In this document: positions 1 to 64,000 of the stretch, one piece after another
Numbering within the stretch: the first letter of the stretch is position 1
How the letters are laid out: every line of letters begins with the position of its first letter
The notes under the pieces: generated by a model
Databases searched by the model: none
What the model was told of the DNA's origin: nothing
Seen by the model: the letters and a program-made list of their open reading frames with translations, nothing else
Assembly: GCF_000974785.1 (NCBI RefSeq)
Contig: NZ_BBWV01000002.1
Span: 124,001 to 188,000 of the forward strand
Direction of reading: 5' to 3'
Origin: Flavihumibacter petaseus NBRC 106054
GTDB lineage: Bacteria > Bacteroidota > Bacteroidia > Chitinophagales > Chitinophagaceae
Length of the DNA: 64,000 bases
Position numbers and translations under genes: made by a program

Positions 1-1
1 G

Positions 2-2794
2 GCAGGTAAAGCTGCCGGCGTACAGGTAACACAGGCAGACGGCTCGCCGGGCGGTGTTGCACGGATCCGCATTCGCGGCGGCGCTTCCCTGATCGGCGGC
101 AACGATCCGCTGTATGTGATCGACGGGGTACAGGTACCCATTACCAACAACTATGTGCAAAGTGCCGCAGATGTGGTGAACCCCATTGAAAGACTCGGGC
201 AGGACGGGCAATATATGGACAATGCCATCGGCTCTTCCTTCGCACGGGGCCTGAACACACTCGCAGGTCTCAACATCAACGATATCGAAAGCATCGATAT
301 CCTCAAAGATGCCTCCGCCACGGCAATCTACGGATCAAGGGCTGCCAATGGGGTAGTGATCATCACCACCAAAAAGGGAAAGAAAAATGAGAAGCCCATC
401 CTCGAGGCAAACTTCTATACCGGCTTCAGCAAACCGATCACGGAAAAACTGCTGAACACAGAACAATATAAATCGGTGATGCTGGAAGGCGCCAAAAACC
501 TGAATGCATTGCTCGCAGACCAGGGCAAACCCGCGGATCCGCTGGCATCTGCCATCATCAACGACCCCACCACACTCGGCACCGCCAATACCGACTGGAT
601 GGACCTGGTTACGCGCACCGGCATCAGCAACAACCTCGATGTAAGTGTCCGGGGCGGTGGTACCGGCTCCCGGTACTATACCTCCCTTGCCTATGCGAAA
701 CAAACAGGAACACTGGAAGGAACAGATTTCAGCAGGATCTCCGGTAAGGTAAACCTTGACAATGAGATCACGCCGAAACTCCGCCTGATCACCAACCTCG
801 ATTACGGCTTTACCAAAAACAATATTACCGATGGGATCTATTCCTCAGCACAGTTTGTTCCGCCAACATATGCCCCTTTTGCTGCGGACGGTTCCCCCGC
901 TGTTTTTGATCCGATCTCTTTTGGTTCGGCACCCTACGAAGGCATCCAGAACCCGATGACCCTGCTGCAGGGAAAGAATACTTCCAAAAACCTGCTCCTG
1001 CTGGGATCCATGTCAGTTGAATATGAAATTGTAAAATCGCTGAAGTTCAAAAGCACCGCTTCCGTCAACTACAACAATTACCACCAGCTGAACTATGTAC
1101 CGTCTACCGTGATGGTTTCTGACGCCAGCGGGGCGATCCCTTCCAATGGCGGTATCGCTACGCAGGCCCAAACGCAGCGGACCGATGCCTTCTTTGAAAA
1201 TACGTTAACCTGGGACAAACAATTCAACCGCGATAACCGGATCAACCTGCTGGCCGGTACCTCCTGGCAGCGGGCGAACGCACAGAGTTTTACCGCAGCT
1301 GGACAAGGCTTCCCGGATGATGAATTCCTGAATGGCCTGTCGTCTGCTGCACTAGCATTGCCACCCAAAAACAGCGAATCCCAGAGCTCTTTGCTGAGCT
1401 TCTACCTGCGCGCCAACTACGCCTGGAAAGAACGTTACCTGTTCACCGTTACTGCACGCTCTGATGAATCATCCAAGTTCCCCAAGAACAACCGGGTGGG
1501 TTACTTCCCTTCCTTCGGTGTAGCCTGGAGGGCCAGCGAAGAATCCTTCCTGCGCAATGTCACCTGGCTGGATGAACTGAAGTTCAGGGCAAGTGCTGGT
1601 TATACCGGTACACAAAACCTCGGAGACAACTTGTTTTATACCCTGTATACGCCGGCATCTTACGCCTCTACCAATGCGCTGATCCCGACACAACTGGGTA
1701 ACGATAAAATCAAATGGGAAACTACGCTGCAGAAGGATGCGGGTATCGACTTTGCGATGTTTAAAAACCGCCTGCGCGGTGCGATCGGGTACTACAGCAA
1801 AAACAGTTCAGACCTGCTGATGGCCTACAACGTTGCTACCAGTTCAGGTTTTGCTTCTGCGCTCGTGAACCTCGCGGATATCAGCAACAAAGGATTGGAA
1901 ATCGACCTCCGGGTAGATGCCATCCGCAACAAGAACATCACCTGGAACATCGCGCTGAACGTTTCCGGCAACCGCTCAAAAGTGACCAAGATCAATGATG
2001 ATATCCAGGATCCTACCAAAACCGGTTACAGCGATCCTTTCTACCGGTCACAGTTTGACCTGGGCAATACCATTCTCCGCGAAGGACAGCCTGTGGGACA
2101 GATCTACGGCTATATATACCAGGGCGTGATCAAAACGCAGAAGGAGATGGAGGAATACAAGGCAAGAAGCCTGTATGCGCAATATGGCTTTTTCGACTAC
2201 CTCGCGCTGGGCTACCCCATGTACCAGACGATTGATTCCGGCACCTATAAAGGCTACTTTGCCAGGGATATCATTGGCAGTGCTGAGCCGAAATTTTATG
2301 GTGGTGTTACCAATACCTTTTCCTACAAGCAGTTCAGTGTAATGGCGCTGCTGACTTTCTCCTATGGCGGTGACTTGCTTTACCTGCCCGACCTGAAAGC
2401 ATTTGGGGTGGGCGACCTGACCAACCGGAATACCCGGATCCTGCAGGATCACTGGAGCAAGGATAATCCCGATGCGAATCGTCCCTCGCTGGTACTGAAA
2501 GAAACCAACTCGTACGGTACAGGTGCGTCCAGCGCCCAGGTGCATGATGCTTCCTATATCAAGTTGAAATCCATTACGGTGAACTATGAAATTCCGCAAC
2601 GCTTGTTGTCGAAATGTCATATGCGGACCGCCATGGTATATGTTTCCGGAAGCAACCTGTTTACGATCACCGGCTACCCGGGTCCTGATCCCGAGATCAG
2701 CAACGATCCCTACAGCCTGATCAACGGTTATACCGACGCCGGTACTTATCCGACGATGCGGCAGTTCAATGCCGGTGTGAGACTTGGTTTTTAA
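2..2794 (+). CDS. SusC/RagA-family TonB-linked outer-membrane receptor, 5' truncated
   Basis: Outer-membrane beta-barrel transporter that would import oligomeric nutrients with its SusD partner, energised by TonB. The reading frame is open from base 2, so the signal peptide, carboxypeptidase-like domain and start lie outside the window. What remains begins in the plug domain (RIRGGASLIGGNDPLYVIDG, then SIDILKDASATAIYGSRAANG), continues through a long barrel, and ends in a terminal phenylalanine (GVRLGF), as expected for an outer-membrane protein. The susD gene follows after 18 bp. The ligand cannot be read from the sequence. The downstream TlpA and DsbD genes suggest a thiol-related or peptide substrate, which is inference. 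Confidence 0.95.
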   Translation, partial: AGKAAGVQVTQADGSPGGVARIRIRGGASLIGGNDPLYVIDGVQVPITNNYVQSAADVVNPIERLGQDGQYMDNAIGSSFARGLNTLAGLNINDIESIDILKDASATAIYGSRAANGVVIITTKKGKKNEKPILEANFYTGFSKPITEKLLNTEQYKSVMLEGAKNLNALLADQGKPADPLASAIINDPTTLGTANTDWMDLVTRTGISNNLDVSVRGGGTGSRYYTSLAYAKQTGTLEGTDFSRISGKVNLDNEITPKLRLITNLDYGFTKNNITDGIYSSAQFVPPTYAPFAADGSPAVFDPISFGSAPYEGIQNPMTLLQGKNTSKNLLLLGSMSVEYEIVKSLKFKSTASVNYNNYHQLNYVPSTVMVSDASGAIPSNGGIATQAQTQRTDAFFENTLTWDKQFNRDNRINLLAGTSWQRANAQSFTAAGQGFPDDEFLNGLSSAALALPPKNSESQSSLLSFYLRANYAWKERYLFTVTARSDESSKFPKNNRVGYFPSFGVAWRASEESFLRNVTWLDELKFRASAGYTGTQNLGDNLFYTLYTPASYASTNALIPTQLGNDKIKWETTLQKDAGIDFAMFKNRLRGAIGYYSKNSSDLLMAYNVATSSGFASALVNLADISNKGLEIDLRVDAIRNKNITWNIALNVSGNRSKVTKINDDIQDPTKTGYSDPFYRSQFDLGNTILREGQPVGQIYGYIYQGVIKTQKEMEEYKARSLYAQYGFFDYLALGYPMYQTIDSGTYKGYFARDIIGSAEPKFYGGVTNTFSYKQFSVMALLTFSYGGDLLYLPDLKAFGVGDLTNRNTRILQDHWSKDNPDANRPSLVLKETNSYGTGASSAQVHDASYIKLKSITVNYEIPQRLLSKCHMRTAMVYVSGSNLFTITGYPGPDPEISNDPYSLINGYTDAGTYPTMRQFNAGVRLGF

Positions 2795-2812
2795 TCATTA
2801 ATTACTTTGACA

Positions 2813-4243
2813 ATGCGACGTATTAAATCCTATATAGCAATAATTCTCCTGGCGGCAGTGATCTCCTCGTGCGACAGGCAACTGGATGCTTTACCGAAGA
2901 ATGCCAAGGTTGACGGCACAGCGATCATCGACGAGAAGTCGGCGCAGACCGCCCTCAATGGCGTGTATTACCGGCTCGCTAATGTGACCAGTGATAATAT
3001 AACGCTCTGGACCAACCACCAGGTCTGGGGTGGCATGTTGTCGCCCTATATCGGGTACGGCTTTGGTCAGTTCCCCGATGAGCTGAACAGCAATGAAAGC
3101 AGTTCCTTCTCGCCCACAGAATGGATAAACGATTACCTGATCATCAATTCAGCCAACGGGGTGATCGGTGCGGTGAATGGCCTGGCGGATAACCTGTTTA
3201 CAGAGAACAGGAAAAACGAGATCCTGGCCGAAGCGCGTTTCCTGCGTGCCTATGGCGACTATAAATTGCTTACATTTTTCGGGGAATGGAATAAACCGGG
3301 TAGTCCCTATGGCGTACTGTTGCGGGATGAATTGAGTACGCTGAGCAATATCCCCAAAGCGCGCAGTTCCGTTGACGACAGTTACAGCGCGATTTTGGGC
3401 GACCTCGACTTTGCGATTGAAAATGGTGTGGAGACTGCTCCGGCTTACTATGCGACAAAATGGACGGCGATGGCGTTGAAGATGCGGGTATTGATCGCGA
3501 GGGGACAGGACAATGATTACACCGAAGTGATCAGTCTCGGTAATGCGATCATCAACTCCGGCAACTATGAACTGGAAGCGAACCTGAAAGACCTGTTTTA
3601 TGTGAAAGGCCTCACCAGTAAGGAAGTGCTCCTGGGCATCAAGCCGCAACCCAACCAGGAAGCATTTTATTATATCATGAGCCGGGCCTGGTACCCCGTG
3701 CAATCGTCCTTGTATGTAGCGCACCAGGAACTGAAAGATCTTTTTACCGGCGACCCGCGGGGCGAATGGATGATCGGCCCGGCTACACCCTACCAGGCCT
3801 ACTCACCCGATACCTACTATTTCTTAAAGTATATTCCTTACGGCACATCGCCCACGCAAAACTCTGAAACTTCCTATGCTTTCCGGTTGTCTGAAGTGTA
3901 CCTGCTGGTGGCTGAAGCGACCATCCGTTCGGGTGGTGATTTGGAAACTGCAAAAGATCTGATCAAAACGGTCATGAGCAAGGGTGGTGTCACTGATTTT
4001 TCTGCGGTGGATGATGCCACCACCAGTGATGAGCTGTTGCTGCAAAACTATTATGAAGTGGCCAGGTGCCTGACCGCTGAAGATGGTATCGAGTGGACCA
4101 CGTTAATGCGATTGCCGTTTGAAACCGTAAAACAACTGAAGCCTACGATCACTGATCAACGACAGTTTTACTTCCCGATCCCGAGCGACGAGTTCCGGCA
4201 GAATCCCGCCATCGGCGATCAGAACCCCGGTTACAACAAATAA
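2813..4243 (+). CDS. SusD/RagB-family surface lipoprotein
   Basis: Surface-exposed nutrient-binding lipoprotein that caps the SusC channel. The ATG at 2813 gives a 476-residue protein with a lipoprotein signal ending VISSC (lipidated Cys20). A TTG two codons upstream is less likely. The helical TPR-like scaffold shows motifs typical of the family: EARFLRAYGDYKLLTFFGEW near the front, FRLSEVYLLVAEA in the second half, and a C-terminal YFPIPSDEFRQNPAIGDQNPGY segment, which is the usual SusD ending. It sits 18 bp after susC and is surely co-transcribed with it. Substrate is unknown. Confidence 0.95.
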   Translation: MRRIKSYIAIILLAAVISSCDRQLDALPKNAKVDGTAIIDEKSAQTALNGVYYRLANVTSDNITLWTNHQVWGGMLSPYIGYGFGQFPDELNSNESSSFSPTEWINDYLIINSANGVIGAVNGLADNLFTENRKNEILAEARFLRAYGDYKLLTFFGEWNKPGSPYGVLLRDELSTLSNIPKARSSVDDSYSAILGDLDFAIENGVETAPAYYATKWTAMALKMRVLIARGQDNDYTEVISLGNAIINSGNYELEANLKDLFYVKGLTSKEVLLGIKPQPNQEAFYYIMSRAWYPVQSSLYVAHQELKDLFTGDPRGEWMIGPATPYQAYSPDTYYFLKYIPYGTSPTQNSETSYAFRLSEVYLLVAEATIRSGGDLETAKDLIKTVMSKGGVTDFSAVDDATTSDELLLQNYYEVARCLTAEDGIEWTTLMRLPFETVKQLKPTITDQRQFYFPIPSDEFRQNPAIGDQNPGYNK

Positions 4244-4357
4244 CGGTCACCGGGTTACGATTACAACATTTTATTATCATTTAATTGTCAGGACGAACTA
4301 CCTGACCAGGAAATGACTGCGTCTTTATCTGTGATACTCACCTCATCAATTCGCAAC

Positions 4358-5566
4358 ATGATCTGCAAAATAATAGCATCCGCATTTGTCGTGCTGTCCG
4401 GAATTCCGGCTATCGCCCAGCAAACATCCTTCCAGCTGGATGGCAACATCAAAGGAAAGCCTGACGGGTATATCTACCTGAGTTATGAAAATACCGCGAC
4501 AGAAAAATATATCGTGGACAGTGCCAGGATCAGTGGCGGAAAGTTTGCGTTCAAGGGCGAACTGGATGGCCCGGTACAAGCGGTGGTCATGATGGACAAA
4601 AGAGGCGCTGATGGCAGGTACACCTATTTGTACCTGGTGCCTGCGAAAATGAAACTGACGTTGGACTACGCCAGTTTTAACCAGTCGGCTGTGCTGAAAG
4701 GATCGCCGATCCAGGACGAAGCCGATGTGCTGAAAAAGAGCCAGGCTGACATCAATGCACAACTGGATCCCCTGCGGAAAAAATACGACGAAGAAAATCA
4801 AAAGTACATAGCTGCCATCAAGGCAAAGAAGGATGAAGCAACGCTGGTGAAGCTGAAAGAAGAAGCGACCAAAGCAAAAGACGCGATGGATCCTTATTAT
4901 GAACAACTGAACAAAAAGCAGGCGGCGTTCATGGATCAGCATCCTGCTTCTTTCGTGACGGCATCCCTGTTGCGGTACAGTATCTCTTCCATGCCGCTGG
5001 CAGAAGGTGAAAAAAGATATGGACTGCTTTCTGCTGATATTCAAAACAGCAGCCTGGGCAAGGCGATCAGGAAAGAACTCGACGGCTTGCGCATGGGATC
5101 ACCCGGTGCGACCGCTTACGTGTTCGCTTCAAAGGAGCTGCGCGGACAGCTGCTGAGCCTGGCTGATTATAAAGGCAAATACGTACTGGTGGATTTCTGG
5201 GCGTCCTGGTGCGGTCCCTGCCGTAAGGGCAATCCCCACCTGCTGGGCTTGTATGCAAAATATAGAGACAAAGGACTGGAGATCATCGGCGTGTCGGATG
5301 ATGATGGTAAACCCGAGGCGTGGGCGAAGGCCGTGGAGCAGGATAAGATCGGCGTGTGGAAGCATGTGCTGCGGGGTCTGGACATGGACAAGCGGATGAA
5401 AGGTGAGCCGAATGAAAGCGATATCTCCAACTACTATGGCATTCACAGCCTTCCGACTAAAGTGCTGATCGATCCGAATGGTGTGATCATCGGCCGGTAC
5501 GGCGGCGGTGGAGAAAATGATGAGGCGATGGACAAAAAACTGTCGGAGATCTTTGGCGGCATCTGA
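4358..5566 (+). CDS. TlpA-family thioredoxin with N-terminal DUF4369 domain (copy 1)
   Basis: Periplasmic thiol-disulfide oxidoreductase. The ATG at 4358 gives a compact signal peptide ending IPAIAQ. An in-frame ATG at 4313 would add 15 residues and cannot be excluded. Residues of about 25-120 form the beta-rich DUF4369 region, followed by a charged helical linker, then an AhpC/TSA-type thioredoxin domain with the active site WASWCGPCRKG (Cys285 and Cys288 from the 4358 start). It follows susD by about 115 bp and heads a row of redox genes. Such TlpA proteins are normally re-reduced by DsbD or CcdA-type membrane proteins, and a dsbD lies 6 kb downstream. The client protein is unknown. Confidence 0.9.
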   Translation: MICKIIASAFVVLSGIPAIAQQTSFQLDGNIKGKPDGYIYLSYENTATEKYIVDSARISGGKFAFKGELDGPVQAVVMMDKRGADGRYTYLYLVPAKMKLTLDYASFNQSAVLKGSPIQDEADVLKKSQADINAQLDPLRKKYDEENQKYIAAIKAKKDEATLVKLKEEATKAKDAMDPYYEQLNKKQAAFMDQHPASFVTASLLRYSISSMPLAEGEKRYGLLSADIQNSSLGKAIRKELDGLRMGSPGATAYVFASKELRGQLLSLADYKGKYVLVDFWASWCGPCRKGNPHLLGLYAKYRDKGLEIIGVSDDDGKPEAWAKAVEQDKIGVWKHVLRGLDMDKRMKGEPNESDISNYYGIHSLPTKVLIDPNGVIIGRYGGGGENDEAMDKKLSEIFGGI

Positions 5567-5589
5567 TTACTACTAAACAAGTCTATACG

Positions 5590-6786
5590 ATGTACAAGTA
5601 TTGCTTCCTGTTCGCAGCATCACTCTGTGGGCTGCTGGCCTGTCAGAGTCCCGGCAGCAAAAAAGTGGATGACGCCTACGTCCTGAAAGGCACCATCAAA
5701 GGCCTGAAGGACGGAACGGTTAAGCTCTCCGCTTACAATGACGATGACCGCACGTCAACCGTGCTGGACAGCACCGTGCTGAAAGACGGCGGGTTTGAAT
5801 TTCGCGGAAAGACAGCAGCGCCACAGATGGTGACGGTTACGGCCGAGCCGGGCAACTGGTCTTTCAGGATCTTTCTCGAAAACCAACCGCTTGAAGTAAC
5901 TGCCGACACCACCGGCGCCATGCATTACGACTACACGATGTATGGCGAATCGAAGGGCGCGAGCATCACGAAATTCACGGAGTCGGGGTCTTCGAACTAT
6001 GACGCCTGGATGGCCTACCAGCAGGATACTGCGCAAAAGCAGTTTGACGGGCAACTGGAGGAACTGGGCAACAAGATCCAGGCAGAAAAAGATAAAGACC
6101 AGGAATACCGGTACCGCGACCAGGCGGACTCTTTACGAAAACTGGCAAACAACATCCGGCTCAGTACCGTGAGCAGATACATCAATGCAAACCCGGGTTC
6201 AGCGGCTGGTGCTTATATGTTACGGGACCTGTACAACTGGTATTCCGAAATGCCCCTGGCCGATATGCAAACGCTGGTGGCAAAATTCACGGGTGAAGCG
6301 AAACAGTCTCCCTACTATTCCAGCCTCGAAGGCATTGTGGCGAAGCGCAGGGCAGTATCACCCGGAAGCGTAGCGCCTGACTTTACTTTGTTGAAACGCG
6401 ATAGTTCAACATTCACCCTGTCTTCCCTGAGGGGGAAATATGTGATGATCGATTTCTGGGCAAGCTGGTGTCATCCCTGCCGGCAGGCGATCCCGCACTG
6501 GAAACAGGTGTATGCGAAATACAAGGACAAAGGTTTTGACATCCTGAGTGTTTCGGATGATTCACAGTGGAAGGCATGGTTCAAGGCAATGGACCAGGAG
6601 AAGATGCCGTGGACCCAGGTGTGTGATGAATTCCCGGTAAAGAATATGCCCGCGAGAGTAGGGTCATTGTACCTCACCCATTTTATCCCTTTCTATGTGT
6701 TGCTGGACAAGGAAGGAAAGATCCTGGTGTCTAGCGGGGACGAGAAAAAGATCGACGAAAAACTGGCTGAAATATTTGGCAGCTGA
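5590..6786 (+). CDS. TlpA-family thioredoxin lipoprotein with DUF4369 domain (copy 2)
   Basis: Second paralogue of the TlpA type, here a lipoprotein: the signal MYKYCFLFAASLCGLLAC places the lipidated cysteine at residue 18. The DUF4369-like domain (about residues 30-140) is followed by a helical linker and a thioredoxin domain with active site WASWCHPCR (Cys294 and Cys297 of 398). His replaces the Gly of copy 1 between the cysteines, a change that usually raises redox potential. It starts 23 bp after copy 1 and ends 21 bp before the next gene, so it belongs to the same transcript. Different active-site dipeptides suggest the paralogues are not redundant (inference). Confidence 0.9.
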   Translation: MYKYCFLFAASLCGLLACQSPGSKKVDDAYVLKGTIKGLKDGTVKLSAYNDDDRTSTVLDSTVLKDGGFEFRGKTAAPQMVTVTAEPGNWSFRIFLENQPLEVTADTTGAMHYDYTMYGESKGASITKFTESGSSNYDAWMAYQQDTAQKQFDGQLEELGNKIQAEKDKDQEYRYRDQADSLRKLANNIRLSTVSRYINANPGSAAGAYMLRDLYNWYSEMPLADMQTLVAKFTGEAKQSPYYSSLEGIVAKRRAVSPGSVAPDFTLLKRDSSTFTLSSLRGKYVMIDFWASWCHPCRQAIPHWKQVYAKYKDKGFDILSVSDDSQWKAWFKAMDQEKMPWTQVCDEFPVKNMPARVGSLYLTHFIPFYVLLDKEGKILVSSGDEKKIDEKLAEIFGS

Positions 6787-6807
6787 TACCCCAAAACCTT
6801 AACCGAT

Positions 6808-8316
6808 ATGCGATCACGAATCATTTTCCTGTTAGCCTGCCTGGCTGTACTGGCTGCGGGGCAGCTCGCTGCACAAAGCGGCTCAAAAACAAAACTGAAA
6901 GTGCTGTTTGTCGGCTATGACCCGTCAAAACCGGCACCTGAGACTAGCCGTTCTTATCCGGGTATGATGAGCAAAGAAGAATTTCTGAAAGAGTACCCGG
7001 TAAGGATGCCTGCTTTCAAAGCTTTGCTCAGCCAGTATTTTACGGAAGTGGCTACCGTTGACTGCCGTGACTGGAAGGCGGCGGATTCCGAGCCCTATGA
7101 TGTGACCATTTTCGATTTCAGAACCAAAGAACTCGAGCCCACGAGATGGGATACAACCGCAGACGGGGAAAGGAGATATATTTCCCCTCGCTACCTCCCC
7201 GACAATTTTTCCAGACCAGTAGTATTCATTGCCAGTACTGCCAGCGAAATGGGCGACAGGATCGGTTTGAAACTCGACTGGCTCTGTTTGTGCCTGGATG
7301 CTGATGCACATCACATGAATGCATCCCATCCCATTTTTAAAGGCCCGGTGAACAAAGTAACGCCAACGATGGTGATCAAGAATACACCGGAAGGAATCTA
7401 CCACTATGCATCAGGAGATACAGTTCCGAAACAGATCCCGATGTGGCGGGTGCAGAAGGACGGGTACATGGAAGGCAAGCCTGTTCGGATTGGCCTGGTT
7501 TCCCGGGGCAGCAGGTTTCTCGAAGGACCCGATGCAGAAGTGATCTCCAGCGGTGTGAACCAGAAAGATGTAACAGCAGTTGCATTGGCACGTCATGGCA
7601 ATTTCTTCCTGTGGGGATTCGGTGCTTCGCCAGCGGATATGACGGAGGAGGCAAAGCAGGTTTTCGTAAATGCTGTAGCGTACATGAAACAGTTTAACGG
7701 GAGAGTGCCCATTACCTTGAAGTACAGCCAGACCATGGCCACTACAGACAGGGTGAAAGAGATTCAACACAATCTTTCCCGCAAAGTTTACGAAGACTAC
7801 GTGCAACAGATCAAGGCATTCAATGAGCAAAGCGTAAAATCAAAAAAGGACCTGGACGAGAAGAAAGCAAAAGGTATCGCACTTACCTCATCCGAGGAAG
7901 AATCGCTGCAATACCTGGGCAATGAGCAGGCTATACCGACATGGGAGGAATTTTCTGCCATGATGATGGGCAGGTTCGCCCAACAGTTCAACGGTAACGT
8001 AGACGGGTTCAAAAAATACCTGAACGATAATATCGATTACGTGTATTGTGATCCTTATGGACACGACAGCTATACGATCGATACGCTGGTACAACAGATC
8101 GGTGTTTCCAACCACAGCATCAAACTGCTGGAAACCTGTATCAATATGCTGAAAGAAAACAAAAAACCGGACCTCGCACTGGCTGTGTTGAAAAAATATA
8201 CGCCGGAGAAATTTAATTCGGCGGCAGAATGGCAGCAATGGCTGAATAAAAACCGGAAGAAGCTGTATTTCACGGAAACCAGTGGTTACCGGTTCCAGGT
8301 CAATACCTACAACTGA
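6808..8316 (+). CDS. Secreted protein of unknown function in the redox operon
   Basis: A 502-residue protein with a clear signal peptide (MRSRIIFLLACLAVLAAGQ, cleavage after LAAQ near residue 23). The first 290 or so residues read like an alpha/beta fold of the ThuA/glutamine-amidotransferase-like kind (opening strand KVLFVGYDPS, later VVFIASTAS and FFLWGFGASP), but no catalytic Cys-His-Glu triad could be placed with confidence. The last 200 residues are mostly helical with a coiled-coil-like stretch (FNEQSVKSKKDLDEKKAKG). It lies between a TlpA gene and a DsbD-alpha gene, and its TGA overlaps the next ATG by one base (TGATG), so the two are translationally coupled. Function unassigned; an envelope role is implied by position only. 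Confidence 0.8.
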   Translation: MRSRIIFLLACLAVLAAGQLAAQSGSKTKLKVLFVGYDPSKPAPETSRSYPGMMSKEEFLKEYPVRMPAFKALLSQYFTEVATVDCRDWKAADSEPYDVTIFDFRTKELEPTRWDTTADGERRYISPRYLPDNFSRPVVFIASTASEMGDRIGLKLDWLCLCLDADAHHMNASHPIFKGPVNKVTPTMVIKNTPEGIYHYASGDTVPKQIPMWRVQKDGYMEGKPVRIGLVSRGSRFLEGPDAEVISSGVNQKDVTAVALARHGNFFLWGFGASPADMTEEAKQVFVNAVAYMKQFNGRVPITLKYSQTMATTDRVKEIQHNLSRKVYEDYVQQIKAFNEQSVKSKKDLDEKKAKGIALTSSEEESLQYLGNEQAIPTWEEFSAMMMGRFAQQFNGNVDGFKKYLNDNIDYVYCDPYGHDSYTIDTLVQQIGVSNHSIKLLETCINMLKENKKPDLALAVLKKYTPEKFNSAAEWQQWLNKNRKKLYFTETSGYRFQVNTYN

Positions 8317-8807
8317 TGAGAACTATCCTGATAGCACTACTGCTGGCGTCTTTGTCCGCCTCCGCGCAAAGTGAACTGGGCAAAAAGGTATCAGATGCCG
8401 TTCAGCAAATGAAAATGGACCCGCCCGCCGTGCAGGATCCGGTGGCACTGCGTGCCGGGACGGTGATCAGCGGTGATAGTATTGCCTATATCGTGAAAGT
8501 GGCGCTGGCGCCAGGCTGGCATATCTATTCCTATGTGCCGGACAACCAGCCCTATATTCCCATCGAGCATGTATTGCAATTGCCGGAGAATATCCGGGCA
8601 GTAGGCAAATGGGAGAAGACAAAGCCGACGGCCTCGGTAAATGACCCCGGTGTGCTGTTGTATGAGAAAGAAGCCGTGTTTGTGCAGAAGGCCGTGAAAG
8701 TGGCCGGCGCCAAGCCGGGCAAGACGGTGGTCGGATTGTATTACCAGGCCTGTGACCTGCGGCAATGCCTCCGGCCGGTGGAGAAGACAGTTGAACTGAA
8801 CAATTGA
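8316..8807 (+). CDS. Free-standing DsbD N-terminal (alpha) domain protein, copy 1
   Basis: Secreted 163-residue protein with a short signal peptide ending SASAQ. It matches the periplasmic alpha domain of DsbD (immunoglobulin-like thiol carrier): the family signature GWHIYSYVPDN in mid-protein and a C-terminal YYQACDLRQCLRPVEK segment with the redox pair Cys146 and Cys151. In full-length DsbD this domain accepts electrons from the membrane domain and passes them to periplasmic clients. Here it is a separate polypeptide without membrane segments. The start overlaps the previous stop by one base. It probably works with the DsbD encoded at 11005, whose own alpha domain lacks cysteines (see findings). 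Confidence 0.85.
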   Translation: MRTILIALLLASLSASAQSELGKKVSDAVQQMKMDPPAVQDPVALRAGTVISGDSIAYIVKVALAPGWHIYSYVPDNQPYIPIEHVLQLPENIRAVGKWEKTKPTASVNDPGVLLYEKEAVFVQKAVKVAGAKPGKTVVGLYYQACDLRQCLRPVEKTVELNN

Positions 8808-8853
8808 AGATTCCCCTGCATCATCATAACCATAACACCTAATCGCGATCAAC

Positions 8854-9978
8854 ATGAAAAGCATATTTCCCTTACTGGTGTTCCCGGCACTCGTCCTGGC
8901 CGAACCCGGAAAACCGCTCACCATCAAAGGAACGATCAAAAGTGCCGACCCGGTGAAAATGATCTACCTGAATTACAGCGTGGGCGAGGACAGGAAAAGC
9001 GATAGCGTAGCAGCTACCAAAGGACAGTTCACCATCAAAACAGCCCTGGAAGAACCGACCCAGGCCATGCTCACCATCAAATACGATAAGCCGGATGGAA
9101 AGACCAATACGCGGGTAGAGCGGAAAATGATCTTCCTTGAACCCGGCCAGATGACCATCAGGATCAAAGACTCCCTGCAAGGGGCCACCATATCCGGATC
9201 AAAGGCCAATGCTGAATTTGAAAAACTGAATAAACTGGGTGAGTCGTATGATGAGGCCATGCAGGCTTTGAATGAACCCTACTCAAAGTGTTATGAGCAG
9301 AAGGATGAGGAAGGCATGAAACGCATCATGGCACAGTTTGACAGCCTGTCGAAAGAAAAGAGCAATAAGGTCACCCTGCCGTATATCGTGAATAACGGGA
9401 ACTCACCGATCGCGCTGTACGTACTGAAGCAGTACGCCGGGTATGACCTGGATCCTGCGAAGGTGGAGCCCTTATTTGAAGCGCTTCCCGCCGGCACCAA
9501 ACAGTTGCCTTCCGGCATTGCCTTTAAGAACCAGATCGAGACGGCAAAGAAGACTGCCGTTGGCGCGTATGCACTGGAGTTTACCCAGAATGATACGCTG
9601 GACAAACCCGTGTCATTGTCCTCCTTTAGAGGAAAATATGTACTGCTTGATTTCTGGGCCAGCTGGTGCGGTCCCTGCCGCGCGGAGAATCCGAACGTGG
9701 TGAAAGCCTACGAGCAGTATAAAGACAAACAGTTCACAGTGCTCAGTGTGTCACTGGATCAGCCGGGAAAAAAACAGGCATGGCTGGACGCTATTCACAA
9801 GGATGGACTGACCTGGACACATGTAAGTGACCTGAAATTCTGGAACAATGCGGTGGCAAAACTGTACGGTATCCAGGCGATCCCGCAGAACCTGCTGATC
9901 GACCAGCAGGGAAAGATCATTGCCAAAAACATTACCGGGGAAGATCTTCACAAGAAGCTGGCTGAACTGCTTCCTTAA
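8854..9978 (+). CDS. TlpA-family thioredoxin with DUF4369 domain (copy 3)
   Basis: Third TlpA paralogue, 374 residues, with an exported N-terminus (MKSIFPLLVFPALVLA). The DUF4369 domain (about residues 20-115, including TIKGTIKSADPVKMIYLNYS) precedes a helical linker and a thioredoxin fold with active site WASWCGPCRAEN (Cys272 and Cys275) and the cis-proline region IQAIPQNLLIDQQGKI. It sits between the two free-standing DsbD-alpha genes, an arrangement suggesting these proteins exchange electrons (inference from order). A 97-bp gap follows. Confidence 0.9.
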   Translation: MKSIFPLLVFPALVLAEPGKPLTIKGTIKSADPVKMIYLNYSVGEDRKSDSVAATKGQFTIKTALEEPTQAMLTIKYDKPDGKTNTRVERKMIFLEPGQMTIRIKDSLQGATISGSKANAEFEKLNKLGESYDEAMQALNEPYSKCYEQKDEEGMKRIMAQFDSLSKEKSNKVTLPYIVNNGNSPIALYVLKQYAGYDLDPAKVEPLFEALPAGTKQLPSGIAFKNQIETAKKTAVGAYALEFTQNDTLDKPVSLSSFRGKYVLLDFWASWCGPCRAENPNVVKAYEQYKDKQFTVLSVSLDQPGKKQAWLDAIHKDGLTWTHVSDLKFWNNAVAKLYGIQAIPQNLLIDQQGKIIAKNITGEDLHKKLAELLP

Positions 9979-10075
9979 CCCGCTGCCGACATTGTTTAAA
10001 TTTTTTTCGGGGCGTCACTAGTACCTCCGGCGAGATCCTGCGTCCTTACTAAAATAATCTTCTAAACAATTATAC

Positions 10076-10528
10076 ATGAAAAAAGTCCTTTTGCTGGCAT
10101 TCGGACTGATGGCCCTGAATGTGCTGAATGCCCAGGTGAAGAATCCGATCCAGTGGGCCTTTGCTTCCAAAGCGATTGATGCGAACACCTATGAAGTATC
10201 CATGACTGCCAATATTGAAAACGGCTGGCATATCTATTCACAGACTACGCCAGAAGGCGGCCCGATTCCCACCGAAATCTCCTTTGCGAAGAACCCGCTG
10301 GTGAGCCTTGTGGGTGCGGCAAAGGAAGTGGGCAAAATGGAGCAGCGCCGCGAGGAACTGTTTGGCGTGGACGTAAAACAGTTTTCGGGGAAGGTGGTAT
10401 TCGTGCAGTTGGTGAAGCTGAAGGGGAAAGCCAAGACAGCATTGACGGGCAGCGTCTACTTCATGACCTGTAATGACCATGAATGCCTGCCGCCCGTTAC
10501 CAGGAAATTTGAGATCGCCCTGAATTAA
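10076..10528 (+). CDS. Free-standing DsbD N-terminal (alpha) domain protein, copy 2
   Basis: Secreted 150-residue protein (signal MKKVLLLAFGLMALNVLNAQ) that again matches the DsbD alpha domain: NGWHIYSQTTPEGGPIPTEI in the middle and the redox segment YFMTCNDHECLPPVTRKF with Cys132 and Cys137. The two cysteines have the same four-residue spacing as in copy 1. It begins after a 97-bp gap that contains a T-run, so it may have its own promoter. The next gene follows after 11 bp. The likely role is to carry reducing equivalents from the DsbD membrane domain to TlpA-type proteins or other envelope thiols. Confidence 0.87.
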   Translation: MKKVLLLAFGLMALNVLNAQVKNPIQWAFASKAIDANTYEVSMTANIENGWHIYSQTTPEGGPIPTEISFAKNPLVSLVGAAKEVGKMEQRREELFGVDVKQFSGKVVFVQLVKLKGKAKTALTGSVYFMTCNDHECLPPVTRKFEIALN

Positions 10529-10539
10529 CTGCCCATCGC

Positions 10540-10857
10540 ATGAGAATTGTAACTGCGCTGTTTTGTTTACTGGTGGTGGGTTTGTCCGCCTGCCGTTCCA
10601 GCCTGGCCGACAACGCAAAGGTAGGCGGCCGGCGAACCTTTTATGTGGAGGTGCAGAACGGGGAGCAGGTAGTCAATATGGTTGCTGATTGCTGTGCGCG
10701 GCTGGACGTGACCAGGATGGAAACGAAGACCATCCGGCAAACAGCGTGGACCAGCACGGTCTGGATAGAGGTGGAATTCCGCTCTACGCGGCAGGAGGAT
10801 ATCACCGCGGCCAAAGCCTGCATCTCACGACTACAAAATGTGAAAACCGTGAAGTGA
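10540..10857 (+). CDS. Small cysteine-containing lipoprotein of unknown function
   Basis: A 105-residue protein with a lipoprotein signal (MRIVTALFCLLVVGLSAC, lipidated Cys18). The mature part alternates strands and helices (FYVEVQNGEQVV, then VWIEVEF, then AAKACISRL), compatible with a small ferredoxin-like fold, but no family is recognised. It has a vicinal Cys51-Cys52 pair (ADCCARL) and Cys94. It starts 11 bp after a DsbD-alpha gene and precedes dsbD, so a part in thiol transfer is plausible but unproven. Confidence 0.75.
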   Translation: MRIVTALFCLLVVGLSACRSSLADNAKVGGRRTFYVEVQNGEQVVNMVADCCARLDVTRMETKTIRQTAWTSTVWIEVEFRSTRQEDITAAKACISRLQNVKTVK

Positions 10858-10924
10858 AAAATATTCGGTATTTGACGTATACATACGGTCCTGCCGGAAA
10901 TACACACCTGATAAAAGTCAGATT

Positions 10925-10986
10925 CCGGAAAATTTCCGGGATAAAATAAAACAGCTCATTTCGTAATAAACATTCCCGACTTTAAC
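10925..10986 (+). promoter_or_regulatory. Palindrome-led regulatory block upstream of dsbD
   Basis: Perfect palindrome CCGGAAAATTTCCGG (10925-10939, 7+1+7), then 13 bases, then AGCTCATTTCGT (10953-10964), 12 bases, and CGACTTTAAC (10977-10986). It aligns without gaps with blocks at 29907-29968 and 34273-34334, also just upstream of genes on the + strand. It ends 18 bp before the dsbD ATG. Probable operator plus promoter. Confidence 0.65.
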
Positions 10987-11004
10987 CTGATAATTGTGTC
11001 GATC

Positions 11005-13026
11005 ATGAAGTTTGTTCGTGCGTGTGGTAGCGCGTTATTGATCCTTATTGCTTTTACAGTGCATGCAGCGGACTCCACCGCACTGCAATTGCAACTGAAT
11101 AAGACGCGGATCAGTGATGCCGAAGTGCTGTTGTCCATCAAAACAGTTATCCCGAAGGGGATGAAAGTATATGCCTTGCAAACCAGCGAAAGCGATGCGC
11201 TGTATTCGGCCATCAGCTTTGACAGCGCGTTCCTTGGACGGTTAAATGGCAAAGTGGAGGAGAAGGGAAAGCTGGAGCAGGAGAAAGACGCTTCGCTGGA
11301 TGCGGTGGTAAAGTTTTATTCCGATACCCTGCTGTGGCAACAGAGAATAAAAGCCGCACTGACCGAAAGCCTCGTGCTGAAGGGCAGTATCAACTATATG
11401 TACCGTTCCGGTGATCTGTATCTGCCGGAAGAGAAGGCTTTCAAATTTTCCATTAAGCCGGAAGAACAGCAGGTAACGACAGGCGCTGCAGCCAGTCAAA
11501 AGGGCGTGGAGCATCAGTCCCTGTTGTGGATCTTCTTCACCGCATTTGGCGGCGGACTGCTCGCCTTGCTGACGCCCTGCGTGTACTCCATGATTCCCGT
11601 TACGGTAAGCTTTTTTACGAAGAGAAGTAAAACGCGTGCAGAGGGCATCCGGAATGCCCTGTACTATTCTTCTTCGATCGTGATCATCTTTACGCTGCTG
11701 GGTTTTCTGACCACACTCATCTTTGGCCCGGCTGCATTGAATAACCTGGCCACCAACTGGATCGCCAACCTCCTCTTCTTTGTCTTATTCGTGGTGTTCG
11801 GGATTTCCTTCCTCGGCGCTTTTGATATAGCGCTGCCATCATCCTGGACGAATAAGGCTGACAGCAAGGCAGGCAGCGGAAACTTCCTGGGCATTTTCTT
11901 CATGGCGCTTACATTGGCGTTGGTGTCTTTCTCCTGTACGGGACCGATCATCGGCAACCTGCTCGTGCTGGCAGCCAAAGGCAGCTACTGGGGACCGCTT
12001 ACCGGCATGTTCGGCTTCTCCCTCGCGCTCGCATTACCCTTTGCGCTGTTTGCCTTCTTTCCTTCCAAACTAAACGTATTGGGTAAAGCAGGCGGATGGC
12101 TCAATTCAGTGAAAGTGACGCTCGGGTTTTTAGAGCTGGCGCTCGCGCTGAAGTTTTTGTCCAACGCCGACCTGGCCAAAGGCTGGCGCCTCCTCGACCG
12201 CGAAGTATTCATCGCTGCCTGGGTAGTGATCTTCGGATTACTGGGCCTGTACCTGCTCGGCAAACTGAAATTTCATCACGATGACGAGCTTCCTAAAAAT
12301 GATTTCGGTTTACCCTACCTGAAAGTATCGCGGCTCCTGTTTGCCATGTCGTCTTTCATCTTTATGGTGTACATGATACCGGGCCTCTGGGGTGCGCCGT
12401 TGAAGGGCATCTCCGCCTTTGTTCCGCCCATGGGCACGCAGGATTACAATGCGTCGGCAGCCACCGCCAGTATCGTTCAGCCATCAGCCACCACACCTAA
12501 GGAAACCGCCATGCATCCTTCCAAATATTATGAACGGATGCGCATGTACGAGCCCGAAGTAGTCACCAAATACGGCATGGTCACTTACTTCGATTACCAG
12601 GAAGCACTCGAAGCCTCCCGCAAACTGAAGAAGCCGTTGATGCTCGACTTTACCGGCATCAACTGCGTCAACTGCCGCAAGATGGAAGGGCAGGTGTGGA
12701 GTGATCCTGAGGTAATGAAAAGACTGAAGGAAGACTTTGTGATCGTCTCCCTCTATGTGGATGTGCACAATATCGATATCCCTGAAGGCGAACAATATTT
12801 CTCCAAAGTGCTGGACAAACAGGTGGAAACCCTGGGCGATCTCAATGCCGACCGCCAGGTGACCCACTTCGGTGCCAATACCCAACCCTACTATTTCTTC
12901 CTGGACGGCAACGAAAAGCGCCTGGCACCGGAAGGCTATGGCTATGATCCGGACATTCCCAAATTCATTCAGCTGCTGGACCAGGTAAAGGCAGCCTATC
13001 AACAGAACATTTCATCTGTCAAATAA
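11005..13026 (+). CDS. dsbD: DsbD-type thiol:disulfide interchange protein with a cysteine-less alpha domain
   Basis: Inner-membrane protein moving electrons from cytoplasmic thioredoxin to the periplasm. The ATG at 11005 gives 673 residues and a signal peptide ending VHAA; a GTG three codons upstream is less likely. Order: N-terminal alpha-like domain (about 25-155), eight-helix CcdA-like membrane domain with Cys192 (LLTPCVYSMIP) and Cys311 (FSCTGPIIGNLL), then a C-terminal thioredoxin domain with Cys554-V-N-Cys557 (NCVNCRKME). The alpha domain is odd: where free-standing relatives read CNDHEC or CDLRQC it reads RSGDLY (residues 134-139), so both redox cysteines are missing. The beta and gamma cysteines are intact. 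A conserved palindrome lies upstream. Confidence 0.92.
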   Translation: MKFVRACGSALLILIAFTVHAADSTALQLQLNKTRISDAEVLLSIKTVIPKGMKVYALQTSESDALYSAISFDSAFLGRLNGKVEEKGKLEQEKDASLDAVVKFYSDTLLWQQRIKAALTESLVLKGSINYMYRSGDLYLPEEKAFKFSIKPEEQQVTTGAAASQKGVEHQSLLWIFFTAFGGGLLALLTPCVYSMIPVTVSFFTKRSKTRAEGIRNALYYSSSIVIIFTLLGFLTTLIFGPAALNNLATNWIANLLFFVLFVVFGISFLGAFDIALPSSWTNKADSKAGSGNFLGIFFMALTLALVSFSCTGPIIGNLLVLAAKGSYWGPLTGMFGFSLALALPFALFAFFPSKLNVLGKAGGWLNSVKVTLGFLELALALKFLSNADLAKGWRLLDREVFIAAWVVIFGLLGLYLLGKLKFHHDDELPKNDFGLPYLKVSRLLFAMSSFIFMVYMIPGLWGAPLKGISAFVPPMGTQDYNASAATASIVQPSATTPKETAMHPSKYYERMRMYEPEVVTKYGMVTYFDYQEALEASRKLKKPLMLDFTGINCVNCRKMEGQVWSDPEVMKRLKEDFVIVSLYVDVHNIDIPEGEQYFSKVLDKQVETLGDLNADRQVTHFGANTQPYYFFLDGNEKRLAPEGYGYDPDIPKFIQLLDQVKAAYQQNISSVK

Positions 13027-13032
13027 GAACCC

Positions 13033-15966
13033 ATGCGAATAGTAAGCACCTTCCTGCTGCTGATGGCAATGGCTGTCTCGCTCAAAGCCCAGAAGGGTAT
13101 TGAGTGGAAGCAGGCAACAGCAGGCGGATACACCTACCGGTATGTCACCAACGACCCGATGGGCGCCCGGTTTTATACCCTGAAGAACGGCCTGACCGTC
13201 ATCCTGTCCAAAAACACTAAAGAACCCCGTGTTGCGGTACGCGTTGCCGTACGGGCAGGCAGTAACAGTGATCCTGTTGATCACACCGGCCTCGCACACT
13301 ACCTCGAACACCTGCTGTTCAAGGGAACCGACAAATACGGTTCGCTGGACTGGTCAAAGGAAAAACCCCTGCTCGACCAGGTGGAAAAACTCTACGAACA
13401 GTACAATAAGACAACAGATCCTGCCCAACGCAAAACCATCTATCAGCAGATTGACCAGGTTTCCGGCGAAGCCGCCAAATATGCCATTGCCGGTGAATAC
13501 GACCGCATGATGAAAGTGCTGGGATCACAAGCCACCAATGCGCATACCTGGGTAGAAGAAACTGTCTACGAGGAAGACATTCCCGCCAATGCGATGGACA
13601 AGTTCCTGGCCATCCAGGCAGAACGTTTCCGTTACCCCGTCTTCCGCATTTTCCATACGGAGCTCGAAGCGGTGTATGAAGAAAAGAACCGCGGGCTGGA
13701 CAATGACGGCAACAAGATGCAGGAAGCCATGTTCTCTTCTATATTTCCAACCCACCACTACGGGCAGCAGACGACCATCGGCACCATTGAGCACCTGAAG
13801 AACCCCTCCATCGTGGCCATCCGGCAATTCTACGACAAGTTCTATGTGCCCAACAATATGGCCATCATCATGGCCGGCGATTTCAATCCCGACGAACTAG
13901 TCGCTAAGATCGACAAGCAGTTTGCTTTTATGCAACCGAAGCCGGTGGAGGAATACAAAGGCCCGAAAGAAGCGCCGATCAACGGCCCCGAGGTCAAGGA
14001 AGTTTTCGGACCATCTGCAGAAAGTGTACGCCTCGTGTATCGTGCACCGGCGGCCGGAACCCGCGATGCCATGCTGGCCGACCTCGCCAGTTCGGTGTTG
14101 AGCAATGGCAACGCCGGACTGATCGATCTGAACCTGAACAAGCAGCAAAAAGTGCTGGGTGCGGGAGCAGGACTGTGGCAGTACCGGGACTATGGTATTT
14201 TCTTCCTGGTGGCTTCACCCAAGCAGGGGCAGACCCTGGAAGCTGCGAAAGACCTCCTGATGGGCCAGTTGAATGACCTGAAGAACGGCAACTTCGAGGA
14301 GTCGCTGATCCCGGCGATCGTGGCCAATTCCAAACTTAATGAATTGCAGGGCCTCGAAAACAACGGCAACCGCGTGAATCAATTGATGGATGACTACATC
14401 AAATCAAAAGGGGCGAGCTGGAACAAGAACGTCGCCATGATCGATGAAATGAAGAAGGTATCCAAAAAAGAGTTGTCCGATTTCGCGAAAGGCTTCTTCA
14501 CTGATAACAACTATGTTATCCTTTACAAGCGGAAAGGAGAAGATAAAAATGTGACTAAGGTGGACAAGCCACCGATTACGCCGGTGGAAACCAACGAAGG
14601 AAAAACCTCGCCTTTTGTAGCGGCGGTCATCGAATCCAAACTACCCGCCGTGAAGCCGGTATGGATCGACTATGATAATGACCTGCAGAAACGCCAACTC
14701 AACAATGCTGAACTGTTGTATGTGCCCAATAAGGAGAATGGTTTATTCCGCCTGACTTACCAGTTCGATATGGGTGGCTGGAACAACAAGCTGTTGCCCA
14801 TTGCTGCACAGTACCTGGAATACCTCGGTACAGACAAGTTGACCTCAGAAGCCATCAGCAAGCAGTTTTACAATCTCGCGTGCAGCTTCGACGTGCAGCC
14901 GGGAGATGATCAGACGGCCATCACCATCAGCGGCCTGGGTGAGAATTTTGAAAAAGCCGTACGGTTGTTCGAAGACCTGATCCGGAATTGTCAACCTGAT
15001 GCCGAAGCGCTGGAGAACCTGAAGGCTACAATTCTTAAAGCAAGGGCCAATAATAAACTAAACAAGGGATCAATTGCCCGGGGATTACAATCCTATGCTT
15101 ATTATGGTGCACAGAATCCCTTCAATTATGTATTGCCGGAAGCCGCACTGCAGGCCCTGAAACCGGAAGACCTGACGACCATCCTGCATTCGCTGTTCAA
15201 CTACCAGCATAAGATCGGCTACTATGGACCGCTCTCTTTGACTGCCTCTTCGGGCAGCCTGAAGAACCTGCACCCGTTACCGGGCAGCTGGACTTCGGCA
15301 CCGGCACCGGTAAAATTTGAGCGGATCACGCAGGGAAGCAACAAAGTATTGTTTGCCAATTACGATGCAGTGCAGAGCGAGATCTTCTGGGTAAGGTCAC
15401 TGTCAAAATATGACCCGAAAAATGAAGCACTGGTGAATGTGTTCAACAATTATTTCGGTGGGGGTATGGGTACCATTGTGTTCTCGGTGATACGGGAATC
15501 AAAAGCCCTGGCCTATTCCACCTATGCTTTTGTGAACACGCCTTCCCGGAAAAGCGATCCGTTCTCCTTTGTGGCTTATGTGGGTAGCCAGGCCGATAAA
15601 ATGAATGATGCGATCAAGGCAATGAACGAATTGCTGAATGACCTGCCGCAGGTGGAGCAGGGATTCACCAATGCACGCACAGGTTTGATGAAAGATATGG
15701 AGACCGACCGAATCCAACCCAATGCGATCATCGCCAGTTACCTCAATGCGCAGCGCAAAGGAATAACGGTTGACCAGCGGCAGGTAAACTACGAAGCCTA
15801 TAAAAACATTACGCTGAACGATCTCGATGCCTTTCACCGGGAAAAATTATCACAGCAGCCATACACGTATTGTGTGGTGGCATCGGATAAGAAGGTCAGT
15901 CTGGATGACCTGAAAAAATACGGTGAGCTGAAAGTTTTAAGCCTGGAAGAGATTTTCGGCTACTGA
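13033..15966 (+). CDS. Secreted M16-family zinc metallopeptidase
   Basis: Pitrilysin/insulinase-type peptidase, 977 residues, with a signal peptide (MRIVSTFLLLMAMAVSLKAQ). The inverted zinc motif HxxEH is present as His89-Tyr-Leu-Glu92-His93 (GLAHYLEHLLFKGT). The third ligand probably lies in ELEAVYEEKNRG (residues 210-220), farther away than usual because of a roughly 45-residue insertion rich in charged helices. The C-terminal half has the second, catalytically dead M16 repeat, including FGGGMGTIVFSVIRESKALAYS. It starts 6 bp after dsbD and ends the + strand cluster. M16 peptidases in Bacteroidota degrade imported peptides in the periplasm, which fits a SusCD system taking up peptides (inference). 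Confidence 0.93.
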   Translation: MRIVSTFLLLMAMAVSLKAQKGIEWKQATAGGYTYRYVTNDPMGARFYTLKNGLTVILSKNTKEPRVAVRVAVRAGSNSDPVDHTGLAHYLEHLLFKGTDKYGSLDWSKEKPLLDQVEKLYEQYNKTTDPAQRKTIYQQIDQVSGEAAKYAIAGEYDRMMKVLGSQATNAHTWVEETVYEEDIPANAMDKFLAIQAERFRYPVFRIFHTELEAVYEEKNRGLDNDGNKMQEAMFSSIFPTHHYGQQTTIGTIEHLKNPSIVAIRQFYDKFYVPNNMAIIMAGDFNPDELVAKIDKQFAFMQPKPVEEYKGPKEAPINGPEVKEVFGPSAESVRLVYRAPAAGTRDAMLADLASSVLSNGNAGLIDLNLNKQQKVLGAGAGLWQYRDYGIFFLVASPKQGQTLEAAKDLLMGQLNDLKNGNFEESLIPAIVANSKLNELQGLENNGNRVNQLMDDYIKSKGASWNKNVAMIDEMKKVSKKELSDFAKGFFTDNNYVILYKRKGEDKNVTKVDKPPITPVETNEGKTSPFVAAVIESKLPAVKPVWIDYDNDLQKRQLNNAELLYVPNKENGLFRLTYQFDMGGWNNKLLPIAAQYLEYLGTDKLTSEAISKQFYNLACSFDVQPGDDQTAITISGLGENFEKAVRLFEDLIRNCQPDAEALENLKATILKARANNKLNKGSIARGLQSYAYYGAQNPFNYVLPEAALQALKPEDLTTILHSLFNYQHKIGYYGPLSLTASSGSLKNLHPLPGSWTSAPAPVKFERITQGSNKVLFANYDAVQSEIFWVRSLSKYDPKNEALVNVFNNYFGGGMGTIVFSVIRESKALAYSTYAFVNTPSRKSDPFSFVAYVGSQADKMNDAIKAMNELLNDLPQVEQGFTNARTGLMKDMETDRIQPNAIIASYLNAQRKGITVDQRQVNYEAYKNITLNDLDAFHREKLSQQPYTYCVVASDKKVSLDDLKKYGELKVLSLEEIFGY

Positions 15967-16289
15967 TTTCTTTTCTCATGTGTGTGTAACCCTAGAGTGA
16001 TGTGTCTACATCGCTCACCGGTCAACACAGTTGCCATCCTTATTGGCAAAAGATCATGATAGGTTTTGGTTTGTTTTCAATTCTACCCTTTTGCCATCCT
16101 GATGCCACCCCAATGCGTAGCTGTTGGTAGCCCGGCCCATAGCCTGAATTTACCCGGATTTTACCTGGTTTTCATAGGAAAAACGGGTAAAATCCGGGTA
16201 AAACCCGGGCATCAATGGGGTACCACAGGCTTATCAACAGGGTTGCACCAGGGATAATGTTGAATAAGATAAAAGAGGATTTGCTGCGC
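15967..16289. other. Convergent intergenic region with two hairpins
   Basis: 323 bp between the M16 peptidase gene (+) and the iron-sulfur subunit gene (-). It holds a 9-bp stem with a 4-base loop (15995-16016, one G-T pair) and a much longer hairpin at 16150-16201. No credible gene was seen; the short open frames here have no protein-like composition. Confidence 0.6.
16150..16201. terminator. Long 23-bp-stem hairpin between convergent genes
   Basis: Left arm 16150-16172 and right arm 16179-16201 pair over 23 positions: the outer 16 are perfect (TTACCCGGATTTTACC with its complement), the inner seven have one G-T pair and one mismatch. The loop is CATAGG. Flanking A/T runs inside the arms mean it could end transcription from both sides. 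The stem is longer than a usual terminator. Confidence 0.6.
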
Positions 16290-16751
16290 TCAGCCTTTCC
16301 TCTGTATCTCAGCCGCCAGCTGGATGGCTTTGTGAATGCGCAGGTAGGTGCCGCAGCGGCAGATATTGCCTTCCATGGCATTGTCTATGTCTTTATCAGT
16401 GGGGTTCTTGTTTTCCTTCAGCAATACGGCTGCCGACATGATTTGTCCGGCCTGGCAGTACCCGCACTGGCTGACATCCAGTTCCAGCCATGCCTGCTGC
16501 AGGGGATGATCGCCATTCACTGAAAGCCCTTCAATAGTGACCACCTTTTGCCCGGCAGCCCTGCTGACCGTGGTGACACAAGAACGGACCGCTTCGCCGT
16601 TCAGGTGCACCGTGCAGGCGCCACATTGGGCAATGCCACATCCGTACTTGGTACCGACGAGTCCGACAATATCCCTGAGCACCCATAGGAGAGGCGTATT
16701 GGGATCAATATTGAGTTCGTAGTCTTTCTTATTGATGTTTAGCTTCAGCAT
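16290..16751 (-). CDS. (2Fe-2S) subunit of a xanthine-dehydrogenase-family oxidoreductase
   Basis: Small electron-transfer subunit of the isoquinoline 1-oxidoreductase / aldehyde-oxidase type. In its 153 residues the plant-ferredoxin-like cluster uses Cys38, Cys43, Cys46 and Cys58 ([16 protein letters not shown]), and the second, all-helical cluster uses Cys96, Cys99, Cys131 and Cys133 ([18 protein letters not shown]). There is no signal peptide; it presumably travels with the Tat-exported large subunit. It begins 29 bp after the molybdenum subunit gene and is the last gene of the eight-gene minus-strand operon. No FAD subunit gene is present, typical of the IorAB-type enzymes that pass electrons to a cytochrome or quinone. 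Confidence 0.93.
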
Positions 16752-16780
16752 AACGGGATGTTGTTGGTGAACAAGCGCAC

Positions 16781-19063
16781 TTAAAATGGTCTCTTGTTTT
16801 CAGGCTTTGTCGCCGTTTTCGGTGGCGGGTTCAGGTAGGGCTGATCGTAATGCCGTTTGCCCGTCGCCTTGTACAGGGCATTGGCAACAGCCCCGAAAAC
16901 AGGTGGAAACGGTGGTTCGCCCAGTCCGGTCGGATCAAGATCATTCTGCACGAAATGCACTTCGATTTTATCCGGTGCTTCGCTGTGCCGGATCATCCGG
17001 TACCGGTGGAAGTTGTTTTGTTCAGCCTTCCCTTCCTTATGACTGAGCCTGCCATAAAAGGCATTGCCGATGCCGTCGGTCACTGCACCTTCCACCATGT
17101 TGGTCGCAGCATCGGTATTGATCACGATACCGCAATCCATCGCACTATACACCCTTTCTACAAACGGACGACCATCCTTCATCACCATATCCACCACATG
17201 CGCCGCATAGGAATTGTGGCAGAAATAGGCTGCCACGCCGCGGTGGTATTTTTTGTTCTCCGGTTTTCCCCAACCGGACTTCTCCCTGACCAGTTGCAAC
17301 ACGCCCGCATAACGATCGGCGTCATAATCATTCTTTTCTCCGATGGGTTTCTCTTTCGCTCTTTTCAGCAGTTCCAGCCTTAAATCAATTGGGTCCTTAC
17401 CCATGGCTTCAGCCACTTCATCCAGGAAGGATTGCTCTGCCGCTGCATTGAAATTGGACCTGGGCGCCCTGAAGGCACCGATGGTAATATTGGAGGGGAT
17501 CTGCCAGCCTTCGGCCAGGTAGTTATCCACCGCACCCGCGGGGAAACGGTTCGCATGGATGGCATGCTCGGGAATGCCACCGCCTTTCACATGAAACGCT
17601 ATAAGGTTTTTATTGGCATCCAACGCAGCACGGTAGGTAGCGGTATACATGGGCCGGTAGATGCCGTAGGTCATGTCATCTTCCCTGGTGTAGATCAGTT
17701 TGACTGGTGCCTTCACTTTCCTGGAAATAAGCGCCGCTTCGGAAAGGTAATGCCCATAGGCCCTGCGGCCGAACCCGCCACCCATCCGCGTCATCCGGAT
17801 CTCGATCTTTTCAGGAGGCAGGTTTAGGATTTTGGACAGCGTGGGTTCCGTCCACCCCGGCGCCTGGAGGGGACCGGCCAGCAATGCTTTTTCATCCGTT
17901 ACATCGGCAAAGAAATTCATGGGCTCCATGCAGTTGTGCGCCAGGAATGGCGCATTGTAGGTGCGCTCGATGATCTGCGCGGCATTCCTGAATGCCGATT
18001 CGGGGTCGCCGTCTTTCCGGAGTTGCTGCGCTGGCTGTTTGGAAAATGCTTCCATTTTCGCCAGCTGGCTATCCGTGCTTTCCAGTTCACCCGGCACGGT
18101 AACTTCCCTTTTCCCGTTGCGGCCGGCCATCGTGTCTTTGGTATCACCGGCAGGTTGCCATTGTGCGACCAGTTTTTTCCGCGCATTCATCACTTCCCAG
18201 GTGGTCTTGCCGACCACCACCAGGAGCTCATTAAAAGTGCGGGTGTCGAAACCGCCCTGTTCAAATCCTTCAGGATAGAGTTTCAGGGAAAAAACATCTT
18301 TGATACCGGGCATACCCAGGGCCTGTGACGCATCGAAAGATTGCAGTTTCATCCCAAAGGCGGGCGGATGCTGGATCATGGCGATCAGCATGCCTTCCTG
18401 GTGATAATCCAGGCCGAAAAGCGGTTTGCCGGTAACGATCTTTGATCCTTCCACATTCTTTTGCGCTTTCCGTAAGATCTTAAAATCCTTTACTGCTTTC
18501 GTATGTATTTCTTTGGGTACAGGTATTGCCGCCGCCTTCGTGGCAAAACTGCCGTAAGTGGCGGACCTGCCACTTTTTTCATGGAAGATGGTCGCCGCTT
18601 TCGTGGTCAGTTCTTCCACCGGAACCGACCAGGTGCCGGCCGCTGCCTGCAGCAGCATGGCGCGGGCTGCAGCACCTGCTTCCCGCATGGGTTTCCAGTA
18701 CATCCTCACAGAATTGCTGCCACCGGTAAACTGGGGGCCCAGCTTAACATTGTCGTGCGGCCCCATTTCGACGACGATCTTTTCCCAGTCGGCATCGAGT
18801 TCCTCTGCAATGATCATCGGCAGGGAGGTCATTACATTCTGGCCGAATTCCGGGTTCGGGTTGAGGATCCTGATCACATTGTCCGGCGTGATCCTGATAT
18901 AGCCAGTCAGTTCAGACCATTGTCCAGGCACCCCGGCATCTATGCCGTTAGCTGCTTTGACGGCTTCCGGCAGCCAGGAAAAACTGATCATCAGTCCGCC
19001 GCCTGCGAGTAAGGAAGACCTTAAAAAGGAACGGCGGCTGTGGGTGGTTTTAGATGGTTCCAT
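16781..19063 (-). CDS. Molybdopterin-binding subunit, aldehyde/isoquinoline oxidoreductase type
   Basis: Large catalytic subunit (760 residues) of a molybdenum hydroxylase. The N-terminus carries a twin-arginine export signal ([18 protein letters not shown]), so the mature enzyme acts in the periplasm. Cofactor-binding glycine-rich stretches include [14 protein letters not shown] and [18 protein letters not shown]. Near the C-terminus [18 protein letters not shown] contains the glutamate expected to act as base. The length and architecture (two Ald_Xan_dh_C2 halves) fit IorB-type enzymes oxidising aldehydes or N-heterocycles. The substrate cannot be read from sequence. The iron-sulfur subunit is encoded immediately downstream. 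Confidence 0.92.
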
Positions 19064-19107
19064 AGATCAGGGAATTGTAATGAACTGAATTTACTGAATT
19101 TGACCGG

Positions 19108-20226
19108 TTATTGCTGGTACGCCTCTTCTGATACTGCCTCGAGCCAGACGGTAGCACCTTTTTCGTTGTTGGTGATGGCAACCTGCACAAATCTTTCGCC
19201 AGGTGCTGCGCCATGCCAATGCGGTAAATTGGGTGGACATTTTACTACATCGCCTTTGCGCAGCATTCGTTTGGCGCTTCCTTTCTCCTGGTAATAGCCG
19301 AGACCATCGAGTGCCAGCAGGATTTGTCCGGCCGGATGATAATGCCATTTGGTTCTGGCACCGGGTTCAAAGGTCACATTGCCCACCTGGGTTTTATTGC
19401 TGCTATCCATCTGCACCAGTTGCTGTAACCAGACATTTCCCACGAAGTTGTCGTTGTCGATTTTCTGACCGGTCGGGAAGATGGCGTTGCCGGGAATTGC
19501 CGATGCATCGTAGGGTATTTTATTGATCACTGATTGCAGTACCTGCCTGGCGATCGTGCCACGGTTTTTGCTGATGTCCGTTTCAATGATGGTAACCAGT
19601 TGCGACAATTGATCCGTGGTGAGTCCATTATAAATGCCGACATTGTAATGCGAACGCAATTGCGGTTCTACACCGTCCATTGCCGCCAATGCAGCAATGG
19701 TCACTATTTCCCGGGTGCGCCAGTCTAGGTTATTCCTGCCAAAAATATCACCAAACAAATGTTCCTTCAGAAAACGGTCAATTGTGGGAGCAAATTCGTA
19801 AACACCGCCGCCGATTTTCGCTCCTGTCAGTTTCGTTTGATTCTCTGTACCCAATTGCATGAGCGTTTTGTCAGCAGGGTAGGGGTCGGGCGACTTTCCC
19901 GCAGGGTCTGTGATGCCTTTTTGCTTTCTTTCTTCCAATGCCGCCATCAGAATATGCAGTGCATTCAGGCTGCGCGGGAAACCTGCATAGGCATATAACT
20001 GCACAATTACTTCTTTTGCTTCGCTGATGGTTAGGCCTGCATCCAGGCCATTATTCAGGATAGCTTTCAATCCGGGCATATTGCCTGTGGCAGTATGGGC
20101 TGAAATGGAAACGATGCTACGTTCCTTTGCATTCAGTGACATAATGCCATCTGTTTTTGTCTGGGCCGGCAGGTTATGGTGTAGCAGGAGCAGCAAGAAA
20201 TTAAAGAGCAGAATATTTCTTATCAT
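19108..20226 (-). CDS. Carboxymuconolactone decarboxylase-like protein fused to a cupin
   Basis: Secreted 372-residue protein (signal ending NLPAQ). It has two CMD/AhpD-like helical repeats (about residues 35-120 and 140-235; IVQLYAYAGFPRSLNALHIL and TREIVTIAALAAMDGVEPQLRSH) and a C-terminal cupin (about 285-365) with the metal-binding pattern KWHYHPAGQILLALDG and PPNLPHWHGAAPGE. CMD proteins include decarboxylases and peroxide/aldehyde-handling enzymes, and the CMD-cupin fusion is common in operons with aldo/keto reductases and hydrolases. It lies 44 bp upstream of the molybdenum subunit gene and 11 bp after the hydrolase gene. The precise reaction is unknown. Confidence 0.88.
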   Translation of the reverse strand: MIRNILLFNFLLLLLHHNLPAQTKTDGIMSLNAKERSIVSISAHTATGNMPGLKAILNNGLDAGLTISEAKEVIVQLYAYAGFPRSLNALHILMAALEERKQKGITDPAGKSPDPYPADKTLMQLGTENQTKLTGAKIGGGVYEFAPTIDRFLKEHLFGDIFGRNNLDWRTREIVTIAALAAMDGVEPQLRSHYNVGIYNGLTTDQLSQLVTIIETDISKNRGTIARQVLQSVINKIPYDASAIPGNAIFPTGQKIDNDNFVGNVWLQQLVQMDSSNKTQVGNVTFEPGARTKWHYHPAGQILLALDGLGYYQEKGSAKRMLRKGDVVKCPPNLPHWHGAAPGERFVQVAITNNEKGATVWLEAVSEEAYQQ

Positions 20227-20237
20227 GTCGCTGATGT

Positions 20238-21296
20238 TTACTGATGCAGATTTTTTCCGAAAAAAACAGTGAGCCTATTGACCGCCTGGTCCACATATTC
20301 CGGAACATAGTAGGTCTGGATATGTGTGGCGCCTTCTATTTTGCAGAGTTCTTTTTCTTTTGTTCCGGTAGCTGCCTTGAAAGCGCTGTCTGTCATATAA
20401 TACGAATCGGCTTTGCTGCCGGCGATCATTAATAATGGCTGATCCAGCAAACGCATATTCGTGGTCGCATCAAAGGCAACCAGGTCGATCAGGCTGCTCA
20501 TGGTGTACCGGCCGGTGGAATTGGGGTGTGCATGCGTTTTACCGTAGTATTCATAGCCTTCCCGGTAGAGTTCGAAAGGCAGTTTAGCGGCCTGCTCATC
20601 CGTCATTTTGCCCCCGCCGATATACAGCACGTCACCTCCCGCGGCCTCCTGTGTACGGGCATCCGCTGCCTGTTTCAGCCGTTCATTTAGTGTAGCCACC
20701 TGTGAGTTCATATAGCCATCGCGCCGCACCACACCGGAATTGAACATGCTTACAGTGGCAATCGCTTTAAAGCGCTTGTCTGTTTGCGCCGCTGCCAAAG
20801 CATAACCGCCGCCACCACAGATCCCCAGCAGGCCAATATCGTCTTTGTCCGCACCTGCGAAATGATCGATAAAATCTGCCATGCCCCGGATGTCTTCGAT
20901 CCGGTTGGCCGGCTTGTCCACATTCCGCGGCAGGCCGCCGCTCGCGCCCTGGTAAGCGGCGTCGGCAGCAATGGTAATGTAGCCTTGTTCCGCAAGCCGT
21001 TGTGCATACAGGCCCGCTACCTGTTCTTTTACGCCACCGTTCGGGTGGGCAACCACAATTACCGGGTATTTTTTAGTCGCGTCAAAGTTGGCTGGCGTAT
21101 AGATATTGGCGGAAATGTCTATACCGTTCAGTTTGTAGCTGACGGGATGAATATTCACTTTGCCGGGGATATTTTTATTGAGCGCGCCGGCATATACCAA
21201 ACCAAATGCATTAACCGGTTTGGTTTGTGCCGCTACCATCGTGCTTATTGTCATTAGTATCATACATAATATTTGAAGCCTTGAATTGCGAATCAT
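20238..21296 (-). CDS. Secreted alpha/beta hydrolase
   Basis: The start at 21296 gives a signal peptide (MIRNSRLQILCMILMTI... ending MVAAQ); the longer frame to 21353 would run into the upstream gene. The 352-residue protein has an alpha/beta-hydrolase fold: oxyanion segment VIVVAHPNGGVKEQ and a nucleophile-elbow position GICGGGGYALA. There Gly-Ile-Cys-Gly-Gly replaces the usual Gly-X-Ser-X-Gly, so Cys would be the nucleophile, as in dienelactone hydrolases. The Asp and His partners are likely in AGSKADSYYMTDSA and GATHIQTYY near the C-terminus. It is the fifth gene of the minus-strand operon, with 31 bp to its upstream neighbour. Confidence 0.87.
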   Translation of the reverse strand: MIRNSRLQILCMILMTISTMVAAQTKPVNAFGLVYAGALNKNIPGKVNIHPVSYKLNGIDISANIYTPANFDATKKYPVIVVAHPNGGVKEQVAGLYAQRLAEQGYITIAADAAYQGASGGLPRNVDKPANRIEDIRGMADFIDHFAGADKDDIGLLGICGGGGYALAAAQTDKRFKAIATVSMFNSGVVRRDGYMNSQVATLNERLKQAADARTQEAAGGDVLYIGGGKMTDEQAAKLPFELYREGYEYYGKTHAHPNSTGRYTMSSLIDLVAFDATTNMRLLDQPLLMIAGSKADSYYMTDSAFKAATGTKEKELCKIEGATHIQTYYVPEYVDQAVNRLTVFFGKNLHQ

Positions 21297-21327
21297 GATC
21301 TCTTTTTTGATTTTGTTAATCGGGTAC

Positions 21328-21798
21328 TTAATGTTTAATAACGTGCGTATCACGGACGCTGCTGAAGGTTAAGGCCAGCATTTTCCAATTCCCGCCTTCT
21401 TTTATGTATACCTCTGTCACCGTAAATTCAACTTTAGCGTCGCTTCCCCGTACTACGGACTCCAGCGTTAACCGATTCCAGACAATACCGGTTTTTTCCG
21501 TTATTTCAACCGCGGTATCATGAAGCGTTGCCTTTTTATACCAGATGGTTCCGGATTTAATGATTTCCAGCTCCTCGTCTTTTTTCCAGGTACCACTCAT
21601 GTGCACAAATTTTGCCTTGTCGTGAAAGAGCAGGGCGAGTTTGTCAACATTCTTGTCTGCCATCCATTGCCATTTGTCTTTGGAAAGACTGACCAGTTCC
21701 TGTTCCTGCCTGGTGAAGGTTGAACTGTCGGATGCCTGAGCGTAAGTGCTTGTGACACTTACTATGAATAGAAAGGCAACGATGATGGATGTTTTCAT
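21328..21798 (-). CDS. Secreted NTF2-like (SnoaL/DUF4440) protein
   Basis: 156 residues with a signal peptide (MKTSIIVAFLFIVSVTSTYAQ). The cone-shaped NTF2-like fold is suggested by the helix KDKWQWMADKNVDKLALLF, the strand pair AKFVHMSGTWK, and the C-terminal YIKEGGNWKMLALTFSSV, typical of SnoaL-like and DUF4440 proteins. Family members act as isomerases, cyclases or binding proteins for small hydrophobic molecules. No catalytic residue can be assigned. It lies 23 bp after the lipoprotein hydrolase gene within the operon. Confidence 0.85.
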   Translation of the reverse strand: MKTSIIVAFLFIVSVTSTYAQASDSSTFTRQEQELVSLSKDKWQWMADKNVDKLALLFHDKAKFVHMSGTWKKDEELEIIKSGTIWYKKATLHDTAVEITEKTGIVWNRLTLESVVRGSDAKVEFTVTEVYIKEGGNWKMLALTFSSVRDTHVIKH

Positions 21799-21821
21799 TT
21801 TATTTGATTTACTTAAGATGA

Positions 21822-22895
21822 TTAGTTGTCCAGTTTTTTTTCGTTTAACCAGGCTGACATCAGGTCGGCTACTGCGATATTGTTCAAATCGGAGAACGGA
21901 AAATGGGTGTTTCCTTTCAGGCCCACTTCCGGCAGGTGTATCACCTTAACGTCTCCACCATGTTTGTTGACGACATCTCTCCAGCGCCTTGCCATCTCGA
22001 GGCGGGCACGCCAGCCATCGGTACCTGGATTGTCCGATGGCTTATCCGGTATGTTATCGCCATAGTAAATGATGATGGGGATTTTCGTGAGTGCCATAAA
22101 CTGCGCCATTGGTATGCCCACTGCAGCAAGCGAACCTCCTGTCATGGCTATGGGCTCCGGAACCTCGCCTTCCGGGAACAGGAATCCACTTCCCGGTTCA
22201 TAGGACACGATCGCTTTTACGTTTTGATTTTTTACTGCAGTCAACCAACCCATGCCCCCGGCATGGGAATGGGTGACGAGTATAGCCGGGCCGATTTTAG
22301 TAAACAGTGCTGATGCTGCATCGGTGGTGACCGCTATATCAATAGGACCGATGTTGGGAATCATTTGCCGGAAATACTGGTTCAGGGTGTTGGTGTCACG
22401 GGCGAATTGTACGCCATCAAAATAGTTGGGCCAGATGCCCAGCCGGAACACCCCAAACCATTGCTGCTCATCCGGTGTGGGATTGATGGTGGCGGCCACC
22501 GTACTGCGACTCGCATCACCGCGTCTGGGTTGATCCAGGATATACACGCCAAAACGCCGGCGCAGAAAAATATTCTGATACCCTTCCCGGCCATCCGGTG
22601 TAGTTTCCCAGGTTTTGGAAAACTGGCCGATGCCGTGCCACATCACCAGCGGGTATTTCCGGGCATTGGCAGGCACCTGGTAAAAAACGTAAGCGTGGTC
22701 TCCGCTGAAGGTTTGTCCGTCGGGTGTCGGCTTACAGGGATCGAACGTGCCGGGATTTTTTATGACTGTGCCGCCAGCCGCAAAGCTGCCTTGTTCCTGG
22801 ATAATGATCTGTCTATTGTTGCCAGCCTGCCTTCCCGGCGTACAGGCCATCGCCAGCAGGGAAAGGGATAGTGAAAGAAGGGCTGTTTTGTTCAT
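21822..22895 (-). CDS. Alpha/beta-hydrolase lipoprotein
   Basis: The start at 22895 gives a lipoprotein signal (MNKTALLSLSLSLLAMAC, lipidated Cys18); the longer frame to 22940 overlaps the upstream gene. The 357-residue protein contains an oxyanion/strand segment PLVMWHGIGQFSKTWE and a serine elbow VTHSHAGGMGW. The acid and histidine may be in IIYYGDNIP and GLKGNTHFPFSDLNN. Sequence of this kind is annotated as secreted alpha/beta hydrolase or esterase in Bacteroidota. It lies 17 bp downstream of the aldo/keto reductase gene. Substrate is unknown. Confidence 0.86.
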   Translation of the reverse strand: MNKTALLSLSLSLLAMACTPGRQAGNNRQIIIQEQGSFAAGGTVIKNPGTFDPCKPTPDGQTFSGDHAYVFYQVPANARKYPLVMWHGIGQFSKTWETTPDGREGYQNIFLRRRFGVYILDQPRRGDASRSTVAATINPTPDEQQWFGVFRLGIWPNYFDGVQFARDTNTLNQYFRQMIPNIGPIDIAVTTDAASALFTKIGPAILVTHSHAGGMGWLTAVKNQNVKAIVSYEPGSGFLFPEGEVPEPIAMTGGSLAAVGIPMAQFMALTKIPIIIYYGDNIPDKPSDNPGTDGWRARLEMARRWRDVVNKHGGDVKVIHLPEVGLKGNTHFPFSDLNNIAVADLMSAWLNEKKLDN

Positions 22896-22912
22896 GAATA
22901 ATATTGTAATGG

Positions 22913-23794
<882 letters not shown>

Positions 23795-23846
23795 TCACCT
23801 GGCTGGCTGGCAGACAGATTACGGTTTTATCTACCAATACTCCTGA

Positions 23847-25442
23847 TCAGATCCCGCGCGCTTGTATGCGAGCTCTGTTCTTCATTGCTTTTTCTATCAC
23901 ATTCAGCCTTGATTTCCTTGGGTCAGGCTTGCTTACTGTTTTTCCCGCTGCATCGATGTCAAGTATTTCGGCTTTTTGTGCATCATAAGGCGTCCAGGCA
24001 GGCAGGCCGGCGCCGTTGGGATTGCCGGTTTTGGCGAAGTTTGCCCAATAGGTATTCATGATGATCGCTAACGCCTTTTCGTCCGCCGTTGCTTCGCCGG
24101 GAGATCCCCAACGGGCATCCAGGGTGTTAAAGACAAAAGAGACTTCTGACCCGTGACCCGCGCCGTATGGGGAGCGCTCCCGCATTTTGGCAGGCACATA
24201 GCCGAATACGTACATATAGGTGGGTATTTCTTTAGCTGCAAAAGCGTTTGCCGTCATCCGCGCCGGTTCACCCCATACCCAGTCGGTGTTGAATTTGGTA
24301 ATTACTTCCGCGAAGGACTTGTTGCCATCCGGATCAAAGGCCGCTTTGGCTTCAGCTCCGAAGTCATCAAATTGCGCAAAGAGTGCATCCTTGGAATTGG
24401 TGTTACTGACAAATGGGCCCCCGATCTCGGCACTGCAGTTGCCGATAATCAATGGAACCGCTGCCTGCCTGCCGCTTCTATAAGCGCTTTCTGCTGTCTC
24501 CACTACCAGCTGGCCATCAAGGATCGGCCCCGAATAGATCCGGTAACCGGCGCTGTCGTTTTCCAGGCCGCCGTCTACAATCTCTTCAACGGTCAGCGCG
24601 CGGAGCTTTGCCAGTGCAGCGGCATCAGTACCGGCAATGTTATGCTTGCGGGCAAAGTTGATGCCGATGGTTTCTGCCGATACCGGGTAAAGTGGATCAG
24701 CTTTATCCTGCCACATCGGTCTTCCGGTAAGTACACCATCCCGGCCGCCACCGGATTCACTGATCGCCTTGTGAAACAGTCCCTTGGCAGCGGGAATGGT
24801 CAGCAGAGAATGAACGGATACACCACCGGCAGAAAAGCCGAAGATGGTTACGTTATCGGGGTCACCGCCGAATGCCGCTATATTTTGCTTCACCCATTGC
24901 AGTGCGGCGATCTGGTCCATGTACGCATAGCTGCCTTTGTACTCCTCGGGATGTTCTTTGGTTAATGCGGGAAAAGCAAAATGACCCAGGCGACCCAACC
25001 GGTAGTTGAACGTCATGAGGATCACATTTTGCCGGGCAAATGCATTACCTGCGCTACCGGGATCAGCACCGCTTCCTGCAACGAAACCACCGCCATGGAT
25101 CCAGACCATGACCGGCAGTTTTGCTGTACGGGTGGCGCTGGCGGGTAACCACAGGTTGAGAAAAAGACAATCCTCTGAAGTGGTTGTGGTGGAGCCCGGG
25201 AAAGTCCGCTGTGGGGCACCGGCACCAAACTTTGTCGCATCCCTTTCGCCCGTCCATGGCTGTACCGGTTGCGGTGGCCGCCAGCGGAATTCCCCTGTCG
25301 GCGGCGCTGCATAGGGAATGCCTTTGAAACTGGTCACACCAGCTTCAGTGGCGCCGCGTAAAATTCCCGATGCCGTGCGAACGGTCTGGGCTTGCAGGGA
25401 GCATGTAGTCAAAAGCATTACTGCAATCAGAAATCTTTTCAT
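23847..25442 (-). CDS. Secreted type-B carboxylesterase/lipase
   Basis: A 531-residue esterase with a signal peptide (ending CSLQAQ). The family landmarks are in order: [20 protein letters not shown] near the front, [12 protein letters not shown], the oxyanion loop HGGGF at 116-120, and the nucleophile Ser204 in [11 protein letters not shown], where Phe replaces the usual Glu of GESAGG. The catalytic His is probably in [12 protein letters not shown], with the acid between. It is the first gene of the minus-strand operon and is divergent from an AraC regulator gene with 134 bp between, so that regulator is the best candidate to control the operon. Confidence 0.93.
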
Positions 25443-25550
25443 CTTACAAAGTTGTTGGGTTTTGGAAACGAACTGCTTATACAGATTACGGAATGCCTAC
25501 CAAATTCACTGTTTGGCTTTTCTTCCCGATGCATGCAAGGCTGAACAGCT

Positions 25551-25558
25551 TAAATTTG
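25551..25558 (+). promoter_or_regulatory. Candidate -7 element for the AraC gene
   Basis: TAAATTTG matches the Bacteroidota TANNTTTG element exactly and lies 18 bp before the ATG at 25577, implying a very short leader. No good TTTG -33 element sits at the expected distance, so support is partial. Confidence 0.4.
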
Positions 25559-25576
25559 GATTAAAAGTGTGCGACC

Positions 25577-26473
25577 ATGGAAGAAGTGTTGAAATTTAAG
25601 ACGATCGGCCAGTACAATGCTTTCAATAAGCATGAAACGCTCCACCCGCTGGTCAGTGTGGTTGATCTCTCCAGGGCTGAGCCCAGGCGGTTGCGGCGGA
25701 TGAGCTATGATTTTTATGTGGTGTTTCTGAAAGAAATCAAATGTGGCGACCTGCGCTATGGCTGCGGCAATTACGATTACGAAGCAGGTACGCTGATTTT
25801 CCTGGCACCCGGACAAGTCATCGGCTCGGACGGGGACGAGTACTACCAGCCACAGGGACTGGCATTGGTATTTCATCCGGACCTGATCCACGGTACAGTA
25901 TTGGGCCGCCATATGAAGGATTATAGCTTTTTTACCTATGCGGTGAACGAAGCGCTGCACCTCTCAGAGCGGGAGCGCCAGATCATCCAGGACTGCTTTT
26001 CCAAAATCAGTTTTGAGCTGGAACATGCGATTGACAAACACAGCAAAAAGCTGATCGTCCGAAATATTGAATTATTCCTCGACTATTGTGTGCGTTTCTA
26101 TGACCGCCAGTTCATCACCCGCGAAAATACCGTAAAGGGAGTTGTAGGAAGATTCGAGGCATTGCTCAATGATTATTTTGCATCGGACAAACCACCAACC
26201 GAAGGGTTGCCTTCTGTGGCCTATTGTGCCAATGCCCTGAACCTGTCTTCCAATTATTTTGGCGACCTGATCAAAAAGGAAACCGGGAAAACAGCACACG
26301 AATACATACAGCTTAAGCTCGTTGACGTTGCCAAGGAGAAGATCTTTGACCTGAACAAATCCGTCAGTGAAATTTCCTACGAACTGGGGTTCAAATACCC
26401 GCAGCATTTTACAAGAGTATTTAAGCAGTATGTGGGCGTCTCACCGCTGGAATATCGGAACGCGCAAAATTAA
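25577..26473 (+). CDS. AraC-family transcriptional regulator
   Basis: 298-residue regulator with an N-terminal cupin-like sensing domain (about 25-150; GTLIFLAPGQVIGSDGD) and a C-terminal double helix-turn-helix (about 195-295): first HTH around VAYCANALNLSSNYFGDLIKKE, second around VSEISYELGFKYPQHFTRVFKQYVGVSPLEYR, the classical AraC signature. It is divergent from the carboxylesterase gene at 25442, which heads the operon, so it most likely activates that operon. The inducer is unknown; an operon product or substrate aldehyde is a natural guess. Confidence 0.93.
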   Translation: MEEVLKFKTIGQYNAFNKHETLHPLVSVVDLSRAEPRRLRRMSYDFYVVFLKEIKCGDLRYGCGNYDYEAGTLIFLAPGQVIGSDGDEYYQPQGLALVFHPDLIHGTVLGRHMKDYSFFTYAVNEALHLSERERQIIQDCFSKISFELEHAIDKHSKKLIVRNIELFLDYCVRFYDRQFITRENTVKGVVGRFEALLNDYFASDKPPTEGLPSVAYCANALNLSSNYFGDLIKKETGKTAHEYIQLKLVDVAKEKIFDLNKSVSEISYELGFKYPQHFTRVFKQYVGVSPLEYRNAQN

Positions 26474-26810
26474 AACGACAATTTACGTATCCGGTGATAG
26501 GCCATTTGGCAAATTGCTCCAACTTCAGTTTAATACGTAGCGCTAGTCTAAACTTTTTAAAAATGCAACTGCGGCAGTCTAATACTGCCAAGCAATTTTG
26601 TTCTCTTCCTGGCTATCCAGCCAAATGTTACCAACCAGGTAGCAAGCGGGATCATCGCTGAGGTCTATTTCGACAAAAATCTTTCGGGACCCATGGTGAT
26701 GTAAAAAGTTAAGGAACGTACCTCAATCTACGACATTTTCTAAGGCTGGCATAGGAATCGCAAGAAGGCTTTAGTGGCTGCTGATCGGAAGTGACAGGTA
26801 AATTAAGTGT
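26474..26810. other. Intergenic region with a minus-strand relic frame
   Basis: 337 bp without a normal gene. On the minus strand 26722-26579 is an open frame without a start codon that reads as plausible protein (VEIDLSDDPACYLVGNIWLD, ending AWQY and TAG). It is probably the tail of a decayed gene. Nothing else was recognised. Confidence 0.5.
26579..26722 (-). pseudogene. Possible gene relic, C-terminal fragment
   Basis: 47 codons open after a TGA, lacking ATG/GTG/TTG at a sensible place, ending in TAG. The translation is balanced and protein-like (RKIFVEIDLSDDPACYLVG, then NIWLDSQEENKIAWQY), unlike the shadow frames nearby. Family not recognised. Confidence 0.35.
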
Positions 26811-27236
26811 ATGGATATTCAGCAACTTAGAATTGGTAATTGGGTGAAGCGGTTCCCATATACAGCCGGAAAATCCCCTAACGGACAACCCCGGATGGTG
26901 GATGGTGCGGTTAAGATTGAAATCGGGATCCTGAATGATATCTCTAATTTTCCGGGTGAGTATGAGCCGATTGCAATAACACCTGAAATATTACAAAGGT
27001 GTGGGTTCGAAAGCATTACGTTATCCAATGGCGATAAAGTCTACCACATTCCCTGCACGCCTCCTGGTTGTACAGACGAATACTGGTTGCGGTATTCCCA
27101 TACCAAAGGAACTGCCGGTATTGTATTTTCTTCAGAAAACAGCGCGACGATTCATTCATTTCCCTGCAAATACCTGCATCAGCTGCAAAACCTGTTTTAC
27201 AGCATTACCGGCGAAGAGATGGCGGTAGCGCTTTGA
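26811..27236 (+). CDS. Hypothetical protein with LRIGNWV / PITPEIL motifs
   Basis: 141-residue soluble protein starting MDIQQLRIGNWVKRFPY. The layout (RIGNWV opening, a short strand pair, then EPIAITPEILQRCGFE and a C-terminal LHQLQNLFYSITGEEM helix) is common in small uncharacterised Bacteroidota proteins, often in accessory or phage-derived DNA. It contains several cysteines (HIPCTPPGCTDEYW) but no known catalytic motif. It stands alone between gene-poor stretches and has a more AT-rich codon choice than the operons to the left. No function can be assigned. Confidence 0.7.
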   Translation: MDIQQLRIGNWVKRFPYTAGKSPNGQPRMVDGAVKIEIGILNDISNFPGEYEPIAITPEILQRCGFESITLSNGDKVYHIPCTPPGCTDEYWLRYSHTKGTAGIVFSSENSATIHSFPCKYLHQLQNLFYSITGEEMAVAL

Positions 27237-27341
27237 TGTTTACCTTTTACGAATGGTGCAATATTTATCCTGGATTTTGTAACCAAACTAGGAGCGGTTT
27301 ACTCTAATTATATAAAGTAAACCTTTAAATATACCGATACC

Positions 27342-28600
27342 ATGAGCACAAGACTGGCACTGCTGCGAGTGGCTACCCTTGTAGTCATTTCTTTGTCTCA
27401 CTGTAAATAGACAGATAACGACCATCACCCGGATGCAGGAGAAGGCGACCTGAACCTGCCTCCATTAGACCCTGCCCTGGTGAATCAGGGCAAGGAAATA
27501 TTTCGGTTTGAGACCTTTGGTGACGAAACTACCTGGACAGACGTTTTGAAAATGAACCAGGTCATTGAAACCGCCGTTGATCCCACAACGGCTTTGAGTG
27601 TTGGTTTAAAGGTGGATGCTGCTGCATTAACGGCTGCGGTGGTTGGCGGTATCCAGGATGGATCAATAAGTCTGACCGATCCGCAAACTACACTTGCTTT
27701 GATTCAACTGAATGCTGCAGTAGGGGTGAAAGACCAGGTGAGCACAAAACCCACCGGCAAGCTACAACTGGATCGTGTTGGTATTACCTGCGCGTTATGC
27801 CATTCAACAGTGGATAACGCATTTGCCCCGGGTATCGGGAATCGTTTGGATGGTTATCCCAACCGGGATCTGGACCCGGGTTTGATTATATCCTTATCAC
27901 CAGCATTAACTGCTGATCAAAAGGCTGTTTATGCTTCCTGGGGCAAGGGCATGTACGATCCACGATATAACCAGGATGGGTTAAATAATCCGGTGGTGAT
28001 ACCGCCTGCTTTTGGGTTGTATGGCTTACCTAAAGCTACCTTCACCGGGGATGGTGATGTTGCCCATGAGCCTGTCGGTCCGGTTACCTATTGGAACCGA
28101 TATGTGTCAGTGACCCAGATGGGTGGCCACGGTAAATTCAGCGATAGCCGGACGGGTGTCAATGTTGATAATACCGGCGGTGGCGCTGACCTGGTAACAG
28201 GTAAACTACCTGCCTTGCAGTCCTATCAGTTCTCGTTGGATGCCCCACCGGCACCAGTAGGTTTTGATGCTACGGCTGCAGCAAGAGGAAAGATTTTATT
28301 TAACGGCAAAGCCACGTGTGCAACCTGTCATTCAGGGCCAAAATTTACCGATGTTACGGATGGTGGGAGATTGCATCCCCAGGATGCGTCTATCGCTGCT
28401 GATGAGGATTATGTGAACCGGTCCGCTACAAAGCAATGGAGAGTTTCGCCGCTCAGGGGGATCTGGCAACACGCTCCCTACTTTCATGATGGCTCATCCG
28501 AAAATGTATCGCAGTTGTAGATAAGTACAATACGGCGAGAAACCTGGGCTTAACCAGCCAGGAGAAGAAAGATCTAACGGAATACCTGAAATCACTCTGA
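27342..28600 (+). pseudogene. Broken dihaem c-type cytochrome lipoprotein gene
   Basis: The frame starts at the ATG at 27342 with a lipoprotein-like signal (MSTRLALLRVATLVVISLSHCK) but meets an amber codon at 27408-27410, right after the lipobox cysteine. The same frame then continues for over 1 kb (PPLDPALVNQGKEIFRF onwards) with two haem motifs, CALCH and CATCH. A second lesion, one lost base between 28510 and 28511, diverts the frame to a stop at 28518-28520. In the shifted frame the expected cytochrome ending appears (VVDKYNTARNLGLTSQ, then TEYLKSL and TGA at 28600). A start at GTG 27480 would give no export signal and so no haem. Two independent lesions make a pseudogene more likely than a sequencing error. 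Confidence 0.85.
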
Positions 28601-28619
28601 TTGTGTAAAGTTCCTATTT

Positions 28620-28808
28620 ATGAAAACTCGATCAACATCTTCCATTAACGAAACGTTTCTGGATATTTTGATAAAATGTAAGGAACGAAAAGTCAAAGCT
28701 TCTATGCTTTTAGATGCCAGGGGGATGATCGGGGCTGAAGGATTGATCAGGGCAATATACCTGGATGTTCCAAAACCTTACCTGGAACTGGAAAGCGGCA
28801 TACCGTAA
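28620..28808 (+). CDS. Short uncharacterised reading frame
   Basis: 62 codons starting MKTRSTSSINETFLDILI and ending LELESGIP. Composition is protein-like (VKASMLLDARGMIGAEGLIR), resembling small beta-barrel-like Bacteroidota hypotheticals that end in a YLEL.SG strand. It is 19 bp after the broken cytochrome gene in a decaying region, so it could be an intact small gene or the front of a truncated one. No family assigned. Confidence 0.4.
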   Translation: MKTRSTSSINETFLDILIKCKERKVKASMLLDARGMIGAEGLIRAIYLDVPKPYLELESGIP

Positions 28809-29133
28809 GTCCGGTTTTAGATGTAAAAGTGTGATTAATATTCAGCTTATTGCTTAGCTCCGACCGACAACATCTTTGTCCGAATATCTTTCCTTCGCTG
28901 GCGCGGAAAACCAGTTCTTTACCGATCATTCCGGAGATGATGCCTGATGTCATGCCTTTTGATTTTGGCATTGGGCATTGGATTAATATGACAGAATGGA
29001 TATTGTTTGGATTCTTCCCACCGGAAGTGAACAGGGTCATGTTTCCATCTGTTTACATGAAACCAGCTGGTCAAATCCAATCTCAAAACTAGATTTCACG
29101 GTTAATTTTTTTTCAAGAATGTAGCGAATGGTA

Positions 29134-29171
29134 TTGTTACGCCATTTACACCCCTTGTTATGCCGTTTACA
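29134..29171. repeat. Imperfect 17-base direct repeat
   Basis: TTGTTACGCCATTTACA at 29134-29150 and TTGTTATGCCGTTTACA at 29155-29171: two mismatches, 21-base period, no known function. Confidence 0.6.
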
Positions 29172-29183
29172 GCAGCTTTCTTC

Positions 29184-29259
29184 GGGTTGCCTTCGGCTCT
29201 GGTTAGGCTTTTCAAAGGAATGCTTCGTTAAATTAACGAACGAAACCCGAAGGCAACCC
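29184..29259. repeat. Inverted repeat enclosing a palindrome
   Basis: GGGTTGCCTTCGG (29184-29196) is the exact reverse complement of CCGAAGGCAACCC (29247-29259). Between them lies TTCGTTAAATTAACGAA (29224-29240), an 8+1+8 palindrome. The 76-base unit could fold as a hairpin with an inner stem or be the remains of a small non-autonomous element. Confidence 0.6.
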
Positions 29260-29577
29260 TTAGAAATACAGAACGAAATATGTAATCAGGAAAGATGAAG
29301 TATATTTTTATCTGGCAGGTGAAAACCCTTCATCGCATTGATCCTGCGGAGATTACTTTTGTCAGTGCTGCAGGCAGTTGTTCAATTATTATATGTGAAA
29401 TTATTTTTTCAAGGTAAAAACAACTTTCACCTCTGCAATCAAATTGAGAGCAGACGTAAACTTCAGATAGGGGGTGTAACGATTTCTGATAGTTAATAGG
29501 TTAATTGGCAGGCCTACCCGTGAGGCGCAGGGCAATTACCATGTCATGAAAATTTCGACACACTGGAAACGAGCTAT

Positions 29578-29599
29578 GAAGAGGCCGTGAAGAGGCCGT
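29578..29599. repeat. 11-bp exact tandem duplication
   Basis: GAAGAGGCCGT occurs twice head to tail (29578-29588, 29589-29599). With one copy removed, the frame from 29524 reads through as FDTLETSYEEAVKELKKV to a TAA near 29637. With both, it stops at once. It therefore looks like a frame-breaking mutation in a former gene. Confidence 0.55.
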
Positions 29600-29906
29600 G
29601 AAGGAGCTAAAAAGGTACTGACCCGAAACTGGGTTTAAGCAGTCTTGAAGCTGGATTTAAGCTGGATTGATGCTGAAATGAAACTGAAAACATGCTGAAA
29701 ATATGCTGATGACATATCGAAATTATACCCTAAACAAGCTGAGGTCTGGACTCAGCGCAATGGTGCATTCTTTTCCCTTGCAGATACCTTCGCCAACTAA
29801 CAGTATTTCCTTGTATTTGATGCCGCACCATCAAATTGTAAAATCTTCGGCTATTGCTGTGAAAAGCGGCTAAAGCAGAAAAAACTAGTCTACAATAAGC
29901 TGAATT

Positions 29907-29968
29907 CCGGAAAATTTCCGGCTAAATCCTGATTTGCACTTTTCATTCAGAACATTCTCCAATTTGCT
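29907..29968 (+). promoter_or_regulatory. Palindrome-led regulatory block upstream of ppsA
   Basis: CCGGAAAATTTCCGG (29907-29921), 13 bases, TGCACTTTTCAT (29935-29946), 12 bases, CCAATTTGCT (29959-29968). Every element and both spacings match the block at 34273-34334. The last element resembles the -7 TANNTTTG box, giving a leader of roughly 80 bases before the ATG at 30056. Confidence 0.7.
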
Positions 29969-30055
29969 GCCGCGCCGGTTGCATTCGCCCGGCGATTCAG
30001 CAAGCACTTACGGAAGATCGGAATCTATTTATTAACGATCTAAACAACGACTGCC

Positions 30056-32500
30056 ATGGAGAACCTGGAAAGAGGGGAGTACATCCGTGACCTGAAAGAT
30101 GTGGGGCTAACGGATATCGCCATCGCCGGGGGCAAGAATGCCTCGCTCGGCGAAATGCTGCAACACCTCAACGAACTGCAGATTAATGTGCCGGAAGGCT
30201 TTGTGATCACCGTCAATGCCTACACGCATTTTGTAATGGCCAACAACCTGGATGGCAAGATCCGGGAACTGATCGCCGCTATCGATGTCAACAACATCGA
30301 ATCCCTGCGCCGCCAGGGCCTGGCCATCCGCCAGCTGATCCGCAACAGCCGTTTCCCTAAAGACCTCGCTATCGAGATCATCGAAGCGTATGAGCGGCTT
30401 TCCGACCGCTACAGCCAGCTGGTAACCGATGTCGCGGTAAGGTCTTCGGCTACAGCGGAAGACCTGCCCGATGCTTCCTTTGCGGGACAGCAGGAGACCT
30501 ATCTCAATGTACGCGGACAAGCCGCGCTGATCGATGCCGTGCGCAACTGCTTTGCCTCGCTGTTCACGGACCGAGCCATCAGCTACCGCGAAAATTTCGG
30601 CTTTGATCATTTCCAGGTGGGTTTATCCGTATGCGTACAGAAAATGGTGCGTTCCGACCTGGCCAGCTCCGGCGTTGCTTTCTCTATTGATACTGAATCC
30701 GGCTTCCCGGACGCTGTGGTGATCAATGGTTCCTATGGCCTCGGTGAACTGATTGTACAGGGTTCCGTTTCGCCGGATGAATTCCTGGTATTTAAACCCA
30801 CCCTCCAGCAGGGATTCGCCGCCATCATTGAAAAAAAACTGGGCAGCAAACAGGAAATGATGATCTATGGCGACGATCCCGACCAGCGCCTGCGCATCAT
30901 TCCCACGGAAAAATCTTTACAGCATAAGTTTTGCCTGAACGACAAGATGATCCTGCAGCTGTCTGCCTGGGTAACGTCCATTGAAACCTATTATACGCAG
31001 AAGAAAGGGCACTGGTGCCCGATGGACGTGGAATGGGCCGTGGATGGCCTGAGTGGTGAACTGTTCATCGTGCAGGCGAGGCCGGAGACCATCCATTCCC
31101 GGAAACAGGGGCATTCCATCCGGGAGTATGCGTTTAAACGCGAGGCGGGCAATGAGATCCTGTTCAAGGGAATTGCGATCGGGGACGGCATTGCCAGCGG
31201 ACAGGCTACCGTGATGCATTCGCTGGACCGCCGGGTGGGTGATGGCCATGATTTTAAGGCGGGCGATGTACTGGTGACGGACATGACCGATCCGGACTGG
31301 GAACCGATCATGAAAAAAGTATCTGCCATTATCACCAACAAGGGCGGCCGTACCTGCCATGCGGCCATTGTTGCGCGGGAACTGGGCGTACCGGCCATCA
31401 TTGGCTGCGGCAATGCCACGGAACGCCTGGCACAGCAGCAACTGGTTACGGTTTCCTGCGTGGAAGGTGATGAAGGTTTCGTGTACAGCGGGGAACTGGA
31501 TTTTGACGTAATCGAAACCGACCTGTCGGCACTCCCGGAAGTGAAGACAGACATTATGCTGAACATCGGTTCACCGGCCATGGCTTTTTCCTATGCTGCC
31601 TATCCGCACAAAGGGGTCGGCCTTGCCCGCGAAGAATTCATCATCAATAACTTTATCCGCGTGCACCCGCTGGCTTTGCTGCAACACCGTGAGCTGAACG
31701 ATGCGGGTTTGTCCGCCGAAATCTCCAAAGCCATTGCCGGCTTTGCGTCGGAAGCCGATTATTTCGTGCAGAAGCTGGCTTTCGGCATTGCGCGCATTGC
31801 GGCGGCCTTCTATCCCGAAACTGTAATCGTACGTTTTTCCGATTTCAAGAGCAACGAATACTTTAACCTGCTCGGTGGAAAATATTTTGAACCGGCAGAA
31901 GAGAATCCCATGATCGGCTGGCGCGGGGCATCACGGTATTATTCCCCGGAGTATATGGCGGCATTTGAACTGGAATGCAGGGCCATCAAAAAAGTGCGCG
32001 AAGAAATGGGGCTGACGAACGTGGTGGTAATGATCCCTTTCTGCCGCACGGTAGGAGAATTAAAGAAGGTGCTGGACGTGATGCAGTTGTTCGGCCTCGA
32101 AAGAGGAAAGGATGGATTGCAGGTTTACCTGATGGCGGAACTGCCGTCGAACATTATCATGGCCGGCGAGTTTGCAAAACATATTGACGGGTTTTCCATC
32201 GGCTCCAATGACCTGACGCAGCTAACGCTGGGGCTGGATCGCGATTCTTCGCTGGTGGCGCACCTGTACGACGAGCGCGATCCGGCAGTGAAGGCCATGA
32301 TCCGCATGCTGGTGAAAACGGCAAAAGAACACAATGTCAAAGTGGGCATCTGCGGACAGGGGCCATCAGATTTCCCGGACTTCGCGCAGTTCCTGGTGGA
32401 AGAGGGAATCGACAGTATATCCATCACGCCGGATGCATTGATCAAGACAGTAAAAGCCATTGCGGCGATAGAAAAAGAAAAAGTTTTTTCTCATGTGTAA
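30056..32500 (+). CDS. ppsA: Phosphoenolpyruvate synthase
   Basis: Converts pyruvate, ATP and water to phosphoenolpyruvate, AMP and phosphate, the entry step of gluconeogenesis. The 814-residue protein has all three expected domains: N-terminal ATP-grasp (AIAGGKNASLGEMLQHL, VRSSATAEDLPDASFAGQQE), central phosphohistidine domain with the catalytic His435 in GGRTCHAAIVARELGVPAI, and a C-terminal TIM barrel with Cys766 in GICGQGPSD. Length is usual for the family. It is a single-gene unit: a conserved regulatory block lies upstream and a strong terminator 57 bp downstream. The Lrp/AsnC regulator encoded at 33720-34178 may control it through the shared palindrome (inference). Confidence 0.96.
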   Translation: MENLERGEYIRDLKDVGLTDIAIAGGKNASLGEMLQHLNELQINVPEGFVITVNAYTHFVMANNLDGKIRELIAAIDVNNIESLRRQGLAIRQLIRNSRFPKDLAIEIIEAYERLSDRYSQLVTDVAVRSSATAEDLPDASFAGQQETYLNVRGQAALIDAVRNCFASLFTDRAISYRENFGFDHFQVGLSVCVQKMVRSDLASSGVAFSIDTESGFPDAVVINGSYGLGELIVQGSVSPDEFLVFKPTLQQGFAAIIEKKLGSKQEMMIYGDDPDQRLRIIPTEKSLQHKFCLNDKMILQLSAWVTSIETYYTQKKGHWCPMDVEWAVDGLSGELFIVQARPETIHSRKQGHSIREYAFKREAGNEILFKGIAIGDGIASGQATVMHSLDRRVGDGHDFKAGDVLVTDMTDPDWEPIMKKVSAIITNKGGRTCHAAIVARELGVPAIIGCGNATERLAQQQLVTVSCVEGDEGFVYSGELDFDVIETDLSALPEVKTDIMLNIGSPAMAFSYAAYPHKGVGLAREEFIINNFIRVHPLALLQHRELNDAGLSAEISKAIAGFASEADYFVQKLAFGIARIAAAFYPETVIVRFSDFKSNEYFNLLGGKYFEPAEENPMIGWRGASRYYSPEYMAAFELECRAIKKVREEMGLTNVVVMIPFCRTVGELKKVLDVMQLFGLERGKDGLQVYLMAELPSNIIMAGEFAKHIDGFSIGSNDLTQLTLGLDRDSSLVAHLYDERDPAVKAMIRMLVKTAKEHNVKVGICGQGPSDFPDFAQFLVEEGIDSISITPDALIKTVKAIAAIEKEKVFSHV

Positions 32501-32556
32501 ACACAACGGGGATGTTTCCACATTCCTAACAGGTAAACACGGTTGTTTAAATAGAG

Positions 32557-32580
32557 GGAGCACGAAAGTGCTCCTTTTTT
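32557..32580 (+). terminator. Rho-independent terminator of ppsA
   Basis: GGAGCAC-GAAA-GTGCTCC (32557-32574): a perfect 7-bp stem with a GAAA tetraloop, followed by six T. It also lies just beyond the end of the convergent serine hydrolase gene. Confidence 0.9.
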
Positions 32581-32598
32581 GTGGTAAAAAGGCTCAAA

Positions 32599-33720
32599 TT
32601 ATTGTAGCAATAGCGCTTGCAGTTTTTTATTGAACGCACTACCCTTATCGCAGTTGGTAAAAAATACGAATCCCCATTTTTTTGACTTGTCGATGACGAA
32701 TCCTGATTGAAAGTCCCCGTTATTACCACCGTGCAGATGTAAAACACCGTAAGGGGAATTTTTCAGGGCAATGCCCAATCCCCAGGCAACATAACCTTCT
32801 TCTGTTACCATAGTGCTTGCCTTTGGTAACTCAATTTGTGGCTGTAACATCTCGCTTAACAGGGATTTGCTGATACCCTTTTCATTCATCAATGCGACCA
32901 GGAAATTGGCGTAGTCCGTAACGTTGGTATGAAGTCCTCCGGCTGCACCAAACCAACTGGAATCCTGGGTGGGAAATGCCACCGGCCATTTTTTTGCCGA
33001 TACTTTACCCTGTTTATAACCAGTGGCTTTGTGCTGGCTGATGTAAGGGTTACCGGAAAAATAGAAATGCTGCAGGTGAAGCGGCCTGGCTATTTCGGAT
33101 TGAAAGACGCTGTCGAGCCCCTGGAGGTTGGTGTGTTTCAACTGTGCAATCACTTTTGCAAGGTAAAAATAGCCTTCGCCGGAGTAGGCAAACTGCGTAC
33201 CTGGTGTAAATTTCAGCCAAAGCTCGCCGTATTTGATGTGCAGGGTGGAGTCTGGCTTTTCAAAATAGCGCCAGTTGGGAAAGCCCGACTGGTGTGAAAG
33301 CACAATTCTTGCCGTGATCAGCGTATACCTTTCATCTTTATCGATGTCAGAGTAAGGCATATACCGGTATAAGGGCGTGTCCAGGTTTAATAGTCCTTCG
33401 TCCACCATTTTAAGCACGAAAAAGGTGAACACTGGTTTGGAAAGCGAGCCTGCTTCAAAAATTGTCGTTTCATCCGTTTTCGTTCCCTTGTCAATATTGG
33501 TGAATCCCATTGACCGGTTGTACACGATTTTTCCATCGTTGATAATGGTAACTGAAAGCCCGGGCATTTGCAAAGAATCCATCGCAGCCTTAATAAACCC
33601 ATCTATTGCAGCGGCTGTAATTTTCTTTTCGCTGAGTGTTGTCACCTGGCCCAGGGATGGAAGGGGCCCTGTAACCAGTGCCAATAAAATGACGATCGGT
33701 AATAATCTGCTGTGTTTCAT
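32599..33720 (-). CDS. Secreted serine hydrolase, beta-lactamase/penicillin-binding-protein fold
   Basis: 373-residue class-C-beta-lactamase-related hydrolase (esterase or D-aminopeptidase type) with a signal peptide ending PSLGQ. The SxxK motif is Ser92-Leu-Ser-Lys95 (EAGSLSKPVFTF), the YxN-like motif is YSGEGYFYL, and the third motif is HLHGGNNGDFQSG. These make an active enzyme likely but do not define the substrate. Its ATG overlaps the stop of the Lrp/AsnC gene by one base (TAATG), so the two are co-translated from one minus-strand transcript. Confidence 0.9.
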   Translation of the reverse strand: MKHSRLLPIVILLALVTGPLPSLGQVTTLSEKKITAAAIDGFIKAAMDSLQMPGLSVTIINDGKIVYNRSMGFTNIDKGTKTDETTIFEAGSLSKPVFTFFVLKMVDEGLLNLDTPLYRYMPYSDIDKDERYTLITARIVLSHQSGFPNWRYFEKPDSTLHIKYGELWLKFTPGTQFAYSGEGYFYLAKVIAQLKHTNLQGLDSVFQSEIARPLHLQHFYFSGNPYISQHKATGYKQGKVSAKKWPVAFPTQDSSWFGAAGGLHTNVTDYANFLVALMNEKGISKSLLSEMLQPQIELPKASTMVTEEGYVAWGLGIALKNSPYGVLHLHGGNNGDFQSGFVIDKSKKWGFVFFTNCDKGSAFNKKLQALLLQ

Positions 33721-34178
33721 TAAATGGGATAGGCAGTATCACTTTTGGTTTCCGACAACACGAAAAAACTCTGCACCGTGGTGATGTTGGGCAGGGCAGC
33801 AAGGCGGCGATAGAAACTATGGTACGCGTCCATGTCCTTGGTGGCTACCCGCAGGATGAAGTCTACGGAACCGGTCATCTGGAAGCATTCCAGCACTTCG
33901 GGGAATTTCACCACTTCCTTTTCGAAGGCAGCCAGTGTTTGCACCGCATGATCGTGCAACAGCACATGACTGAAACAAATCAGGCTCTTGTTAATCTTGG
34001 TCTGATCGAGGATCGCCACGATGCGTTTGATATAACCAAGGTCCTTCAGTTTTTTCACGCGGTCATGCACCGTTGCCACACTCTTGCCGAGTTCGTAGGC
34101 AATCTCCTTATTGGTCAGTTCTGCATTCTGCTGGAGCAGCCGGAGAATCGCAATATCCGTTTGGTCTATTTCATTCAT
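33720..34178 (-). CDS. Lrp/AsnC-family transcriptional regulator
   Basis: 152 residues from the ATG at 34178 (MNEIDQTDIAILRLLQQNAEL). The frame stays open far upstream but that extension overlaps the divergent desulfurase gene and is not coding. An N-terminal winged HTH (LTNKEIAYELGKSVATVHDRVKKL) is followed by the RAM/ACT-like ligand domain (about 65-150; FPEVLECFQMTGSVDFILRV). Members sense amino acids and form octamers. It is divergent from the cysteine desulfurase operon, with a palindrome (34273-34287) between them, and is co-transcribed with a serine hydrolase gene. The same palindrome precedes ppsA and dsbD, making this gene the prime candidate regulator. Confidence 0.95.
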   Translation of the reverse strand: MNEIDQTDIAILRLLQQNAELTNKEIAYELGKSVATVHDRVKKLKDLGYIKRIVAILDQTKINKSLICFSHVLLHDHAVQTLAAFEKEVVKFPEVLECFQMTGSVDFILRVATKDMDAYHSFYRRLAALPNITTVQSFFVLSETKSDTAYPI

Positions 34179-34272
34179 GAAGAAAATTTCAAATTCTGCA
34201 ACCGAAAAATATTCAGCATCGGCATTGCAGCGCCGAAGGTGCTGAAAAAAGATGCATGATCGTCCTAAAATT

Positions 34273-34334
34273 CCGGAAAATTTCCGGGGAAAAATGAAAC
34301 TGCACTTTTCATACAAATCTTTATCCAATTTGCT
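34273..34334 (+). promoter_or_regulatory. Palindrome-led regulatory block between lrp-like gene and desulfurase operon
   Basis: CCGGAAAATTTCCGG (34273-34287), 13 bases, TGCACTTTTCAT (34301-34312), 12 bases, CCAATTTGCT (34325-34334). Inside it ATGAAA (34294) and TTTCAT (34307) form a second inverted repeat. It ends 3 bp before the desulfurase ATG and starts 95 bp before the divergent regulator start. Confidence 0.72.
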
Positions 34335-34337
34335 ACC

Positions 34338-35477
34338 ATGACGAGTTCTATTTACCTGGATAATGCCGCCACCACGCGCCTTGATGGCGAAGTGCTGGAA
34401 GCCATGCTGCCCTATATGGTGGAGCATTACGGCAACCCTTCCTCTACCCACAAAGGTGGTAGACATTCCAAGATCGCTATCGAAACCGCGCGCAAAACCG
34501 TGGCCCAATTGCTGGGTGCCAAACCCGATTCCATCTACTTTACCAGCGGAGGTACGGAAAGCAACAACACCGCCATCGGGGCGGCCATCCGTGACCTGGG
34601 CTGCAACTATATCATCACTTCTGCCATCGAGCACCATGCGGTGTTGCATACCGTGGAATACTTCAGCCGCACCTATAAACTTCCCCTGGTATATGTGCAA
34701 CTGACCCCGGAAGGCGAAGTGGATTTCAAAGACCTGACCCTGCAGCTGTCGCTCGCGGAAGAACGCGGGTATAAGCCGCTGGTATCGCTCATGCACGCGA
34801 ACAACGAGATTGGCAGCCTGCTGGATGTAAAGCGTGTGAGCGACCTGTGCAAAGACCATAAAGCGATCTTTCATTCCGATTGTGTGCAGACGGTTGGTCA
34901 CTATCCTTTAAATCTATCGGAATTGGGGGTTGATTTTGTTTCCGGCGCCGGGCACAAGTTTCATGGCCCGAAAGGGGTCGGCATTTTGTACGTGGCGCCA
35001 TCTATCCGGATCAAACCATTGATCCATGGTGGCGGGCAGGAACGTGCACTCCGCGCAGGGACGGAGAATGTTTACGGCATTGTCGGATTTGGCAAGGCAC
35101 TGGAACGCGCCATGGCATGCTACGAAAAGGAAAGTGCCTATATCAGGGGTTTGAAGACCTGCATGAGGGAGAAGCTGGTGAACACAATACCCGGCATCGT
35201 GTTCAACGGACCGGAAAATGCTTTGTATACCGTGTTGAGTGTGGGGATCCCGAAAACGGAAGACAGTGACATGCTGCTGCTGAACCTCGACCTGAAAGGC
35301 ATCTGTGTTTCCGGGGGAAGCGCCTGCAGCAGCGGCAAGGGTGGCTCCCATGTGATGGACGCCCTGAACAGGTCTGCTGATTACACCACGCTGCGGTTCT
35401 CCTTCAGCAAATACAATACACACGAAGAGGTTGACCAGGTGATTGATGCCCTGAAAACCGCCCTGAATAATCATTGA
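34338..35477 (+). CDS. Cysteine desulfurase (IscS/NifS family)
   Basis: PLP enzyme that removes sulfur from cysteine as an enzyme-bound persulfide, giving alanine. In its 379 residues the signatures are IYLDNAATTR at the start, the PLP Schiff-base lysine Lys207 in GAGHKFHGPKG, and the catalytic loop cysteine Cys330 in SGGSACSSGKG, which is the IscS/NifS (group I) form. The start at 34338 is fixed by homology, yet it lies almost on the predicted transcription start, so the mRNA may be leaderless. Its stop overlaps the next start by one base. The operon context (sulfur exporter, persulfide dioxygenase, thioredoxin reductase) suggests sulfur handling beyond Fe-S assembly. Confidence 0.95.
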   Translation: MTSSIYLDNAATTRLDGEVLEAMLPYMVEHYGNPSSTHKGGRHSKIAIETARKTVAQLLGAKPDSIYFTSGGTESNNTAIGAAIRDLGCNYIITSAIEHHAVLHTVEYFSRTYKLPLVYVQLTPEGEVDFKDLTLQLSLAEERGYKPLVSLMHANNEIGSLLDVKRVSDLCKDHKAIFHSDCVQTVGHYPLNLSELGVDFVSGAGHKFHGPKGVGILYVAPSIRIKPLIHGGGQERALRAGTENVYGIVGFGKALERAMACYEKESAYIRGLKTCMREKLVNTIPGIVFNGPENALYTVLSVGIPKTEDSDMLLLNLDLKGICVSGGSACSSGKGGSHVMDALNRSADYTTLRFSFSKYNTHEEVDQVIDALKTALNNH

Positions 35478-36274
35478 TGGAATTACTCGGGTATATCGTT
35501 TGCCTGCTCGTGGGGCTATCGCTGGGACTGATCGGCGCGGGCGGAGGCATATTGACGGTGCCGGTGATGGTCTACCTGTTTCATATGCCCGTATTGCTTG
35601 CAACATCCTATTCGCTGTTTGTGGTAGGCGGCGTGAGCCTTACCGGAGCCTGGTACCAGTTCCGGCAGCAACAAGTGAACCTGCGGGTGGCATTGCTTTT
35701 CTGTGCCGTGTCGATGAGTATTGTTTTTGTGGTCCGGCACTTTGTATTGCCCCGGATCCCCGATGAATTGTTTGTGCTGTTTGGTGTACCGGTTACGACA
35801 TCCTTCTGTTGCATGGTGTTGTTTGCGATATTGATGATCACTGCCGCGCTGGCAATGATCATGAAAGAACCCGCCCGTGATGCCGCGGGAGGCCAGCAAA
35901 ATACTGTTCATGTGCTGTGGTGCGGATTGGTGGTGGGGTTGCTGACGGGCTTTCTAGGCGCGGGCGGCGGCTTCATCCTGATACCGGCACTCGTCTTGTT
36001 CTTAGGGCTGCCCATGAAAGAAGCAGTCGGCACATCGCTCTTTATCATCGCCTTGAATTCACTCGCAGGATTTGCCCTGGACCTGGATCATGTGACGATA
36101 GAATGGCCACTGCTGGCAGGCATTACTGTAGTGGCTGCAACCGGCATGTTTGCCGGAGCTGCATTGGGCAGGCGAGTTTCCACGGAACGCCTGAAACACG
36201 CATTTGGTTGGTTTGTGCTGGTGGTAGGGGTAGCAATACTCATCAGGGAACTGACCGGTTTCATCGGCCAATAA
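35477..36274 (+). CDS. TauE/SafE-family sulfite/sulfur-compound exporter
   Basis: Integral membrane protein of 265 residues with about eight hydrophobic segments. The family shows as two related halves, each with a glycine-rich repeat: GLIGAGGGILTVPVMVYLF near the front and GFLGAGGGFILIPALVLFL in the second half. TauE/SafE proteins export sulfite, sulfoacetate or related anions. The ATG at 35477 overlaps the TGA of the desulfurase gene, so translation is coupled. The next gene, for a persulfide dioxygenase that produces sulfite, follows after 20 bp, which supports sulfite export as the role. Confidence 0.92.
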   Translation: MELLGYIVCLLVGLSLGLIGAGGGILTVPVMVYLFHMPVLLATSYSLFVVGGVSLTGAWYQFRQQQVNLRVALLFCAVSMSIVFVVRHFVLPRIPDELFVLFGVPVTTSFCCMVLFAILMITAALAMIMKEPARDAAGGQQNTVHVLWCGLVVGLLTGFLGAGGGFILIPALVLFLGLPMKEAVGTSLFIIALNSLAGFALDLDHVTIEWPLLAGITVVAATGMFAGAALGRRVSTERLKHAFGWFVLVVGVAILIRELTGFIGQ

Positions 36275-36294
36275 TTATTTATACGACTCATCTT

Positions 36295-37689
36295 ATGATA
36301 CTCGAACAGATCTATACCGGCTGCCTCGCGCAGGGAGCCTATTATATTGAAAGTGACGGTGAGGCGGTGATCATTGATCCGCTTCGCGAATCAGCTCCCT
36401 ACCTGCAGCGGGCGCGGCGGAACAAAGCCCGGATCAACTATATTTTTGAAACCCATTTTCATGCGGACTTTGTGAGCGGGCATGTGGAATTGTCCGCGGC
36501 AACCGGGGCTACTATCGTTTTTGGTCCCCATGCTGAAACTACTTACCCGGCGCATACCGGTTATGATGGTGAATTGTTCCGGGTGGGGCAAGTGACGTTT
36601 GAACTCATTCACACACCAGGGCATACCCTGGAGAGTGTTTGCTATTTGTTGCGGGATGAAGGAGGGAACCCGGTTGCCCTGTTTACCGGCGACACCTTGT
36701 TTATCGGGGATGTTGGCCGCCCGGACCTGGCGCAGCAGCCCGATAACGCGATAACCAAAGAAAGCCTCGCGGGGATGTTGTACGATTCATTACGGAACAG
36801 GATCATGCCGCTGCCGGATGACATCGTGGTGTATCCTGCGCATGGTGCGGGCAGTGCCTGCGGCAAGAACATGAGCAGCGAAACCAGTGCTACGCTGGGG
36901 CATCAGAAAGCCAACAATTATGCGTTGCGCCAGGATATGACGAAGGAGGAATTCGTACGCGAAGTGACGGAAGGATTGTTGCCGCCACCGGCATATTTCC
37001 CGATGAATGTGTGGCTGAATCGCAAAGGCAGCGATGCCGTACAGCAGGTAGTGGCGCGGGGCGCAAAAGCATTGACCCTTGAAGCGTTTGAAGCAGCGAT
37101 GGAGATCGGGCAGGCCATCATCCTGGATACGCGGCATGCCGTGCAGTTTGCCAAAGGATTTATTCCCGGTTCTATCAATATTGGCCTCGATGGCAGTTTT
37201 GCGCCATGGGTAGGCGCCTTGATCCCGTTTAATAAGCAGCCTATCCTCGTCATTGCCGATGAGGGCCGGGAAGAAGAAGTGGTGACGCGGCTGGCGCGGA
37301 TCGGCTATGACAATACGATCGGGACACTGAAAGGCGGTATTGATACCTGGCGGATCGCTGCAAAACCCGTTGACCATCTGCAGACCGTAACAGCAGCATA
37401 TTTTGCGGATACCATCAGTCCCGACCATGCTGTACAGGTCATTGATGTGCGGAAAGAAAGCGAGTACCGGCGCGGGCATATCCGCGGCGCGATCAATATT
37501 CCGCTGGACAATATCAACGAAGCGCACCAGCTGCTCGACAAACAGAAAACCTATTTCGTGCATTGCGCTGCGGGCTACCGGTCGATGGTATTCAATTCTA
37601 TTATGAAAGGTCGTGGTTTCCATCACCTGGTCGATATCCAGGGCGGATACAATGCCCTGCAGCGCCTGGTTGCATCCGAAACGGAATAA
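36295..37689 (+). CDS. Persulfide dioxygenase (ETHE1-like) fused to two rhodanese domains
   Basis: 464 residues from the ATG at 36295; the open frame extends upstream over tauE but is not coding there. The N-terminal metallo-beta-lactamase domain (1-240) has the iron-site motif THFHADFVSGH (His54, His56, Asp58, His63), later His in HTPGHTLESV and Asp in FTGDTLFIGDVGRPDL, a pattern specific to persulfide dioxygenases of the CstB/ETHE1 type. Two rhodanese domains follow: the first (about 260-360) lacks the catalytic cysteine (VIADEGREEE), the second (about 375-460) keeps it as Cys424 in HCAAGYRS. The enzyme would oxidise persulfides to sulfite and/or thiosulfate. Confidence 0.94.
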   Translation: MILEQIYTGCLAQGAYYIESDGEAVIIDPLRESAPYLQRARRNKARINYIFETHFHADFVSGHVELSAATGATIVFGPHAETTYPAHTGYDGELFRVGQVTFELIHTPGHTLESVCYLLRDEGGNPVALFTGDTLFIGDVGRPDLAQQPDNAITKESLAGMLYDSLRNRIMPLPDDIVVYPAHGAGSACGKNMSSETSATLGHQKANNYALRQDMTKEEFVREVTEGLLPPPAYFPMNVWLNRKGSDAVQQVVARGAKALTLEAFEAAMEIGQAIILDTRHAVQFAKGFIPGSINIGLDGSFAPWVGALIPFNKQPILVIADEGREEEVVTRLARIGYDNTIGTLKGGIDTWRIAAKPVDHLQTVTAAYFADTISPDHAVQVIDVRKESEYRRGHIRGAINIPLDNINEAHQLLDKQKTYFVHCAAGYRSMVFNSIMKGRGFHHLVDIQGGYNALQRLVASETE

Positions 37690-37716
37690 AGCTATTTCCT
37701 TAAACTTTTTCAGCAT

Positions 37717-38697
37717 ATGGATTTTATCAAATGCCTGATCATCGGCAGCGGGCCGGCAGGTTATACAGCGGCCATTTATGCAGCCCGTGCGGGACTGCAA
37801 CCGGTATTGTACCAGGGCATTCAGCCCGGCGGACAACTCACGATCACTACCGAAGTGGAAAACTATCCCGGTTATCAGGAAGGCATTGCAGGTCCGGAGA
37901 TGATGGTGAATTTTGAAAAGCAGGCATCGCGCATGGGTGCTGACATCCGGTATGGTTTGGTAACGAAAGTGGACTTCAGCGGCTGGCCCTTACGGGTACA
38001 GGTAGATGAAGAGAAATGGCTGCAGGCGGAGTCCGTCATTATTTGTACCGGTGCATCGGCCAAATGGCTGGGGCTCGAAAGTGAGCAGCGGCTCAATGGT
38101 TATGGCGTGAGTGCCTGTGCCGTGTGTGACGGCTTTTTCTTTCGTGGAAGGGAAGTGGCCATTGTCGGTGCAGGGGATACAGCCTGTGAGGAGGCGATCT
38201 ACCTGAGCAAGATCTGCAGCAAGGTGCACATGATCGTGCGGAAATCTGCTTCAGGAATGAAAGCATCGCGGGTAATGCGTGATCGCGTACTGGCCACGCC
38301 GAATATAGAAGTGCATTTTAATTCGGAAACGGAAGAGGTGGTAGGGGAGCACAAAGTGGAGGGCGTCCGGATCAGGAATACCCTGACAGGTGCAGTGGGA
38401 ACCCTTGCCGTCAGCGCGTTTTTCGTGGCCATCGGGCATCAGCCGAACAGTGAAGTGTTCAAAGGTTGGCTGGAGATGGATGCGCAGGGGTATATCAAAA
38501 CTTTACCTGGTACTACCCGAACGAATATCGATGGAGTTTTTGCTGCGGGAGATGTTCAGGATCATATTTACCGGCAGGCCGTGACGGCAGCAGGTACAGG
38601 TTGCATGGCAGCCCTGGATGCCGAACGTTATTTAAGCCGGATCGAAAGTGAGGTGCTGTCTCATCAGTACACCGAGGAGTTGAATAGTGTTGAATAG
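37717..38697 (+). CDS. trxB: Thioredoxin-disulfide reductase
   Basis: NADPH-dependent FAD enzyme that reduces thioredoxin. The 326-residue protein has the FAD-binding GSGPAGYTAAIYAARAG at the N-terminus, redox-active Cys134-A-V-Cys137 (CAVCDGFF), NADPH-binding VGAGDTACEEAIYL, and the C-terminal FAD motif GVFAAGDVQDHIYRQA. Length and order match the classical enzyme. It is the last gene of the sulfur operon and ends 34 bp before a strong terminator. Its product would feed reducing power to thioredoxin and so, through DsbD, to the envelope thiol system at the left of the window, a link suggested by the shared upstream palindrome. Confidence 0.96.
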   Translation: MDFIKCLIIGSGPAGYTAAIYAARAGLQPVLYQGIQPGGQLTITTEVENYPGYQEGIAGPEMMVNFEKQASRMGADIRYGLVTKVDFSGWPLRVQVDEEKWLQAESVIICTGASAKWLGLESEQRLNGYGVSACAVCDGFFFRGREVAIVGAGDTACEEAIYLSKICSKVHMIVRKSASGMKASRVMRDRVLATPNIEVHFNSETEEVVGEHKVEGVRIRNTLTGAVGTLAVSAFFVAIGHQPNSEVFKGWLEMDAQGYIKTLPGTTRTNIDGVFAAGDVQDHIYRQAVTAAGTGCMAALDAERYLSRIESEVLSHQYTEELNSVE

Positions 38698-38731
38698 ATT
38701 TGTTTTAGTCTGCTTGTTTTAGTTTGGTACA

Positions 38732-38757
38732 GGTGCGCCTTCGGGCGCACCTTTTTT
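38732..38757 (+). terminator. Rho-independent terminator after trxB
   Basis: GGTGCGCC-TTCG-GGCGCACC (38732-38751), a perfect 8-bp stem with a stable TTCG loop, followed by six T. It closes the desulfurase-to-trxB operon. Confidence 0.92.
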
Positions 38758-38839
38758 GATGCGTTCAAAGGCAGGCAAGGTGTCTTAGCCGTATAATCTC
38801 CGGGTAACGAGAAAACTATTGGTACTTTTTCCGGATTAT

Positions 38840-39142
38840 ATGATTACCAGGAAGATCATAGAAGATTTTATTGCCACTGATCAATTAATGTTGAATTCTA
38901 CGCAAAAGAAAATGTGTGTTCCTATAATCAACAGGATGTTTCTCTTGATGAAGACGGGCGTTCATTTTCCTGCTATCAGAATCTATGATAACTTAATTAT
39001 TGATGGACATCACAGGTATCTGGCCTCCCGGTTATGTGGGTACGAAATTTCAATGGTTCCGTCAGAGAAGAGTTCTGCAACTGTTGCAACAGACTGGCAG
39101 TCAGTCGTTTTTGAAGAAGTTGATTGGGAAGCCGAAACTTAA
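38840..39142 (+). CDS. Small ParB-like (DGHHRY) protein
   Basis: 100 residues from the ATG at 38840; a TTG at 38819 would add seven residues. The central motif NLIIDGHHRYLASRL, preceded by the proline-containing strand VHFPAIRIYD, is the core of the ParB/sulfiredoxin-like nucleotide-binding fold. The protein is much shorter than ParB and has no HTH, so it is not a partition protein. Codons are more AT-rich than in the neighbouring operons. It is followed after 52 bp by a HAD-domain gene, and both are bounded by a terminator on the left and a convergent gene on the right. The pair may form a small accessory unit; function unknown. Confidence 0.72.
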   Translation: MITRKIIEDFIATDQLMLNSTQKKMCVPIINRMFLLMKTGVHFPAIRIYDNLIIDGHHRYLASRLCGYEISMVPSEKSSATVATDWQSVVFEEVDWEAET

Positions 39143-39194
39143 TCATCGCCAGGGTTTGACGTCTTTGTAATAGTTATTATTTTTAAGGTATAGA

Positions 39195-39650
39195 ATGCTG
39201 ATTTTTCTAGATATAGATGGCGTTATGGTTCCAGCAAAAGGTTGGAAAGTTCCTGAATTGATGGACGATGGATTTCCAGCTTTCAGCAATAGAGCTGTAG
39301 TGGCACTTGCTCAAATCATTGCGCGTAAGAATACGATCATTTTAACTAGCTCTCATAAAGCTAATTTTTCAATTCAGGAATGGAAGTCAATATTTAAGAG
39401 AAGAGGTATCGATATTGAAAAACTTCAGCGCCTTCCGGCAAGCCCTTTGAATGTTAGTCGTAAAGAGGAATTAATGAAATGGTTTAGCAGTCACCCCATG
39501 ACAGGAGATTTCGTGATTATTGATGATGACAGCTCTCTGAATGAACTCCCTGTGGAGTATAAAAGGGCGTTGGTGCAAACCAGCCCAACGGTAGGACTGA
39601 CAGAAGAACATGTCAATGCAATTATTGACCTAACCAGAAATCCGGAGTAA
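39195..39650 (+). CDS. HAD-superfamily phosphatase-like protein (RNA-repair HAD type)
   Basis: 151-residue single-domain HAD protein. Motif I is FLDIDGVM (DxDG near residue 6), motif II ILTSSHK, and the C-terminal acidic motif VIIDDDSSLNEL. The short cap-less architecture resembles HAD domains found in 'Swiss army knife' RNA repair proteins, where they remove terminal phosphates, but that assignment is by pattern only. Codon use is AT-rich like the gene before it. It runs tail to tail with the hybrid kinase gene, which ends only 5 bp away at 39656. Confidence 0.75.
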   Translation: MLIFLDIDGVMVPAKGWKVPELMDDGFPAFSNRAVVALAQIIARKNTIILTSSHKANFSIQEWKSIFKRRGIDIEKLQRLPASPLNVSRKEELMKWFSSHPMTGDFVIIDDDSSLNELPVEYKRALVQTSPTVGLTEEHVNAIIDLTRNPE

Positions 39651-39655
39651 AACTA

Positions 39656-42600
39656 TTATAGTTTGATTTTGCCCATCCGCCATTCCTGAGGGGTAACGCC
39701 ATATTCCTGTTTGAAGACCCTGGCGAAATAACCGGGATCGTTGTAGCCGCAATCCAGGGAAATGGATGCAATGCTTAATTCGGGCTGTGTGAGAAGGGCC
39801 CTGGCCCGGTTCAGACGGATGATGCGGATGAACCGGTTCGGTGAAAAGCCGGTCAGGGCTTCCAGCTTGCGATGCAGCTGCGAATGGCTCATGAAGATCA
39901 GCCGGCACAACTGCTCTACACTGAAGTCGTAATTGGCAAAATTGGCTTCCACCAGTTGCCGCACTTTTTTCACAAATTCATGCTCGGCAGGTTCTGAAAC
40001 AACAGGGGTAATGAGATCCGCGCCTGTTGCATTAGTCGGTTGCGGTGAGATTCCGATCTGCCTGCTGTAATATTGCTGCAGGTGCTTCCGGAGCTCCAGC
40101 AGTTTTTTGATCCGCAACAACAGCTCTTCCTGGTGGAAGGGTTTCTCCAGGTACACATCAGCGCCCCTTTCCAGTCCCTCCAGGCGGCTGGGCATATCCG
40201 CTTTCGCTGTGAGCATGATGATGGGAATATGACTCGTGCGTTCGTCCTGCCGCAGCTTGCGGCACATTTCGAAACCATCGATAAAGGGCATCATCACGTC
40301 GGTGATGACCAGGTCGGGCACCATTTCCACGGCAATGTCAAATCCTTCTTTTCCATCCCTGCCCACGGCCAGCCGGTATTGCGGCAGGCAACTGGCCGTG
40401 TACGCTACTACGTCCACATTGTCTTCTACCAGTAAGATCAGCGGCGTGCCTGCGGGAGCATGGTTATTATTGATGATGACAGGTGCAGGTTTTTGGGGTA
40501 CAGGTGGAAGGACAGCCTGCAGGGTTGGGGGCGGAACTGAAACGGGAACTTCATCGGTACTGACAAGCAGCAGCGGAAGGGTGATGGTGAACTCCGTGCC
40601 TTTGGTTGCCCCGACGGCGGGACTTTTTACGGTAATGTTCCCGTTCATGAGTTTTACCAGTTCTTTAGTCAGCGCAAGGCCAATGCCCGTGCCTTCTGCC
40701 TTGCGGGTATGGCTGTTGTCCAATTGATAGAAGCGGTCGAAGATATGGGGTACCTGGTTTCCAGGTATGCCGATGCCGGTATCTTTCACTTTTAAGATCA
40801 GGTTGACATGGTCGCTGGCTGCGGCCGGTTCACGGGAAATGCTCACATATACATTGCCGTGAGCAGGGGTGAATTTTAACGCGTTGGATAAAAGGTTGGT
40901 AATGATCTGCCGCAGTTTTTCGGCATCATAAGCCACCGTCAGTTCATCGGTGTCTGATAAAAAATGACATTGTTTTTGCTGGCTGGTGGCGAGCGATTGA
41001 AACGATTCCACGATGTACCGCAGGAAATTGATCACTTCGCCATTTACCAGGTGCAGCGTCATCTTGCCGTCTTCCAGCTTCGACAGGTCCAGCATCTCGT
41101 TCACGAGATTGAGCAGGTGTTGCCCGTTGCGCTCGATCATGGCCATGCCGGTTTCCAGGTGTTCCTGCGGCGCTGACTTCACCTGCTGCGCCATGCCCAT
41201 GATCACAGTGAGTGGTGTGCGGAATTCATGGGTGATATTGGCATACAGTTGCGTTTTGAGGGTATCCAGTTCCTTCACGCGTTTCGCTTCTTCCTGTTCG
41301 TAATGCAATTGGGTTTGCAGTTTGGTTTTATTGACCCGGAACAGGAAATAGGCTCTTGCCGCAAAGCCGGTCAGCAGCGCATAGGCCAGCCAGGCCCACC
41401 AGGTGCGCCACCAGGGCGGCGTGACGATGATGCTCAGTTCAGCAGTCCTGCTGCTCCAGGTGCCCTGGCTGTTGCTGCCCTGTACTTTGAAGGTGTAATG
41501 GCCCGGCGGCAGGTGCATATAAGTAGCGGTGCGCCGGGTGCCGCTCTCTATCCAGCCTTTATCCATTCCCAGCAGCTGGTAGCGGTATTTGTTCTGAAGG
41601 GGTGCGGTAAAATCGAGCGCAGCAAATTCCAGGGTCAGGATATCCTGCAAATGATTCAGCGTAATGCTCCGGCACTGTTCAATGGTTTGCCGGAGGATGC
41701 CTGTTTTGTCGTTGGGGGAAACGGCTTCGTTGCCCACCAGCAGGGAAGTGATAAAGACATTGGGGGAAAAGCTGCTTTGCAAAATGGTGGCGGGTGTAAA
41801 CCTGTTGACACCGTTCACCCCGCCAAAAGCCAGGTCTCCGTTGGACAATTTCGTATAGGCACCGGTGTTGAACTCATCGTCCTGCAGGCCGGAAGCTTTG
41901 GTAAAATGCCGGAAGCGCCAGCTGCCGTGTTCGTCCTTTCTTTGCCGCAACAGGCAAAAGATGCCGTTGTTGGTACTGCCCCAGATATTGCCGGCTTCGT
42001 CGGCCAGTATGCCGTATACCACGTTGTTGCAAAGTCCCTCCTGCGTGGTGATGTGGGTGAATTTTCCGGTTGCCGTATTGAACAGGTTCAGTCCGCCGCC
42101 CTTGGTACTGATCCAAAGGACCTTGTCATCCAGGGGATCTTCCAGGAAACCGGAAACATAGTTGAAGTTGAGGGAGTTCTTATCGTTGCTGTTGCTCCTG
42201 TACCAGGTAAGCGTTGGCGGCGTTGTAACGTTGTGGTGGTATTGCAGGCGGGCAAAACCTTCTTCTGTGCCGATCCAGAAAATTCCTTTGTCATCCTGGT
42301 ACAGTGCTGTAATGAAGGCATCTGGCAACATGGCGTGGGCGGCATCGGTATTGATGCTGATGGGATTCACTATTCCCGTGGCGGGATCGATCACGACCAG
42401 CTGTCCATTCAAGCCGCAGGCCCAGATCCTGCCTTCCCGGTCTTCCGTGATGGGTTCCAGCATATCATAAAATACTGGTAGCGATACCGGGAAAATTTTT
42501 CGTGTCCGGGTAACGGGATTGTATTGTTCAATGGCGGATATGACTGTTTTTTTCTCCGGGTCGAGGCGCAGGATCCAGCAATCGCCGGACCTTGAAAAAT

Positions 42601-43795
42601 AGTAATCGTGTACATCGTGTTGCAGGTAACCCGGCAGTCCGGGTATGGTTTCTCCATTGGCCAATATTCTTTTACTACCATTCCAGCCGGTAAGGAAGAG
42701 TTCCTGGCTGGCGGGGGTGATTTTTCGCACACTCATTCCCTTTGCGAGGTGGTTGAATTGCTCTGATTCAAAAGTATATTTCCTGATGCCGTATCCATTT
42801 GTTCCCAGCCACAGGGTGCCGGCATTGTCCGTCAGCATTTTCATGGGGGCTACGGCGGTGTCGGTAAACAGCAGGGCGGCGTTGGGCTGGAGCGGATTTC
42901 CTTTCTGCCATTTCCGGGTATCGTATACCATGAGGCGCTGCGTATTGGAGATGCCCAGCCAGAGCCTGTCTTGCTGGTCTGTACAGAAGACGAATACCTC
43001 GCCTTTGGTGACAGATTTGGGTAACATCGGGTAGCTCCTGAAGCCATCGTCAAAGTCAATCAGGCTGATCTGGTCACCGTTGGTCCAGATACTCCCGTTG
43101 GCATTGCTGGAATAAAAATTGCCCAGGGTAATACTGTCTTTCCGCCACTCAAAAGAAAGTTTATCAGGATTAAACTGGTAGAGTTTGTTGTTGCCGGAGG
43201 TCCAGATCCGTCCCTTGGCGTCTTTGCAAAGGGGTACGAAAGCATCGGCCTGTATCGCCGGGATCCGGGTGATGACGGGAGACGCCGTGCTTTCAAAGTA
43301 ATTGGTGGGAAGGGTAATGAGGTTGAAGCTTTTCTGGGAAGCGTATACGAGGAATCTTCCGTCGGGCAGTTCGATTATGTCGCCGGTGATCCTGTTGCCC
43401 GAAAGGCTACCGGGGATATTGGGGTCGTGCCGGATGCGGTGAAAAATCCCGGTGGTTTTATCGTAGATGTTCAGGCCATTGTCTTCGGTGCCGATCCACA
43501 GCCGGCCCTTGCTGTCTTCATACAGGCGGTTGATCACATTGCTGCTGATGGTATTGGGTTTGTAGGCATCATGCGTAAAGACCTTGAAACTGTAGCCGTC
43601 ATATCGGTTGAGTCCGGCCTTGGTGGAAAACCACAGGAAGCCGTCCTTGTCCTGCAGGATATCGTACACATAACCTTGCGACAGGCCATTGGAGGTGGTG
43701 AGCCATTCGTATTTCATTTGTCCCCACGCAGGAACACTGAGCCAGGTCAGTATGATGGCAGCCAGCAGTTTAGGGGAAATGCTTTTGGGGGGCAT
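39656..43795 (-). CDS. Hybrid two-component system protein (propeller, kinase, receiver, AraC)
   Basis: A single 1379-residue membrane protein that senses a periplasmic ligand and binds DNA. In order: a signal/anchor region, about 14 two-component-propeller repeats (residues 25-720; YDILQDKDGFLWFSTKAG and WIGTEDNGLNIYD are typical), a Y_Y_Y domain (about 720-800), one membrane helix, HisKA with the phospho-acceptor His856 (NITHEFRTPL), HATPase_c (NLLSNALKFTP, DTGIGIP), a receiver with Asp1166 (VITDVMMPF), and a C-terminal AraC HTH (about 1275-1375). Such proteins usually control a nearby SusC/D locus, but none adjoins this one. The closest candidate target is the secreted protein gene at 43997, divergent across 201 bp. 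Confidence 0.96.
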   Translation of the reverse strand: MPPKSISPKLLAAIILTWLSVPAWGQMKYEWLTTSNGLSQGYVYDILQDKDGFLWFSTKAGLNRYDGYSFKVFTHDAYKPNTISSNVINRLYEDSKGRLWIGTEDNGLNIYDKTTGIFHRIRHDPNIPGSLSGNRITGDIIELPDGRFLVYASQKSFNLITLPTNYFESTASPVITRIPAIQADAFVPLCKDAKGRIWTSGNNKLYQFNPDKLSFEWRKDSITLGNFYSSNANGSIWTNGDQISLIDFDDGFRSYPMLPKSVTKGEVFVFCTDQQDRLWLGISNTQRLMVYDTRKWQKGNPLQPNAALLFTDTAVAPMKMLTDNAGTLWLGTNGYGIRKYTFESEQFNHLAKGMSVRKITPASQELFLTGWNGSKRILANGETIPGLPGYLQHDVHDYYFSRSGDCWILRLDPEKKTVISAIEQYNPVTRTRKIFPVSLPVFYDMLEPITEDREGRIWACGLNGQLVVIDPATGIVNPISINTDAAHAMLPDAFITALYQDDKGIFWIGTEEGFARLQYHHNVTTPPTLTWYRSNSNDKNSLNFNYVSGFLEDPLDDKVLWISTKGGGLNLFNTATGKFTHITTQEGLCNNVVYGILADEAGNIWGSTNNGIFCLLRQRKDEHGSWRFRHFTKASGLQDDEFNTGAYTKLSNGDLAFGGVNGVNRFTPATILQSSFSPNVFITSLLVGNEAVSPNDKTGILRQTIEQCRSITLNHLQDILTLEFAALDFTAPLQNKYRYQLLGMDKGWIESGTRRTATYMHLPPGHYTFKVQGSNSQGTWSSRTAELSIIVTPPWWRTWWAWLAYALLTGFAARAYFLFRVNKTKLQTQLHYEQEEAKRVKELDTLKTQLYANITHEFRTPLTVIMGMAQQVKSAPQEHLETGMAMIERNGQHLLNLVNEMLDLSKLEDGKMTLHLVNGEVINFLRYIVESFQSLATSQQKQCHFLSDTDELTVAYDAEKLRQIITNLLSNALKFTPAHGNVYVSISREPAAASDHVNLILKVKDTGIGIPGNQVPHIFDRFYQLDNSHTRKAEGTGIGLALTKELVKLMNGNITVKSPAVGATKGTEFTITLPLLLVSTDEVPVSVPPPTLQAVLPPVPQKPAPVIINNNHAPAGTPLILLVEDNVDVVAYTASCLPQYRLAVGRDGKEGFDIAVEMVPDLVITDVMMPFIDGFEMCRKLRQDERTSHIPIIMLTAKADMPSRLEGLERGADVYLEKPFHQEELLLRIKKLLELRKHLQQYYSRQIGISPQPTNATGADLITPVVSEPAEHEFVKKVRQLVEANFANYDFSVEQLCRLIFMSHSQLHRKLEALTGFSPNRFIRIIRLNRARALLTQPELSIASISLDCGYNDPGYFARVFKQEYGVTPQEWRMGKIKL

Positions 43796-43996
43796 TTGCA
43801 GATAAAGTTAGCGGAAGCGGTTTTTTTATCTCATCGCTTTACCGTGAAACGAAGGCCGTTTGGGCAGAATGGTGAATTTGTCCGGGTGCCTGAACAGTTT
43901 GTCCGCTTCAATGACGGATTTCTGGAGGTTTAAAGCGGGTTTGTCCTCACAAAAAAATGCTTCCCGAAGGAATTTTGTACTTGCAAAACATTTACG

Positions 43997-44740
43997 ATGA
44001 AACACAATATTAACCTGAAACAGACACTGCTGTATATATTGCTGGCATTGCTGCCGGCGCTGGGTACGGCACAAACCAAAAACCTGCTCTCTTATCACCG
44101 GATCTTTCCGAAGGTGGACAAGGTGGCGGAATTTGAGAAAGCCCTTGCGGCGCATGCGCAGAAATACCATACCGGGGATGTCGCCTGGAGGGTATTTGCC
44201 ATTGAGTCCGGCCCGGATGTTGGCGGTTATCATATTACCGAAGGCCCTACCACCTGGGATGCTATGGATGGCAGGGGGGATATCAGTCCGGAGCACCAGG
44301 CGGACTGGAATAAAAATGTAGCGGCTTTCCTGACCGACAGACAGTCTGCCGGTTATTCGGTGTATATCGATTCGCTGAGTACGACGGCGTTGGGCGATTT
44401 TACCGATAAGATCAATATTACACATGTCTATCCCAAAATGGGTAAGGGGGATGATGTGGTAAAGATCATCGGGAAGCTGAAAAAGACCTGGGAGTCTGTC
44501 GGGCTTACGGTTGCAGTTTATGCTGCCAGTTCTTCCGGTAAACCGCAGTATACACTGGTTACCCGGTACAAGCAGGGGTTGAAGGAAAGAACACCCGGAT
44601 TCCGGAAGCCTTTTAAGGAAGCTTATGAAGCCGTGTATGGGGCTGGCGCCTATGCGCAATACCAGCGGGACCTCTCGGAGTATGTAGACGATAGCTGGAG
44701 CGAGTTGCTGTTTCTGCAGAAAAATCTTGGTTCCAAGTAG
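43997..44740 (+). CDS. Secreted protein of unknown function
   Basis: 247 residues with a signal peptide (ending LPALGTAQ). The mature protein has two similar halves, each opening with a strand and an amphipathic helix (LLSYHRIFPKVDKVAEFEKAL and NITHVYPKMGKGDDVVKIIGKL), which suggests a tandem dimeric alpha/beta-barrel (NIPSNAP or monooxygenase-like) arrangement. No catalytic motif was identified. It is divergent from the hybrid kinase gene and is its nearest possible target. The YfhO gene follows after 91 bp. Confidence 0.75.
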   Translation: MKHNINLKQTLLYILLALLPALGTAQTKNLLSYHRIFPKVDKVAEFEKALAAHAQKYHTGDVAWRVFAIESGPDVGGYHITEGPTTWDAMDGRGDISPEHQADWNKNVAAFLTDRQSAGYSVYIDSLSTTALGDFTDKINITHVYPKMGKGDDVVKIIGKLKKTWESVGLTVAVYAASSSGKPQYTLVTRYKQGLKERTPGFRKPFKEAYEAVYGAGAYAQYQRDLSEYVDDSWSELLFLQKNLGSK

Positions 44741-44831
44741 CCGCAATATTGAGTTTTTCCAGGTCAGAGTCAGCTCATCAGGGTGCGTCGAAAGGCGTGC
44801 CTTGATTTATTTTGTTATTTTGTTTTCGCTT

Positions 44832-47306
44832 ATGCGAAATACCTTCCTGCAGCGGGTTTTGCCCCATGTGGCAGCTGTCCTGTTCCTGGCATTGCTGGCA
44901 ATGTTTTTTTGTCAGCCGGCACTGCAGGGAAAGTTGCTCACCCAAACCGATAACCTGCACTGGAAGGGGATGGCGCAATCCTCCTTCGAATACCGGGAGC
45001 TTCATGGCAATTTTCCTTTGTGGACCAATAGCCAATTTTGCGGCATGCCAGCATTCCAGGTGGCGATGGAAGGTGCGGGGTGGTTGTCGGTTCATCCGTT
45101 GCATGAGATCCTGATGCTGGGCCTGCCCAAGCCGGCGAATTTTTTCTTCCTGTTGTCGATCGGTTTTTATTTCCTGGCAATTGTCTACGGCCTGCGACCG
45201 GTGACGGGCGTGCTGGGGGCTACGGGTTACGCATATGCGAGTTATACTGCCGTGATCATTTTTGCCGGTCACGATACCAAAGTGCTGGCCATGGGCTACC
45301 TGCCGGTGTTGCTGGCTGCGTTGGTGCTGGTTGGCCGCAGGCAATACCTGTGGGGCGCTATGGTGGGTGTGCTGGCATGCGGACTGCTCATCAGCATGAA
45401 CCATATCCAGGTGACCTATTATGGTGTGCTGATGGCGGGGACCTGGTGGCTGGTATATGCCATCACCTGGATCAGGGCGGGTCGCTGGAAACATTTGTTC
45501 ATCAGTACGGCAATTCTTGGTGGAACTTTCGTGGTGGGTGCAGCCACCAATGCGCTGCAATTGTTTACCACCTGGGACTATTCCCGTTCCACCCGCAAAG
45601 GGGTGTTGCAAATGGGAAATGCAACGGCGAAGGAAACGAAACGTTCTGAGGGGCTTGATCCCGAAAAAACATTTTACTGGAGTTATGGCTTCCTGGAAAC
45701 CTATACTTTCCTGGTACCCGATTTTTATGGACGGACCAGCAGCGGAACGCTGGAACGCGATGCGCCGATTGTAAAGTTTGCGTTGAAGCACCGGCTGGCG
45801 AAGGAAAGTGAGATTCCGGCATTGCAGGCTGACTGGCCGTTGTATTGGGGAAAGCAGCCAGGTACGCAGGGGACGGTTTATTTCGGGGCCATCTGTTGTT
45901 TCCTGTTTCTGCTGGGTTTGTTCCAGGTGAGGGGACCCGATCGCACCTGGATCCTGCTGACTATTTTTCTATCGCTGGTACTTGCCTGGGGTAGTCATCT
46001 TCCCGGCATCAATTATTTCATCTTCGATCACCTGCCGGGATATAACAAATTCAGGGCGATCACCATGGTACTGATTTTGCCGCAGCTGCTGATCCCGTTG
46101 CTGGGCTGCATCGGGTTAGAGCAATGGCTGCAGCAGGAGGCGGGTTCAGGGCGCAAGCGTTCGCCTGCATTAACGGGAGCATCTCTCGTAAGCGTGTTGT
46201 TGCTGGCGGTGGCCTGCTACCTGTATGCAATATTCACCTACAACGCACCTGGTGATCCCGAATTACTGACCGGGTTAACAGCGGGCTTCACTTTCGATCC
46301 TGTGCTGAGCCGGGAGTTGGTGGAACTGCTGCGGCAGCAAAGGCAAAGCATGCTGGGTGCTGACTTGGTACGTTCGGGGTTATTGGTGTTGTTTGCCATG
46401 ACGGTTTGCTGGGCTTACCAGCGCCGTGCGCTGCGGCTAAATTGGGTACTGGTCCTGCTCACGGCCGTGAGTGTGGCTGATCTCGTTGGGGTAGCGGTGC
46501 GTGCCTTACCCTGGCGGCTATACCTGGATCCCAAAACCTATGCGGAGAACAATTTCGCGTTGACGGCTGCTGACCGGGAGATTAAAAAAGACACCGGTTC
46601 CTACCGGGTATACAGCCGGGTCAGCTGGTATGACTCGAGGGTGTCTTATTATCATCACAATGCTGCGGGGTATTCACCAGCCCGGCTGAGCCTGATGGAA
46701 GATTTGCTTCAGTATCAACAGCCCAATTACCGGATGGATAGTGCGGTGATGGATATGCTGAACGTTCGCTACCTGGTAGTAGCTGATAGCAACGGCGCAC
46801 AGCAGGCGGAACACCGGAACACAGCATTGGGAGATTGCTGGCTGGTGCGCGGAATTTATCATGCGGGTGGACCCGCAGCGGCGATGCGTGCGCTCAACGA
46901 CGTGGTATTGAAAGACAGTGCAATCGTGGAAGATCCGGCAGTGTTGCAGCCGCGGTTCGACAGCAATGCGAGTATTAAACTGTTGCGCAATGATAACGAC
47001 AGCCTGTTGTATGCATTTTCTGCGGACTCGCCGCAATTTGCGGTATGCAGTGAAATCTTTTATGATAAGGGCTGGCATGCGTATATAGATAACCGGGAGA
47101 TTCCTGTTTTTAAAACAAATTACCTGCTTCGCGGGCTGGAGCTGCCATCGGGACGGTATACGATCCGGTTCCTGTTTCATCCGGCTAGTTTTTATGCAGG
47201 CAGAACGGTGGAGCGCATTGCGAACCTGGTGGCGGTCGCCCTTTTGCTGGGCGGCCTGGGGTATGTCCTGTGGCAGGGAAGAATGGGAAAAACACCCCTT
47301 CGATAG
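44832..47306 (+). CDS. YfhO-family multi-pass membrane protein
   Basis: 824 residues from the ATG at 44832; an earlier in-frame start would overlap the previous gene and lacks a signal. The first 550 residues contain about a dozen hydrophobic helices separated by short loops, including AATNALQLFTTWDYSRSTRKG and the periplasmic-loop acidic segment LTQTDNLHW. The C-terminal 250 residues form a soluble periplasmic domain before a last helix (ERIANLVAVALLLGGLG). This is the YfhO pattern (GT-C-like), whose members are linked to glycosylation of lipoteichoic acid or other polymers in Gram-positives; in Bacteroidota the role is unclear. Confidence 0.88.
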   Translation: MRNTFLQRVLPHVAAVLFLALLAMFFCQPALQGKLLTQTDNLHWKGMAQSSFEYRELHGNFPLWTNSQFCGMPAFQVAMEGAGWLSVHPLHEILMLGLPKPANFFFLLSIGFYFLAIVYGLRPVTGVLGATGYAYASYTAVIIFAGHDTKVLAMGYLPVLLAALVLVGRRQYLWGAMVGVLACGLLISMNHIQVTYYGVLMAGTWWLVYAITWIRAGRWKHLFISTAILGGTFVVGAATNALQLFTTWDYSRSTRKGVLQMGNATAKETKRSEGLDPEKTFYWSYGFLETYTFLVPDFYGRTSSGTLERDAPIVKFALKHRLAKESEIPALQADWPLYWGKQPGTQGTVYFGAICCFLFLLGLFQVRGPDRTWILLTIFLSLVLAWGSHLPGINYFIFDHLPGYNKFRAITMVLILPQLLIPLLGCIGLEQWLQQEAGSGRKRSPALTGASLVSVLLLAVACYLYAIFTYNAPGDPELLTGLTAGFTFDPVLSRELVELLRQQRQSMLGADLVRSGLLVLFAMTVCWAYQRRALRLNWVLVLLTAVSVADLVGVAVRALPWRLYLDPKTYAENNFALTAADREIKKDTGSYRVYSRVSWYDSRVSYYHHNAAGYSPARLSLMEDLLQYQQPNYRMDSAVMDMLNVRYLVVADSNGAQQAEHRNTALGDCWLVRGIYHAGGPAAAMRALNDVVLKDSAIVEDPAVLQPRFDSNASIKLLRNDNDSLLYAFSADSPQFAVCSEIFYDKGWHAYIDNREIPVFKTNYLLRGLELPSGRYTIRFLFHPASFYAGRTVERIANLVAVALLLGGLGYVLWQGRMGKTPLR

Positions 47307-47413
47307 TACCGGAAAATTATTATATTTCGGAAGCCTTCGCCCCTTTATTACTACTGATAAAAATATAGTCCTGTCCCTGTCAAGCGCTTTCTACCCATAA
47401 TCACATAAGCACT

Positions 47414-50400
47414 ATGATAGAGAAAAGATCCTGTTTGCCCTTTCGGCTGACCCTTGCCGTAAGTATACTGGTAATGATGGCCTGCCGGCAGGGGCCCGTT
47501 ACTGCTGAAGCCAGCATGCCCGACGATTATGCTATTCCTGTCACCAGGCCATTTGTACTGCCGGCAGCAAAACCGATTCCCTGGAGGGAATATGGGAAGG
47601 ACAGTGTACCCACGCCTACCGTCATTCGGTTTGATATCAACAAACTGCCGTCAAAGCCCTTTTCCGTCAACGATTTCCGGCCGCTGAAACAACCGCTGCG
47701 CGTGACCGCATTCGATTGGCACAAACTGCAGGTAACACCGCTGAAGGCCGATACGATGCATTACCAGCCGGTTCCCTATAAGAAATTCCTGTTGCCCGAG
47801 CCGGAAGTTACGCTGGCCGCAACCCCCGCTATTCTCGGAAAGGGCACCGCCGGACTGACCCGCCTGGGACCATCAGAAGGACTGCCCGGAGCAAAAGTGT
47901 ATGCAGCTGTGCAGGACAATGACGGCAATACCTGGATCAGTACCGACCGGGGGATCTGCAAGTATACCGGCACTGAATTCCTCGCCTACAATTTCCTTGT
48001 TCGGGATGAAAGCGGTGCCGTGGAAGTGGTGAGTGAAATGATGACCGATTCCAACGGGAAATTGCTGGTGAGTGCGTTGAAGTCAGGGATCTACCGGATT
48101 GACACGAAAACCAATATGGTCGAACAGTATGCTGTTCCCACGGGGTTCGTGCGTTTCGATTTCGACAAACAGGGCAGGCTCTGGGGCACCCGGTTCGACA
48201 ACGGTGTGTCTCACCTGGACCTGGATAAAAAACAACTGGGCCAGCTGGCCCTCGGGAACGATAGTAACGAAGTCAGGAAGGTGTATGCAGTCAGGTTTGA
48301 TAAAGCAGGCAATATGTGGGTGGGTGCTAACGACAGGGTGTTGATCGTTGACCCTGCCCTGAAAAGTATGCGGACCATTGGTGCGGCAGAAGACCTGAAA
48401 GTGAACGTTGTATATGATTTTACGACAGACAGTACCGGCCGCGTGTGGCTCTCCAGCTTCTCGAACGGCGGCGGCTATGCGATTTCCCTTGCAGCGCAAC
48501 AGGTGACGCATATGGGAGCGGAACAGGGGGTTCCGGGTATTGTGTATGATGTCGTAAACGACAACCGGAACCGGTTATGGATAGTTACCAACGATACGGT
48601 TTACCTGTATGATATCGCCCGGGCACGGATGAAAAAAATGTACACCAACTGTGCGCTCCGCACCAACAATTTCCCTTCCTCAGGTACCCGGACCCGGGAC
48701 GGCATGCTTTGGCTGGGAACGAATGCCGAAGGGGTGGTGCTCATCAATCCCGATGGCATGCTGGCGGATCATTTTACCGATCGTGACGGACTGGAAAGCA
48801 ATGATGTGTGGGGCGTGGAAGAAGACAATAAAGGAAGGATCTGGATGGCTACGTATAAAGGCGTGAATATCTATGATCCGGAAAAAGAAAGATTGTCGCT
48901 GCTCAAATTGCCTGAGGGTGTCGGCAACAATGCCAACCGCCATATCAACTTCGTGGGTCCCGATAAACTTTTTCTGAGTGCTGTCGGCGGCTTTTCGCTG
49001 ATCGATATTGCTGCAGGAACCATCAGGCATTACAATACCGCTGAAAAAGAACTCAGCAATACAAATTTCAGGGGGGTCCCTGATGGTTCAGGAGGTTACT
49101 GGTATTGCAGCGCGAATGGGATCTTCCGGTTTGATCCTGAAAAACGTACGCTGAAAGGGTTCAACCAGGCCGCAGGCCTGGTGTCTAATCTCGTGCTGAT
49201 CCTGCGGAAAGACAACCAGGGCCGGATCTGGCTCTGCACAGAGAGAGGCGCCGTCATCATCTTTCCCGAAAAGGATACCTATGTAAACCTGACCGATGCC
49301 GACGGGCTGGCCAGCAGCTATTCCTCCATGTTATTCCAGGGCAGTGATGAACAGATTTATGTCGGCAATGACAGGGGGCTTTCCATGTTTGATCCTGAAC
49401 TGAAGACGATTACCCAGATAGGGGCTGACAATGGTATGGTACCTTCTGCCATGTATGATATGACCGAGTGGCATGGCAGGCTCAATATCGGTACGGAAAA
49501 CGGTATCACGATCGTGGAGCGGCCCACAAAACCCGGAGAGCGCTGGCGTTTTCATAACTACGATAAATCCGCTGGTTTTCCTTACAACGATTACAACCAG
49601 AGTACGGCCATACCCGACTCCCGTGGCAACGTATGGTGGGGAGCGTCACCGATTCTCACTGTAGTGCACCAGTATCCCGTGATTGATTCCACGGAACCGG
49701 CGGTCAGGATCCGGGGAATGAATATCATGGACCAGCCCTCTTCGTTTGTGAATACTGCCACACTGCAGCCACAGCTTTCTCCGGGTGATTCGCTGTGGGT
49801 AGGTACAAAAAGTTTTGCAGGCGATAAACTACCGGCGGACTCCGGTTACCTGGCGAAAAACAATATCCACTGGGATAGTATCCGCTCGGGCTTCCAGGTA
49901 CCGGAGGGACTGGAACTGCCTTATAACCAGAACTCTTTTGCCTTCAGTTTTACCAACCAGGATACCCGTTCCCGTGATAAGATCGTATACCGGTTCATGC
50001 TGGAAGGAGAGGATGAATCGTGGTCGGATATCACCAAAAAACCGGCATCGCGCATCTATTACAATGTGAAGCCAGGTGACTATCAATTCAAGGTGATTAC
50101 GCGGGGACAAAATGGTGTGTGGAGCAAGCCTGATACGATCAGTTTCACCATCCTGCCGCCCTGGTGGCAGACCTGGTGGGCCTATTTACTCTATGCTGTA
50201 ACTGCTGCCGCGATCGTATACACCATTGTGCGGGTGCGTTCCGAGATGCTGAAAAAAGAAAACAGGATCCTGGAACGGAAAGTGGCGGAACGGACACTGG
50301 CGCTCTATGAGAAAATGGAAGAATTGAAAGCAACACAGGGACAGCTGGTGCATTCAGAAAAAATGGCTTCGCTGGGTGAGCTCACAGCAGGCATTGCGCA

Positions 50401-51109
50401 TGAGATCCAGAACCCGCTCAATTTCATCAACAATTTTGCGGAGGTGAATAAGGAACTGCTGGTGGATATGCAGGATGAACTGAACAAAGGTGATGTAGAC
50501 GCTGCGAAAGAAATTGCCGCAAACATTGATGCCAATGAAAGCAAGATCTACCACCATGGCCGTCGTGCTGATGCCATTGTGAAGAGTATGCTGCAGCACA
50601 GCCGGGGCAATGCCAATGCGGTGAAGGAAGCTACGGAAATCAATAAGCTGGCGGATGAATATTTGCGGCTGGCCTATCACGGATTGCGTGCGAAAGACAG
50701 TTCGTTTAATGCGACCATGAAAACAGAGTTTGATGAGAAAAATCCGCAGGCCAAAATGGTACCACAGGATATCGGTCGCGTCGTACTGAATTTACTTACC
50801 AATGCCTTTTACGCCGTGACGGAAAAGAAAAAAGAGAAACTGCCGGGTTATGAACCTACGGTTACGGTAAGCACGAAGAGCAACAAGGATCGTGTAGAGA
50901 TCACCGTAGCCGATAACGGGAATGGCATACCAGCAAAAGTGATGGAAAAGATCTTTCAGCCTTTCTTTACCACCAAACCAACAGGTCAGGGTACAGGGCT
51001 GGGACTCAGCATGAGTTATGATATCGTGACGAAGGGACACGGTGGGGAACTGAAAGTGAACAGCAGGGAAGGAGAGGGTACACAATTCAGTGTCATTCTG
51101 CCCATATAA
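47414..51109 (+). CDS. Propeller-type sensor histidine kinase lipoprotein-like
   Basis: 1231 residues. The N-terminus looks like a lipoprotein signal (MACRQG, Cys24), unusual for a membrane-spanning kinase and perhaps only a signal anchor. Two-component-propeller repeats fill about residues 150-760 (NDGNTWISTDRGICKYTG style), followed by a Y_Y_Y domain (about 840-900), one membrane helix (WWAYLLYAVTAAAIVYTIV), a coiled coil, HisKA with His996 (GIAHEIQNPLNFINNF) and HATPase_c (NLLTNAFYAV, DNGNGIP, GTGLGLSMSYDIV). Unlike the protein at 39656 it has no receiver or HTH. The partner is encoded 21 bp downstream: a receiver-cyclase fusion. Confidence 0.94.
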   Translation: MIEKRSCLPFRLTLAVSILVMMACRQGPVTAEASMPDDYAIPVTRPFVLPAAKPIPWREYGKDSVPTPTVIRFDINKLPSKPFSVNDFRPLKQPLRVTAFDWHKLQVTPLKADTMHYQPVPYKKFLLPEPEVTLAATPAILGKGTAGLTRLGPSEGLPGAKVYAAVQDNDGNTWISTDRGICKYTGTEFLAYNFLVRDESGAVEVVSEMMTDSNGKLLVSALKSGIYRIDTKTNMVEQYAVPTGFVRFDFDKQGRLWGTRFDNGVSHLDLDKKQLGQLALGNDSNEVRKVYAVRFDKAGNMWVGANDRVLIVDPALKSMRTIGAAEDLKVNVVYDFTTDSTGRVWLSSFSNGGGYAISLAAQQVTHMGAEQGVPGIVYDVVNDNRNRLWIVTNDTVYLYDIARARMKKMYTNCALRTNNFPSSGTRTRDGMLWLGTNAEGVVLINPDGMLADHFTDRDGLESNDVWGVEEDNKGRIWMATYKGVNIYDPEKERLSLLKLPEGVGNNANRHINFVGPDKLFLSAVGGFSLIDIAAGTIRHYNTAEKELSNTNFRGVPDGSGGYWYCSANGIFRFDPEKRTLKGFNQAAGLVSNLVLILRKDNQGRIWLCTERGAVIIFPEKDTYVNLTDADGLASSYSSMLFQGSDEQIYVGNDRGLSMFDPELKTITQIGADNGMVPSAMYDMTEWHGRLNIGTENGITIVERPTKPGERWRFHNYDKSAGFPYNDYNQSTAIPDSRGNVWWGASPILTVVHQYPVIDSTEPAVRIRGMNIMDQPSSFVNTATLQPQLSPGDSLWVGTKSFAGDKLPADSGYLAKNNIHWDSIRSGFQVPEGLELPYNQNSFAFSFTNQDTRSRDKIVYRFMLEGEDESWSDITKKPASRIYYNVKPGDYQFKVITRGQNGVWSKPDTISFTILPPWWQTWWAYLLYAVTAAAIVYTIVRVRSEMLKKENRILERKVAERTLALYEKMEELKATQGQLVHSEKMASLGELTAGIAHEIQNPLNFINNFAEVNKELLVDMQDELNKGDVDAAKEIAANIDANESKIYHHGRRADAIVKSMLQHSRGNANAVKEATEINKLADEYLRLAYHGLRAKDSSFNATMKTEFDEKNPQAKMVPQDIGRVVLNLLTNAFYAVTEKKKEKLPGYEPTVTVSTKSNKDRVEITVADNGNGIPAKVMEKIFQPFFTTKPTGQGTGLGLSMSYDIVTKGHGGELKVNSREGEGTQFSVILPI

Positions 51110-51130
51110 AAAACACATTAAAGTACAGAC

Positions 51131-52162
51131 ATGATCAAGATCCTGGTAGCCGATGACGAAGCCGACCTTGAAGCGTTGATCCGCCAGAAATTCCGCAAGC
51201 AGATCCGGGAACACCGGTACGATTTTGTATTTGCTGCAAACGGCAATGAAGCCCTGCAACGCCTGAAGGAAAATCCGGACACGGCCATCGTGTTGAGCGA
51301 CATCAATATGCCGGAGATGGATGGCCTCACCTTATTGAGCAAACTGAATGAAAGTAATCCCCTTACCAAAACCGTGATGGTGTCGGCCTATGGCGATATG
51401 GAGAATATCCGCGTGGCCATGAACCGCGGTGCATTTGATTTTGTGACCAAGCCGGTCAATTTCGATGACCTGGAAGTGACCATGGAAAAGACCATCAAAT
51501 ATGTGGCGCAGTTGAAAGAAACGCTGCAGGCCATCAAGGAAAACAATATCCTTAAAATGTATGTGGATGCCAACGTGCTGAATTTCATGGGTACGCGCGA
51601 ATATGAGAAGTCCCTCACCGCCAATGAGAATGTGGAAGCCACGGTGGCATTTATTGATATCTGCAGTTTTACATCAATCAGTGAAACGGAATCGCCGGAT
51701 ACGGTGGTGCAGCTGCTGAACCGTTATTTTGACCTGATCACTAAAGAGATCATTGCCCAGCAGGGTATCATCGACAAGTTTATCGGCGATTGTGTGATGG
51801 CAGTGTTCCGGGGTGAATTTCACCTGGACCGGGCCGTTGATGCCTGCCTGGCGATCCGCGATACGATCAATGGTTTGCCGGAGGAGTCAGGATTTCTGCC
51901 GAAGGTTTCGATAGGGATTAATAGCGGCGAGATGATCTCCGGCAATATTGGGTCGGCTACGCTGAAGCGGCTGGATTTTACCGTTATCGGTGATACAGTG
52001 AATACCGCGCAAAGATTGCAGAGTGCAGCGGGCAGAGGACAGATCGTAATCAATGAAGCGTGTTATGAGAAGATCCGGCAGTCGTTTCGTTGCGAGCCGA
52101 TTGGGTTGAGTGTGCTGAAGAATAAGGCTGAGCCGATGATGTTGTACGAGGTGCGGGATTAA
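51131..52162 (+). CDS. Response regulator fused to a class III adenylate/guanylate cyclase
   Basis: 343 residues. The receiver domain (1-120) has the acidic pair Asp8-Asp9, the phospho-acceptor Asp57 (LSDINMPEMDG) and Lys107 (FVTKPVNF). After a helical linker (about 120-150) comes a class III cyclase catalytic domain (about 165-343) with the two metal-binding aspartates Asp176 (AFIDICSFTS) and Asp220 (KFIGDCVMAVF), the purine-selecting Lys216 and Asp282/Thr284 positions, and the transition-state pair Asn291 and Arg295 (DTVNTAQRL). All key residues are present, so it should be active, most likely on ATP. Phosphorylation by the upstream propeller kinase probably sets cyclic nucleotide output. 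Confidence 0.95.
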   Translation: MIKILVADDEADLEALIRQKFRKQIREHRYDFVFAANGNEALQRLKENPDTAIVLSDINMPEMDGLTLLSKLNESNPLTKTVMVSAYGDMENIRVAMNRGAFDFVTKPVNFDDLEVTMEKTIKYVAQLKETLQAIKENNILKMYVDANVLNFMGTREYEKSLTANENVEATVAFIDICSFTSISETESPDTVVQLLNRYFDLITKEIIAQQGIIDKFIGDCVMAVFRGEFHLDRAVDACLAIRDTINGLPEESGFLPKVSIGINSGEMISGNIGSATLKRLDFTVIGDTVNTAQRLQSAAGRGQIVINEACYEKIRQSFRCEPIGLSVLKNKAEPMMLYEVRD

Positions 52163-52494
52163 GGAAAAGCCCGCAAAGGTTTTGGGTGCTCGCAAAGATT
52201 TTCTCGCAATGGCGCCTTTGGCGCCACGCAAAGGTGCAAAGGCGCAAAGTTGATTTTTTGTGTTGGTGTTTGCTGCTTGTTGTCCATAGCTGTCGCAGCG
52301 AAAATACTTTAATTGGCGCCTACCACTTTAACCGGTTTCAACTCCAACGATATTAACAAAAGCAACTTAATTTTTCCATTACACCATTCTTTGCGTCTTT
52401 GCTCCTTGGCGTCTTGGCGTGAAAGAGCGCGCAGCGCTCAACCGCATTGCATGAAACCCCGATGGCGGGAAACCAATAGGAGTAAGATGGGTGT
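52163..52494. other. Convergent intergenic region with REP-like elements
   Basis: 332 bp between the cyclase gene (+) and the agmatine-deiminase-like gene (-). It contains two inverted copies of a G/C-rich, CGCAAAG-type repeat, each beside a small perfect palindrome. No gene was seen. Confidence 0.65.
52211..52439. repeat. Inverted pair of CGCAAAG-type interspersed repeats
   Basis: Left unit: palindrome GGCGCC-TTT-GGCGCC (52211-52225) followed by CGCAAAG iterations to 52249. Right unit: CTTTGCGTCTTTGCTCCTTG and on to 52424, then palindrome GAGCGC-GCA-GCGCTC (52425-52439). The units are in opposite orientation. A relative occurs at 63639-63674. Repeats of this look are scattered between genes in many Bacteroidota. 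Confidence 0.7.
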
Positions 52495-53793
52495 CTAGTT
52501 TGTTTTGGGTTGCGGCTGCGTGGCGCAATGCATGCCACCGCCCATCCAGTTGAGTGGTAAAGCGTCGATCAGTTTGATTTCTCTTCCGGGAAAATATTGT
52601 TGAAAGTGTTTTATGATGTCGGCTTCCCTGTTTGCCGGGGTTCCATGTTTTACATAAGTGGGGAGCAATACAGCGCCATTAGTGATGAGAAAATTCAGGT
52701 AGCTGGAAGCGGGTACACGGTACAACAGTTCTCCGACGGGCGGCATTTCCGAAGGCGGGAAGCGCAACCGGGAGATGGTGGTGCCGGTATCTGATCTTGG
52801 CCGGTTGGCAACGGCAAGCCCTTCCCGCACAATCAGACTAGGCATGGGGATCTTAACGATCGTGAACGGTTTGCCGTCCTGGTCAACTTCTTTTTTCAGC
52901 ATGTCAAAATTTTCCTGCATGCGATCATAGTTCATCCGGTTGATGGGGTTGGCATCTTTCTCTGCTTCGTCTACCCACGACAGGAAAATGGTATGAGGGT
53001 CAGCGAAGCGCACAAATTCGTCGGTATGTCCGCCAGTGCCACCACCCACATAGTTGCCGGTTATGCGTCGGAAGAAACCCCAGGGGTCATCTGCCGGTCC
53101 CTGTTTTACCCAAACGATATGCGTTACGCCGAGTGCTTTTTTGAAGGCGCTTTCCAATGCTGTGCGCGTGATGCCGGGGTTCCGGTTGAAGGTCACTGCT
53201 TCGCACAGGATGAGGGTTCCCCTGCCATTTACTTCAATAGAACCGCCTTCGATCACCACGTCAGCAGGGAAGTTGATTGCACCGGTTGTTGCACCCATCA
53301 GGCTGTCTACCTTGCCGCGGAGGGCAGCACCTGTTTCATACAATTGCATGTATTTGCGAAGGCTGTCGGCATTGTTGCCGTATTTGAGCTGGATTAAACC
53401 AGGTGCGTTATAACCGCTCCAGCCAAAATCCGCTACCCCCAGTTTGCCTTTGCCGTTGACCAGGAAAGTGGCGCCATGATCGCGCATATTGTAATTATCG
53501 TTGTGGTCATGCACATAGAAGCTGAGCATGTTGGTATCAATGTCACGGTCGGCCAGGTAGTTTTTGGCAACGCTGACCAGGCTGTCTGAGTACGTAGATA
53601 ACCGGATGGCAACATGACCATGGAGCGCCCTGATCATCTCCACGGTGACCGGCAGCGTACTGGTAAACAGGTCTTCCCAGCCGATCCAGACAGCTTCCTG
53701 GGGCTCCCATTCTGCAGGCATCCTGAATCCTTGTTGTGCTTTGGCATTGCTGCAGGCAAGCAAAAACAGGATCACGATGGCCATCAGACGCAT
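52495..53793 (-). CDS. Agmatine deiminase / peptidyl-arginine-deiminase family protein, exported
   Basis: 432 residues of the PAD-Porph/agmatine deiminase fold, hydrolysing a guanidino group to ureido plus ammonia. Family landmarks: EWEPQEAVWIGW at the front, NYNMRDHGATFLVNGKG, GGTGGHTDEFVRF with the catalytic His/Asp region, and the nucleophile Cys423 in WMGGGMHCATQ. Unlike cytoplasmic agmatine deiminases it has an export signal with a possible lipobox (LLAC, Cys14). It could act on agmatine or on arginine residues of peptides in the envelope. It stands alone on the minus strand, divergent from the TPR protein gene. Confidence 0.92.
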   Translation of the reverse strand: MRLMAIVILFLLACSNAKAQQGFRMPAEWEPQEAVWIGWEDLFTSTLPVTVEMIRALHGHVAIRLSTYSDSLVSVAKNYLADRDIDTNMLSFYVHDHNDNYNMRDHGATFLVNGKGKLGVADFGWSGYNAPGLIQLKYGNNADSLRKYMQLYETGAALRGKVDSLMGATTGAINFPADVVIEGGSIEVNGRGTLILCEAVTFNRNPGITRTALESAFKKALGVTHIVWVKQGPADDPWGFFRRITGNYVGGGTGGHTDEFVRFADPHTIFLSWVDEAEKDANPINRMNYDRMQENFDMLKKEVDQDGKPFTIVKIPMPSLIVREGLAVANRPRSDTGTTISRLRFPPSEMPPVGELLYRVPASSYLNFLITNGAVLLPTYVKHGTPANREADIIKHFQQYFPGREIKLIDALPLNWMGGGMHCATQPQPKTN

Positions 53794-53870
53794 GGAGCTG
53801 GTGTTTCCTGTAAGTTAATGCATTATTGAGGTTCAGAGAATGTGGAAAACACGTAACTTATTTGCCTGTC

Positions 53871-55610
53871 ATGCGGCGGCGAAGTGTCATATCGTGGCTC
53901 CTCCTGTTAATTGCGGTCAGTGTAACTGCGCAGGAAGGGCATGAATTTGACGCTTACCTGGTGAAACAGGACAGCCTGCTCCGGGCTGCTTACCAACGAC
54001 GCGATCCGGATACTTTCCTGCGCCTGCTCAGCGGCGTCAGGAGAACCTATAACAGGCTGAGCAGAGCCGGCCAGCAAAACTACCGGAGAGTATATAATGG
54101 TTTCTATGCGGCAACTCTGTATAACCTTTGCTGCACCTATGCATTGCTGAATGAGAAAAGCAGGGCGCTGGAATGGCTGGAAAAGGCTATTCGTTATGGC
54201 TATCTGTCCGACAGCATACGAATGGATCCGGATCTGGATAATATCAGGGATATGCCGCAGTATCACCAGGTTACAGATGTGCTGTTCCGGATCAATGATT
54301 GCATGACCAGGGCGGAAAAAGCCAAACAAGCGGCTGAATTGGATTCGATGCTCCATTATGCAAGAAAAGCCGTGCTGCTGATCGCCTCAACCCCCAACCG
54401 GTTTCCAGAAGACGAGGTAGCGGCCAGCCAGGGGATGATGGGATATTACCAATGGTGGGCAGGTGATTACCCGGGGGCACTTGAATCCTACTACAGGGCG
54501 CTTGCACTGGCGGAACCTTTTAATGATCCCTGCCTGAGTGGAGATATGTATAACGGCCTGGCCATGGTGTTCCGGAACCAGGGGCAATACCGCCAGGCAA
54601 TTATCTATTTTACCAGAACAGAAGAAGCAACGCGGAATACACCCTGCAGCAGCATTTATTACGCAGCGATTCTTGACAAGGGGAAGGCCTATGAGCAACT
54701 GAACATCCTTGATTCGGCCTATTTGTATACGCAGCAGTGGTTAGTGGAAAAGCAGCGGTATACTGATGAATTCAGAAAACTGAATTCCTGGGTCGGGGGT
54801 GGGGGAGGTGAGGCGACATTGGCAATTATTTATTCCAAAAAAGGACAGGAGAAGCTTGCCCGGGATTTTTTTCAGCTGGCGTTTTACCTCAATATCCGGG
54901 ATGATAATCCCCGGCTGCTGGCCAGAAGTTATTGCGAATATGCGGAACATTTTGAACGGAATAACCAGCTCGATTCAGCTGTTTATTATGCCAGCAAAGC
55001 ATTTCAGCTGGACCTTGACAACAAGTTGCTGGTCTACCAGTTGGCTTCCAGTACGCTACTGGCAAAATTATATACGGAAAGGCAGCAAATTGACAGTGCG
55101 TTTAAATATCAGCAGGTCAGTATACATCTCCAGGATAGTCTGTTTAATTCTGATAGAATCAGCCGGATGAATGCCCTGGCATTTAATGAACAACTGCGGC
55201 AAATACAAAGGGAAACTGAGCGGGCAGCCATTGCCCTCGAACGCAAACGCAATATACAGTATCTCCTGATTGCCGTAGGCCTGGTGACCTTCACTATCCT
55301 GGTTTTGTTGCTCACCCGCAGTATGGTGATGAGTGCCGGGTTAATTAAATTCCTGGGAATCGTCGCGCTGCTACTCATCTTTGAATTCTTCAACCTGTTG
55401 TTGCATCCCTTTCTCGAACAGCTGACGCACCATTCTCCGGTTCTGATGCTGCTGTGCCTGGCGGCGATTGCTGCAATCCTGGTACCAGTTCACCACCGGC
55501 TGGAAAAGTGGGCAACCAATGTGCTGATTGAAAGGAACAGGAAAATCCGGTTGATGGCGGCAAGAAAGACACTGAAGGATTTACCGGCCCGGCCTGAAGA
55601 GCTGACCTGA
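53871..55610 (+). CDS. TPR-repeat protein with C-terminal membrane helices
   Basis: 579 residues from the ATG at 53871, which gives a signal peptide (MRRRSVISWLLLLIAVSVTAQ); an upstream GTG-type extension adds no signal. Tetratricopeptide-like helical pairs fill residues of about 50-440 (ALEWLEKAIRYGYLSD, ALESYYRALALAEPF, YYAASKAF-type units). A coiled coil then leads to three hydrophobic helices (about 465-545; IQYLLIAVGLVTFTILVLLL) and a basic tail. The layout resembles TPR sensor kinases of Bacteroidota but the kinase portion is absent. A Crp/Fnr gene follows after 25 bp. Function unknown; a scaffold or sensor role is possible. Confidence 0.82.
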   Translation: MRRRSVISWLLLLIAVSVTAQEGHEFDAYLVKQDSLLRAAYQRRDPDTFLRLLSGVRRTYNRLSRAGQQNYRRVYNGFYAATLYNLCCTYALLNEKSRALEWLEKAIRYGYLSDSIRMDPDLDNIRDMPQYHQVTDVLFRINDCMTRAEKAKQAAELDSMLHYARKAVLLIASTPNRFPEDEVAASQGMMGYYQWWAGDYPGALESYYRALALAEPFNDPCLSGDMYNGLAMVFRNQGQYRQAIIYFTRTEEATRNTPCSSIYYAAILDKGKAYEQLNILDSAYLYTQQWLVEKQRYTDEFRKLNSWVGGGGGEATLAIIYSKKGQEKLARDFFQLAFYLNIRDDNPRLLARSYCEYAEHFERNNQLDSAVYYASKAFQLDLDNKLLVYQLASSTLLAKLYTERQQIDSAFKYQQVSIHLQDSLFNSDRISRMNALAFNEQLRQIQRETERAAIALERKRNIQYLLIAVGLVTFTILVLLLTRSMVMSAGLIKFLGIVALLLIFEFFNLLLHPFLEQLTHHSPVLMLLCLAAIAAILVPVHHRLEKWATNVLIERNRKIRLMAARKTLKDLPARPEELT

Positions 55611-55635
55611 TCAGCAATGAGTATATTTACAGGGT

Positions 55636-56217
55636 ATGTACGAAGTATTCTTCAGAAAGTTTAATGAAAAAATTGCTCTTACACGGGAGGAGGAAGAACT
55701 TATTAAGCAGTACCTGACGCCGAAGAAGCTTCGCAGAAAGCAATACCTGCTGCAGGAAGGAGATGTCTGCAAGTATATCTGTATCGTGGAGAAGGGGGCC
55801 ATGAAGGCCTATGTGCTGAATGAAAGTGGCGATGAACGCATTGTCGGGTTTGCATTGGAAGGCTGGACGATCGGTGACCTGTCCAGTTTCATCAAACAGG
55901 AGCCGGCAACGCTGAATATTGATGCGCTGGAGGATTGCGAACTGGTACTGATCAGCAAGGCAGCGCATGACGAGCTGATCCGCCTGGTACCTAAGTATGA
56001 AACCTATATCCGTATCCTGATGACGGATGCCTATATGGCGCTTCAGAAACGTACCGCTATCATGATCAGTATGTCACTGGAAGAACAGTACAAGGCGCTG
56101 CTGGAAATGTACCCGGCGGTAGTGCAGCGGGTACCCCAGCACATGATCGCCTCCTTTATGGGATTAACTCCCGAAACACTGAGTCGGGTCCGGGGGCGGA
56201 TCACCAGCCGCAAATAA
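55636..56217 (+). CDS. Crp/Fnr-family transcriptional regulator
   Basis: 193 residues. The N-terminal cyclic-nucleotide-binding-like jelly roll (about 15-120; LLQEGDVCKYICIVEKGAMKAY, then ERIVGFALEGWTIGDLSSF) is followed by a dimer helix and a C-terminal HTH (RVPQHMIASFMGLTPETLSRVRGR). There are no N-terminal Fe-S cysteines as in Fnr. Whether it binds cAMP cannot be decided, since the canonical phosphate-binding Arg-Ser pair is not obvious. It precedes a gene set (NAD(P)-binding protein, SnoaL-like lipoprotein, DODA dioxygenase) that it may control. A response-regulator cyclase is encoded 3.5 kb upstream. Confidence 0.93.
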   Translation: MYEVFFRKFNEKIALTREEEELIKQYLTPKKLRRKQYLLQEGDVCKYICIVEKGAMKAYVLNESGDERIVGFALEGWTIGDLSSFIKQEPATLNIDALEDCELVLISKAAHDELIRLVPKYETYIRILMTDAYMALQKRTAIMISMSLEEQYKALLEMYPAVVQRVPQHMIASFMGLTPETLSRVRGRITSRK

Positions 56218-56349
56218 CCGGCGCCCGCCGGAATGCATTGACAAAAGTCAATGCTTTTTCCTGCCTGAAAGCATCATTATTTCATGCCTGTAAGCATTGG
56301 AGATGGGCCATTTGTGCTGGTAGTTTTGTGTAATCAAACGAGCAAAATC

Positions 56350-57012
56350 ATGAGCGCAAAACAAACTATCGCTATCATCGGGGCTACGGGGAGTATAGGT
56401 TCCGGCATCGCCAGAAGTCTGGCAGGGGGAAGTAACCGGCTGCTGCTGTTTGCGAAGCAGCTGGATAAAGCAGAAACATTGGTAGGGGAGATAAAAAGCC
56501 GTAATGCTTCAGCAGATGTTGAGGCATTGGAATGTCCGGCCAATGCCGCCTGGGAAGCCGATATCATCATCCTGGCGGTTCCATATGGGGCGGAACGCGA
56601 ACTTGCGGAAAAGATTAAGGCCGTTGCCAACCAGAAGGTGGTGATCAGCATTGCCAACCCGCTCAATGCCACTTACAATGGATTAGTCACTCCTCCGGAT
56701 ACCAGTGCGGCGGAGACACTTCAGCAATTGCTGCCACACTCCAAAGTGGTCAAGGCATTCAATACCACCTTCGCTGCTGATTTTGCCAATACGGTTATTG
56801 CAGGCAAGCAGGTGGACACCTTCCTTGCCGGTGATGACGAAAACGCTGTTGCCACAGTTTCCGGACTGGTAAAGACAGCAGGATTCAACCCGGTGATGGC
56901 AGGGGGACTGGCAGTCAGCAGGACGCTGGAAAGCATGGCCTTGCTGCTGATCAGCCTCAATATAAAATACAACTACAACTGGCTCGCGGGCTGGAAAGTA
57001 TTGCACCAATAA
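56350..57012 (+). CDS. NAD(P)-binding F420-reductase-like protein
   Basis: 220 residues from the ATG at 56350; a longer frame from 56284 adds a non-conserved stretch. The N-terminus is a Rossmann nucleotide-binding motif (TIAIIGATGSIGSGIARSLA). The fold and segments IIILAVPYGAERELAEKI and VVKAFNTTFAADF are those of NADPH-dependent F420 reductase-like oxidoreductases (F420_oxidored), which in bacteria lacking F420 act on unknown substrates. It lies 132 bp after the Crp/Fnr gene and 19 bp before a SnoaL-like lipoprotein gene. Confidence 0.9.
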   Translation: MSAKQTIAIIGATGSIGSGIARSLAGGSNRLLLFAKQLDKAETLVGEIKSRNASADVEALECPANAAWEADIIILAVPYGAERELAEKIKAVANQKVVISIANPLNATYNGLVTPPDTSAAETLQQLLPHSKVVKAFNTTFAADFANTVIAGKQVDTFLAGDDENAVATVSGLVKTAGFNPVMAGGLAVSRTLESMALLLISLNIKYNYNWLAGWKVLHQ

Positions 57013-57031
57013 CCATTTAAATCAAATTGAT

Positions 57032-57619
57032 ATGAAACAGTTCTCATTCAAATCACTGATCACCGCCCTTGGCGTGATCTTCCTGGCAGGTGCTGTTGAA
57101 AGTTGTCAGCAACCCCAGCCGAAAACAGAAGCTTCCTCCCTGGATATTGACAGCCTGAAAACCATCGCCATGCAGTTGGCGGCTTCCAATGACAGTATTG
57201 AAAGGTACCTTAAAATTTTTGATGAACTGGATTTTGATGTGTTCAGCAACCAGCAATGGGACCGCTTGAAAGAGAGTCATGCGCAGGACATTAAAGTATA
57301 CTGGCCCGATGGTCATATGAGCCAGGGGATAGAGGTTCATATTGATGACCTGAAGAAACTTTTTGTGCATGCACCGGACACCCGGATCAAAGAGCATCCG
57401 ATCAAATTTGGTTCAGGCAACTATACCCTGGTGACAGGTGTGTTTGAGGGAACATTTACGAAACCAATGCCGATCGGAAACGGAAAATTTATTCCGCCTA
57501 CAGGCAAGGCTTTTAAAATGCCGATGGCTACCGTGGGCATTTGGGAAAATGGCGTGATGAAAGAAGAACATCTTTTCTGGGACAACCAGACCTATGCGAA
57601 ACAAATTGGTTTGCAATAG
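57032..57619 (+). CDS. SnoaL-like polyketide-cyclase-type lipoprotein
   Basis: 195 residues with a lipoprotein signal (FLAGAVESC, lipidated Cys25). The mature domain is NTF2/SnoaL-like: a helix (IERYLKIFDELDFDVF), a strand HAQDIKVYWPDGHMSQG, and the typical ester-cyclase ending VGIWENGVMKEEHLFWDNQTYAKQIG. Relatives bind or isomerise small molecules; the exported form has no known substrate. It is spaced 19 bp from the gene before and 15 bp from the dioxygenase gene after, so the three form one transcript. Confidence 0.85.
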   Translation: MKQFSFKSLITALGVIFLAGAVESCQQPQPKTEASSLDIDSLKTIAMQLAASNDSIERYLKIFDELDFDVFSNQQWDRLKESHAQDIKVYWPDGHMSQGIEVHIDDLKKLFVHAPDTRIKEHPIKFGSGNYTLVTGVFEGTFTKPMPIGNGKFIPPTGKAFKMPMATVGIWENGVMKEEHLFWDNQTYAKQIGLQ

Positions 57620-57634
57620 CTAAAAGGCAGCCCG

Positions 57635-58516
57635 ATGAACCGGAAAAAATTTATACAGGCAGTAACTTCAGGCGTAATTGGTATGACAACATTATCAGCA
57701 TTCAGAAAGTTTGCGGGAGACCTCCATGAACAGGAACAGGTTATGCCTGTCCTGTTCATTGGCCATGGTTCGCCTATGAATGGAATTGAAGACACGGCAT
57801 TCAGCCGGAGATGGCATCAGCTGGCAAAAGAGATCCCGGTTCCCCAGGCAGTACTGGTGGTGTCGGCGCACTGGTTTACACAGGGTACCAGGATTACTGC
57901 AATGGATTTTCCGAAGACGATCCATGATTTCGGGGGCTTCCCGCAGGCGCTTTTTGACGTGCAGTATCCAGCACCGGGTAACCCGGTGCTGGCCAGTGAA
58001 ACCTCAGCATTGCTAAAGGCTGCCGACGTGGTGCTGGACCATGACTGGGGACTGGACCACGGTACCTGGACGGTGGTGCGGCACATGTATCCGGATGCCA
58101 ATATTCCTGTGTTGCAACTGAGCATCGATTATACGAAGGGTCCGCAGTATCACTATGACCTGGCCAGGGAACTGTATGCGCTGAGAAAGAAGGGGGTATT
58201 GATCATCGGCAGCGGCAATATGGTGCACAACCTCCGGATGGTGGCATGGGATAAACTCAATGATGCGGATTATGGCTATGACTGGGCGAAAAATATCAAC
58301 GGGAAATTTAAATCGCTGATACTGGATGGCGACCACCAGCCGCTGATTCATTATACCACATTGGGAAAAGATGCTTCACTGGCGATACCTACGCCGGAGC
58401 ACTACCTGCCATTGTTGTACACATTGGGCGTTAAGGGAAGGCAGGACACGATAACATTTTTTAACGATAAGGCAGTTGGTGGCTCGCTTACCATGACTTC
58501 CGTAAAAATTGGCTGA
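57635..58516 (+). CDS. ygiD: 4,5-DOPA-extradiol-dioxygenase family protein
   Basis: Extradiol ring-cleavage dioxygenase of the DODA/YgiD (LigB) family, 293 residues. Metal-ligand and active-site segments: LFIGHGSPMNGIE, VVSAHWFTQG, LDHDWGLDHGTWTVVRHMYP and IIGSGNMVHNLRMV. The first 25 residues (MNRKKFIQAVTSGVIGMTTLS) look like a degenerate Tat or signal sequence, unlike the E. coli enzyme, so export is possible. It would cleave catechols such as DOPA; the natural substrate is unknown. A terminator follows at 58541. Confidence 0.92.
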   Translation: MNRKKFIQAVTSGVIGMTTLSAFRKFAGDLHEQEQVMPVLFIGHGSPMNGIEDTAFSRRWHQLAKEIPVPQAVLVVSAHWFTQGTRITAMDFPKTIHDFGGFPQALFDVQYPAPGNPVLASETSALLKAADVVLDHDWGLDHGTWTVVRHMYPDANIPVLQLSIDYTKGPQYHYDLARELYALRKKGVLIIGSGNMVHNLRMVAWDKLNDADYGYDWAKNINGKFKSLILDGDHQPLIHYTTLGKDASLAIPTPEHYLPLLYTLGVKGRQDTITFFNDKAVGGSLTMTSVKIG

Positions 58517-58540
58517 TTATTTCCTATGCTGTTAACCAGG

Positions 58541-58570
58541 GACCCCGTGCAACCGCATGGGGTCTTTTTT
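58541..58570 (+). terminator. Rho-independent terminator
   Basis: GACCCCGTGC-AACC-GCATGGGGTC: a 10-bp stem with one G-T pair, then six T. It ends the Crp/Fnr-to-dioxygenase unit. Confidence 0.9.
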
Positions 58571-58578
58571 ACAAAATA

Positions 58579-58609
58579 TTTGTCCGGAATGAGAAACATT
58601 CTATCTTTG
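58579..58609 (+). promoter_or_regulatory. Bacteroidota-type promoter of the ABC operon
   Basis: TTTG at 58579-58582, a 19-base spacer, then TATCTTTG at 58602-58609: an exact match to the TTTG / TANNTTTG consensus at the usual spacing. It ends 23 bp before the ABC gene start. Confidence 0.8.
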
Positions 58610-58632
58610 GTGTACAACCTATCTAATACACT

Positions 58633-59469
58633 ATGATACGTGTAGAAAAGTTTACTTTTGGATATAAGAAAGGAAAGCCGCTGTACCGCGAACTTGATTT
58701 CACCCTTGGCAGCGGAAAGATCTATGGCCTGCTGGGGAAGAATGGTGCCGGCAAGAGTACGCTGCTCAAAAACCTGATCGGTTTATTGTATCCGACCTCC
58801 GGCAGTATTACCGTGAATGGTTTCCGGCCGCGGGACCGAAAGCCCTCTTTCCTGCGAACGGTTTATTTTATTCCTGAGGAAGTTTATGTGCCTTCGCTGA
58901 CCATTGAGGGGTATGTGCGCCTGTTTGCTCCTTTTTACCCATCGTTCAACAGGGAAATGCTGAACAGTTACCTGCACAAACTTGATGTGCAGACGGAGGA
59001 GAAGCTGACGAAGTTATCATTTGGCCAGCAGAAGAAATTCATCATTGCCTTTGCCCTGGCTTGTAATACTGGTGTGCTGATCATGGATGAACCTACCAAC
59101 GGCCTGGATATTCCTTCCAAAAAGAAATTCCGTAAGCTGATCGCGTCCATTATGAATGACAGCAGAACCATACTGATCTCTACCCACCAGACCCGTGACC
59201 TGGAGAACCTGATTGACCAGGTGATCATTGTGGATGATGGCGAATTGCTGGTGAATACGCCGGTGGGTGCCATTGGCGAAAAGCTGTCGTTGCAGCTGGT
59301 GGAAACAGATGAACCGGAGCTGGCGGTGCTGTATGAGGAAGAAGCGGTGCGGGGCCGGCTGGTGATGGTGAAGAATGAGAACGGGAAAGAAGGAAAGATC
59401 AGCCTCGAACAGCTGTTCAATGCTACGGTGGAAAACCCTTCTGCGCTTAAATCAATATTTGCAAACTAA
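58633..59469 (+). CDS. ABC transporter ATP-binding protein
   Basis: 278-residue ATPase subunit. Walker A is GKNGAGKST (residues 35-43), the signature is LSFGQQKKF, Walker B VLIMDEPTNGLD, and the switch histidine is in LISTHQTRDLENL. The C-terminal 60 residues extend beyond the core and end in a helix (ISLEQLFNATVENPSALKS), as in YtrB/CcmA-like exporters. The membrane partner gene follows after 6 bp and a GntR regulator gene comes next, matching the YtrA-type operons that respond to envelope stress or antibiotics. Its own promoter is visible at 58579. Confidence 0.95.
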   Translation: MIRVEKFTFGYKKGKPLYRELDFTLGSGKIYGLLGKNGAGKSTLLKNLIGLLYPTSGSITVNGFRPRDRKPSFLRTVYFIPEEVYVPSLTIEGYVRLFAPFYPSFNREMLNSYLHKLDVQTEEKLTKLSFGQQKKFIIAFALACNTGVLIMDEPTNGLDIPSKKKFRKLIASIMNDSRTILISTHQTRDLENLIDQVIIVDDGELLVNTPVGAIGEKLSLQLVETDEPELAVLYEEEAVRGRLVMVKNENGKEGKISLEQLFNATVENPSALKSIFAN

Positions 59470-59475
59470 CAGCAC

Positions 59476-60270
59476 ATGAATGATATTTTCAGCGCGCAGC
59501 GCTTTTGGTGGCTGATGCGGAAAGTGATGGTGGAACGTACTTCCCAGATCCTTGGCTCGATGGTACTTTGCCTCGTGGTGACTTTTATTGTCTATGCGCT
59601 GACGCAGTTGTTGCAGGGCGTTGAAGTGGGGCAGAATGCAGGCTTTGAAGTGGGGCTGGTGTTGGGCGGACCGCTGGTCGCGTCTATTGTATTTGGTTAT
59701 TTCAATACCAGTGCCAGCGGCGCCTCCTTCCTGATGCTGCCGGCATCGGCCTTTGAAAAATGGTTATCCGGGATACTGATCGTTGGGGTTTTGTATTTCG
59801 GAATTTTCCTGGCTTTTTTCCGGCTGATTGATATGGCCTTTGTTGCCAACTACTACCGTGGATTTGACAAGGCTTTGCCACATGTAAAGGAACGCATGGA
59901 GGCGGTGCGGGAGTTGGCATACAATGGTGTGGTTGGACGGGGAACATTTTTGATGTACTTCAACTTCACGGGTATGCTGATGCTCGGTGCCTTGTACTTC
60001 AACAAGGCGGCCTTTGTGAAGACCGCCCTGATCATCTGCAGCCTGATTGTCTGTTCCTTTGTGCTCAATTATGTGGTGGTCAGTGCCCTGATCAAAGACA
60101 CCCAGGTGGCATTTCCTTTCAACATTGTCTGGGTTTGGGTGGGAAACCAGCGGGCACCTGTCGTATTGCCGGAGAATATTAGTGAGAAGATCACCTTTAT
60201 ATTCAGGTATGTATTGCCCGTAATGTTGTGGAGCCTGACACTGTTGCGGTTAAAGGAAAAAGAATTCTAA
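59476..60270 (+). CDS. ABC transporter permease-like membrane protein
   Basis: 264 residues with six hydrophobic segments (for example SQILGSMVLCLVVTFIVYAL, LLVSIVFGYF-type, GMLMLGALYF, CSLIVCSFVLNYVVVSALI and the last YVLPVMLWSLTLLRL). No soluble domain is apparent. Its place 6 bp after the ABC ATPase gene and 9 bp before the GntR gene makes it the transmembrane partner. Substrate is unknown. Confidence 0.85.
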   Translation: MNDIFSAQRFWWLMRKVMVERTSQILGSMVLCLVVTFIVYALTQLLQGVEVGQNAGFEVGLVLGGPLVASIVFGYFNTSASGASFLMLPASAFEKWLSGILIVGVLYFGIFLAFFRLIDMAFVANYYRGFDKALPHVKERMEAVRELAYNGVVGRGTFLMYFNFTGMLMLGALYFNKAAFVKTALIICSLIVCSFVLNYVVVSALIKDTQVAFPFNIVWVWVGNQRAPVVLPENISEKITFIFRYVLPVMLWSLTLLRLKEKEF

Positions 60271-60279
60271 ACAGTACGA

Positions 60280-60663
60280 ATGGAGTTTAAAGATAGTCCG
60301 GCGATATACCTGCAGATCGCGCACTATGTATGCGAACAGATCCTGCTGAAGAAATGGAAGGCGGAAGAAAAGATCATGAGTATCCGTGACCTGGGCGAAC
60401 TGATTGAGATCAGTCCCAATACCGTGCAGCGTGCTTATGATTTCCTTCAGCAAAGGGAGATTATCCAGAACGTGCGGGGCGTGGGGTTGTTTGTGGCGGC
60501 AGATGCGGAGGACAATATACTGGCTTTCCGGCGGGAGCAGTTTTTTGAGAATGAGTTGCCGGACACATTCAGGAATATCTACCTCCTTAAGATCGATATG
60601 AAACAGGTGGTGGAGCGATATGAAAAATTTGTCAACAAGAACTTTCCAAATAAGAAGAAATGA
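60280..60663 (+). CDS. GntR-family (YtrA-type) transcriptional regulator
   Basis: 127 residues, only a winged HTH (about 10-75; AIYLQIAHYVCEQILLKKW, then LGELIEISPNTVQRAYDFLQQREII) plus a short C-terminal helix, characteristic of the YtrA subfamily, which lacks a large effector domain. It lies inside the ABC operon and most likely represses it. Its stop overlaps the start of the next gene by four bases (ATGA). Confidence 0.94.
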   Translation: MEFKDSPAIYLQIAHYVCEQILLKKWKAEEKIMSIRDLGELIEISPNTVQRAYDFLQQREIIQNVRGVGLFVAADAEDNILAFRREQFFENELPDTFRNIYLLKIDMKQVVERYEKFVNKNFPNKKK

Positions 60664-61433
60664 AACTCACCAAGCGCATTCTGCTGGGAATGGTATTCCT
60701 GTTATTCCTGGGCATTGTTTTGTCAGCTTTCCAGTTTAAGAAGGTATATGACAAATCCGGTAAGGGGAATCCCTGGTTCCTGTATGGCACCATCCTGGAT
60801 CAACCCTTCAGTCATCTCGTGATCCGCGGCGGCAATATTCCGCGGGTCATTTATGAACCTGCGGACACCTGTTCGGTTAGGGTGATGAAATGGTGGAGTG
60901 GTTTTAACGAGAAAAGAGTGAAGGCAGTGGTGCAGCAGGATACGCTTTATATTGATTTCCCAACGGTGTATAATGATGTTTACGACAAGGCGGCCTTAAA
61001 TAACTCGGATATATTGCGGGTTTTTTCGCCTCAGCTGAAATCTGTAACGGCTTTCAATACCAACCTGGCCATGCTGAATGTGAAGCAGCAAAACCTCCAG
61101 CTTGACATCTCCGGCAAGTCCAGCTTCCGGGTGGAGAGCCTGGTGAAAGAATTTGATCACGTGAGTATTCTTGCGTCGGATAGCAGTGATATTGGTGTGT
61201 ACATCTCGCCGGTGCTGAAATATCGCCGGGAAGTCGCCGACGATAAAACAACAGTAGCCGAAGAGGCAATCAAGGGATGGGATGTTTATCATGTATCGGT
61301 GCTTGGCCTGAACGTCACCGGTAAGTCTACCGTTGATGTAAGGACTGCCCTGATTGATTCGCTGGATGCCCGGGTGTCGGATACATCGTCGGTATTTCTG
61401 GCCGGCGAAGTAATGAAACGTCACTGGAGATAA
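60660..61433 (+). CDS. Membrane-anchored protein of unknown function (auto-transporter-adhesin-like beta repeat)
   Basis: 257 residues with one N-terminal helix (ILLGMVFLLFLGIVLSAFQF) and no cleavage site, so probably anchored. The rest is beta-rich with regular short strands (DTLYIDFPTVYND, LKSVTAFNTNLAMLNVKQQNLQLDISGKSS), resembling DUF2807-like head-GIN beta-helix proteins. It overlaps the GntR gene by four bases and so belongs to the ABC operon as its last gene. No function assigned. Confidence 0.78.
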   Translation: MKLTKRILLGMVFLLFLGIVLSAFQFKKVYDKSGKGNPWFLYGTILDQPFSHLVIRGGNIPRVIYEPADTCSVRVMKWWSGFNEKRVKAVVQQDTLYIDFPTVYNDVYDKAALNNSDILRVFSPQLKSVTAFNTNLAMLNVKQQNLQLDISGKSSFRVESLVKEFDHVSILASDSSDIGVYISPVLKYRREVADDKTTVAEEAIKGWDVYHVSVLGLNVTGKSTVDVRTALIDSLDARVSDTSSVFLAGEVMKRHWR

Positions 61434-61555
61434 TATTACCGGATCAGCATTTTGTTGCCGGATCGCCACTATTGTCGAACCCCGTTGAACTTTTTTGAAT
61501 TATTATTCAACAATCTACATGGCATGGTAAATGATCATTTCCGGGAAAAGTAGTT

Positions 61556-62092
61556 ATGGACAGTATCAACCAGCAACAACCGGAAAGAAATCACGAAGAT
61601 CTTCAGGGCAACGCAGCGGGTGAAAAGATCAAAGAACTGGTGGAAAAAGCGGACTCCTGTTTTTTCTGCACCCAGGTCCGCAACAGCCAGGCATTTTCTA
61701 CAAGGCCCATGGCGGTGCAACAGGTGGATGACAATGGGGACTGCTGGTTTCTCAGTGCAGCAGACAGCCATAAGAATGCGCAGATCGCACAGGATCCCCA
61801 GGTACAGTTGCTTTTCCAGGCCAGCAAACATTCAGGATTTGTGACGCTTTACGGAACAGCTGAGATCAGCCGGGATAAACAGAAAATTGGCGAACTGTGG
61901 CATGGGATCTTTAAAACCTGGTTCACAGAAGGAGAGAATGACCCTCGCATCACGGTGATCAGGTTCCGGCCAACTGAAGGATATTATTGGGATACGAAGC
62001 ACGGGATGGTAGTGGCATTCGCCAAGCAGGTCGCCGGCGCCCTCACAGGGCAGACACTCGACGATTCCGTCGAAGGAAAATTATTGCCGTAG
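61556..62092 (+). CDS. Pyridoxamine-5'-phosphate-oxidase-like (general stress) flavoprotein
   Basis: 178 residues with the split-barrel flavin-binding fold: KADSCFFCTQVRNSQAFSTRPMAVQQVDDNGDCWFLS, then QLLFQASKHSGFVTLYGTAEI. The pattern matches the general-stress-protein-26 / PNPOx-like group, which bind FMN or related cofactors. The start ATG follows TTTCCGGGAAA, a short palindrome at 61534-61544. It stands alone between the ABC operon and the small membrane protein. A redox-stress role is inferred only. Confidence 0.88.
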   Translation: MDSINQQQPERNHEDLQGNAAGEKIKELVEKADSCFFCTQVRNSQAFSTRPMAVQQVDDNGDCWFLSAADSHKNAQIAQDPQVQLLFQASKHSGFVTLYGTAEISRDKQKIGELWHGIFKTWFTEGENDPRITVIRFRPTEGYYWDTKHGMVVAFAKQVAGALTGQTLDDSVEGKLLP

Positions 62093-62145
62093 AATACGAC
62101 CGCGGAATGCTATTTTAGCCATAAGTTTTCATCAATTGAAATTTT

Positions 62146-62355
62146 ATGGCTGAGATCGGCATTCTTGTTTACATCGTTTCCTGTATTATGATACTGGTGG
62201 CCGCTGTTTTCCTCGCCAGGTGGATTCTCCGGGTTGATAAGATCGTTAAAGGCAACGATGCGATTATTGAGCTTTTGGCCGAGCTGGCGAAAAAGGATGG
62301 GGTAGAAAGTGAGCAGATTGAACGGATCAGGAACAGGTATCAACAGCCAATGTAA
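62146..62355 (+). CDS. Small single-pass membrane protein
   Basis: 69 residues: a hydrophobic N-terminal helix (ILVYIVSCIMILVAAVFLARWI, split here at most 20: ILVYIVSCIMILVAAVF) and a short acidic cytoplasmic helix (KGNDAIIELLAELAKKDGV). No family is recognised. Its stop overlaps the ATG of the next (broken) lipoprotein gene by one base, so the two were co-translated. Confidence 0.65.
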   Translation: MAEIGILVYIVSCIMILVAAVFLARWILRVDKIVKGNDAIIELLAELAKKDGVESEQIERIRNRYQQPM

Positions 62356-62815
62356 TGCGTGGTCTATTGGTTGGATTAATCTTATTAGCCACCTCCTGCC
62401 AACATGAGAGGCCAGGCGATGCATTTCTGAAGGCATCGCAGCGATTGGATAATGGCGACATTGCTTTTCTGAAAAAGCTCCAGCTGGAAGATAGTTTTAT
62501 TATCCTATCCGATTCGGCTGAGTGTTTTTTTGATAGGGAAAAGAGACTGATATTTTCCAGGTTATTAATTTCACAAGCCTCACTGGATGCCGCAGGATAC
62601 CGCGATTTTGATTTCACTTATGTCGGGGATCTTTCGGAGGCAAGAATTTCCTAACCTATTATATAGGACAGGCAGCATTTGGCTACGGATCTGTAACTGG
62701 TTTTGATACCAGTAGCTATACACATACCGCCAGGCGTTGTGGCTCATGGGGCTGTATCCTGGAAGTGTACAATGATGGGAACAAAGTTATGGACAAAGAG
62801 GAAAGCAGGAGGTAG
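62355..62815 (+). pseudogene. Frameshifted small lipoprotein gene
   Basis: The frame opens with a lipoprotein signal (MRGLLVGLILLATSC, Cys15) and stops at 62652-62654 after 99 residues. Restoring one A in the AAGAATTT run near 62645 continues it as ARNFLTYYIGQAAFGYGSV, then YTHTARRCGSWGCILEVYND and a TAG at 62813-62815, giving about 152 residues with two Cys in RCGSWGC. The continuous protein-like extension shows a single-base deletion, either a real lesion or a sequencing error. Function unknown. Confidence 0.7.
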
Positions 62816-62864
62816 ACTAACGTGTGAATAAAAGTGTAACTTTCAACGTACAAATACCTGGACA

Positions 62865-63242
62865 ATGAAAAAAGTAACGGGCATCGGCGGTGTCTTTTTC
62901 AAATGCAAAGATCCCAAGGCAATGAATGAATGGTACCAGAAGAACCTTGGCATAGATGCGGGTCAGTATGGTGCTTCATTTGAATGGTATGAAGATGCGG
63001 AGGGCACGAAAAAGGGATTAACCCAATGGGCAACATTCCCCGATACGTCCAAATACTTTGATCCTTCGGATAAGGGTTTCATGATCAACTACAGGGTGGA
63101 GAACCTAGAAGTACTGGTCGGTGAACTGAAAGCCGGCGGTGTTACAATACTGGACGCTATCGAAACTTACGATTACGGCAAGTTTGTACATATTCTGGAT
63201 GCTGAAGGGAACAAGATCCAGTTGTGGGAGCCGATTGATTAA
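62865..63242 (+). CDS. VOC-family (glyoxalase/bleomycin-resistance-like) protein
   Basis: 125-residue metal-dependent vicinal-oxygen-chelate protein. The start VTGIGGVFFKCKDPKAMNEWYQKNLGI, the beta-strand ending GFMINYRVENLEVLVGELKAGG and the C-terminal DAEGNKIQLWEP are typical of glyoxalase-like domains, with a metal-ligand Glu near the end. It could be a lyase, dioxygenase or resistance protein; nothing distinguishes these. It is a single gene flanked by the broken lipoprotein and a relic frame. Confidence 0.9.
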   Translation: MKKVTGIGGVFFKCKDPKAMNEWYQKNLGIDAGQYGASFEWYEDAEGTKKGLTQWATFPDTSKYFDPSDKGFMINYRVENLEVLVGELKAGGVTILDAIETYDYGKFVHILDAEGNKIQLWEPID

Positions 63243-63253
63243 GCAGTGTATAA

Positions 63254-63451
63254 ATTGACCATGTTGTTCACCATGCCTTCAATAGTGGCTTAGTTCGGAT
63301 TTATTCCGGGTCGATTGTTCTGGAAAGTGTGTCACAGCAGTTTAAAATGCCATTTGATAAGGTGCCCAGGGGCTGGAAAACGATCTGTACATTTTCGTAT
63401 GATGATAGTGGGAATGAGAAGCCTGGGAGGATACTGATAATTTCATTGTAG
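63254..63451 (+). pseudogene. Possible gene relic without start codon
   Basis: 65 codons open after a TAA, ending in TAG, with no ATG at the front. The translation is well balanced (SGLVRIYSGSIVLESVSQQF, then GWKTICTFSYDDSGNEKPG and RILIISL), unlike the minus-strand shadow frame. Likely the tail of a lost gene; family not recognised. Confidence 0.35.
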
Positions 63452-63815
63452 TTTCTGATTGATGATTTTATAAAGCTGTTCATGCTCACTTGCGCTTGAG
63501 AAAATATTCTTAAAACAATTTAACCAGAATATTCTGATTCCCTGGTCAAAGGAAAAGTGGCATTACCGGTTGGTCACCATATTTCTGGCAGTATAAATTA
63601 TCTTCTTCTGAATAGATTTCTGACAACACAAAAAATCACTTGCGCCTCTGCACCTTGGCGAACTTTGCGTGAAAAAAACAAAACCGCGTGAACCATGAGC
63701 TTAGTGACCGAACTTGGAGGAAAAAACACCCCAAGTGCAATTTGCATGCCCGGAGATTTAAACATTAAAGGCACTTTTAATGCCCGGGAAAACTTCGAAT
63801 GGCTAATATTAGCCC
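63452..63815. other. Intergenic region with a REP-like repeat
   Basis: 364 bp without a gene. It holds a CGCAAAG-type repeat at 63639-63674, related to the pair at 52211-52439. Nothing else recognised. Confidence 0.55.
63639..63674. repeat. CGCAAAG-type interspersed repeat (single copy)
   Basis: CTTGCGCCTCTGCACCTTGG continuing to CTTTGCGTGAAA. Aligns with the right-hand unit at 52389-52424 at most positions, in the same orientation, but lacks the adjacent palindrome. Confidence 0.6.
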
Positions 63816-64000
63816 ATGATTTCCTACGAAGTACCCAAACTGCTTACGGTAGATCAGCTGAATAAATACTTCGGCAAACTGCTTCATATAACCTGCGGGG
63901 GAGAAGAGCTGTCGGTCAGGATAATTGGTGTCCGTAAAGACAATAATAATTCACAGTACATTACTGAACTGAAATTCTGGCAATTTGAAAACGGCGGACA
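63816..64000 (+). CDS. Uncharacterised protein, 3' truncated by the window edge
   Basis: Open frame from the ATG at 63816 running off the right edge (61 codons visible). It starts MISYEVPKLLTVDQLNKYFG and continues with an alternating strand pattern (LLHITCGGEELSVRIIGV, then YITELKFWQF). Composition is protein-like. No family can be named from the visible part. Confidence 0.6.
   Translation, partial: MISYEVPKLLTVDQLNKYFGKLLHITCGGEELSVRIIGVRKDNNNSQYITELKFWQFENGG

Follow-up and report, generated by a model that had tools for sequence, protein, structure and literature searches.

It was found that the DsbD encoded in the window (the whole 64,000-nucleotide stretch of DNA that was analysed) carries a fused alpha domain without redox cysteines. 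DsbD is a membrane enzyme that delivers reducing power to the outside of the cell. Comparison with related genomes suggests that the last relay step of this DsbD conduit has moved to a separate polypeptide, a free alpha domain acting in trans, and that the fused alpha domain is non-redox; we give this reading a probability of about 80%. It is strongly supported by comparative evidence from the Chitinophagaceae, in which fused alpha domains without the cysteine pair are called dead, those with the pair live, and DsbDs with no fused alpha domain absent.

The window DsbD and its neighbours

The DsbD (11005–13026, + strand) comprises 673 aa, and an alternative GTG start lies at 10996 (+). The beta cysteine pair in a DsbD_TM fold (PF02683, 8.3e-26) was found as Cys192 in LTPC (11578–11580, +) and Cys311 in FSCTGP (11935–11937, +), and the C-terminal thioredoxin-like gamma domain (Thioredoxin_7, 1.3e-11) has its CxxC as CVNC at residues 554–557 (12664–12675, +). 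Numbered from the ATG at 11005, the full list of cysteines is 7, 192, 311, 554 and 557, and Cys7 falls within the N-terminal signal-peptide-like stretch, so that the alpha redox pair is missing. The site of the lost C-x4-C reads RSGDLY (residues 134–139; 11404–11421, +), compared with CDLRQC in the free alpha protein at 8316 and CNDHEC in that at 10076. The first-pass annotation had reported these motifs and the retained beta and gamma cysteines, and residue counting confirmed its numbers. The protein is a DsbD by its domains and by two of three redox centres, with the defining alpha cysteine pair absent. It scored 130.4 bits with the NCBIfam DsbD subfamily NF001419, below the cut-off of 330 bits; it is not a CcdA, which is beta alone, since it carries gamma and the alpha fold. 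By the comparisons below, it probably works like a DsbD only jointly with its neighbour.

The fused alpha region (residues 24–156; 11074–11472, +) is, as modelled, a genuine alpha domain with the nDsbD fold intact. The AlphaFold model, which was built with 37 relatives likewise lacking the pair, had a mean pLDDT of 94.3. Its best match in VIA-align was DsbD-alpha 1jzd_C (Z 11.1, rmsd 3.0, 108 residues aligned); the E. coli and Neisseria nDsbD entries gave Z of 10.0–11.1, and the next unrelated fold 7.9. The top match in Foldseek was 6dps_E, a Neisseria nDsbD. A Pfam DsbD_N search at E 0.1 did not detect the fused domain. In the profile alignment RSGDLY falls in the cysteine columns, with "RY" where the free domains show "CC"; because of this alignment and the modelled fold, displacement of the alpha cysteines is not indicated. 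A shift of the cysteines within the domain was ruled out, as there is none between residues 7 and 192, and the alignment check for alpha cysteines elsewhere in the domain found none displaced. Among the 100 dead fused domains collected below, 94 have no cysteine at all and 6 a single stray one.

A single-cysteine linker motif, P..DCG, was observed between alpha and TM1 of other DsbDs (e.g. L022, L029, L032, L114). Of the 100 dead DsbDs, 56 have it; among live DsbDs it was seen in 1 of 28 from the Chitinophagaceae and in 4 of 68 from elsewhere. As a general replacement redox site it was rejected on these counts and because the window DsbD does not have it.

The gene order on the + strand is a SusC-like TonB-dependent receptor (Plug domain), a SusD-like protein, two DUF4369/TlpA-like thioredoxin-fold proteins (4313–5566, CGPC; 5590–6786, CHPC), a 502-aa protein (6808–8316), a free alpha domain (8316–8807), a third DUF4369/TlpA-like protein flanked by both free alpha domains (8854–9978, CGPC), a second free alpha domain (10076–10528), a 105-aa lipoprotein-like ORF with no Pfam match (10540–10857), the DsbD and, immediately 3' of it, an M16 peptidase (13033–15966). 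The three TlpA-like proteins are possible clients. An M16 homologue is also close to DsbD in some relatives (L263, L266, L269).

The 10076 protein is the proposed general trans partner. It has a signal-peptide-like start, its only cysteines are those of CNDHEC (residues 132–137), and it scored 35.3 bits with DsbD_N (PF11412), above the curated cut-off of 25. With 66–67% identity to the free alpha domain beside the orthologous DsbD in genomes G077 and G105, it is, by sequence, the orthologue of the putative general free-alpha partner.

The genome of the window (5.69 Mb, 22 contigs) encodes a second DsbD, whose fused alpha domain likewise lacks the cysteine pair. Pairing of the window DsbD with another, live-alpha DsbD of the same genome was rejected, the second one being dead too; for the same reason the pairing of the window DsbD with its free alpha domain is not exclusive. 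The second dsbD has a free alpha domain of its own (G000:C19:192296-194680, L033) and lies beside a glutamine-amidotransferase gene (GATase_5), presumably purQ; a similar protein adjoins several other Chitinophagaceae dsbD genes.

Dead fused alpha domains and free alpha domains across genomes

DsbD matches were obtained in 38 of 39 genomes of relatives (rows of G024:C111, G026, G029, G030 and G036 left out) and in 113 of 117 Chitinophagaceae genomes, where every listed place was read; no DsbD match was obtained in the other 4 of these 117. In the phylum sample 99 of 148 genomes had a match, and 67 loci or regions were read (27 + 40), some repeating family genomes. Before counting, four TM-only proteins were removed, as were L001 (a duplicate) and any copies that were truncated or identical to another row. 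This gave 205 distinct DsbDs, mostly from related genomes: 100 dead, all in the Chitinophagaceae; 96 live, 28 in the family and 68 outside; and 9 without a fused alpha domain, 4 in the family and 5 outside. In the places read outside the Chitinophagaceae, no fused alpha domain without cysteines was seen. Among the live DsbDs, L201, L206, L207, L213, L223 and L258 were classed after correction of the TM start, L235 was assigned by hand (C-x6-C), and L203, L209 and L218 contain C-x6-C with only the first cysteine column aligned. Because the same loss is present in 100 of the 205 distinct DsbDs, family-wide, it is not a matter of chance or sequencing error, and a sequencing error or local frameshift in the window DsbD was rejected.

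One DsbD, L230 (G272), was counted as absent in the class counts and in the independent-pair test below and was later set aside, which brought the absent class from 9 to 8, the dead or absent cases from 109 to 108, and those with an adjacent free alpha domain from 101 to 100. Its alpha and its alpha-less DsbD lie in overlapping frames and resemble one fused gene split by a frameshift. It is a probable split gene, because the DsbD has no signal-peptide-like start and the free alpha has an odd end.

The TM-only proteins (L129, L130, L137 and L154, in G019, G133, G117 and G074) are DsbD paralogues of ∼370–385 aa without alpha and gamma. Both beta cysteines are gone (FTPY for FTPC, SST for SCT), and the same genomes hold a live DsbD; as read from the sequence, such a paralogue is a redox-dead conduit.

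In all 108 cases with a dead (100) or absent (8) fused alpha domain, a free C-x4-C alpha domain was found in the same genome. It was located within 600 nt upstream on the same strand in 100 cases, at ∼5 kb in G063, and elsewhere in seven (G017, G118, G109, G131, G056, G050 and G092). Both cysteines were present in 101 of 101 free alpha domains adjacent to dead or absent DsbDs, L230 included and with no preselection. An adjacent free alpha domain was found for 18 of the 96 live DsbDs, "none adjacent" meaning none in the stretch read, as the 1,500-base flanks cover only ∼1 kb upstream. Ten Chitinophagaceae genomes had a single detectable alpha domain, by per-genome match counts among the best ≤33 candidates per genome (G019, G138, G122, G133, G078, G074, G142, G045, G042, G140); it was always the fused one, and its cysteines were kept in 10 of 10.

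A second, named sample of 40 loci, which partly overlaps the first (e.g. Niabella, Lacibacter, Paraflavisolibacter, Flavisolibacter, Pinibacter), contained 31 loci without the pair, of which four have a broken DsbD reading frame, as well as 8 live loci and 1 fragment. A free cysteine-bearing alpha domain was adjacent in 24 of the 31 dead loci and elsewhere in the genome in 6, and the genome of the remaining locus, L302, also holds one elsewhere; 4 of the 8 live loci had an adjacent free alpha domain. In Niabella defluvii (CP079215.1; L301, L302) the frames of both DsbD and the adjacent alpha are broken, and an intact free alpha is encoded elsewhere. A cysteine-less domain with no free alpha domain was therefore seen in 0 of 108 cases and 0 of 31 named loci, which supports the earlier proposal that the relay step is supplied in trans.

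A dead fused alpha domain would leave gamma without a partner in cis, which makes the free alpha domain the obvious partner. It might alternatively be supposed that the alpha step was dropped, gamma reducing TlpA-like clients directly, the fused alpha being unneeded and the free alpha doing something else. The TlpA-like thioredoxin-fold proteins adjoining the window DsbD fit this idea, as does the interaction of the alpha-less Legionella LpDsbD2 with its client DsbA2 (PMC4491210); but it predicts neither a free cysteine-bearing alpha in 108 of 108 dead or absent cases nor the higher conservation of free than of fused alphas in dead clades (see below), and we regard it as highly improbable.

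Free alpha domains beside live DsbDs (the 18 of 96) may have an older, separate job. The arrangements form a graded series: two fused alpha domains with cysteines, in some other families of the order (L015–L020, L032, L221, L227); a free and a live fused alpha (L012); a free and a dead fused alpha, in the Chitinophagaceae; and a free alpha with no fused one, in the 8 DsbDs of the absent class. In these 8, gene fission may have turned the once-fused domain into the free alpha.

Two exceptional free alpha domains were noted. In L015 (G033) the free alpha has lost one cysteine (SxxxxC) and both fused alphas are intact, which is the reciprocal of the window case and is as expected if the alpha copies are interchangeable. 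The third free alpha of G056 (L191, G056:C15:29460-29846) has lost both of its cysteines.

Repeated origin and shift of constraint

The tree and the tests on it point to at least four origins of the cysteine-less fused alpha domains. In a 96-row quick tree of the TM-gamma part, with the alpha columns excluded, the dead rows require 5 changes; on well-supported branches the minimum is 4 for dead and 3 for absent, counts that alone cannot separate loss from regain or domain replacement. Loss was preferred because all fused alpha domains read outside the Chitinophagaceae keep their cysteines. Grouping of all dead rows as a single clade was rejected (p-AU 0.0006), as was that of the window clade with the L164 clade (p-AU 1.7e-5), a group chosen after inspection of the tree, both on trees of the "quick" kind; with these values and the at least 4 forced changes, a single ancestral cysteine loss was rejected. 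In 7 independent pairs from a 206-row tree, in a set from which neither L230 nor a truncated copy of the window row had yet been removed, the free alpha domain changed in the same direction in 5.6 on average and in the opposite direction in 0 (median p 0.03, range 0.016–0.25), the phylogenetically independent evidence amounting to these 7 pairs.

By pairwise identity, the selective constraint once on the fused alpha domain has shifted to the free one. In four dead clades picked by hand from the tree (4, 6, 17 and 19 rows), similarity was greater among the free alphas than among the fused ones in 6/6, 15/15, 134/136 and 171/171 pairs, and in the live sister clade of the window clade (11 rows, also hand-picked) in 11/55, all of these pairs being non-independent. 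A second comparison, by bins of TM identity, drew on the DsbDs that have a free alpha next to them (94 dead, 16 live); these free alphas had been preselected for both cysteines, so that cysteine invariance there is no evidence. At TM identity of 65–75%, gamma identity was equal in the dead and live sets (59.6 and 59.8%), whereas fused alpha identity was 28.8% among the dead and 47.8% among the live DsbDs. For the latter, three of the four bins showed lower conservation of the free alpha than of the fused one; the exception was the 65–75% bin (8 pairs; free 50.7%, fused 47.8%), which runs counter to a general swap.

The dead fused alpha domain still seems to be under purifying selection. The dN/dS ratio could be estimated in 8 of 12 close pairs and was 0 (L022/L030), 0.055, 0.09, 0.105, 0.124, 0.154, 0.211 and 0.269, with dS unsaturated in only three of them (0, 0.055 and 0.269) and saturation inflating the ratio. 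Among the rows, L095 and L096 come from different loci of the same genome, and their TM parts hardly differ.

The description of the domain as a structural remnant, offered in the first-pass annotation, is on these ratios (all below 0.3, mostly with saturated dS) probably too weak. That it is a decaying, functionless remnant would agree with its being the fastest-diverging part of the protein and with the 8 DsbDs that have no fused alpha at all. We consider it unlikely, however, as the dead domain persists in 100 DsbDs of at least four lineages, compared with 4 Chitinophagaceae members without one, the estimable dN/dS values are low, and the second cysteine position is occupied by a bulky hydrophobic residue (F/Y/I/V) in 91 of 93.

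The same persistence and apparent purifying selection, together with the intact nDsbD fold, are compatible with an active docking or capping module that holds gamma or recruits free alphas and clients, with several shuttles competing; extra alphas such as 8316, whose relatives are fused to their partner in two genomes, also agree with it. On the other side, a His found in every free partner (94 of 94) is kept in 12 of 94 dead fused domains, and the NPL motif conserved in the free partners is mostly lost from the dead ones; because of these losses, the dead alpha shows no obvious conserved face for binding gamma like that of nDsbD. Some DsbDs, moreover, manage without a fused alpha. Such a module is conceivable, and we propose it only tentatively.

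The electron path and the second free alpha domain

In DsbD, electrons pass from thioredoxin to beta, gamma and alpha, and on to clients, according to PMC7347389 and PMC4460558; the first-pass annotation had given the order as gamma to beta to alpha, which is wrong. As electrons run from beta through gamma to alpha, it is on gamma that a free alpha must dock. In the relay in trans, electrons from cytoplasmic thioredoxin would reach the beta cysteines Cys192 and Cys311, pass to Cys554 and Cys557 of gamma, and go on to a free secreted alpha, in the main 10076, by reduction of its C-x4-C disulfide, bypassing the attached alpha. The free alpha would then diffuse to its clients in the periplasm, for which the TlpA-like proteins encoded in the same operon are the probable candidates, and the fused alpha might be retained for stability, docking or gamma shielding. 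Diffusion of a reduced alpha is chemically plausible because in E. coli a cap loop shields the alpha cysteines against the oxidising periplasm (PMC7347389).

The window DsbD shares its domain order, its beta and gamma cysteines and its alpha fold with the DsbDs of E. coli and Neisseria, and the cysteine pair of the window's free alphas is like that of nDsbD (C103/C109). In E. coli, however, the relay is in one chain, whereas in the window the fused alpha lacks the pair and the active alpha would be a separate secreted protein. The intramolecular gamma-to-alpha step is regarded as integral to DsbD, although laboratory-split domains of E. coli DsbD reportedly work in trans (Katzen and Beckwith), alpha being able to act as a separate polypeptide; unlike that construct, the window arrangement is natural and a dead alpha copy is still attached. 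ScsB has two Ig-like domains in tandem, just one of them catalytic, and both in one chain with the conduit, whereas the active alpha of the window is free. The N-terminal domain of Proteus mirabilis ScsB (6c29) has an nDsbD-like fold, with Z of 10.2 to the window fused alpha. CcdA, as a beta conduit, passes electrons to separate periplasmic proteins, as proposed for the window; unlike the window DsbD, it is described in PMC4491210 as lacking alpha and gamma. By the same source, Legionella DsbD2 is alpha-less and, like the window DsbD, has no attached redox-active alpha, but in the genomes read here with a dead or absent fused alpha a free one was always found, and a dead alpha is usually retained. 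A literature search, with most subscription papers outside it, found no account of DsbDs whose fused alpha domain is dead and is accompanied by a free partner.

In the Chitinophagaceae the gamma-to-alpha step has seemingly been uncoupled repeatedly, with a separate active alpha at hand each time, and the final transfer in a textbook electron relay has apparently become a detachable part. These DsbDs are natural systems for asking what alpha does beyond its cysteines, how far the relay tolerates periplasmic diffusion and how a conduit is shared among clients. They also carry a warning for annotation: they look complete by domain count, the terminal redox site is missing, and a small neighbour probably carries it.

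The earlier proposal had "one or both" of the small alpha proteins supplying the step. As the general partner 10076 fits it; 8316 is an uncommon additional alpha linked to the 6808 protein. It contains no cysteines other than those of CDLRQC (residues 146–151). This protein is divergent, scoring 24.6 bits with DsbD_N (PF11412) against the cut-off of 25, with a predicted nDsbD fold (pLDDT 93.9; Foldseek top match nDsbD 6dnv_B, 1.2e-5). Free-standing relatives were found in 6 others of 394 Chitinophagaceae genomes, directly downstream of a 6808 homologue in 6 of 6, as in the window, where the stop of the 6808 gene overlaps the start of 8316. A TlpA-like gene follows in 3 of 6 loci, in the short stretch read. 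In G440 and G353:C10 (L330, L332) a 6808-like protein carries a cysteine-bearing alpha fused at its C-terminal end. Because it is rare, always behind a 6808 homologue and fused to it in two relatives, 8316 is read as cassette-bound and probably serves specifically as an adapter for the 6808 protein, its candidate partner, or for its TlpA-like neighbour. Two electron branches, via 10076 and 8316, are plausible on this comparison.

More broadly, DsbD in the Chitinophagaceae might be modular: a beta-gamma conduit, a dead alpha as a docking or gating platform, and interchangeable free alpha shuttles, either general (10076 type) or cassette-dedicated (8316 with 6808 and a TlpA-like protein), the expressed shuttle setting the client. 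This model is speculative, and we would not lean on it; if it were true, electron flow to different clients would be set by which alpha shuttle is expressed.

The 6808 protein itself looks secreted and presumably resembles ThuA/GATase-like proteins; in a Pfam search its best match had E of only 0.59, with no named family. In G136 the 8316/6808 cassette and dsbD are on different contigs. With the shorter G136 frame left out, all 8 of the 6808-like proteins inspected, the window's included, contain the motif CLCLD.
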